A DNA stretch of 33,164 nucleotides from Candidatus Omnitrophota bacterium. GTDB lineage: Bacteria; Omnitrophota; Gorgyraeia; Zapsychrales; JANLHA01. A program made the position numbers and the translations under genes. Location: NCBI GenBank assembly GCA_020849375.1, contig JADLGJ010000043.1, positions 1-33,164 on the forward strand. The letters are read 5' to 3'. Of this stretch, positions 1 through 33,164 are shown in pieces; positions within the stretch are counted from its first letter, which is position 1; every line of letters starts with the position of its first letter. The notes under the pieces are model-generated. The model saw nothing but the letters and a program-made list of their open reading frames with translations, was not told where the DNA came from and did not search any database.

Positions 1-57
1 AACTACACAAACTTTACCATTCAACTATTAACCTGTCAAGTATCTACTTAAAATTTT

Positions 58-1302
58 TTACTGATTCCAAATTTCCTTATACATGTCGTAAGCAGCGCGC
101 GGTTGACGCATCAGCGGACTATTTTTCCCATTTCCCTGACTTAAAAGACCATGCCATTCGTAATTCCATCCATCCTCGGTCAGGTCATGCCCGCCAGGGT
201 TGCCGCTTTGCCACCAGTCATCCACCCATACAAAAACAAAACCACCGATCGCATTGCCCGGAGCCTTGCTCCCCCCGACCCGATGAGCATAAATATCTTC
301 CCAGCACATTTTATGGACCTTCACCTGCCGCTGCTCATCGTAGACTTTGGTTTCCGGGTCAACCGGCGGATGAGCCAAGCCAAACTCAGTAATCAAGACC
401 GGCTTTCCATACTTGGCATCAACCTCTTTCCAAAGAGTATTAAAACCCTCCCAATGCCGGTAAGTATTGATGCCGATAATGTCGACTTCCGGCGCGTACT
501 TTTTATAAATATCCAAGAACATTGTCTCGCCATTGACAAGAACGACAGGGTGATCGGGGTCGATCTTTTTGATATACTTCGCCACTTTGTTGACAAATTT
601 CGCGTAATCAACAGGGTAAGTCGAGGCATTCGTCTTCGTATACTGCTCATAATTGTTTTCGTTGCCCAGCGCCCAAACTAAAATATACGGCTCATCTTTA
701 AACTCCATGACCATGTCATGGACACTGCGCATCATATTGGCCGCTTGTCCGGGATCCCGATAATCCGTTCCCGCCTTCCAGGTCGTGCCCGAGCTGATCG
801 TGTAAGCTCCCAAAAGGTCCCCCATCATCACCATGATCCCGGTTTCATCATAGAGCTGACGCAAAAGCTTTTTATTCGGAACATGGCTAAATTCAAGATT
901 CCCCGGGTTTAACGCCTGGACTTCCGGATCCCCAGAAGCATGATGATAGAATCGCACGGTGTTCACGCCCATATCTTTCATGAGTTGAAAATCACCAACC
1001 TGCTCCTCATTCTTATCCCGCTTATTATTAAAATTCTTATCAAGCCATGTTTGATAAGCCAGGTCTATCCGGCCGTCATGGTCATCATCAACGATCATCC
1101 AGTCCCGCATTGTATTATTGTGCGAACTTTTGCCGATCTGGTTGAGGCCGGAGTAACAAACGCCTTTAATAAAATACGGTTTGCCGTCCTTGAGCAGCTG
1201 CCAACCCTGTTCCGACTGGACGACCTCAACTTTTGCAGCGCAAGCATCGGCAACAAAAACCATTAAGAGAAAAAGAAGTGTGAAGTATTTTTTCATGATC
1301 AT
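58..1302 (-). CDS. secreted glycoside hydrolase, TIM-barrel (GH2/GH5-like clan A)
   Basis: The 414-residue product begins with a signal peptide (hydrophobic TLLFLLMVFVADACA after MKK), so it should act in the periplasm or outside the cell. The rest reads as a clan GH-A retaining glycosidase: a substrate-framing segment near residue 37 (DGKPYFIKGVCYSG), the acid/base motif WALGNEN near residue 210, and the nucleophile motif ITEFG near residue 305. A DDDHDGRID stretch at about 72-80 looks like an EF-hand or dockerin-type calcium loop inserted early in the barrel. The substrate cannot be read from sequence; GH2 TIM-barrel or GH5-like proteins are the nearest families I recognise. Its ATG overlaps the stop of the upstream GDSL gene (ATGA), so it is probably translationally coupled and the last gene of the polysaccharide-modification cluster. 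A second in-frame ATG two codons on (1296) is an alternative start. Confidence 0.8.
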   Translation of the reverse strand: MIMKKYFTLLFLLMVFVADACAAKVEVVQSEQGWQLLKDGKPYFIKGVCYSGLNQIGKSSHNNTMRDWMIVDDDHDGRIDLAYQTWLDKNFNNKRDKNEEQVGDFQLMKDMGVNTVRFYHHASGDPEVQALNPGNLEFSHVPNKKLLRQLYDETGIMVMMGDLLGAYTISSGTTWKAGTDYRDPGQAANMMRSVHDMVMEFKDEPYILVWALGNENNYEQYTKTNASTYPVDYAKFVNKVAKYIKKIDPDHPVVLVNGETMFLDIYKKYAPEVDIIGINTYRHWEGFNTLWKEVDAKYGKPVLITEFGLAHPPVDPETKVYDEQRQVKVHKMCWEDIYAHRVGGSKAPGNAIGGFVFVWVDDWWQSGNPGGHDLTEDGWNYEWHGLLSQGNGKNSPLMRQPRAAYDMYKEIWNQ

Positions 1303-1997
1303 TTCAGAAGTGCTTTTACGGAAGGATAAATCTCCGCGGCAAAAAGAGCTTGCCCTTTCTCTGAAGGGTGCAAGCCGTCACGAGCGACCAAAGACGGGTC
1401 CGTACCCATTTTCTGCGAAACACTATAAATATCAACGACCTCAATGCCGTGCTTCTGGGCTTCTTCCGCAATGATCATATTGAATTTTGCGACCCCTCGC
1501 GCAGCATCTCTCCCCGACGCGAAAGCCGCCCCGCGCGGGGTTACAGAAAAATCCGGGATGTTCACGACCAACACTTTCTTGCTGTCTTTCATTTCCCAAA
1601 GGATATCATGCAAAAGGGCGGCAAAATTTTCACGGAAACGTTCATCAGTAGAATGCTGCACCCAGTCATTGACCCCGATCATCACCGTCACGAAGGCCGC
1701 ATTGGATTTATGGAGAACAGGAAGTTCCCACCGCAGGGCTTCCACCGTGGTCCAGCCGTTACGACTGGGATTTGCAACGAGCGACATTTTGATACCGTCC
1801 GCATTCAAACGCTCGACCAATAAAAAGGGCCAAGCATCTTTTGGCGCAACACCGGTCCCGATCGTATAAGAATCACCGATCGCAACATAGCGAACCTCTT
1901 CGTCGGCCTGAACCGGTAAATTTGAAAGGCCATAACAAAGCGCCATAAGAACAACGTTAAAAAGGATGAATGACTTGATCTTCATCATAGCTTCCAT
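1299..1997 (-). CDS. secreted SGNH/GDSL hydrolase (esterase)
   Basis: A 232-residue GDSL-family lipase/esterase with an N-terminal signal peptide (IKSFILFNVVLMALCYGLS). All four SGNH blocks are visible: the serine block AIGDSYTIGTG near residue 40, the glycine in NPSRNGWTT near 80, the asparagine block MIGVNDW near 107, and the Asp-His block DGLHPSEKG near 210. The enzyme is therefore expected to be active on ester substrates, and removal of acyl groups from a glycan is the natural guess beside an MBOAT acyltransferase (inference). The ATG at 1988 or 1985 may be the true start, because GGAAG lies just upstream. It overlaps the following glycoside hydrolase by four bases. Confidence 0.85.
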   Translation of the reverse strand: MEAMMKIKSFILFNVVLMALCYGLSNLPVQADEEVRYVAIGDSYTIGTGVAPKDAWPFLLVERLNADGIKMSLVANPSRNGWTTVEALRWELPVLHKSNAAFVTVMIGVNDWVQHSTDERFRENFAALLHDILWEMKDSKKVLVVNIPDFSVTPRGAAFASGRDAARGVAKFNMIIAEEAQKHGIEVVDIYSVSQKMGTDPSLVARDGLHPSEKGQALFAAEIYPSVKALLK

Positions 1998-2032
1998 TCT
2001 AAAAGACAGCCTTGTCTTTGTCTTTTCAAATC

Positions 2033-3007
2033 TTACTTTTCATGAAGCGCAGTCTTGGCAACCAAATTCCCGACAACGAACATCCTCCCGCGCAAGCGCA
2101 AATGTTCATTAGGATAGAACGGGCCTTCGCCGTCTTCCGGCCAACTGAATTCTGCCGTCGGCAGAGACCGGGAGAGGTCTAACGGAACAACATTCTGCTT
2201 TTGCAAAGCCAGGTTGATCAGTCCAACATTCTTTGCAATACGGTCTACTGATGCCGTGCCCAGAAATTTTTGCATCGTTTGCCAATCCACGGGTGTGATA
2301 TAAAAAACCGGCTTGATCCCGGCAGACCTCAATAATTCGGCGGTATGCACCAGCGATTGAATCTTACGGTGCTCAACAGAAAGAGGATACATGTAACGAA
2401 AGCGCAACTTATTTCCCATATTCACAGCAGACATCGTTTGATAAGTATGATTATCGTAATCCTGCACCTTACCGATCAACTGCTCCCCGTCATAAACATC
2501 GGTTTGTTCATAATCAAAACGGCTGATGCGCGGGTCAAAGAATTTAAAGACCGCAAGCGGCCGGTAAAACCTCATCCAGAACGTGTCCTTGATCGCCAAG
2601 GTCCATTTTTCTTTCTCGAACTGCCACAACGGCTGGCGATCCCATTCCGGAGAGAAAATACGCAAATTGATAGGGATGATCACATATTCCGGATGATAAC
2701 CTTTTCTGACAATGTATTGAGCGTACGCTTCATAGACCGCGGGCTGATACGATGAGTGCGTGATCTTTGCGACGCGCGACGCCGGCAGAAGGCGTTGAAG
2801 CAAACCGGGCATACTTTCTTCATTGACATCGCTTTTGGCCGCCCAATTGATCGTGCTATCGCCAAAATAAACGATGTCGGCTTTATTTTTCATAAAAACG
2901 TCGAGAAGCTTGATCTCATTGGGAATATCTTTCGACGGCGGAACAAAGCATTGCACGCCGAGGATCAGCGCGCCGAATAAACCGAGTTTGAGTAAAAAGA
3001 TACGCAT
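2033..3007 (-). CDS. membrane-anchored SGNH-like protein, AlgX/AlgJ/DltD-type acetylation partner
   Basis: A 324-residue protein with an N-terminal hydrophobic anchor (LLKLGLFGALILGVQCF) and a periplasmic SGNH-like domain. The serine motif VYFGDSTINW lies near residue 47, and a late histidine lies in PNEHLRLRG near 302, a position matching the His of block V. The gene starts one base after the MBOAT gene ends. MBOAT proteins such as AlgI or DltB are usually paired with a protein of this kind, which receives the acyl group in the periplasm and transfers it to a polysaccharide (established for AlgI/AlgJ/AlgX and DltB/DltD). Role as the acyl-transfer partner is inferred from this pairing; the acceptor is unknown. 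Confidence 0.7.
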   Translation of the reverse strand: MRIFLLKLGLFGALILGVQCFVPPSKDIPNEIKLLDVFMKNKADIVYFGDSTINWAAKSDVNEESMPGLLQRLLPASRVAKITHSSYQPAVYEAYAQYIVRKGYHPEYVIIPINLRIFSPEWDRQPLWQFEKEKWTLAIKDTFWMRFYRPLAVFKFFDPRISRFDYEQTDVYDGEQLIGKVQDYDNHTYQTMSAVNMGNKLRFRYMYPLSVEHRKIQSLVHTAELLRSAGIKPVFYITPVDWQTMQKFLGTASVDRIAKNVGLINLALQKQNVVPLDLSRSLPTAEFSWPEDGEGPFYPNEHLRLRGRMFVVGNLVAKTALHEK

Positions 3008-3008
3008 A

Positions 3009-4424
3009 TTAAAATTGAAAATACAAGAACGGGATCGGAACCGCGACCCCGAAATTCATGATCATTAAAGCGCAGGCAGCGTAAATGAACCACCTCAACG
3101 CAGCCGGCTGACGGGCCACGGCCGTCCCGATATTTTCCTTTCCTTCCCAGCGGTCAACCATGATCAAAAAACCGATCAGGCCAAAAGCGGACAACAATTC
3201 AATCATCGGCAAACCGATCGCCCCGGCCTGCGTTCCGACCCTGAGCCCCTGCTCCCATCCGGACAAAAGATGTGAAATGATGTATTCGGCGTCGGACAAA
3301 TTATTCGCCCGGAAAAAGATCCACGCAAAACACACCAACGAGAACGTAATGAGCACCTTCAGGCTGCGGGGCCACGCGGCAGGCTTCCTGACAATGGTCG
3401 AGATCAAATAATAACAGCCATGCAAAGCACCCCAGACGATGAACGTCCAGTTAGCGCCATGCCACAGCCCACTCAATAAAAATGTAAGCAGAATATTTAA
3501 ACGCCACCTCCAGGGGCTCACACGATTCCCACCGAGCGGGATATAAACAAAGTCTCGGAACCACGTTGACAAGGAGATATGCCAGTGATGCCAGAAGTCC
3601 TGAATCGACGTTGCGAAGTAAGGCCGGTCAAAGTTTTTCATCAAACGGAATCCCAGAACTTGCGCACTCCCGATCGCAATATCGGAATATCCAGAAAAAT
3701 CGCAATAGATCTGAAAAGCAAAAAATATTGTGGCCAGGACAAGACTGGGGCCGGCGTAGGCCGAAGGGTCAGCGTAAACCTGATTCACGACGAGCGCGAG
3801 CCGGTCAGCGATCACGACTTTTTTGAACATCCCCCACAACATCAGCCTCAGCCCATCCGTGACACGGGAGACATCAAACGAATGCGTGACCCTCAATTGG
3901 GGCAGCAAATTTTGTGCGCGCTCGATCGGCCCGGCGACTAATTGCGGGAAGAACATGACATACAACGCATAGATCCCCAGATGGCGCTCGGCCCTCACCT
4001 TGCCCCGGTAAACATCAACGACATAACCCAAACTTTGAAAAGTATGAAAAGATAAACCAATCGGCAAAATGATCGAAAGGATCTTGGGGGAATAATGTAC
4101 TCCAAGTTGCTGAGCAAGGAAAGCGGCTGAGGAATTGAAGAAATCGAAATACTTAAAGACAAAAAGCACCAAGCACGTCGAAAAAATACTCACGCCGAGC
4201 AAGGCTTTGCGCCATCGGCCTTGCGCCGGTTCGATCAAGAGAGCGGCAAAATAATCGATCCCTATCAAAAGGAATAAAATTAACAGATACGCGGGAATGA
4301 ATGCGGCATAAAAACAGCAGCTGGCGATGAGCAACCAAAGCCATCGCCAGCTCTGCGGTATTGCAAAATAAACTGATACGACAACAGGAAAAAATATTAA
4401 GAAAAGGTACGAATTAAACGTCAT
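3009..4424 (-). CDS. MBOAT family O-acyltransferase (AlgI/DltB-like)
   Basis: A 471-residue polytopic membrane protein of the MBOAT family. Diagnostic segments are IYCDFSGYSDIAIGSAQVLG near residue 235, FWHHWHISLSTWFRDFVYIP near 275, and GLWHGANWTFIVWG near 316, whose histidine is the conserved catalytic residue of the family. AlgI-type proteins move an acyl (usually acetyl) group across the inner membrane for O-acylation of an exported polysaccharide. The length fits AlgI (about 500). The start codon overlaps the stop of the YnbE-YdbL fusion gene by one base (TAATGA), which is strong evidence for translational coupling, and the SGNH partner follows after one base. Confidence 0.93.
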   Translation of the reverse strand: MTFNSYLFLIFFPVVVSVYFAIPQSWRWLWLLIASCCFYAAFIPAYLLILFLLIGIDYFAALLIEPAQGRWRKALLGVSIFSTCLVLFVFKYFDFFNSSAAFLAQQLGVHYSPKILSIILPIGLSFHTFQSLGYVVDVYRGKVRAERHLGIYALYVMFFPQLVAGPIERAQNLLPQLRVTHSFDVSRVTDGLRLMLWGMFKKVVIADRLALVVNQVYADPSAYAGPSLVLATIFFAFQIYCDFSGYSDIAIGSAQVLGFRLMKNFDRPYFATSIQDFWHHWHISLSTWFRDFVYIPLGGNRVSPWRWRLNILLTFLLSGLWHGANWTFIVWGALHGCYYLISTIVRKPAAWPRSLKVLITFSLVCFAWIFFRANNLSDAEYIISHLLSGWEQGLRVGTQAGAIGLPMIELLSAFGLIGFLIMVDRWEGKENIGTAVARQPAALRWFIYAACALMIMNFGVAVPIPFLYFQF

Positions 4425-4972
4425 TAATTCTTAATGGTCCATCCACTGTCAACTTCGATCGGTGTTCCGGAAGCCGCGTCAGCTTGCAAACGTTTTGCGT
4501 ATAATTTCTGTACCTCTTCAACCGAACTGCCGTTCTTTTCGGCAACAGCGCGATAAATGATCATACGGTCACTATTCTCAGCATCGACGGGGAAAGCGAT
4601 CTTAGCCCCGGCCTTGCGAACCTCGACCAAGCCCATTTTATTTTCCCCAAGAATTCCCTGCTCCTCCAAAGCAACCAAGTCCGCACGGCGTTCTTTACGG
4701 CGTAACGCGGCGGCTTGAACATCCGAGCTCAAACCTTCGTCGGCATAAGCCTCGGTCACACCAAGATTCAAGAAACTTTGTGAACCTTTACGTTTAGGGC
4801 TGTCACCGGTGACCATGTTCTCAATTTCATCAATGTCATTTTCGATATGTTGATAAATGTCCAACCGCATGGAAATATCCACCTTGATCGGCTCTTTCGG
4901 CGCCTGCACGCTGACACGTGCGCAACCAAGGCCGAAGGCCAACAACACGAACAAACTCAATAAAATTCTCAT
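4424..4972 (-). CDS. YnbE-YdbL (DUF1318) fusion lipoprotein
   Basis: A 182-residue lipoprotein candidate: the signal peptide ends LAFGLGC, putting the lipidated cysteine at 17. Residues 18-60 (CARVSVQAPKEPIKVDISMR and onward) closely resemble E. coli YnbE, a small outer-membrane lipoprotein with the same APKEPI pattern. Residues about 85-182 (DVQAAALRRKERRADLVALE to the GWTIKN end) resemble YdbL/DUF1318. In E. coli these are separate genes in the order ydbH-ynbE-ydbL; here a YdbH-like gene lies directly upstream in the same order. The linker contains EAYADEG, which looks like a leftover signal-peptidase site of a once separate YdbL. Known role of the family: YdbH with YnbE bridges inner and outer membranes for lipid homeostasis. 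The fusion reading is my inference from remembered sequences. Confidence 0.75.
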   Translation of the reverse strand: MRILLSLFVLLAFGLGCARVSVQAPKEPIKVDISMRLDIYQHIENDIDEIENMVTGDSPKRKGSQSFLNLGVTEAYADEGLSSDVQAAALRRKERRADLVALEEQGILGENKMGLVEVRKAGAKIAFPVDAENSDRMIIYRAVAEKNGSSVEEVQKLYAKRLQADAASGTPIEVDSGWTIKN

Positions 4973-4989
4973 ATGTCCCCCTTTAATGG

Positions 4990-5901
4990 TTAACGGTGAT
5001 AAACGATCTTAAAAGCTCTTTTCCCCTGCTTGCCGTCCAAATTAACATCAGCGACCAAGTTTTTCTCTTCCATTGAGAGCTGTAAACCTCCCGCATTATA
5101 ATGATAATCCTGCAAAGTTTCTACCGCCGTGTCCAAAAACGCTTTTTGAACAATATTTTCCAGCAATCTGCGGTCTTTAATAATCAGCTTCCCGCCGGGC
5201 GAACCCATTTTAAAATCACCGCCCAGGACCGCGATCTCAGTACCGCTACCTCCGACCTCGAGTCCCCCATCCAGCGTCCCGGTCATTTCCATTTTCTTAC
5301 GCAGATCAAAATCTTTCACAAAACGTTCAATGGACAAATTGGTAAAACGGAGTTTGGCACGAAATTCCGGCAGGCCTTTGAGGGCAGCGGTCATATCCCC
5401 ATTGATCTTGCCGTTGAGAAAATCTGCGGAAAGAGCGGAGAAAAGAAGTTCCTGGCCCTTCATCTGCACGGGGCTTTTGATATCGAAAATAGCGGCTTTA
5501 TCGTAGGTGATCTTTTCGATACTGAACTGACCATCACCCTTCGACTGCCGGGCGCGTAAAAATAGTTTTTCGACATGCAGTTTGTCATAGTCCACCGACG
5601 CGCCTTCAACAACAAGACTCTCAATTTCTTTACTCAATACCTTCATTAATTGAAAACCGACACGAACCTCCTGCGCTTTAACCGTAAAAACGCCCTTCTT
5701 CTCGATGAGGATCCCGGTTAGCCGGACTTCGCCCAGCGACTTAAATTCAAAATGGCCGACCTGGACGGTCTCTACCGCAAACTTGCTCTTTATTTCTTTG
5801 CGAATAGCCGCGATGGCCAGCGGTTCAAGGCAAACCGCAAGAGTGACTACAGAAAGGATCAAAAAAATAAGGGAATAAAAACGCCGGCTCATAGGTTTCA
5901 A
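4990..5901 (-). CDS. short YdbH-like (AsmA-like) inter-membrane protein
   Basis: A 303-residue protein with one N-terminal membrane segment (SLIFLILSVVTLAVCLEPLA) followed by a beta-rich periplasmic region typical of AsmA/YdbH-type lipid-bridge proteins. The C-terminal part (GTLDGGLEVGGSG, then KLIIKDRRLLENIVQKA, ending in AFKIVYHR) matches the layout of the YdbH C-terminus. E. coli YdbH is about three times longer, so this version would span less of the periplasm unless it multimerises or pairs with another protein. It starts 36 bases after the PilZ gene ends, and the YnbE-YdbL fusion follows after 17 bases, so the three likely share an mRNA. Family assignment rests mainly on fold pattern and gene order. 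Confidence 0.65.
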   Translation of the reverse strand: MKPMSRRFYSLIFLILSVVTLAVCLEPLAIAAIRKEIKSKFAVETVQVGHFEFKSLGEVRLTGILIEKKGVFTVKAQEVRVGFQLMKVLSKEIESLVVEGASVDYDKLHVEKLFLRARQSKGDGQFSIEKITYDKAAIFDIKSPVQMKGQELLFSALSADFLNGKINGDMTAALKGLPEFRAKLRFTNLSIERFVKDFDLRKKMEMTGTLDGGLEVGGSGTEIAVLGGDFKMGSPGGKLIIKDRRLLENIVQKAFLDTAVETLQDYHYNAGGLQLSMEEKNLVADVNLDGKQGKRAFKIVYHR

Positions 5902-5937
5902 TTATAAGTCGGCGCGATAATTTCGGAAAGGTGATTT

Positions 5938-6342
5938 TTAATTCTTAAAAGCGACCCCGCATTCGACCGTTGAACGCTTGTGCTTGCCTTCTGATACAGG
6001 CTCAACCCAAACCACAACACCCCTGACATTGACCGGCGCTGTAGAATCCGGCAATTTCATCCGCAGGTCTATCTCGGTTCCCGGTGTTACGCCCGGAGGT
6101 AAAGCCAGCCGGATCCCGGCCTCGGAATGATCAACACTTTTGCCCAACAGCCATTGGGCCAAGCCGCTGGACACACGATACCACACCGGAATACTGACCT
6201 GAGACCTCGCCGCCTGGCGCCGTTCTTCAAGGATCGCCTGCGAAAAACCACCGCGGGGCTTTTCGACATGATCATCTAATACACCGATACCATAGGATTT
6301 TGGGCGGGAGAAAAAACTGATAAGATTTTCGATCATTTTCAT
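5938..6342 (-). CDS. PilZ domain protein (c-di-GMP receptor candidate)
   Basis: A 134-residue cytosolic protein made almost entirely of one PilZ domain. The two c-di-GMP binding signatures are present: RQAAR (RxxxR) near residue 41 and DHSEAG (D/NxSxxG) near residue 72, followed by the beta-barrel strands IDLRMKLP and VRGVVVWVEP. It is the first gene of the minus-strand cluster that continues into YdbH, YnbE-YdbL and the MBOAT gene, suggesting that c-di-GMP may influence the envelope functions encoded downstream (inference). An alternative start two codons in is possible. Confidence 0.88.
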   Translation of the reverse strand: MKMIENLISFFSRPKSYGIGVLDDHVEKPRGGFSQAILEERRQAARSQVSIPVWYRVSSGLAQWLLGKSVDHSEAGIRLALPPGVTPGTEIDLRMKLPDSTAPVNVRGVVVWVEPVSEGKHKRSTVECGVAFKN

Positions 6343-6380
6343 AGCGTTAAGACCATTGCTGACCGGTAAGCTACACTAAG

Positions 6381-6409
6381 AGGATAGCCTGTGGGGCAGG
6401 CACAAGCAA
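6381..6409 (-). promoter_or_regulatory. candidate promoter with palindrome in spacer
   Basis: On the minus strand there is TTGCTT (6404-6409), a 17-base spacer, and TATCCT (6381-6386), placed 39 bases before the PilZ gene. The spacer is occupied almost fully by a perfect inverted repeat GCCTG-N5-CAGGC (6387-6401), a position where a repressor or activator could bind. No experimental support. Confidence 0.45.
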
Positions 6410-6442
6410 GACGGGGAAATCGAGAAAACATGATGAGAAACG

Positions 6443-7585
6443 CTATTTGCTACAACCAGAACTGATCTTTTCCGCGGTCATGATCATGCGCTTCGTCCCA
6501 TCCTTGTCCGTAAACGGGAAAACATCACTATAACGAAAACCTTCCGGGAGAACGATCTTGGTTCTCTGGCTTCCATCAGCTTTCATCGTATAGACATTCT
6601 TCACGAAATCTGTGGCAGAAGTAATTTCGATGGTCGAGAAAATCAAGGTCTCATCATCGATCCACTCCGGCAAGGCATCATTTTTCAAGAGATCCGATCC
6701 CAGATACGAATAAGAAATATCTTTTTCTTGCAGAGGCTTATCGACATCAACGACAAAAATATGCCAGCCAAAACCATTCTTCCCCGATTTCGGCGCCTGC
6801 CTCATAAACGCGACTTTTTTGCCGTTCGGCGAGACCTTAGGATCATTTTCCATAATGTTCGCGCAAGCCCCATCGGCGCACGTGATGAACTTTCCGGCAT
6901 GATCACGGCCGATCGACAAACCCACTAAATTCTGACTGTCAGAAAGGTTCATCATAAAAATACTTTTCACAAACCCGCCGCCGGGATTATATAAACCGGG
7001 GAAAACGATCTTGTCCGTCCCCAGGTGAGCTTGCGGATCCATCGGGACTACGGTTTTAACGACGGGAATCTGCACCGGGCTGCCAACGACATTCATTGAA
7101 TCATCGACAGTGGACCGATAAAATTTAAGAGCGGTGGCTGGTCCGGAAAGATATGTCATTTCATTCGTCTCGCCGATCCAATACGCGTTCGAATTTAATT
7201 GGCCGGCTTTCGGGCCGAAGAGACTCTTATCTTGGTCGCCGCTTAATTGAACGGCCCGTATTTCCGTCTTAAAATAACCATGCGACGGCTCGCCGCATCC
7301 CCGGAGATCTAAATCATTATAAGTAGTATACGCAACCCAATTCTTATCAGGGGACACCCGAGGATGAGTCATGTCTTGATATGAACTTGTTTTGATCAAG
7401 CTAACATTGGAACCATCCAGATCAGCGACGAGCAGGCTGTACTTCGATGCCAAGCAAAGAACAGTTGAGCAATCCGACTTTTCCGCTGGAACGGCAGAGA
7501 AAACCGGGCTGCAGTTGTGGAGGATGATTAATAATGGTAAAAATAAACCGACATAAGCAGCCCATTTGAATTTTGCTAATTGCAT
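6443..7585 (-). CDS. secreted TolB/WD40-like beta-propeller protein
   Basis: A 380-residue exported protein with an N-terminal hydrophobic segment (AYVGLFLPLLIILHNC) ending near SPVFSA, probably a cleavable signal peptide. The body contains repeated TolB/PD40-type blades: SLLVADLDGSN, MTHPRVSPDKNWVAYTTY, DPKVSPNGKKVAFMRQ, LPEWIDDETLIFSTIE and VYTMKADGSQRTKI. Such propellers bind partner proteins or ligands in the periplasm; no catalytic motif is visible. Several cysteines (SDCSTVLC, the CGEPS segment, CADGAC, and CSK at the end) suggest disulfides. An AAAGG ribosome binding site lies about six bases before the ATG. The gene sits between the PilZ operon and the tmRNA, and its function is not predictable. 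Confidence 0.7.
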   Translation of the reverse strand: MQLAKFKWAAYVGLFLPLLIILHNCSPVFSAVPAEKSDCSTVLCLASKYSLLVADLDGSNVSLIKTSSYQDMTHPRVSPDKNWVAYTTYNDLDLRGCGEPSHGYFKTEIRAVQLSGDQDKSLFGPKAGQLNSNAYWIGETNEMTYLSGPATALKFYRSTVDDSMNVVGSPVQIPVVKTVVPMDPQAHLGTDKIVFPGLYNPGGGFVKSIFMMNLSDSQNLVGLSIGRDHAGKFITCADGACANIMENDPKVSPNGKKVAFMRQAPKSGKNGFGWHIFVVDVDKPLQEKDISYSYLGSDLLKNDALPEWIDDETLIFSTIEITSATDFVKNVYTMKADGSQRTKIVLPEGFRYSDVFPFTDKDGTKRMIMTAEKISSGCSK

Positions 7586-7640
7586 AATAACCTTTCCCTG
7601 GTTGACAACGATGATCAGATAAAGGGATCGGGAGGGATAT

Positions 7641-8035
7641 TGGTGGAGGTGGGGGGAATCGAACCCCCGTCCTTAAGTCACATCATATAAGCTTCTACAT
7701 GCGTAGTTTGTCTTCAAATCTCATCCACTCGCGACCGACAAACAGGTCTAAAGAGGACCAGTCTTGAAAAGATTCGCGACCGACGTCAAGACGCCATCGG
7801 TCACTAGACCGCTAATGACCTCTACACCGACCCGCGGACGCTATCGGCGAAAGGGCTTAGTCTATTTTATTAGACTAAGGCTGGTTGCATAGCGCCGTTA
7901 GCAATAGCTTCGGCTTCTGCGATCAACGCATCATTACTGTTTGCGTTTAATTTGTGCTAGATTGTTTTACGAGGCCAACTAGCGTCCTCGGCATGCCACC
8001 TATACTAGTCACACAAGTCGAGACCAGTCACCCCC
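7641..8035 (-). ncRNA. ssrA: transfer-messenger RNA (tmRNA)
   Basis: A 395-base tmRNA. The 5' end GGGGGTG pairs with CACCTCC near the 3' end (one G-U pair, as in E. coli), followed by the discriminator A and an encoded CCA at 7641-7643. The T arm is GGGGG-TTCGATT-CCCCC. The mRNA part begins at the resume codon GCA (7942-7944), preceded by TTAAAC, and encodes a 24-residue tag that starts ANSNDALI and ends GAMQPALV. Two TAA stops follow at 7867-7872, in the loop of a helix CTTAGTCTA/TAGACTAAG. The other two frames close within a few codons, so the tag frame is secure. It rescues stalled ribosomes together with SmpB, whose gene lies 1.7 kb upstream on the same strand. The tag is long and its ALV end is unusual. 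Confidence 0.95.
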
Positions 8036-8062
8036 GGTAAATCTAAAAGAACAAAGGAATTC

Positions 8063-8209
8063 CTACTTTTTACGTCCTGCTAAGCTTTTAGTAACAGAAT
8101 ATTTTCTGACAAAAGAATTGATCTCCCAAAGCCATTCAAGCTTTTTCTTAGCCGGGATAGCAATCTGCCGCCGGAGACGATCTTCTTCTGTTTCCCATCC
8201 GAATTTCAT
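8063..8209 (-). CDS. small antitoxin-like partner of a nucleotidyltransferase
   Basis: A 48-residue open frame reading MKFGWETEED, RLRRQIAIPA, KKKLEWLWEI, NSFVRKYSVT, KSLAGRKK. The central I-P-x-K-K-K-L-E-W-L pattern is the type I associate with short genes beside minimal nucleotidyltransferase genes. It begins three bases after the remnant nucleotidyltransferase stops, so the two formed an operon. It ends 28 bases before the tmRNA 5' end. It appears intact although its partner is broken. The function (antitoxin or accessory) is inferred from this arrangement only. Confidence 0.5.
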   Translation of the reverse strand: MKFGWETEEDRLRRQIAIPAKKKLEWLWEINSFVRKYSVTKSLAGRKK

Positions 8210-8212
8210 AAA

Positions 8213-8492
8213 TTACCTGATTTTGTTAATTTTCTTAAGCTGGTTAATGTCTTCCCTATCAATACGCCTTGCCGCCCGAGACTTCATCTTGATCAACTCC
8301 TTGACCGACACAACTGGCAAGCGCAACCCGTCGACGTTGACAATTATAGCATTTTTTTTCGCCTGCTCAAAGAATATCCATATCGGCCGTGCTCCGCATC
8401 GCACCGTGAAGATTAACAGCGATCCCGCCGACAAGAACATATTTGACTTTTTGCTTCTGGAATTCTTTAATAATGGCTTCGTAAAAAATCAT
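8213..8492 (-). pseudogene. remnant of a minimal nucleotidyltransferase (MNT / AbiEii-like toxin)
   Basis: Reading from ATG at 8492, the first 41 codons encode an N-terminus with the nucleotidyltransferase signature LVGGIAVNLHGAMRSTADMD, the GG...H-G-x-x-R-x-T-x-D-x-D pattern that binds NTP and metal. The frame then meets TGA at 8367-8369. A different frame running through the same junction and ending at 8213 encodes a recognisable C-terminus: IIVNVDGLRLPVVSVKELIK followed by a basic tail with DREDINQLKKINK. About 60 residues expected between the two parts are absent, so this is a frameshifted internal deletion. The order NTase then small partner is typical of toxin/antitoxin-like pairs. A short truncated protein could still be made, but the active fold cannot be complete. 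Confidence 0.75.
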
Positions 8493-8507
8493 CGGACTTC
8501 CTAGTTA

Positions 8508-9344
8508 TTATTCATTCTTTCTATGAGATTGTACCCTACAATCCTTCGCCGGGCAAATTTTCTCTAACAGCACGGTGGCAAAGACCAAACCGAGCAAACA
8601 CAGCAAGACCGAAGAGATCATCCATGTTGAGAAGAAAGAGAACCCAAGCAAAATACAACACATCGCGCCCAGAACGAACCACACGGGCAGGAACGGGGTG
8701 AAGACCAAAATTCCTTCCAGAATAATGACCAGCCGCGACAAAAAGACCATGACGGACTGACGGATATCTTCCGGCAAGGACAAAACGAACTGCCCTAAAA
8801 GGGTCTTGAGCCCGCCCGCGAACAAAATATCCGACATCACCTGCCCGCTCCAATATTCCGGCGTCAATTTCCCGACGAAACCTCCCAAAAAGATCACGCC
8901 CAGGATACACAAGGCAAGATTTTTCGCCTGCGGCCGGAAATTCTTTGGCGTGCCGTGGCAATGGAACAAAAACCACAACACCCACAAGCCGACCCAGAAC
9001 GATGTCACAAAAGTTGCGTCGTTGCAGGTGTTGATGTGTAAATTTAGGACCGCTGAACACACGACCATTAAAACAGCAGCTACTTTAAGATAACTTTCCC
9101 GGCGAAAGAAAACCAATGGGACGATCGCCACCGGCAAGAAATAAAACAAGTCGGCGACGTTCGGTGCTTGAAAAAATGAAGGGAACATCGGATGCAAGAT
9201 GGGAAAATCGCGTGTAGTGTTCAGCAGGTACGGCGCGTAAAAAGAGATCTTGATATACCACCCGGCGAGCCAGAACATCATGACGATGCGTGCGATACGG
9301 TGATACTCTTCGAGCGGACTATTGATTTTGGCTTTTGTCAGCAT
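8508..9344 (-). CDS. polytopic membrane protein, HTTM-like
   Basis: A 278-residue integral membrane protein with about seven hydrophobic segments (for example YFLPVAIVPLVFF, LCILGVIFLGGFVGKL, MCCILLGFSFFSTWM). The segment GKLTPEYWSGQVM, after a loop with HINTCND, recalls the HTTM/vitamin K-dependent carboxylase-like and DoxX-type membrane proteins, where a KL-x-P-x-W motif follows a transmembrane helix. No catalytic assignment can be made. It overlaps the preceding 139-residue protein gene by 26 bases, so the two are translationally coupled. The C-terminus (CPAKDCRVQSHRKNE) is cytosolic, basic and Cys-containing. The gene is the last intact protein of the operon with smpB. Confidence 0.6.
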   Translation of the reverse strand: MLTKAKINSPLEEYHRIARIVMMFWLAGWYIKISFYAPYLLNTTRDFPILHPMFPSFFQAPNVADLFYFLPVAIVPLVFFRRESYLKVAAVLMVVCSAVLNLHINTCNDATFVTSFWVGLWVLWFLFHCHGTPKNFRPQAKNLALCILGVIFLGGFVGKLTPEYWSGQVMSDILFAGGLKTLLGQFVLSLPEDIRQSVMVFLSRLVIILEGILVFTPFLPVWFVLGAMCCILLGFSFFSTWMISSVLLCLLGLVFATVLLEKICPAKDCRVQSHRKNE

Positions 9345-9738
9345 AGCGAAAGATCAAATACGGCGGTTGCCGGTCCAAGTCATAAATTGTTTCTAACCGT
9401 GTTGAGCGGTAATGCGAACTTAAGGTCACGCGATAAGGACCGTCGCTCACGGCCAATTGTTCCCGCGTTTTCGGGTTAAACGTAATGACCCTCATTGGGA
9501 AATGATTGACCTGCAGCGACGATATTCCAGGAGAAAGTTCAATGCGGTTGCTGAAATTGTACATTGACGGGACAAACTGCAAAGCGCTCCAGTGAAGGAA
9601 GGACGTATCGCGCCAGTGAAAGCGCCGCATCATCATTTTTTGAATATCCGCCGAGAAAGCCATGCTACTGATCAACACCGCGGTCGCGAGCAGAACAGCA
9701 TAAAAAGCTTTCGTTGATAGATCATGCAATGCTTTCAT
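9319..9738 (-). CDS. secreted or membrane-anchored protein of unknown function
   Basis: A 139-residue protein with one N-terminal membrane segment or signal peptide (AFYAVLLATAVLISSMAF) and a mostly beta extracytoplasmic part with segments FPMRVITFNPKTREQLAVSD, YRVTLSSHYRS and PPYLIFRYADKSQNQ. I do not recognise the family. It begins two bases after smpB ends and overlaps the HTTM-like membrane protein gene, so it is probably the periplasmic partner of that protein (inference from coupling). Confidence 0.6.
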   Translation of the reverse strand: MKALHDLSTKAFYAVLLATAVLISSMAFSADIQKMMMRRFHWRDTSFLHWSALQFVPSMYNFSNRIELSPGISSLQVNHFPMRVITFNPKTREQLAVSDGPYRVTLSSHYRSTRLETIYDLDRQPPYLIFRYADKSQNQ

Positions 9739-9740
9739 CC

Positions 9741-10199
9741 TTACCTTCTGCGGTTGGACACCGCGCGCTTGATGTCCCGGTCAATATCGCGTTTCTTGAT
9801 ATCTTCGCGTTTATCGTAAACCTTCTTCCCCTTGCCTAAAGCGATCTCAACCTTCACAAAACCTTTTTTATTAAAATAGATCTTGGTCGGCACCAAGAGC
9901 ATCGCCTTTTCGTTCATCATGGACGAGAGCTTCATGATCTCTTTTTTATGCAGCAACAATTTTCTTTTGCGTGCCGGCTCCTGGTTCAAATAACTGGCCT
10001 GCATATAAGGATTAATGTGCAGATTATAGAGATGGATCTCTCCCTCATCAACACGGGCGAAACTGTCGGCAAAGTTGACCTCGCCATTACGGATGGACTT
10101 GACTTCCCCGCCGGTCAAGGCGATGCCGCACTCCCAATTTTGCGATAAATGGTAGTTATGATATGCCTTTTTATTGGTTGCTATGACTTTGAACGCCAT
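9741..10199 (-). CDS. smpB: SsrA-binding protein SmpB
   Basis: A 152-residue SmpB, of the usual family length. Family motifs are NKKAYHNYHL at the N-terminus, ALTGGEVKSIRNGEVNFADS near residue 28, HLYNLHINPY near 55, and a basic C-terminal tail (GKKVYDKREDIKKRDIDRDI) that enters the mRNA channel and replaces the codon-anticodon interaction. It binds the tRNA-like domain of tmRNA during trans-translation. The tmRNA gene lies 1.7 kb downstream on the same strand, so both components are clustered. The AEC transporter gene ends one base before the smpB start. Confidence 0.97.
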   Translation of the reverse strand: MAFKVIATNKKAYHNYHLSQNWECGIALTGGEVKSIRNGEVNFADSFARVDEGEIHLYNLHINPYMQASYLNQEPARKRKLLLHKKEIMKLSSMMNEKAMLLVPTKIYFNKKGFVKVEIALGKGKKVYDKREDIKKRDIDRDIKRAVSNRRR

Positions 10200-10200
10200 T

Positions 10201-11154
10201 TCAAAATTGTCCTATGATCTTCATATAGATCGTCAAAAAGACCGGCACCGTGATAACGCTAGCCAAGTGTGTCGTAAAAACCCCTTCGCTGACAAAATCC
10301 TCTTCAAGATTATAATACCGTTTGATCAAAGACAAGGTGACCGCGCTGGGCACGGACGCCTGCAAAACGATCAGGAAACCCATGAGCCCGTTTATGTTAA
10401 ACGCGAGCACAAAACACAACGCCAAAGCCGGGAAAAGGATCATTTTCGTCAAGATCACCATCGCGGCCGGGCCGATCTCAATGCGGCGCAAATTGAGGCT
10501 GGCCAAACCGCCGCCGACGGTAAACATCGCCAGCGGCAAAGCGCAATTGCCTAACATTTCCGCGGGTTTTAAAATGATCTTAGGAATATAATGATGCGCC
10601 CCGACCCCCACCACGGCCATGGTCAACACCGTGGTGACCAGCGGCGGAGAAAGGATTTTCTTGATGTCGATGGGCGTTTTTTGCCCCTGGAGCAGCATCC
10701 ACACCCCTAAAGACCAGATCAGAATATTGGCGCCGAGAATATAAAGCACGGTGTAAATAAAAAGCCGGTGCTGGTCCGCGCCGGTAAACAGCGCCGCGAT
10801 CACGACTAGGGGGATATTTCCCGAGTTTTGAAAACCGACCAAGGCCATAAATTCATTCTTACGCTGGCCTTTAAACCCAAAACCGACCAGATACGCCAGC
10901 GCCAAAGCGGCAAAAGCCATCGCAATATAGATCAGCGGCAAATGCCACCAGTTGGGGAATTCGGTAAAGGTAAAATGCTGGGTCAGCTGAATAAAAGCAA
11001 AGCACGGCAAAAGGATATTGACGATGACCGCCGTCATTTGGTCAAGGCCTTTTTCGTCGAGCATACGGCTTTTGACCGTAAAATACCCGGCCGCCGCCAG
11101 CAAGAGGACCTGCATGGTCGCCGTGAATGTGAGTTCAAAATTTTCCCAAAACAT
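10201..11154 (-). CDS. AEC (auxin efflux carrier) family transporter
   Basis: A 317-residue inner membrane protein of the AEC/PIN-like family with about ten transmembrane helices in two repeated halves. Typical segments are NILLPCFAFIQLTQ near residue 46, ALVGFQNSGNIPLVVIAALF near 104 (the conserved unwound helix with N-x-G-N), and LQASVPSAVTLSLIKRYY near 272. Members export organic acids such as malate or malonate; the substrate here is unknown. There is no ribosome binding site before the ATG, and an exact TATAAT (11163-11168) ends nine bases ahead of it, so the mRNA may be leaderless. It is the first gene of the operon with smpB. Confidence 0.88.
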   Translation of the reverse strand: MFWENFELTFTATMQVLLLAAAGYFTVKSRMLDEKGLDQMTAVIVNILLPCFAFIQLTQHFTFTEFPNWWHLPLIYIAMAFAALALAYLVGFGFKGQRKNEFMALVGFQNSGNIPLVVIAALFTGADQHRLFIYTVLYILGANILIWSLGVWMLLQGQKTPIDIKKILSPPLVTTVLTMAVVGVGAHHYIPKIILKPAEMLGNCALPLAMFTVGGGLASLNLRRIEIGPAAMVILTKMILFPALALCFVLAFNINGLMGFLIVLQASVPSAVTLSLIKRYYNLEEDFVSEGVFTTHLASVITVPVFLTIYMKIIGQF

Positions 11155-11162
11155 AGAAAGCC

Positions 11163-11168
11163 ATTATA
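11163..11168 (-). promoter_or_regulatory. -10 element of the AEC-smpB operon (probable leaderless start)
   Basis: Exact TATAAT on the minus strand, with its last base nine positions from the A of the AEC transporter ATG. This would place the transcript start two or three bases ahead of the start codon. The hexamer 17 bases upstream (TGTCAA) matches the -35 consensus poorly; it is the reverse of the tRNA-Leu -35 box, so the two divergent promoters share that position. Confidence 0.5.
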
Positions 11169-11185
11169 CAGAGAGCATTTAAAAA

Positions 11186-11214
11186 TTGACAGCAAAAATC
11201 AATCCCGTTATACT
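11186..11214 (+). promoter_or_regulatory. sigma70-type promoter of tRNA-Leu
   Basis: TTGACA (11186-11191), a 17-base spacer and TATACT (11209-11214) form a near-consensus promoter. The predicted start near 11221 lies about 16 bases ahead of the mature tRNA 5' end. The transcript could continue into the pyruvate dehydrogenase genes, since no strong terminator follows the tRNA. Confidence 0.75.
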
Positions 11215-11236
11215 CTTCTAGCTTTTAAGCTCTTTT

Positions 11237-11318
11237 GCCGAAGTGGAGAAATTGGTATACTCGCTGCGTTCAGGGCGCAGTTCCGCAAGGATTGAGGGTT
11301 CGAATCCCTCCTTCGGCA
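11237..11318 (+). tRNA. tRNA-Leu (anticodon CAG)
   Basis: An 82-base class II tRNA. The acceptor GCCGAAG pairs with CTTCGGC, followed by discriminator A; CCA is not encoded. The anticodon stem-loop is CTGCG-TTCAGGG-CGCAG, giving CAG. The variable arm is a short hairpin (TCC-GCAA-GGA), and the T arm is GAGGG-TTCGAAT-CCCTC. It decodes CUG leucine codons. Confidence 0.95.
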
Positions 11319-11338
11319 TTTCCCTGCCTATTTTCTCC

Positions 11339-11367
11339 TTGCCAACCGTACCTTTCCGATATAAAAT
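11339..11367 (+). promoter_or_regulatory. weak candidate promoter ahead of aceE
   Basis: TTGCCA (11339-11344), a 17-base spacer and TAAAAT (11362-11367), about 50 bases before aceE. The ribosome binding site is GAAAGGG, eight bases from the ATG. Read-through from the tRNA-Leu promoter is an alternative source of transcription. Confidence 0.3.
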
Positions 11368-11420
11368 ACGGCTCAATTTGGAAATAAAATCATTGTTATT
11401 ATTTTGAAAGGGTTAATCGT

Positions 11421-14120
11421 ATGGGGGATGGCGTAAATAAAGGTTCATCATCTGTAGAAGAAATTGAAATCCAGGAATGGCTTACGTCTCTGGATTATGT
11501 TTTAAAGCACGGCACTAAAGAACAGGCCCAACGGATCTTACAGCAGTTGCAGATCAAGGCCCAGGAAGCCGGCGTAACCCTCCCATTTGCGGTCAATACC
11601 CCTTACATCAATACCATTACCCCCGAAAAACAGCCCCCTTACCCGGGCAACCGTGAAATTGAACGCCGGATCAAGAGCATTATCCGCTGGAACGCGATGG
11701 CCATGGTCATCCGCGGTAACCATGCCGAAGCCGGTATCGGCGGCCATATTTCCACCTTTGCATCCTCCGCCACCTTATTAGAAGTAGGCTTCAACCATTT
11801 CTTTCGCGCCCCAAGCAAAGATTTCTGCGGGGATTTTGTTTATTTCCAGGGCCACGGTTCGCCGGGCGTTTACAGCCGCGCTTTCGTGGAAGGCCGTTTG
11901 ACCGAAGAAAATCTAGAAAATTTCCGTCGTGAACTCAAGCCGGGCGGCGGGCTTTCTTCTTATCCGCACCCTTGGCTTATGCCGAATTTTTGGCAATTCC
12001 CGACCGTCTCCATGGGACTGGGCCCGATCATGTCTATCTACCACGCCCGCTTTAACCGTTATTTGGAAGACCGCGGCCTCAAAGCAAAAGACGACCACAA
12101 AATTTGGGTCTTCATCGGCGACGGCGAATGCGACGAACCGGAAACGCTCGGGGCGATTACCATGGCTTCGCGCGAAAAATTGGACAATCTTATTTTCGTC
12201 ATCAACTGCAACCTCCAGCGCTTGGACGGCCCGGTGCGCGGTAACGGCAAAATGATCCAGGAATTGGAAGCCATTTTCCGCGGCGCGCAATGGAATGTCC
12301 TCAAAGTCATCTGGGGCAGTGATTGGGATCCCGTCCTCGCCAAAGACAGCGAAGGGCGTATCGTTAAACGCATGGGCGAAATTGTTGACGGGCAATACCA
12401 AAAGTACTCCGTCGAAACCGGCGCTTATATCCGCAACGACTTTTCCGCCGGCGACCCGAAGATCATGGAGCAGTTACAACATATCTCCGACGAAAACCTC
12501 CGCAAAATGAAGCGCGGCGGGCATGATCCGGAAAAGGTCTATGCCGCTTACAAAGCTGCCGTGGATTTCAAAGGGATGCCGACCGTTGTCATCGCCAAAA
12601 CGATCAAGGGTTACGGCTTGGGCGAAAGCGGTGAAGGGAAGAACATTTCTCACCAACAGAAAAAACTTAACGAAGACGAACTCAAAGAGTTCCGTACACG
12701 TTTTAACATTCCGATCTCGGATGACGAAGTCGCCAAGACGCCCTTCTTCCGTCCGGCTGAAGATTCCCAGGAGATGCAGTATTTGCGCGAACGCCGTCAA
12801 GCTTTGGGCGGTTATGTTCCTCAGCGCCGCGCTTCCGGTATCGCGATGCAAACACCGTCAGAAGAGATCTTTGAAGAATTTTACAAAGGCACGGAAGGCC
12901 GCGATGTTTCAACCACCATGGCCTATGTTCGTATCCTCACTAAACTTTTAAAAGATGAAGCGATCGGCAAACTGATCGTCCCGATCATCCCGGACGAGGC
13001 ACGCACCTTCGGGATGGAATCGCTGTTCCGCCAATGCGGGATCTACTCCCACGTCGGCCAGCTTTATGAACCGGTGGATAAAGACAGCTTACTGTATTAC
13101 AAAGAAGCAACCGACGGCCAGATCCTTGAAGAAGGAATCAATGAAGCCGGAGCCGTATCCTCCTTCATCGCTGCCGGGACTGCCTATTCCACGCAAGGCA
13201 TCAACACGATCCCGTTTTACACCTATTACTCGATGTTCGGTCCGCAACGGATCGGCGACTTGATCTGGGCCGCCGCTGATATGCGTTGCCGCGGTTTTCT
13301 CGTCGGCGCAACCTCCGGGCGAACAACCTTAAACGGTGAAGGCCTTCAGCATCAAGACGGGCATAGCCACCTGCTCTTATCGTCCGTGCCGACCTGCTTG
13401 GCTTACGATCCGGCCTTCGCTTATGAATTGGCCGTCATCATCCGTCACGGCATTTACCGCATGTATGAAAAACAAGATAGTGTTTTCTACTACCTGTCGA
13501 TCGGCAATGAAAATTACCCGATGCCGGTCATGCCCACCTCCTCGGTAGACAGACCGGAAGGCGTGAAAGACGGGATCATTAAAGGGATGTATAAATTCAA
13601 GGCGTCCACAAAGAAAGGTTTGCCGTTACGTGCGCAATTGTTCGGCAGCGGGGCGATCATGAACCAGGTCCTCGAAGCGCAAAAGATGCTTGAAGAAAAA
13701 TACAATGTCAGCGCCGACGTATGGAGCGTAACGAGCTACACCGAAGTACGCCGCGAAGCCCTCCATGTTGACCGCTGGAACACCCTTAATCCTCTTGAAA
13801 CACCTAAAGTCCCTTATGTCACAAGCCTTCTTGAAAAAGAAGACGGCGTTTTTGTCGCTGCCTCTGACAATGTGAAAACAATGCCTGACTCGATCACCCG
13901 ATGGATCCCGCGCAAGCTGGTTTCCCTCGGGACCGATGGGTTCGGACGCAGTGAAAGCCGCAAGGCGCTTCGCGATTTCTTTGAAGTCGACAGCCGCCAT
14001 ATCGTTTACGCGGCCTTAGGAAGTTTATACCGCGAAAAGAAGATCAGCGCCGATATTTTAAAGGCCGCTGCTAAAGATTTAAGTATCAATCCGGATAAAC
14101 TAAATCCGATGATTTCGTAA
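11421..14120 (+). CDS. aceE: pyruvate dehydrogenase E1, homodimeric type
   Basis: An 899-residue E1 of the homodimeric AceE type (E. coli AceE is 887). It decarboxylates pyruvate with thiamine diphosphate and reductively acetylates the lipoyl groups of E2. Visible landmarks are GHISTFASSATLLEVGFNHF near residue 107, QGHGSPGVYSRAF near 144 (active-site His region), the ThDP/Mg motif GDGECDEPETLG followed by NCNLQRLDGPVRGN (about 233-277), and TTLNGEGLQHQDGHS near 641. It leads a three-gene operon encoding the whole complex. Codon use and length are ordinary. The pairing of a gammaproteobacterial-type one-chain E1, instead of E1 alpha/beta, with a two-lipoyl E2 is internally consistent. Confidence 0.97.
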   Translation: MGDGVNKGSSSVEEIEIQEWLTSLDYVLKHGTKEQAQRILQQLQIKAQEAGVTLPFAVNTPYINTITPEKQPPYPGNREIERRIKSIIRWNAMAMVIRGNHAEAGIGGHISTFASSATLLEVGFNHFFRAPSKDFCGDFVYFQGHGSPGVYSRAFVEGRLTEENLENFRRELKPGGGLSSYPHPWLMPNFWQFPTVSMGLGPIMSIYHARFNRYLEDRGLKAKDDHKIWVFIGDGECDEPETLGAITMASREKLDNLIFVINCNLQRLDGPVRGNGKMIQELEAIFRGAQWNVLKVIWGSDWDPVLAKDSEGRIVKRMGEIVDGQYQKYSVETGAYIRNDFSAGDPKIMEQLQHISDENLRKMKRGGHDPEKVYAAYKAAVDFKGMPTVVIAKTIKGYGLGESGEGKNISHQQKKLNEDELKEFRTRFNIPISDDEVAKTPFFRPAEDSQEMQYLRERRQALGGYVPQRRASGIAMQTPSEEIFEEFYKGTEGRDVSTTMAYVRILTKLLKDEAIGKLIVPIIPDEARTFGMESLFRQCGIYSHVGQLYEPVDKDSLLYYKEATDGQILEEGINEAGAVSSFIAAGTAYSTQGINTIPFYTYYSMFGPQRIGDLIWAAADMRCRGFLVGATSGRTTLNGEGLQHQDGHSHLLLSSVPTCLAYDPAFAYELAVIIRHGIYRMYEKQDSVFYYLSIGNENYPMPVMPTSSVDRPEGVKDGIIKGMYKFKASTKKGLPLRAQLFGSGAIMNQVLEAQKMLEEKYNVSADVWSVTSYTEVRREALHVDRWNTLNPLETPKVPYVTSLLEKEDGVFVAASDNVKTMPDSITRWIPRKLVSLGTDGFGRSESRKALRDFFEVDSRHIVYAALGSLYREKKISADILKAAAKDLSINPDKLNPMIS

Positions 14121-14129
14121 GAGACACTT

Positions 14130-14220
14130 AGTACGGGTGACGCGGAGGGGAGTCCTCTGCCGACGAGCCAGACTTTAGCTGGCGAGGCGGTAGAGTACCG
14201 CAGCGGCAGGACCCGTTACT
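14130..14220 (+). repeat. cloverleaf-like intercistronic structured element
   Basis: The aceE-aceF gap folds almost completely. An outer stem AGTACGGGT (14130-14138) pairs with ACCCGT-T-ACT (14211-14220, one bulged T). Inside are a hairpin GAGG/CCTC (14145-14157) and a stem CTGCCG (14157-14162)/CGGCAG (14204-14209), which encloses GCCAG/CTGGC (14167-14183) and a perfect GCGGTA-GAG-TACCGC hairpin (14187-14201). It may be an mRNA-processing or stability element tuning the E1:E2 ratio, or a mobile palindromic repeat; sequence alone does not decide. Confidence 0.65.
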
Positions 14221-14239
14221 GATCTAACAAAGGATATCT

Positions 14240-14820
14240 ATGCTTACCGAATTTAAAATCCCGGAAGTCGGGGAGAATATTTCCTCCGGCACCGCGGTAA
14301 AAATTAATGTAACCGTGGGACAAGCCGTTAAAAAAGACCAGTCCCTTATGGAACTGGAAACGGACAAAGCGACCATCGAAGTCCCTTCCACCGTTTCCGG
14401 CGTCATCAAAGAGATCCTGATCAAAGAAGGCACCAGGGTTAAGGTCGGCCAGGTCATCATGAAAATTGACGATGGCGCTGCAGCTGCCCCTGTAAAACCA
14501 GTCGCCGCTCCGATTCAACAATCTACTGCTCCCGCTTCAAAAGCAGCAGCTCCAACAGTAGCGCCGGCACAAGCTGCAAAGGGCGCCTCGATGATCATCG
14601 AATTTAAGATCCCGGACGTCGGAGAGAATATCAGATCCGGTAACGCGGTAAAGATCAATGTCACCGTCGGACAGGCCGTTAAAAAAGACCAAGCATTGCT
14701 TGAACTGGAAACAGACAAAGCAACCATCGAGGTCCCTTCTTCTGTCACTGGTATCATTAAAGAGATCTTGATCAAAGAAGGTACCAAGGTCAATGTCGGC
14801 CAGGTCGTTATGAAGATCGA
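14240..14820 (+). repeat. tandem duplication encoding two lipoyl domains
   Basis: Bases 14240-14470 and 14591-14820 align without gaps over most of their length. Both encode FKIP(E/D)VGENI, KINVTVGQAVKKDQ, LELETDKATIEVPS or close variants, and IKEILIKEGT. The second copy retains a Met at the position of the gene's start codon, showing that the duplicated unit began at the N-terminus. Confidence 0.85.
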
Positions 14821-15838
14821 AACGGGCGCGACAGTCCCGGCCGCTCCAGCTTTTGTACCTAAAACAACAGCGGCTCCTGCTCCAACAGTTACCGCCGCGG
14901 CATCGCAACCTGCAGCGCTGGTTGTTCAAACTCCTATTATCGTGACCAAAGAAGTCGCAGCGGCTCCTTCCGTCCGCCGTTTAGCCCGTGAACTTGGGAT
15001 CAATGTCGGTCAAGTTGCCGGTACCGGACCGGGTGGACGTATTTCCAAAGAAGACGTCAAGGCGCATGCTAAACGCTTGATCACCGCCGGCCCCGTTTCT
15101 GCCGCCGTTGCTACTCCCCCGCTTCCCGATTTTGCAAAATACGGCGAAGTCGAGCGCAAGCCGATGAACAATATCCGCAAAAAGACCGCGGAACACTTGG
15201 CCAACGCCTGGAGCTCCATCCCGCACGTCACACAATTCGATAAAGCGGACAGCACCCAGCTGGAAAACCTTCGTAAGAAGCATTCCACGCCAGAGAAAAA
15301 ACTTTCGATCACGCCGTTCTTAATGAAGATCATTGCCGCGGCCTTAAAAGAATTCCCGCAATTTAACGCCAGCGTTGATATGGCCTCCGGTGAGATCATC
15401 CTCAAGAAATTTTATAACGTCGGTATCGCTGTTGATACCCCTAACGGCCTCGTCGTCCCGGTCATCCGTGATGTCGAGAAAAAAGCTGCTCTCGATCTTT
15501 CGCAGGAATTAAACACCCTTGCCGAAAAAGCCCGCGATAAAAAATTAACCATCGAGGATATGCGCGGCGGAACATTTACGATCTCGAATTTAGGCGGGAT
15601 CGGCGGAACAAATTTTACTCCGATCGTTAATTGGCCGGAAGTCGCGATCCTCGGTGTGGCCCGCGCCCAGATCGAACCGAAGTTTGACAAAGCCTCAGGG
15701 CAATTTACTCCCGTTTTCATGCTCCCGCTTTCCTTGTCCTACGATCATCGCTTGATCGACGGGGCTGACGGAGCACGCTTCCTGCGCTGGATCTGCGAAG
15801 CGATCGAAAAACCAACCCTTTTTAGTGAGCTTGGATAA
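14240..15838 (+). CDS. aceF: pyruvate dehydrogenase E2, dihydrolipoamide acetyltransferase
   Basis: A 532-residue E2 forming the core of the complex; it passes acetyl from lipoyl-lysine to CoA. Domains in order: lipoyl 1 (1-77, lipoyl-Lys43 in TDKAT), Ala/Pro linker, lipoyl 2 (118-195, Lys160), Ala/Pro linker, peripheral E1/E3-binding domain (about 242-278, PSVRRLARELGINVGQVAG), then the catalytic domain with DHRLIDG (His503, Asp507). The two lipoyl domains are very similar in both protein and DNA, so they arose by a fairly recent duplication. The second begins with its own Met118 (14591), preceded by AAAGGG at ribosome-binding distance, so a shorter one-lipoyl form could be made. An AAAGGAT site precedes the main ATG. 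Confidence 0.97.
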   Translation: MLTEFKIPEVGENISSGTAVKINVTVGQAVKKDQSLMELETDKATIEVPSTVSGVIKEILIKEGTRVKVGQVIMKIDDGAAAAPVKPVAAPIQQSTAPASKAAAPTVAPAQAAKGASMIIEFKIPDVGENIRSGNAVKINVTVGQAVKKDQALLELETDKATIEVPSSVTGIIKEILIKEGTKVNVGQVVMKIETGATVPAAPAFVPKTTAAPAPTVTAAASQPAALVVQTPIIVTKEVAAAPSVRRLARELGINVGQVAGTGPGGRISKEDVKAHAKRLITAGPVSAAVATPPLPDFAKYGEVERKPMNNIRKKTAEHLANAWSSIPHVTQFDKADSTQLENLRKKHSTPEKKLSITPFLMKIIAAALKEFPQFNASVDMASGEIILKKFYNVGIAVDTPNGLVVPVIRDVEKKAALDLSQELNTLAEKARDKKLTIEDMRGGTFTISNLGGIGGTNFTPIVNWPEVAILGVARAQIEPKFDKASGQFTPVFMLPLSLSYDHRLIDGADGARFLRWICEAIEKPTLFSELG

Positions 15839-15842
15839 TCTT

Positions 15843-17261
15843 ATGAGCACTGAACACACAAAACTTGTTGTCATTGGCGGAGGACCCGGCGGGTACGCAG
15901 CCGCGTTCTTAGCCGCTGATATGGGAATGGAAACAACTCTTGTTGACATGGAACCGAATCCCGGGGGAGTTTGCCTGTACCGTGGATGCATCCCTTCCAA
16001 AGCGCTTTTGCATGCCGCGAAGATCCTTTCAGAAGCCCGCGATGCTAAAGAGATCGGTATTGATTTCGGGGAACCCAAGATCGATATTGATAAAGTCCGC
16101 GCTTGGAAGAACAAGGTCGTCAGTCAAATGACCGGCGGGTTAGGCGTCCTTTCCAAACAACGCAAGATCAACTTTATCCAGGGCCGCGCGACATTCGTCA
16201 GTTCTGACGCGATCAATATCAAAAAGACCACTGGCGAAGAGATAACGTTAACGTTCGACACGGCGATCCTCGCGACAGGTTCCACGCCAGTTACACTTCC
16301 CTTTGCTCCGTCATCACCTCGCATCCTGGATTCAACAACAGCTTTAAACATGGAAGATATTCCCGAGAAACTGCTCGTTGTCGGCGGCGGATACATCGGA
16401 TTGGAACTCGGAACGGTTTATTGCGAATTAGGAAGTACGGTCTCCATCGTTGAAACGATGCCTGTTCTTCTGCCGGGTGTTGACCGAGATCTCGGGGTCA
16501 TTCTTGAGAACCGGATGAAGAAACATTTCAGCGCCATCAAGACCAACACCAAGGTCAACAAAATGGAAGAGATCAAAGATGGGATCCGTGTGACCTTTCA
16601 GGACAAAGACGGGAATTTGTCGACAGAAGACTATAATAAAGTCCTGGTCTCGATCGGCCGCAAACCGAATTCCAAGAATTTAGGATTAGAAAATACTAAA
16701 GTGACGGTAACGCCACGCGGATTTGTGGAAGTGAACCCGCAGCGCCGGACGACTGATCCAAAAATTTATGCCATCGGTGATATTGCCGGTGACCCGATGC
16801 TTGCGCACAAAGCTTCGCATGAAGGCCGTGTTGCTGTCGAAGCGATCGCAGGACACAAAGTCGCGTTTGAACCTCAAGCAATCCCCGCTGTTGTTTTCAC
16901 CGACCCGGAAATCGCCTGGTGCGGTATCACTGAAACCGAAGCGACCGCGCAAGGACGCAATGTTAAAGTCATTAAATTTCCGTGGGCCGCTTCCGGTCGC
17001 GCCGTGACCTTGAACCGTACCGATGGGTTGACCAAAATGCTCATCGATCCGGAAACGGAACGTATTTTAGGGGTTTCAATTTGCGGTGTTGGCGCCGGAG
17101 AAATGATCGCGGAAGGTGTTTTAGCGGTTGAGATGGGGGCTGTCGTATCGGACTTGAAACTTTCGATCCACCCTCACCCGACCCTGTCGGAAACGGTCAT
17201 GGAAACGGCTGAGACGTTTTTCGGGTTAAGCACGCACATTTACCGCCCGAAAAAAGCTTAA
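15843..17261 (+). CDS. lpdA: dihydrolipoyl dehydrogenase (E3)
   Basis: A 472-residue FAD flavoprotein that reoxidises the E2 dihydrolipoyl groups with NAD+. Motifs are GGGPGGYAAA (FAD), the redox disulfide CLYRGC near residue 44, GGGYIGLELG near 180 (NAD), IYAIGDIAG near 310, and HPHPTLSE near 450 carrying the catalytic His-Glu pair. I chose ATG 15843, four bases after the aceF stop; a GTG at 15825 overlapping aceF is in frame but adds non-conserved residues. The 3' end overlaps the convergent ZnuB-like gene by 36 bases. Confidence 0.96.
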   Translation: MSTEHTKLVVIGGGPGGYAAAFLAADMGMETTLVDMEPNPGGVCLYRGCIPSKALLHAAKILSEARDAKEIGIDFGEPKIDIDKVRAWKNKVVSQMTGGLGVLSKQRKINFIQGRATFVSSDAINIKKTTGEEITLTFDTAILATGSTPVTLPFAPSSPRILDSTTALNMEDIPEKLLVVGGGYIGLELGTVYCELGSTVSIVETMPVLLPGVDRDLGVILENRMKKHFSAIKTNTKVNKMEEIKDGIRVTFQDKDGNLSTEDYNKVLVSIGRKPNSKNLGLENTKVTVTPRGFVEVNPQRRTTDPKIYAIGDIAGDPMLAHKASHEGRVAVEAIAGHKVAFEPQAIPAVVFTDPEIAWCGITETEATAQGRNVKVIKFPWAASGRAVTLNRTDGLTKMLIDPETERILGVSICGVGAGEMIAEGVLAVEMGAVVSDLKLSIHPHPTLSETVMETAETFFGLSTHIYRPKKA

Positions 17262-18047
17262 AAGCAACAGCACACCGCCAAAGGTTGCGACGACACACGC
17301 CCCCGTCGGTAAATCCCAAAGATACGAAAGAGTTATTCCCAGCGCGCTGACAACAAATCCTACGGCCCAGCCAATCAGCAAGCGCGTTCTGGGGTTGTCT
17401 GCAAATAACATCGCGCACACTGACGGGACGACCAGAAAAGAAAAAACCAGCAAGACACCGGCGATCTTGACGGAACTCGTTACGACCAGACCAAAGGTCA
17501 CATAAAACAAAAAATCCCACGAACGGACATTAATGCCCTTTTCAAAAGCAGCTTGCGGATCCCTCGAAATCAACAAAAAATGACGACGGAAGATATAGTG
17601 GATCACCCCGACTACCGTATAAATAACCGCGATCTTGATAATCTCAGGTAAACTGACAAGCAAAATATTCCCGACCAAAGCTTGCTTGATATGCTCATCA
17701 CCTTCACCACTGCGGCTTAGATTAAGAATGAGCAGTGCCGCAGACACAGCGTAAACGATCCCGATGATCGCTTCCTGGGGGATCTTTTCCTGCCGGAACC
17801 GCGTCAGCGAAAAAATAGCCGCCCCAATGACAGTAAATCCTAACGACAGCCAATAGGCTTGCGGGCTGTCCAACCCCAGTCCCAACACAATGGCAAAGCT
17901 GGCCCCTAAAACCGCGATCTGCGCAAGTGCCAAGTCAACAAAAATGACTTGTCGTTCAATTACATGAAAACCCAGATAGGCATGAATGCCGGCAAGGACC
18001 AGACAAGCCAAAAACGGTAGCAACATAATGTGAAGAAATTCTGTCAT
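17226..18047 (-). CDS. metal ABC transporter permease (ZnuB/ABC-3 family)
   Basis: A 273-residue permease of the ABC-3 family for Zn, Mn or Fe(II). It has about eight transmembrane helices, with the family segments HVIERQVIFVDLALAQIAVLG near residue 27 and VTSSVKIAGVLLVFSFLVVPS near 193. The start at 18047 has an excellent AAGGAG ribosome binding site; the frame stays open further upstream only because it runs through the palindromic element at 18058-18173. It works with the ZnuA-like protein encoded upstream. No ATPase gene lies between or beside them, which is unusual. The 3' end overlaps lpdA tail to tail by 36 bases. Confidence 0.92.
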   Translation of the reverse strand: MTEFLHIMLLPFLACLVLAGIHAYLGFHVIERQVIFVDLALAQIAVLGASFAIVLGLGLDSPQAYWLSLGFTVIGAAIFSLTRFRQEKIPQEAIIGIVYAVSAALLILNLSRSGEGDEHIKQALVGNILLVSLPEIIKIAVIYTVVGVIHYIFRRHFLLISRDPQAAFEKGINVRSWDFLFYVTFGLVVTSSVKIAGVLLVFSFLVVPSVCAMLFADNPRTRLLIGWAVGFVVSALGITLSYLWDLPTGACVVATFGGVLLLLSFFRAVNVRA

Positions 18048-18057
18048 TTTATCTCCT

Positions 18058-18173
18058 TGCAGGTGGTGTTCCAAAGGTTCCCGGCGAGTTTGATTTCGAT
18101 TTTCCTCCATCTTTACCTTGGAGGAAATCGAAATCACTGTCTGAGCCCGGGAACCTTTGGGACGCCGCCTGCA
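18058..18173 (+). repeat. variable-arm palindromic element, copy A
   Basis: The outer arms 18058-18084 and 18147-18173 pair over 27 bases with three differences. Each is T opposite G, so a plus-strand RNA would pair throughout. Between them are the core boxes GGCGAGTTTGATTTCG (18083-18098) and CGAAATCACTGTCTGAGCC (18129-18147). An inner stem, GATTTCG...TCCTCCA with its complement, surrounds a small loop. The element lies between the ZnuA-like and ZnuB-like genes. The same boxes recur at 20365-20439 and, inverted, at 27176-27251, with unrelated arms. Confidence 0.85.
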
Positions 18174-18180
18174 TTAAATG

Positions 18181-19107
18181 CTATTTCAACGCCTCGCTGA
18201 TCTGACGGAAATTGTAATCGAAGAATCCGACCACGCCTTCACTCCCAGCAACTTCCCCAGCATTCTGGACAATGGTCACGGACCGTGTCCCAATGCGCTC
18301 TGCTAATTTCTCAGCTGTTGCTCTCGAATAATACGTCGGCAAAACAATAGCGCCTACGGGATGTTGCACAGCATAATCTGCTAACTCCGCCAAATGACGC
18401 GGCCCCGGCGGGATCCCGGGTTTTGGCTCGATGAACTGTTCAGCTTTTAAGCCCACGAATTGAGCAAAGTAAGCAATATCTTCATGATAAGAAATGATTT
18501 CTTTGTCCTGACAATGTTGACAGAGACTTTTCCATTCCTGCAGTTTCGCGTCCAGTTGACTCAAGAACTGTTTTTCATTCTCTTGATAACTCGCGGCCCC
18601 GGACGGGTCGATCTCGGCTAATTTCTCCGCGACCGACTTCGCCATGATCTTAAAGTTCTCAGGATTCATGGTGTAATGCGGATTCCCGAACAAGTGAATG
18701 TCCCCCTCGCTGCGGGAAATATTTCCAGTAGGAACATGTAATAAAGCGATCCCTTTGGAAAGATCGAGATTCCGATTGCGTCCTCTCATCAGCTCAGGCT
18801 TACCCGCAGCTTCCAAAAGAGGGTCTGACCACGCTTCAAGATCCAATCCGACATTAACATACAGATCCGCTGACGCAACAGCACGGACATCGCTGGGTTT
18901 AGGACTATAGAAGTGAATGTTCTGCTTAGGCGAAGCGACCGCTTTAACTTCGACCCTCTCTCCTCCGATCTGCTTAACAAGATCGGCAAAGATCGTCGTG
19001 GTTGTAACGACGTTAAGTGTCTCGCCTGCGGCTGATACAGGTTGCAGGGGCATAAAACACTGCCCCCACAAAAGGAACGCCAAAAGCGGAATATATTTTT
19101 TAAACAT
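18181..19107 (-). CDS. metal ABC transporter substrate-binding protein (ZnuA-like)
   Basis: A 308-residue periplasmic cluster A-I metal-binding protein (PF01297 type) with a signal peptide ending near PVSA. The expected metal ligands are present: His65 (QNIHFYSPKPSD), His144 (GNPHYTMNP), His208 (SYHEDIAYF) and an acidic residue late in the chain (FFDYNF). The ligand set fits Zn or Mn. There is no long His-rich loop between strands. It delivers metal to the ZnuB-like permease encoded downstream, beyond a 133-base gap filled by the palindromic element. The upstream porin gene ends 20 bases before it, so porin and binding protein are likely co-transcribed. Confidence 0.92.
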   Translation of the reverse strand: MFKKYIPLLAFLLWGQCFMPLQPVSAAGETLNVVTTTTIFADLVKQIGGERVEVKAVASPKQNIHFYSPKPSDVRAVASADLYVNVGLDLEAWSDPLLEAAGKPELMRGRNRNLDLSKGIALLHVPTGNISRSEGDIHLFGNPHYTMNPENFKIMAKSVAEKLAEIDPSGAASYQENEKQFLSQLDAKLQEWKSLCQHCQDKEIISYHEDIAYFAQFVGLKAEQFIEPKPGIPPGPRHLAELADYAVQHPVGAIVLPTYYSRATAEKLAERIGTRSVTIVQNAGEVAGSEGVVGFFDYNFRQISEALK

Positions 19108-19127
19108 GAATTTCTCCTTAGTAAAAC

Positions 19128-20309
19128 CTATTGAATTTTATGTTTGTGCTCACCGATCGCGAATGTTCCCTGGAGCATAATTTGAGTATCTTTGTTCCCA
19201 TCACTCAGGTCGAACTGGGAAGCTTGGACCCGCCACCGCGCAAACTCACTTTGCGAAAAAGTCACGTATCCTGTATAACCCGTGTCTTCTTCCTGAAGAT
19301 TTTCCAAAGGATTATCGACCGGCTGGACATTATCGTAACGAAAACCGACCGACCATTGCGGCGCGACACGAAGATCTGCTAGACCATACCAGCCCCAGAT
19401 ATTCCCATCGAGGTCATCTTCGGTTTCTTCCCGGTTAACGTTAAAGACTTCACCCTGCAACTTCAAGGCCTGATTAGCGCTCAACTGATGCTTTAACGTC
19501 AAGTCACTTCCCAAGACTTGGACTTCAAAATCGGCGTCCTCGTCACGGGAACCAGCCAAATAGGAAAATCCCCATTCCGCGTTAGTTTCATCGGAAATAT
19601 CCACATAATTCTTAAGATGTGAATACATCGTCGGACGACGGCGGGTATCGCCGAATAATGCTCCTTCTTCTCCATTACCACCCTCTAACATCCCGATGGA
19701 GACTTCTTGGGTCACAGGAAGTCCCGTTTGAAGCAAGGTCGTCACATCAAGGCCGGCTTTGTTATAGCCCTCAGCACCAAAGTAACGTTGAATGACGAGC
19801 GGTTCATCAACAGTCTCTAAACTATCGCGGTGAACCGGGATTGCTTTCCCGACTTTGGGTTTAAACTTACCCAAGCGTGCTATCGTATCGAAAGGTAAGC
19901 CAAATCGTGTGACATAAGCTTCTTCCAATCCGGCATCTTCAAAATCCGAGAATGATACCGTCACGTCAAGTCGAGAATACGCATCAATATCACTTCCAAA
20001 AACGATCTCCACCTCCCGGGCGCTGATACGGTCTGAACCTTCCGCATCTTCTTTGGGGCTGTTCAACTTTGCCACAATGTCGGCGACCACGCCTATAGAC
20101 GGATTCCACTTGCCTAATAAACTGCGATCCGCAGATTGAACGGCTGGGGCAGACTTCTGTTCTTCCATTCTTGCCTCAAGTTCTGACAGCTTTACCTTTA
20201 AAGCCGCGACTTCTGCTGCCAGATCATCACTGGCCCGAGCCGGAGCAGGTTGCACGACCGTATTACAAAAGAAACAACAAAACAACAATCCAAATAAAAT
20301 CCTCTTCAT
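19128..20309 (-). CDS. outer-membrane porin with N-terminal coiled coil, metal-uptake associated
   Basis: A 393-residue exported protein. A signal peptide is followed by a short coiled coil (LAAEVAALKVKLSELEARME, about 30-50), then a long region of alternating beta strands suggesting an outer-membrane barrel, for example SRLDVTVSFSDF, WGFSYLAGSR, LKLQGEVFNVN and WSVGFRYDN. This layout recalls OprP/OprO- or LbtU-like porins. Its place directly upstream of the ZnuA-like gene suggests that it admits metal or a metal complex (inference). The start at 20309 has AGGAGAGG six to ten bases upstream; upstream frame extension passes through the palindromic element and is not coding. The chain ends HKHKIQ, lacking the usual terminal aromatic residue. 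Confidence 0.75.
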   Translation of the reverse strand: MKRILFGLLFCCFFCNTVVQPAPARASDDLAAEVAALKVKLSELEARMEEQKSAPAVQSADRSLLGKWNPSIGVVADIVAKLNSPKEDAEGSDRISAREVEIVFGSDIDAYSRLDVTVSFSDFEDAGLEEAYVTRFGLPFDTIARLGKFKPKVGKAIPVHRDSLETVDEPLVIQRYFGAEGYNKAGLDVTTLLQTGLPVTQEVSIGMLEGGNGEEGALFGDTRRRPTMYSHLKNYVDISDETNAEWGFSYLAGSRDEDADFEVQVLGSDLTLKHQLSANQALKLQGEVFNVNREETEDDLDGNIWGWYGLADLRVAPQWSVGFRYDNVQPVDNPLENLQEEDTGYTGYVTFSQSEFARWRVQASQFDLSDGNKDTQIMLQGTFAIGEHKHKIQ

Positions 20310-20341
20310 AGACCTCTCCTGTTCAACATTTAATATTGTTA

Positions 20342-20463
20342 GGCAGGAATAAATTGATCTCCCGAGCGAGTTTGGCGAGCTTCCGGTCAAGAACAAAGTC
20401 CCCGTATGTCTTCAAACGGAAGCGAGACATTGTCTGAGCACGGGAGAACAATTTATCCCTGCC
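20342..20463 (+). repeat. variable-arm palindromic element, copy B
   Basis: The outer arms 20342-20364 and 20441-20463 are complementary over 23 bases with two mismatches (the ends are GGCAGG and CCTGCC). The core boxes are AGCGAGTTTG (20365-20374) and TTGTCTGAGC (20430-20439); the inner stem is GCTTCCG/CGGAAGC. The arms share nothing with copies A or C. It sits between the small membrane protein gene and the porin gene, just upstream of the porin ribosome binding site. Confidence 0.8.
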
Positions 20464-20477
20464 AAGAAATAATTAGA

Positions 20478-20807
20478 TTAATAAGATAATGTGGAGATGA
20501 TCGGAGGGCCGCGGGGGGATCGCGTTAAGAAATACTTCGGGATGAAAGGCTTGGCGAGAGCAAGATAAACGGCCCAGGCCAAGAGTAACGCAAAGAAATT
20601 GAACAACGTCGTAGTGACAAAATTAAACGGTGTGTGCGCCCAAACAGAGACAGGGCAGCTATTGTGCTCTTTTGTGTGAAAAGGATCGCCGGCGTGGTTG
20701 TGGATAAAACCGGCAGATATCGCTGTCGCTAAAAAGAAAAACGCGAAAACCGCGACTGCGGCTTTATTTTTGAAGATCCATTGGCGAGTGTTAGATAAGG
20801 ACAACAT
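20478..20807 (-). CDS. small His-rich membrane protein leading the metal-uptake operon
   Basis: A 109-residue protein with two membrane segments (AAVAVFAFFFLATAISAGFI and LFNFFALLLAWAVYLALA). The loop between them, HNHAGDPFHTKEHNSCPVSV, has four His and one Cys and could bind metal. The C-terminal RSPRGPP tail recalls DUF2946-like small metal-associated proteins, but I cannot assign a family. It lies first in the minus-strand metal-uptake cluster. The ATG at 20807 has no ribosome binding site and lies nine bases from a consensus -10 box, suggesting leaderless translation. A TTG three codons earlier overlaps the -10 box and is unlikely. Confidence 0.6.
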   Translation of the reverse strand: MLSLSNTRQWIFKNKAAVAVFAFFFLATAISAGFIHNHAGDPFHTKEHNSCPVSVWAHTPFNFVTTTLFNFFALLLAWAVYLALAKPFIPKYFLTRSPRGPPIISTLSY

Positions 20808-20811
20808 GGGT

Positions 20812-20843
20812 TGCAATTATATGAATTTCGTTACAATTGTCAA
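20812..20843 (-). promoter_or_regulatory. consensus promoter with possible metal-repressor operator
   Basis: On the minus strand, TTGACA (20838-20843), a 16-base spacer and TATAAT (20816-20821) form an exact double-consensus promoter for the metal-uptake operon. A loose inverted repeat TGCAA-N14-TTACA (20812-20835) covers the -10 box and spacer, similar in size and edge bases to Fur/Zur family sites. The promoter is convincing; the operator is a suggestion only. Confidence 0.7.
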
Positions 20844-20867
20844 GTGCTTTAAAAAACAGTCCGCAAA

Positions 20868-21314
20868 CTATTTAACATTCTTGAGTTCCAGAACGATCCG
20901 TTCCCCAAGGTGCATGTCAAGGCGCGAGGCCTCTCCGCCATTGATCTCAAGCACATAGCCAGCCGGGAAATTGGGACCATATGTCGGGCAGGGGTCTTTC
21001 TCACAGGGAACAGCAGCATGCTCGATATAGGAAATCTTGCCCATATCATCCATCCAGATCATATCCAGCGGGATCAAGGTCTCCCTCATCCAGAATTTCG
21101 GCGCGACATCAGGTTTCATAAAGAATAACATCCCTTGGTCTTTACCCAATTGGTCGCGGTGCTGCAAACCTCGGGCTTTTTGCTCTTCGGTCATCGCAAG
21201 CTCAAGCTTGTAGCATTGTTCTTTATAACATGCGCGGTTTTCTCTCGGGCCGATATGGCATCCTGACAATAGGACGGCCAGAACAACAAAAAGAGCAGGC
21301 TTGAAATATTTCAT
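20868..21314 (-). CDS. DUF192 family lipoprotein
   Basis: A 148-residue protein with a lipoprotein signal (FVVLAVLLSGC, Cys19), so it is anchored to a membrane on the periplasmic side. The DUF192 domain follows: KLELAMTEEQKARGLQHRDQ near residue 36, GMLFFMKPDVAPKFWMRETL near 61, IPLDMIWMDDMGKI near 81, and YVLEINGGEASR near 119. The biochemical role of DUF192 is not established. Four extra cysteines (ACYKEQC and CEKDPC) may form disulfides. The gene overlaps the stop of the upstream M48 protease gene by four bases. Confidence 0.9.
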   Translation of the reverse strand: MKYFKPALFVVLAVLLSGCHIGPRENRACYKEQCYKLELAMTEEQKARGLQHRDQLGKDQGMLFFMKPDVAPKFWMRETLIPLDMIWMDDMGKISYIEHAAVPCEKDPCPTYGPNFPAGYVLEINGGEASRLDMHLGERIVLELKNVK

Positions 21315-22090
21315 TGTTTGTCACTCCCGATCAGGTTGAGGTAATCCCGAAAACTTATTTTCCCGCTAATGGTCTTATTGACGACGGCAATACGCTCGTT
21401 GGGATACGGATGCGTCCGGAAATAATTCGCTTGCCGTAACGGGGCTTTCTCATCTTCTGCTTTTAAAACTTCCAGGACATCTATCATCTTATGCGGATCA
21501 AAGCCGGCCTTCTGGGTATATTTCACGGCGAGCTCATCGGCCTCATACTCATCTTCTCTCGAATAAGCGAAATATAGGGACGTGATGATCGCGTTGACCC
21601 CCTGCGCTAATTCCGGCTCACCAGAACCGAAGGACGCGATCTGCAAAAGAAGAGCGCCATAGGAGTTCTGCATTCGTTTTAAACCATGCTTAGCGGTGAT
21701 ATGCGCGATCTCATGCGCGAGAACGCCGGCGATCTGGTCGTCTTCTTTAAGTTTGTCCAGCAGGCCTTTATGGATATAAACATACCCACCTGGAATACTG
21801 AATGCATTGACCGTATCATCATCAATAATATTGACCGTAAAAATGATATCTTGCCGGTCGCTCACGGCGGCAAGACGGTCAAAGATCTTGTGGACGCGGG
21901 CATTGCTGTCGAGGTCGGTGACGAATTTGACTTGCTTTTCGATCTGCAAAGCGATCGCGTTCCCCAAATTGATCTCTTTGTCGGTCCCGTACATCAACCG
22001 CTCTTCTTTGCCGGTCGCGAGATTATATTCACTCGTGCAGCCGCAAAGAAAAACCAAAACTACAATTAAGTAATATTTTCTTAATAACAT
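21311..22090 (-). CDS. M48 family metalloprotease lipoprotein (BepA/LoiP-like)
   Basis: A 259-residue zinc protease with a lipoprotein signal (YLIVVLVFLCGC). The zinc motif AHEIAHITAKHG lies near residue 125; the third ligand should be Glu in YSREDEYEADELAVKY near 185. The short form, without a TPR domain, resembles LoiP/YggG or the catalytic part of BepA, which act in outer-membrane protein quality control. I chose ATG 22090 because it directly precedes the signal peptide; a TTG at 22126 overlapping maf is in frame but adds a charged, non-signal leader. Confidence 0.92.
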   Translation of the reverse strand: MLLRKYYLIVVLVFLCGCTSEYNLATGKEERLMYGTDKEINLGNAIALQIEKQVKFVTDLDSNARVHKIFDRLAAVSDRQDIIFTVNIIDDDTVNAFSIPGGYVYIHKGLLDKLKEDDQIAGVLAHEIAHITAKHGLKRMQNSYGALLLQIASFGSGEPELAQGVNAIITSLYFAYSREDEYEADELAVKYTQKAGFDPHKMIDVLEVLKAEDEKAPLRQANYFRTHPYPNERIAVVNKTISGKISFRDYLNLIGSDKQ

Positions 22091-22122
22091 ATAGTTACGG
22101 GTCCTGTCCCTGCGGCACCCGT

Positions 22123-22701
22123 TCAAAGTATCGTTACGTTAAATTCTTTAAGCATCACCCGGAGTTTCGGCAGCGGCAGGCCAATGACATTACTGTAGCA
22201 GCCTTCCACACGGCGGATAAAGAGCCCGCCCCGGCCTTCAATATCAAAACCGCCGGCTTTATCCAAAGGGTTCGTATGCCGATGGTAACGGTCAATTTCC
22301 TCGTCGGAAAGCTTCTGCATCCAGAGTTTAGTTTTTTCGTAATCAACGGCCATGCGGCCTGAAGCGGCGTCAATGATCGCCACCCCGGTATAAACCCAAT
22401 GCGGGCCCGAACAAAGAACCTTCAGTGTATGCTTGGCGGCCGCCAGGTCTTTCGGTTTGCCGATGACCCGCTTGTGCCCGGCATAAACCAGCGTGTCCGA
22501 ACCGATGACGATCCCGCTTTTCAATCGGCCAGCGACCTCGCGAGCTTTAAGGACGGCATTGTGCTTGACCAACCCGGAGCAATTCGCGGTGATCTTATGG
22601 AGTTCTTCAGCACGGCTGGGAATAACCTGAAACTTCACTCCCGCCATTTCGAGCAGTTTTTTACGCTGCGCCGAGGCGGAAGCCAAAATGATCTTTTGCA
22701 T
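22123..22701 (-). CDS. maf: Maf/YceF family nucleoside triphosphate pyrophosphatase
   Basis: A 192-residue Maf protein, of normal length. It hydrolyses non-canonical or house-cleaning nucleoside triphosphates (dTTP/UTP or m7GTP subtype). Motifs are LASASAQRKKLLEMAG at the N-terminus (S-x-S-x-x-R), GSDTLV near residue 68, GKPKDLAAAKHTL near 81, and DKAGGFDIEGRGGLFIRRVE near 147. The Asp-Lys-Ala-Gly-Gly-Phe/Tyr element is the usual active-site segment. It lies six bases after the ssb stop. Confidence 0.95.
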   Translation of the reverse strand: MQKIILASASAQRKKLLEMAGVKFQVIPSRAEELHKITANCSGLVKHNAVLKAREVAGRLKSGIVIGSDTLVYAGHKRVIGKPKDLAAAKHTLKVLCSGPHWVYTGVAIIDAASGRMAVDYEKTKLWMQKLSDEEIDRYHRHTNPLDKAGGFDIEGRGGLFIRRVEGCYSNVIGLPLPKLRVMLKEFNVTIL

Positions 22702-22707
22702 GAACGT

Positions 22708-23130
22708 TTATTCGTCCCAGGCGATCGATTCAGCGGGCGGCATGTTCTCTGCGACACCGGCATCACTGCCCTGGGAGATCGGCTGTGAACCGGTTCCCGC
22801 GTCGTCACGTTTCTTAGCTAAAAAGTGAACATTGTTCGCGGAAATGCGCACGCGGCTCTGGGTTTTGCCGTCTTTTTCCCAACGGTCCTGCTTCAAGCGG
22901 CCCTCGACAATGATCCCACTGCCTTTGGTTAAATATTTCGCACAATTCTCACCGACAACACCCCAAACTTCGACGTCAAAATACGAAACCTCCTGCACCT
23001 TCTCACCGTTCTTGGTGAATACGCGGTTGTTCGCGATGGACAAACTGCAAACTGATTTCCCCGCCGGAGTGTATTTCAATTCCGGATCTCTCGTCAAGTT
23101 TCCCATAATGTTCACACTGTTTAAACTCAT
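22708..23130 (-). CDS. ssb: single-stranded DNA-binding protein
   Basis: A 140-residue SSB with one OB fold: SLNSVNIMGNLTRDPELKYT at the start, VCSLSIANNRVF near residue 26, YFDVEVWGVVGENCAKYLTK near 50, and GIIVEGRLKQDRWEKDGKT near 71. It coats single-stranded DNA and recruits repair and replication enzymes. The C-terminal tail is short and ends AESIAWDE: acidic, but without the usual terminal D-D-x-P-F that binds partner proteins. A good AAGGAA ribosome binding site is present. It may be an accessory SSB rather than the main replicative copy. Confidence 0.93.
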   Translation of the reverse strand: MSLNSVNIMGNLTRDPELKYTPAGKSVCSLSIANNRVFTKNGEKVQEVSYFDVEVWGVVGENCAKYLTKGSGIIVEGRLKQDRWEKDGKTQSRVRISANNVHFLAKKRDDAGTGSQPISQGSDAGVAENMPPAESIAWDE

Positions 23131-23171
23131 GACATTTCCTTTTGTTGATGGATTATTAAATGGGGTAGACT

Positions 23172-23217
23172 AACTCCCCTTAACCCCCTCTTTAATAAAG
23201 AGGGGGCAGGGGGAGTT
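23172..23217. repeat. long GC-rich hairpin between pyrE and ssb
   Basis: AACTCCCC-TTAA-CCCCCTCTTT pairs with AAAGAGGGGG-CA-GGGGGAGTT around an AATA loop. On the plus strand it is followed by TTTTTATTTT, like a rho-independent terminator, but no plus-strand gene ends here; for the minus-strand pyrE-ssb transcript the hairpin lacks a U tract. It may be a mobile palindromic repeat or an mRNA-stability hairpin. Confidence 0.7.
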
Positions 23218-23218
23218 T

Positions 23219-23776
23219 TTATTTTAGAAATTCTTCCGCCTGAAAGATCGAAACTAATTCACAACCACGCGCCTTGACCTCTTCCCGGCCGCCTTCGTTA
23301 CGATCAATAATGCAGACGCATTTATTGACCTTGATCCCGATCTTGTCCAAAACATCCAATGATTCAACAAATGCTTTTCCTGTTGTCGCTACGTCGTCAA
23401 CCAGAATGACCGTCCCGCCATCGGGAATGAGCGGGCCTTCGACCTGCTGTTGCTTGCCGTGTGCTTTGGGCGCTTTACGGATAATAAAGGTATTGACCGG
23501 ATGGCTGGCCTCAAAAGACAGGACCCCGAGCGCACCAACGAGCGGATCAGCACCCAAGGTCGGGCCGCCGATCGCATCAAACTTATCATTCTTCACCATC
23601 TCTAAAATGATCTTACCGCACAAATACGCGCCTTCCGCGTTCAACGTCACGCGGCGAGCGTCCAAATAAAAACTGCTTTCCTTACCTGACGATAAAATGA
23701 ACTTCCCAAAAGAAAACGCGTCTTTCTTCAAAATTTCAAAAAGGCGCTGTCTACACTTTTCGATCTCTGATGTCAT
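23219..23776 (-). CDS. pyrE: orotate phosphoribosyltransferase
   Basis: A 185-residue OPRTase that joins orotate and PRPP to give OMP in pyrimidine synthesis. The N-terminal FGKFILSSGKESSFYLDARR motif, IGGPTLGADPLVGAL near residue 94 and the PRPP motif VILVDDVATTGKAF near 147 are all present. The length and motif spacing match the short bacterial class. Its stop codon lies two bases from a strong hairpin, and the gene starts three bases after the small secreted protein gene. Confidence 0.96.
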   Translation of the reverse strand: MTSEIEKCRQRLFEILKKDAFSFGKFILSSGKESSFYLDARRVTLNAEGAYLCGKIILEMVKNDKFDAIGGPTLGADPLVGALGVLSFEASHPVNTFIIRKAPKAHGKQQQVEGPLIPDGGTVILVDDVATTGKAFVESLDVLDKIGIKVNKCVCIIDRNEGGREEVKARGCELVSIFQAEEFLK

Positions 23777-23779
23777 GTA

Positions 23780-24088
23780 TTACCTTTCTTCTTTAATACT
23801 TGGAATGTCGAGTTGACGGCGTTGTAATTCACTTTTCAATTCATAGCGATAGCGCAACAAGGATTTGTAGTCTTGGAATTCCTTCGGGCTGAACCCCCCG
23901 GTGGAATGCAGGACATTATTCGCCTCGATCTCAATGATGGTATCCAAATAAGCTTCAGTCAAAGCCGCATCGGTTAACTTCACAATATCTTTCTTTTCAA
24001 GGATGGTGACGCTTAAGGGGTAGGCAAAACTTTGGACAGGGTAAAAACAAACCAGAACTAAAACAGCGAGCAAAACTTTTTTCAACAT
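23780..24088 (-). CDS. small secreted protein of unknown function
   Basis: A 102-residue protein with a clear signal peptide (MLKKVLLAVLVLVCFYPVQS, cleavage near SFA). The mature part is mostly helical and charged (LTDAALTEAYLDTIIEIEAN, FQDYKSLLRYRYELKSELQR). I recognise no family. A GGAGGACAT ribosome binding site sits directly ahead of the ATG. It is divergent from comF and coupled to pyrE. Confidence 0.65.
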   Translation of the reverse strand: MLKKVLLAVLVLVCFYPVQSFAYPLSVTILEKKDIVKLTDAALTEAYLDTIIEIEANNVLHSTGGFSPKEFQDYKSLLRYRYELKSELQRRQLDIPSIKEER

Positions 24089-24150
24089 ATGTCCTCCGGT
24101 TTATGAATGCGGTTATTATACGCATAAAAAGTCTTTGCTTCAAAGGATTT

Positions 24151-24903
24151 ATGCATGCTAAAATCACGGCTGTGTTTCGCGATCTATGCCGTGGTTTGAC
24201 CGATCTTGTCTACCCCGCCTGTTGTATTCTCTGCAAAACCCCCTTAAGTGCTCTCGAGAAAACACACCGGCTTTGCTTTGCCTGCCAAGCCAAATTACAA
24301 AAAAACCGTCCGCCGTTCTGCCGCCGCTGTTCACGGCCTTTAGAAAACCCTAACCACCGTGTCTGCCTCAATTGCCAGGACACCAAACTGGACTTTGACC
24401 AGGCCTGGGGGGTCTTTCTTTTTAATGACACGATGCAAAGATTGCTGCACATTTTTAAATACGGGCATAAAACCAGCCTGCGGCATTTTCTTAGTGATGG
24501 TATCCTCTCTTTCCTGCGGGATTACCAGCTCGACCTGCAAGATTGCGACCTTATTGTCCCGATCCCGCTACACCCAGCCCGGCTGCGCGAACGCGGATAT
24601 AATCAAAGCACTTTGATCGCAGAAATTCTCTCTGCAGAACTTAATATTCCCATAGACCATAAAAATCTTTTACGTATCCGCCACACTCCGAATCAGGCCC
24701 GTTTAAGCCAAAAAGAACGCTGGACAAACATCCAGGCCGCCTTTAAAATTAAACCTCACAATAACTTCCGTCGAAAAAACATCCTGCTCGTGGACGATCT
24801 TTTCACGACCGGGGCGACGGTTTCGCAAGCGGCCAAAACATTAAAAGCCGCCGGAGCAGCCAAAATCACGGTGCTCACGATTGCCATTGCGGCAAAATCA
24901 TAA
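24151..24903 (+). CDS. comF: ComF family phosphoribosyltransferase-like protein
   Basis: About 250 residues. The N-terminal part carries zinc-finger-type cysteines (YPACCILCK, LCFACQ, FCRRCSRPL, CLNCQD), and the C-terminal part is a PRTase fold with HPARLRERGYNQS and the PRPP motif ILLVDDLFTTGAT. ComF proteins take part in DNA uptake and single-strand DNA processing in competent bacteria. I prefer ATG 24151, which has AAAGGA just upstream; an in-frame ATG at 24103 would add 16 residues but has no ribosome binding site. The gene stands divergent from the pyrE cluster. Confidence 0.9.
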   Translation: MHAKITAVFRDLCRGLTDLVYPACCILCKTPLSALEKTHRLCFACQAKLQKNRPPFCRRCSRPLENPNHRVCLNCQDTKLDFDQAWGVFLFNDTMQRLLHIFKYGHKTSLRHFLSDGILSFLRDYQLDLQDCDLIVPIPLHPARLRERGYNQSTLIAEILSAELNIPIDHKNLLRIRHTPNQARLSQKERWTNIQAAFKIKPHNNFRRKNILLVDDLFTTGATVSQAAKTLKAAGAAKITVLTIAIAAKS

Positions 24904-24941
24904 AGTAGGCAACGTTCCCTAGCAGGACATGCCCTACTTTT
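24902..24941 (+). terminator. hairpin after comF, possible weak terminator
   Basis: AAAGTAGG (24902-24909) pairs with CCTACTTT (24933-24940), with an inner GTTCC/GGAC stem. The downstream T run is only four bases and the stem has internal loops, so termination would be partial at best. The left arm begins inside the comF stop codon, and lptF starts eight bases after the hairpin. Confidence 0.4.
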
Positions 24942-24948
24942 CACAACC

Positions 24949-26046
24949 ATGCGTGTTCTTCGTAACTACATCATCCAAGAGTGCGTTGTCCCCTTTTTCC
25001 TCGCTTTAGGGGTTCTCACCTGCGTTTTCCTTTTAGGGAACCTCATCCAGCTCGCCAACCTTGTGATCAATAAGGGGGTCAGCTTAAGCGTCATCGGACA
25101 AGTCTTCCTTTTATACGTGCCGGTTCTCCTTGGTTACACGCTCCCACTGGCCTGCTTGATCGGGATCACGCTCGCTTTCAGCCGGCTGTCCTCTGATAAT
25201 GAAATTATTGCGATCCGCGCCAGCGGGATCTATCTGATGAAATTGCTCGCTCCTCTGCTTGCGATCGGCTTGGTCTTTAGCCTCTTACTTTTTGTTTTGC
25301 TCGACCGCGTTATTCCCTACGCTTATCACCAACAACGGGTCTTGCTAAAAAGCCTTGGTTCCAAAAACCCGACCGCCCTGCTCGAGCCGGGAGTTTTTAT
25401 CACCTCTTTTGAAAAACAGATCCTGTTCATCCATAAGATCGAGGACAACCAATTCTCCAACATCACGATCTATCAGCCCCAGCCGAACAATAAACCGACA
25501 CGCACCATCGTCGCCAAACGCGGAGAGTTCAGCCCTGTCCCTGGCAAAGACCAGATCATCCTTAAATTGATCGATGGGACATCCGACGAACCCGACCTGC
25601 AAAATGCAAACAATTTTTATAAACTCAACTTCAAGACTTTTTTCATGACCCTAGACCTCTCGGCGGAAAGTAAAAAAGAGGTCGTCAAAAAACCAAAAGG
25701 GATGACCTTGAGAGAATTAGCTTCCGAGCATGCCCGGCTTGAAAAATTGCTTGTCAAAACGATCCCTTACGAAACCGAATACTGGCGCAAGATCACCTGG
25801 GCGTTCTCACCTCTGATCTTTATTGCTTTGGGCTTTCCCGTTGCGATCATTACGAACAAACGCGACAAACGAGCCAAAAATGTTTTTATCGTGATTGCCC
25901 TTGCGGTCACGTATTACCTGCTCTCTTTAGGCTGTGAAGCTCTCAGCTTGCAGGAGATCGTCCCGGCCTACCTCATCATGTGGGCACCGAATGCTGTTGG
26001 TTTTATTGCGGCCTTTATTTTTAATTTCCGTTTATTAAGGATGTAA
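24949..26046 (+). CDS. lptF: LPS export permease, LptF/LptG family (first copy)
   Basis: A 365-residue YjgP/YjgQ-family membrane protein. It has three helices at each end (VVPFFLALGVLTCVFLLGNL and two more near 65 and 105; ITWAFSPLIFIALGFPVAII, VFIVIALAVTYYLLSLG and LIMWAPNAVGFIAAFIFNF) and a central periplasmic beta-jellyroll. LptF and LptG form the membrane part of the LptB2FG transporter that pulls lipopolysaccharide from the inner membrane. I label this copy LptF because it comes first in the pair. No ribosome binding site is evident before the ATG. Confidence 0.92.
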   Translation: MRVLRNYIIQECVVPFFLALGVLTCVFLLGNLIQLANLVINKGVSLSVIGQVFLLYVPVLLGYTLPLACLIGITLAFSRLSSDNEIIAIRASGIYLMKLLAPLLAIGLVFSLLLFVLLDRVIPYAYHQQRVLLKSLGSKNPTALLEPGVFITSFEKQILFIHKIEDNQFSNITIYQPQPNNKPTRTIVAKRGEFSPVPGKDQIILKLIDGTSDEPDLQNANNFYKLNFKTFFMTLDLSAESKKEVVKKPKGMTLRELASEHARLEKLLVKTIPYETEYWRKITWAFSPLIFIALGFPVAIITNKRDKRAKNVFIVIALAVTYYLLSLGCEALSLQEIVPAYLIMWAPNAVGFIAAFIFNFRLLRM

Positions 26047-26047
26047 C

Positions 26048-27154
26048 ATGCGCATCATTGACCGCTATATCACATCTTCGATCGCTTTTGTGTTCATCGT
26101 GACGACGCTGATGTTCTCGTTGTTGTATATTTTGATAGACTCAACGAGTAATCTCGATGAATTTATCGCGCAAAAAGTCGGCTTGCATATCATCCTCCAA
26201 TACTACGTGTCCTATTTGCCCGTCGTCCTCGTGCAAACCGCAGCGATCACCTGCCTGATCTCGGTATTGTTCTGTTATTCGAACCTCAACAACCACAATG
26301 AGATCATTGCTTTGCGTGCCAGCGGCATGGATTTCTGGCGCATCAGCCGGCCGGCGATCTGTTTTGCCATTTTTATTTCGGGGCTCGTGTTCTTCGCGAA
26401 CGAAAAATTCGCACCCGTCGCACAGGCGCATGCCCAGAAAATACGTGACGAACACTTGATCCTGGAAGTGGACCGGGAAAAGAAAAAAACCGCCAAGATC
26501 AATTATCTGACCTATTACGGTTTTAAGAACCGCCTTTATTGCATAGACATGTATGACCCGAACACCTACGAGATGGAAGGCATCACGATCCACGAGTACG
26601 ACGACAAATTGCAACTGAAGGAAAAAACACTCGCGCTCAGAGGAAAATGGACGGGGATCGCGTGGAAATTTTACAATGTCCATGTCAGCCGAGATTCGGA
26701 TACTGAAGGTCATGATCCGCAGATCAAGGTCTTCCCTGAGAAGTTAATGGATATCAAAGAATCACCGCAGGATTTCCTGCGGCAAAGCTTGAATGTGAAC
26801 TCGATGAACAGCAGTCAGCTCTACGAATACATCAGCCGCTTTTCAAAGAGCGGAGCTCTGCGCGCCATCAACAATCTGCATGTTGACCTCCAGGAAAAGA
26901 TCGCAAAACCGTTCTCGATCATTGTCATTGTGTTAGCGGGGCTTCCGCTGGCGCTCATGGTCGGGCGGCGAAAAGCACAAACCTTTACGTCGCTGGCGAT
27001 CGCCATTGCACTCGCGTTCCTTTATGCGATCGTTAACTCCGTCGGGATAGCTCTCGGTAAAGGCGGGTTCTTGTGGCCGGTCGCGGCCGCGTGGCTGGCA
27101 CCGGTCACATTCACCGGGTTAGCGATATATCTGATAAAAACAAAATTTACTTAA
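26048..27154 (+). CDS. lptG: LPS export permease, LptF/LptG family (second copy)
   Basis: A 368-residue partner of the preceding permease with the same layout: RYITSSIAFVFIVTTLMFSL, helices near residues 60 and 100, a periplasmic jellyroll (about 125-270), then the C-terminal helices FSIIVIVLAGLPLALMVGRR, SLAIAIALAFLYAIVNSVG and WLAPVTFTGLAIYLI. It starts one base after lptF ends, with AAGGA upstream. No lptB, lptA or lptC lies in this window. Its stop codon lies within the left arm of palindromic element C. Confidence 0.92.
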   Translation: MRIIDRYITSSIAFVFIVTTLMFSLLYILIDSTSNLDEFIAQKVGLHIILQYYVSYLPVVLVQTAAITCLISVLFCYSNLNNHNEIIALRASGMDFWRISRPAICFAIFISGLVFFANEKFAPVAQAHAQKIRDEHLILEVDREKKKTAKINYLTYYGFKNRLYCIDMYDPNTYEMEGITIHEYDDKLQLKEKTLALRGKWTGIAWKFYNVHVSRDSDTEGHDPQIKVFPEKLMDIKESPQDFLRQSLNVNSMNSSQLYEYISRFSKSGALRAINNLHVDLQEKIAKPFSIIVIVLAGLPLALMVGRRKAQTFTSLAIAIALAFLYAIVNSVGIALGKGGFLWPVAAAWLAPVTFTGLAIYLIKTKFT

Positions 27155-27275
27155 TCTGAGTCAAGTGTCCTTCGTGGCTCAGACAACTGATTTCGCCTGT
27201 CTTAAAATGTCGTGTAATAACAGCTTCGCTACAAGCGAAATCAAACTCGCCCCGAAGGACACTTGACCCAGATTA
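27152..27275 (-). repeat. variable-arm palindromic element, copy C (inverted)
   Basis: The arms 27152-27174 and 27253-27275 pair over 23 bases with one mismatch (ends TAATCTG and CAGATTA). The core boxes lie on the minus strand: GGCGAGTTTGATTTCG (27236-27251) and CGAAATCAGTTGTCTGAGCC (27176-27195). The element fills the whole gap between convergent lptG and alr, and its outer ends contain both stop codons (TAA at 27152-27154 and at 27275-27273). It may act as a two-way terminator. Confidence 0.85.
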
Positions 27276-28388
27276 TTTATATTCTCTAACGAGGCGATTC
27301 CCTAAATTGCAGACAATTTCGTAATTGATGGTATGCGCGAGGCGGGCAAGTTCTTCTGCAGAAATACTTTCCTTCTTATCACGTCCTAACACCACAGCAG
27401 TATCCCCGATCTTCACCGACTTCACCTTCGAAACATCCACGATGATCTGATCCATCGTGACATTGCCGATGATCGGACAGCGTTTCCCCTGGATCAACAC
27501 TGAAGATTTATTCGAGAGGATACGGAAATATCCGTCACTGTACCCAACAGACAATGTTGCCACTTTCATTTTCTTCTTGGCAACGTAGGTATGGCCGTAA
27601 CTGACACCACGGCCTTTTTCCAATTCTTTAACATAAATGACGCGGGTCTTCACGCTCATCACCGGCTTAAGCTTGATCGTTTTGCGTAAATTCTCCTGTG
27701 GGTAAAGGCCGTACAACATCAATCCGGGACGAGCGAGATTCAAGATCGAATTCTTGTAACCGGCCAAGCCCATACTGTTGGCGGCATGGATGTAGCGTAT
27801 CTTTTTCTTGAGCTCGCCTAGCGAATTGATGAGCGCGGCAAAGTCTTTGAGCTGTTGTTTTGTAAATCTTGGGTCGCTGTCGGACAACGGAAAATGAGTC
27901 AAGATCCCGTCAATGATGAGATGCGGGAAACTAGCCACAAGGCGGATAAAATCCAATGCCTCTTCGTGCCAAACGCCGAGCCGGCCCATTCCCGTATCAA
28001 CCTTGATGTGGATCTTCAATTTTTGCGCCCGGCCCGCCGCTTCTTCGTTGAGGGCACGCGCAAGTTCAAGGGTACAGACCGTCGGCGTCAAACCGCACGT
28101 CACAATATCGGTCACAGTTTCGGGCAAGGGACTTTCTAAAAGCAAGATCTGATTCTTAAATCCGCTACGGCGTAATTCCATGCCTTCAATAACATCGGAA
28201 ACGCCGAAGATCTTCACGCCTAACTGGTTCAATTCTGAGGCGACCTCGATCATACCATGACCGTAAGCGTCAGCCTTGATCACCGGCAAGATCTCGACTG
28301 AATTCTTCTTCAGAAGCTTAAAATTATGACGCAGCGCGGCGAGATCAATTTCGGCCCACGTCATAAATGGCTCTTCAAGATTTTTCAT
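27273..28388 (-). CDS. alr: alanine racemase
   Basis: A 371-residue PLP enzyme that makes D-alanine for peptidoglycan. Landmarks are the PLP lysine in VIKADAYGHG near residue 36, KVDTGMGRLG near 130, and the catalytic tyrosine in GVSYGHTYV near 262. The start at 28388 has AGGTG upstream and overlaps the tsaB stop (ATG and TGA share bases); a start at 28403 inside tsaB is in frame but less likely. It is the last gene of the long minus-strand cluster at this end of the window. Confidence 0.96.
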   Translation of the reverse strand: MKNLEEPFMTWAEIDLAALRHNFKLLKKNSVEILPVIKADAYGHGMIEVASELNQLGVKIFGVSDVIEGMELRRSGFKNQILLLESPLPETVTDIVTCGLTPTVCTLELARALNEEAAGRAQKLKIHIKVDTGMGRLGVWHEEALDFIRLVASFPHLIIDGILTHFPLSDSDPRFTKQQLKDFAALINSLGELKKKIRYIHAANSMGLAGYKNSILNLARPGLMLYGLYPQENLRKTIKLKPVMSVKTRVIYVKELEKGRGVSYGHTYVAKKKMKVATLSVGYSDGYFRILSNKSSVLIQGKRCPIIGNVTMDQIIVDVSKVKSVKIGDTAVVLGRDKKESISAEELARLAHTINYEIVCNLGNRLVREYK

Positions 28389-29074
28389 TTTTGCACCTGA
28401 CAATCTTCCGGGTACAAATACAAGGGAACAAGTTTATCTATATTGGCGAATTTCTTTTTCTTCAGGTCATTTTGCGCCAGAACGATCAACCCTTTCGCAT
28501 CAGGATGAGCCTGGCTTTCCGGCGCGAAATCAATTTTTAACTTATTCTTATTTGAAAAATACGCTTCAAGTTGCGGCTGATAAAGCTTAACCGCATCGCC
28601 AACAAAGACCGTATCGGCCTCTATTCTACCAAGCAAATCCGTCAATGGGGTTAACAAATATTCACTTTCTCTTTTCAAACTCCCCTTTTTGTTTTCATAC
28701 AACGCCGCGTAGACCATATTCCGCTTCGCATCCGCGATGACACAGATCTGTGAAGGGGTTTCTCCCACATTCAGAGCGACCGCATCCAGGCTCGGGATCC
28801 CGATGACCGGTTTATCCGCCGCAAAAGCAAGCCCTTTGACCGTTGATAAACCCACGCGCAGGCTCGTGAACGAACCCGGGCCGAGGCCGACGACCAAAGC
28901 GTCGATCTGAGCCAAAGGCAATTTAGAATCTTTCAGTATTTTCTCGATCGCCGGGACAATGGAGTCCGAAAGGACTTTATCCAGGACCATTTTACAGCTT
29001 TTGAGGACTTTGCCGCCGTCGCTAATGGCCAAGCTGAACTGCTTTGCAGATGTTTCGAGCGATAAGACTTTCAT
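28385..29074 (-). CDS. tsaB: tRNA threonylcarbamoyladenosine biosynthesis protein TsaB
   Basis: A 229-residue TsaB (YeaZ). It dimerises with TsaD and, with TsaE, transfers threonylcarbamoyl to A37 of ANN-decoding tRNAs. Typical features are the ASKHA start VLSLETSAKQFSLAI, VVGLGPGSFTSLRVGLSTVK near residue 61, and the GIPSLDAVA segment near 91. The start at 29074 has a GAGGG ribosome binding site and overlaps the upstream gene as ATGA. The tsaE gene is in the same cluster but separated by the 591-residue redoxin-type gene. tsaD is not in the window. Confidence 0.93.
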   Translation of the reverse strand: MKVLSLETSAKQFSLAISDGGKVLKSCKMVLDKVLSDSIVPAIEKILKDSKLPLAQIDALVVGLGPGSFTSLRVGLSTVKGLAFAADKPVIGIPSLDAVALNVGETPSQICVIADAKRNMVYAALYENKKGSLKRESEYLLTPLTDLLGRIEADTVFVGDAVKLYQPQLEAYFSNKNKLKIDFAPESQAHPDAKGLIVLAQNDLKKKKFANIDKLVPLYLYPEDCQVQK

Positions 29075-30846
29075 TTTTCCCTCGTATAAAAAAGAAAACA
29101 ATTGAACATTTCATCCGCGCTTTGCGGGCCGTACTTCACGGTTTGCTTGGGATCCGGGTTTCCCGGATTCAGTTCGGAATTATCGAAAGCGCCGTCAACC
29201 AGGATCTTCGTTCCAGCCGGCAAGACTTTCGGGTTCTTTAACATATACTGCTTTTGCCACGAGAACCGGTAATACGGGACCGAGATCAAAACTTCCTTTT
29301 CGCCCGTCGGATACTGCGCGGTCACGTTCATATATTTACCACGATAATGCATGTGTGTCGACAATCCGGTCAAACGCATCTCTTGATCGAGCGTGTATTC
29401 CGCGTGATGCAAATGCTCTTTCTCGCCGGGCAAAATCGTCAGATCGGTATTATGAATATCAATGACCGAAAGAATATAACGCGGCGGCGTTTTATATAAA
29501 TACAGCCCCAGCTTCGTGAGGTCCCGCTCCTCGCGGCCGGTCGTTACATAGTGCATAAAAAAACCCAAACGCCTCCCTTTAGGTACGAACATCCCCGCGT
29601 CTTCCGGTAATTCAAAAACATCATAACCGGGCACATAGCCGGCAATGATCTGCCCGGCTGGCACCGCATTGCCGGATTCTTTGTGCCAGTCCTGTTCGGG
29701 GCCGCTGACCTCCATCATATTCGTTGTTTCGTTCAGGGCCGCGGGATCAATAGCGATCACATTGGCATGATGCACGACACGAAAATTCCCGGGGAGCATG
29801 TGAACGGACTTGATCCACATATCCTGTTCGACCGGCGGCGTAATATAGGTCGGCACGATCGGCAAAACCCCCGTCGGCGGGATCACCTGCTCTTTATCAA
29901 ATTGAAAAACAATATCCGGCTTTCCTAACGTCCATTCCTGGCGCTGAGGGATCGGCTGGGTCAGCAAAGGATCTTTGCCTTTGCCGCGCGGCATGCCCTG
30001 ATCAACCCAAAAAACTAACGCGCGGACCTCATCATCCAATAAGTTCAGTTCGTCCTTAAATTCTCCATGGTGCGGATCAATAAACCATGGCGGCATCCGT
30101 TTGGTGCTGACAACTTCCCGGATCATCGGCCCCCACCCTTTGACCTTTTCATAACTTCGCATTTGCCACGGCGCGACCCCGCCCTCGGAATGGCAAGAGA
30201 AACACCGCCGACTGAGGATAGGCGCGATATCTTTGGTGTAGGTGTACATCTGCGGTTTCTGTAAAGACACCAAACACCCTTTGACCGAGGGAACAATATC
30301 AGCAAGCGTCTTACCATTTAAGAAAGCATTGAGGTGATCTTTGAGGTATTCATGGCCCATCGTCGGGCGCTCAGCCTCATAATCCAGCTTATCGGAAACA
30401 GGGCCTCGATAAACGACGGTCATCTGCCGGGGATCAATGATAAAGGCCTCTGCAGTGCGGGCCACGTTAAGCGCGGCGGCCGCCACCTGTGCCCGGTCAT
30501 CGAGAATAGGCCATTCGACCCCAAAATCCCTGGCCTCCTCAACGATCGCATCATGATCATCCTGCGGGTTAGAGTTAAGCATCAAAAAAGAAATGCTTTG
30601 CCCTTCGAACTGTTTTTTTAAATCATTGAGATAGGGAATACTTTTACGGACAATAGGACAACCATTACCGCCGACGACGATGACGACCGCTTTTTGGTCG
30701 CGGTAATAATCCAGTGTGTGGAATTTGCCATGATGATCGAGCAAGGAGAAATTATTGACGGTCTCGCCGACCGGAGCCGCCGCCCACGCAACAGGAGCGA
30801 AAAAAACAAAGGACAGGATAAAAATGACCGACGCTAAGGGCGACAT
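29071..30846 (-). CDS. redoxin / cytochrome c / copper monooxygenase-like fusion protein
   Basis: A 591-residue exported protein with a signal peptide (VIFILSFVFFAPVAWA). Residues 25-190 form a redoxin domain with a single-Cys motif GNGCPIV (Cys63). A cytochrome c-type heme site follows, CFSCH (Cys215, Cys218, His219), with MPPW near 251 as a possible axial Met. Residues about 300-591 resemble copper type II monooxygenase (PHM-like) halves: His359-His360 (VVHHANV), His432 (FFMHYVTTG), His498-Met-His500 (LSTHMHYRG) and Met580 (SADEMF). These match the order of the six copper ligands of PHM. The substrate is unknown. Such fusions occur in other bacteria as uncharacterised redoxin proteins. The gene overlaps tsaE by 13 bases and tsaB by four, so it is locked in the tsa operon. 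Confidence 0.82.
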   Translation of the reverse strand: MSPLASVIFILSFVFFAPVAWAAAPVGETVNNFSLLDHHGKFHTLDYYRDQKAVVIVVGGNGCPIVRKSIPYLNDLKKQFEGQSISFLMLNSNPQDDHDAIVEEARDFGVEWPILDDRAQVAAAALNVARTAEAFIIDPRQMTVVYRGPVSDKLDYEAERPTMGHEYLKDHLNAFLNGKTLADIVPSVKGCLVSLQKPQMYTYTKDIAPILSRRCFSCHSEGGVAPWQMRSYEKVKGWGPMIREVVSTKRMPPWFIDPHHGEFKDELNLLDDEVRALVFWVDQGMPRGKGKDPLLTQPIPQRQEWTLGKPDIVFQFDKEQVIPPTGVLPIVPTYITPPVEQDMWIKSVHMLPGNFRVVHHANVIAIDPAALNETTNMMEVSGPEQDWHKESGNAVPAGQIIAGYVPGYDVFELPEDAGMFVPKGRRLGFFMHYVTTGREERDLTKLGLYLYKTPPRYILSVIDIHNTDLTILPGEKEHLHHAEYTLDQEMRLTGLSTHMHYRGKYMNVTAQYPTGEKEVLISVPYYRFSWQKQYMLKNPKVLPAGTKILVDGAFDNSELNPGNPDPKQTVKYGPQSADEMFNCFLFYTREK

Positions 30847-31298
30847 AGGACTTCCGCTATTTTCTTATAACGTTCTCCATGGGCGGTGATCTTTAGGCCA
30901 CGGTCGTGGTCTCCGGAGTGAGCGAGGTGGATCGCTAAATTTTCCGGCGGCATCAATGCCCCGAAACGCTCCGACCACTCGATAACAGCCACGCCATTGC
31001 CGTAAAGGAATTCGTCATAACCGACACCGCCGATCTCTTCCGGTTTTTCCAAACGGTAAAAATCAAAATGGTACAGCGGCAAACGGCCTTCCTCATAAAG
31101 ATTCATAATGACGAAGGTCGGGCTGTTGACCTTTTTCTCGTCGATCTTCAGGCCGCGGGCGATCCCTTTGACGAACGTGGTCTTCCCTGTTCCAAGATCG
31201 CCCGACAAACAAATGATCTCGCCGCCTTTACAAAGCTTGGCTAATTGTTCACCGATGGCTTGCGTTTCAGACGGGCTATGTGTTGTGATCACTTTCAT
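30834..31298 (-). CDS. tsaE: tRNA threonylcarbamoyladenosine biosynthesis ATPase TsaE
   Basis: A 154-residue TsaE (YjeE) P-loop ATPase needed for the t6A tRNA modification cycle. Motifs are the Walker A GDLGTGKTTFVKG near residue 34, SPTFVIMNLYEEG near 59, the conserved HFDFYRLE near 77, and VIEWSERFG near 105. The start codon overlaps the thiL stop (TGATG). The 3' end overlaps the redoxin-type gene. Confidence 0.96.
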   Translation of the reverse strand: MKVITTHSPSETQAIGEQLAKLCKGGEIICLSGDLGTGKTTFVKGIARGLKIDEKKVNSPTFVIMNLYEEGRLPLYHFDFYRLEKPEEIGGVGYDEFLYGNGVAVIEWSERFGALMPPENLAIHLAHSGDHDRGLKITAHGERYKKIAEVLCRP

Positions 31299-32182
31299 CA
31301 GAAATGAGTAAATCCCTTGGTTTTCAATAAAATGACTTGGTCATTTTTGCCGCACAGATAAAGTTTGTTCTTATCTTTGACGATCGCACCAATGCGATAA
31401 AACTGTTTTAGCTTTTCAGCGTCGTTCGGTCTTACTGTGAAAAGCAATTCAAAATCTTCGCCGTCATACAAGCCGGCTTTCAGATCAACGTTACGATGGA
31501 GCGGGATCTTTGTAGCATCCAGAACCGCGCCGACCTTGCTTTCCTCTAAAATGTGTCCTAAATCTCCCGCCAGCCCGTCGGAAATATCTATCATCGCGGC
31601 CGGATGGAATTTCTTCATCAAAATTTGTGCTTCTTTTAAACGCGGCGTGAATGTTAAATGACGACCAGACTTAAACGATCCTCCCAGCGGACCCGTAACA
31701 AAAATTTGATCACCGGGTTTCGCGCCGCTACGTAAAACCGCTTTGCCTTTTGCAACTTTTCCGAGCAAAGCAATATTGATAACGAGCTTATCGCTTTTAA
31801 CCGTGTCACCACCCACAATGCTCACATTAAACTGTTTGGCAAGTTTGTTAATGCCTCGATAGATCTTCTGAACATACGCCGTTGTTGTCGTTTTCGGCAA
31901 CCCCAACGAAATGACCGCGTAAGTCGGCGTGCCGCCCATCGCGGCAATATCGCTCAAATTGCGGGCCAAGGCTTTACGGCCGATCAGTTCCGGCGGAGTA
32001 CCTTTCGTAAAATGCGTGCCTTCAACGGACATGTCCGTTGTCGAAAGCATATCTTCTTTTGTTGAGAATGGTAGGACTGCCGTGTCGTCGCCGATACCCT
32101 TTGTCACACCGCTGGAGCAGAAACAACTTTTGCGCATCCAATCGATCAGCGCAAATTCACCAAGCTTGTTCACCGCCCCCAC
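31298..32182 (-). CDS. thiL: thiamine-monophosphate kinase
   Basis: A 294-residue ThiL that phosphorylates TMP to thiamine diphosphate, the cofactor of AceE encoded elsewhere in this window. Motifs are GIGDDTAVLPF near residue 30, STDMSVEGTHF near 48, VGGDTVKSD near 118 and MIDISDGLAGDLGHI near 196. The start is GTG at 32182 with AAGGGG seven bases upstream; it overlaps the mtnA stop by 13 bases. Length is slightly below the usual 320. Other thiamine genes are not present here. Confidence 0.95.
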   Translation of the reverse strand: MGAVNKLGEFALIDWMRKSCFCSSGVTKGIGDDTAVLPFSTKEDMLSTTDMSVEGTHFTKGTPPELIGRKALARNLSDIAAMGGTPTYAVISLGLPKTTTTAYVQKIYRGINKLAKQFNVSIVGGDTVKSDKLVINIALLGKVAKGKAVLRSGAKPGDQIFVTGPLGGSFKSGRHLTFTPRLKEAQILMKKFHPAAMIDISDGLAGDLGHILEESKVGAVLDATKIPLHRNVDLKAGLYDGEDFELLFTVRPNDAEKLKQFYRIGAIVKDKNKLYLCGKNDQVILLKTKGFTHF

Positions 32183-33164
32183 GTTAAAACCCCTTGTTCA
32201 GTAATAGTTGCAGTGATCAATTCATGCGGAGTGACATCAAACGCCGGATTAAAAACTTTCACATCTTGGGGTGCCGTCGGGGTACCGGCAAAATTCACGA
32301 CTTCCTCACGGCTCCGTTCTTCGATAGGAATTTGTTTTCCGGTCTTGGCTTTCAAATCAAATGTCGAACGCGGCGCAACGATATAAAAAGGAATACCGTG
32401 ATGTTTGGCTAATACAGCAAGACTGTAAGTTCCAATCTTGTTGGCGGTGTCGCCGTTCAAAGCAATGCGGTCAGCCCCAGCAAAGATCCCGGCGATTTTT
32501 TTATCCCGCATGACACTCGCCGCCATACTGTCACAGATGAGCGTCGTATCAATTTTCGCACGTAACAATTCCCACGTCGTTAAACGTGCCCCCTGCAAAA
32601 GCGGACGGGTTTCACAGCTAAAAACCTTAAATGTCTTTCCCTTTTCCTTAGCGGCATAAAAAACGCCTAAAGCCGTTCCGTAATCCACCGTTGCTAAAGC
32701 GCCGGCATTGCAAACCGTCATGTAGGTACCGCCGTTCTTAATAAATTTCTGGCCGTTCATACCCATCTGGCGGCAAACGCGGCGGTCGAGCTCATAAATT
32801 TCTAAAGCCCTCTTTTTCAACAAAACTTTGAGCTGGCTGGGCGAGGCTTTAGAATTTTGAGCAACAACACCTTTCATTTCCGCCAGGACATTGAATAAAT
32901 TAACGGCTGTCGGGCGCGAAGAACCGACATAATCACAAACCTTATTAAACTCAGCAACAAACTTTTTACGGTCTTCGCCTTTAAAAGGATCCATTCCGAG
33001 CAAAACACCAAACCCGGCCGCCACACCGATCGCCGGTGCGCCGCGGACTTGCAAGGTCTTGATCGCATGCCACAAGGTTTTGACATCGCGGCAAGTGATG
33101 ACCTTAAATTTCCCCGGAAGGATCGTCTGGTCGATTAACCGACAGGCATTACCTTTCCACTCAA
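32170..33164 (-). CDS. mtnA: methylthioribose-1-phosphate isomerase (5' end cut by window edge)
   Basis: At least 331 residues; the frame stays open to the window edge and the N-terminus (EWKGNACRLIDQTILPGKFK) continues the family pattern, so the start lies a few codons outside. MtnA converts methylthioribose-1-phosphate to the ribulose form in methionine salvage. Motifs are LQVRGAPAIGVAAGFG, the catalytic Cys segment TVCNAGALATVDYGTALG, the Asp segment GADRIALNGDTANKIGTY, and FNPAFDVTPHELITA at the C-terminus. These separate it from plain eIF2B-alpha relatives and the ribose-1,5-bisphosphate isomerases with reasonable confidence. Confidence 0.93.
   Translation of the reverse strand, partial: EWKGNACRLIDQTILPGKFKVITCRDVKTLWHAIKTLQVRGAPAIGVAAGFGVLLGMDPFKGEDRKKFVAEFNKVCDYVGSSRPTAVNLFNVLAEMKGVVAQNSKASPSQLKVLLKKRALEIYELDRRVCRQMGMNGQKFIKNGGTYMTVCNAGALATVDYGTALGVFYAAKEKGKTFKVFSCETRPLLQGARLTTWELLRAKIDTTLICDSMAASVMRDKKIAGIFAGADRIALNGDTANKIGTYSLAVLAKHHGIPFYIVAPRSTFDLKAKTGKQIPIEERSREEVVNFAGTPTAPQDVKVFNPAFDVTPHELITATITEQGVLTWGR

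Follow-up and report, generated by a model that had tools for sequence, protein, structure and literature searches.

The gene at positions 4972..4424 of the minus strand of contig JADLGJ010000043.1 (Candidatus Omnitrophota, assembly GCA_020849375.1; positions 1 to 33,164, the whole stretch that was analysed, hereafter the window) encodes a lipoprotein precursor of 182 aa in which a YnbE-like domain and a YdbL/DUF1318 domain are joined in a single chain. We propose, with a probability of slightly below 60 %, that C17 of this fused precursor receives the lipid, that signal peptidase I cuts the chain after A77, and that the precursor serves a short YdbH-type lipid bridge. The proposal builds on the fusion, on both of its domains, on the ydbH context and on the strong conservation of an A-x-A triplet within a linker that is otherwise free of constraint, all of which are read from sequence; the cut and the enzyme responsible for it are deduced from these features, and the roles of YdbH, YnbE and YdbL are taken over from work in E. 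coli.

The ORF starts with an ATG preceded by a GGGGG purine stretch and ends with a TAA at 4426-4424. Residues 1-17 (4922..4972; all features described here are on the minus strand) form, from their sequence, a lipoprotein signal peptide with a lipobox (...FGLGC17) whose Cys was invariant in 69 relatives. They are followed by the YnbE-like domain (residues 17-57, CARVSVQAPKEPIKVDISMRLDIYQHIENDIDEIENMVTGD, 4802..4924), a disordered linker (residues 58-78, 4739..4801) that includes the triplet A75-Y76-A77 (4742..4750), and the YdbL/DUF1318 domain (residues 94-181, 4430..4693). An assembly or frame artefact, or read-through, was ruled out by the single open frame present in the best 80 of the 100 matching Omnitrophota loci, and the window ORF is confirmed as a real single-chain YnbE-YdbL fusion. 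The original prediction had placed YnbE and YdbL in one lipoprotein, with YdbL as its C-terminal half, YnbE similarity at its N-terminus and a YdbH-like gene ahead of it in the E. coli order, and each of these points was borne out by the domain and neighbourhood analyses described below. On the downstream side, the stop codon of the fused gene shares one base (TAATG) with the ATG of an MBOAT/DltB-like acyltransferase gene (4424..3009). Beyond it lie a gene for 324 aa with no Pfam match, a GDSL lipase gene and a glycosidase-like gene. The MBOAT gene was discarded as a functional partner of the fusion, since this neighbourhood was not found in the other fused loci.

The C-terminal part was assigned by sequence and by structure. 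PF07027 (DUF1318) matched residues 94-181 (E=1.8e-14, 54.5 bits against a cut-off of 27) and also matched 69/69 relatives, and hhalign aligned the C-terminus of the fused profile to E. coli YdbL with E=1.2e-11. An AF2 model of the fused protein, computed with a 69-row alignment, had a mean pLDDT of 86 with a well-predicted C-terminal domain, and Foldseek matched this model to the crystal structure of E. coli YdbL (PDB 28oj; E=2.2e-5, TM 0.82 of the target), to which the sequence also matched (E=3.9e-11). The YdbL part lacks a signal peptide at its own N-terminus, and an internal site resembling that of a signal peptidase is conserved instead.

Directly upstream, the gene at 5901..4990 encodes a YdbH-like AsmA/beta-groove protein, the presumed partner of the fusion, of 303 aa from a TTG (300 aa from the ATG at 5892). 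It matched PF11739 with E=8e-10 (38.6 bits against a cut-off of 26.3), and its AF2 model (pLDDT 91.9) predicted an N-terminal membrane helix at residues 4-38, stacked strands and a last strand at the C-terminal edge; a PDB fold search with this model gave no significant match. The gene order at the window locus is ydbH-ynbE-ydbL, the same as in E. coli MG1655, and a YdbH-like gene lies directly upstream, with short or overlapping spacing, in nearly all fused loci with enough flanking sequence. Most of the YdbH-like proteins of Omnitrophota in these loci measure about 280-430 aa between stops, roughly one third to one half of the 879 aa of E. coli YdbH.

Within Candidatus Omnitrophota the fusion is widespread. 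One genome per bacterial or archaeal species was scanned with a motif derived from the fused alignment, which limits the reach of the scan to close relatives; this recovered 100 relatives, the best 80 of which belong to Omnitrophota, except for two whose records carry only the title 'bacterium'. In a set of 383 near relatives, 127 had a match, and among the matches listed about 76 were one-ORF type-A fusions and five were of type B; a search of plasmids for the fusion gave no match. Sister lineages within the phylum carry split forms, in which a separate ynbE, of the form CTVKAVGDPNRPITINA…, is followed by a ydbL with a normal, full signal peptide. In eight genomes of a 384-genome search (L180-L187), ynbE and ydbL share a frame and are separated by just one stop, so that the loss of one stop would create the fusion, and in these in-frame relatives the full YdbL signal peptide sits exactly at the position of the linker. 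The split loci of these eight genomes stand either one mutation short of fusion or just after fission.

A DUF1318 tree asks for about three changes between the fused and split states, but AU tests did not reject a single fused clade either with DUF1318 alone or with YnbE plus DUF1318 (p 0.67-0.76). We therefore put the number of fusion events at 1-3 and make no claim of independent fusions; several independent fusions were considered and not upheld, the AU tests being compatible with a single fused clade. The window's own family (f1) mixes fused (G000, G238) and split (G077, G136, G218) members, which suggests gene replacement or transfer. Two further loci departed from the usual architecture. 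In one (L255, G309:C51), a plus-strand ORF of 365 aa starting at about position 1784 combines YnbE-like and DUF1318 parts with an AhpC/TSA thioredoxin-fold domain (AhpC-TSA Pfam E=3e-11, CPYC motif) and retains the linker triplet AYA. In the other (L047, G075:C1; 2590-3279 and upstream), the system is decayed: the YnbE part has no lipobox and has lost most of its core, and upstream only a fragment resembling the YdbH C-terminus is left, while DUF1318 and AWA|E persist.

The linker is laid out like a shrunken signal peptide: a basic spacer (KRKG) and a short hydrophobic stretch (FLNLGV) lead to A75-Y76-A77, the predicted recognition triplet of signal peptidase I, with the predicted cut after A77. 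Per-position composition in 83 relatives gave the same layout, with a polar, Lys-containing or basic spacer, hydrophobic residues at -11, -10, -8, -7 and -6, free positions at -5 and -4, and, after the A-x-A, Q/E/D/A followed by E/D; YnbE ended about 13-24 residues ahead of the triplet. Since sister lineages keep ynbE and ydbL separate, often in frame and one stop apart, the linker is probably a remnant of the YdbL signal peptide.

Conservation of the triplet was far stronger than that of its surroundings. Position -1 was Ala in 83/83 distinct fusions and position -3 was A in 70, V in 12 and I in 1; in the site-rate alignment, the A75 column held 57 A, 11 V and 1 I, and Y76 was nearly constant. 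All distinct fusions examined had an [A/V/I]-x-A triplet ahead of DUF1318 (type A, 88/88; type B, 6/6; together 94/94). With a fixed window, a test by residue shuffling found the triplet in 89/94, as compared with 19.5 expected. The -3/-1 pattern of signal peptidase I, following a hydrophobic stretch that is short, was thus present in 83/83 and 94/94 sequences. Site rates at A75, Y76 and A77 were 0.32, 0.34 and 0.032, against a linker median of 1.9, which places A77 in the slowest rate class together with the lipobox Cys, while the linker upstream of the triplet is saturated with change (rates near 2). At the mean rate of the linker, about 47 changes would be expected over the tree length of 33.6, and the probability of no change at A77 is about 5e-21. 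Because A-x-A is kept in an otherwise saturated linker, we infer a live signal-peptidase-I site, and the host genome encodes both signal peptidase I and the lipoprotein signal peptidase (LspA).

In the original prediction, the EAYADEG linker had been taken for a fossil signal-peptidase site. Its origin from a signal peptide is upheld by the relatives with the ynbE-stop-ydbL arrangement, but the site rates rule out a fossil drifting neutrally, and the rate at A77 together with the 94/94 conservation indicates that the word 'fossil' is probably wrong. A separate internal start for YdbL was also discarded as unlikely: neither a start codon nor a ribosome site is conserved, as an in-frame start codon occurred in 41/83 linkers and a ribosome-site-like sequence at only 5 of these starts. 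Nor is AYA supported as the usual end of signal peptides in this phylum, given that among 53 roughly predicted Omnitrophota signal peptides Y was found at -2 in 6 % and any aromatic residue at -2 in 32 %.

In the proposed maturation, the fused chain would be exported and then lipidated at C17, with the lipoprotein signal peptidase acting at the lipobox, and signal peptidase I would cut the linker after A77. The two predicted products are YnbE, with 61 residues and a lipid anchor (~6.8 kDa plus lipid), and YdbL, with 105 residues and free in the periplasm (~11.4 kDa). YnbE would add strands onto the C-terminal edge of YdbH, and YdbL, produced 1:1 with its client, would prevent unlimited YnbE polymerization, the YdbH-type bridge being the putative route for lipids between the inner and outer membranes. 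A covalent tie holding the two proteins one to one had also been predicted; the 1:1 synthesis stands, but no lasting covalent tie would be left if the linker is cut. Several features of the linker weigh against a cut. At about 6 residues, its hydrophobic stretch falls far short of that of a normal signal peptide, charges are found at positions -9, -5 and -4, and the aromatic residue at -2 (Y/H/W/F, in 81/83 fusions) is conserved far beyond the need of signal peptidase I, which hints at an extra or different constraint. In one fusion (L037), there is almost no hydrophobic stretch ahead of AHA.

If the fusion stayed uncut, YdbL would be tethered to the outer membrane via YnbE, and each YnbE would carry its own brake. 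The single ORF is compatible with such a tether, the linker is long enough for one (about 13-24 residues to the triplet), and cleavage is as yet a prediction. However, a plain tether has no need of an invariant Ala, a -3/-1 pattern or a hydrophobic stretch, and the rest of the linker is saturated with change; on this evidence we regard a permanent tether as unlikely, while giving it real weight.

The conserved stretch, S-[LF]-L-x-[FL]-[FL]-[VI]-x-x-A-Y-A-Q-[ED], might instead be a short binding motif, for the YdbH groove, YnbE, the membrane or YdbL, and not a cutting site. Its near-constant -2 aromatic and its regular hydrophobic pattern do exceed what cleavage needs, but the variation seen in the triplet (A/V/I at -3, only A at -1) is exactly what signal peptidase I tolerates, the stretch sits where split relatives carry the end of a cleaved signal peptide, and the single-chain AF2 model, a coil at residues ~56-82 with a linker pLDDT of ~56-61, shows no ordered structure there. 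Because the linker is a low-confidence coil and the split homologues discard these residues, there is no visible structural reason for the triplet, and since split relatives have the end of a true signal peptide here, the residues of the triplet lie outside mature YdbL. Taken together, these observations make a binding motif improbable, and cleavage after A77 is the reading that we retain.

The N-terminal part is, by profile comparison and by gene order and context, YnbE-like, and is not a Pfam member: PF13617 (YnbE, 34 positions) matched neither the window protein nor any of 69 fused relatives (0/69), and the separate YnbE of Omnitrophota also fell under its cut-off (E=0.013 and 0.27). When the N-terminus of the fused profile was compared with E. 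coli YnbE, signal peptide included, the profile-profile probability was 95 % (E=2.8e-8). Using the core without the signal peptide, the score against E. coli YnbE was 25.4, the best of 200 column shuffles reaching 23.5, and against the separate ynbE of other Omnitrophota it was 30.9, with a shuffle maximum of 17.5, so that the margin over the shuffles is small in the former case and large in the latter. The AF2 model places a helix at residues 31-55. That this part is an unrelated lipoprotein anchor on YdbL, as the 0/69 Pfam result might suggest, is very improbable, considering that the YnbE comparisons exceed shuffled controls, that APKEPI directly follows the lipobox Cys, an arrangement shared with E. 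coli YnbE, and that split relatives have ynbE at the same place.

The presence of the fusion across the phylum gives independent support for YnbE and YdbL acting as a pair with YdbH. A real cut would mean that the fusion fixes client and chaperone at one to one; in an uncut chain, YnbE would carry its brake permanently, and either outcome bears on the assembly and length limit of the YdbH–YnbE lipid bridge. As a more tentative extension of our proposal, for which we would not claim even odds, YnbE and its chaperone YdbL may form a polyprotein cut by signal peptidase I at a shrunken internal signal peptide, with one YdbL delivered per YnbE; with a YdbH only about one third as long as that of E. 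coli, stacked copies of YnbE may be needed to span the periplasm, and a matched dose of YdbL would then be essential. Whether bacteria mature such a pair as a polyprotein can be tested clearly and cheaply on this fusion.

Among the closest known systems is that of E. coli. There, YdbL reportedly limits the formation of YnbE polymers, a finding attributed to work by Kumar, Davis and Ruiz from 2024, and the role of YdbL as a brake, as used here, comes from this one E. coli study. The interaction of E. coli YdbH with the outer-membrane lipoprotein YnbE is cited in two papers (PMC12977461, PMC12045153). The E. coli and window loci share the gene order ydbH-ynbE-ydbL, a lipobox followed by APKEPI, and the DUF1318 fold (PDB 28oj), but ynbE and ydbL are separate in E. 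coli and a single gene in the window, and YdbH has 879 aa in E. coli (from coordinates) compared with 303 aa in the window. The split Omnitrophota loci have the same order and similar small YdbH-like genes, and differ in having two ORFs, often in the same frame and one stop apart, with a ydbL that carries its own full signal peptide. A further likeness is found in FbcH of Bradyrhizobium, a cytochrome b/c1 polyprotein that is cut at an internal signal sequence. FbcH, too, is encoded by one bacterial gene as a precursor that signal peptidase probably splits in the periplasm, although its proteins are unrelated to YnbE-YdbL and its internal signal sequence has the additional task of carrying the second half across the membrane, for which the hydrophobic stretch of the Omnitrophota fusion is too short. 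The phylum-wide YnbE-YdbL fusion is a variant of the known E. coli bridge system, and what it adds is a site under selection that resembles a signal-peptidase site and lies within a fusion of a lipoprotein and its chaperone.
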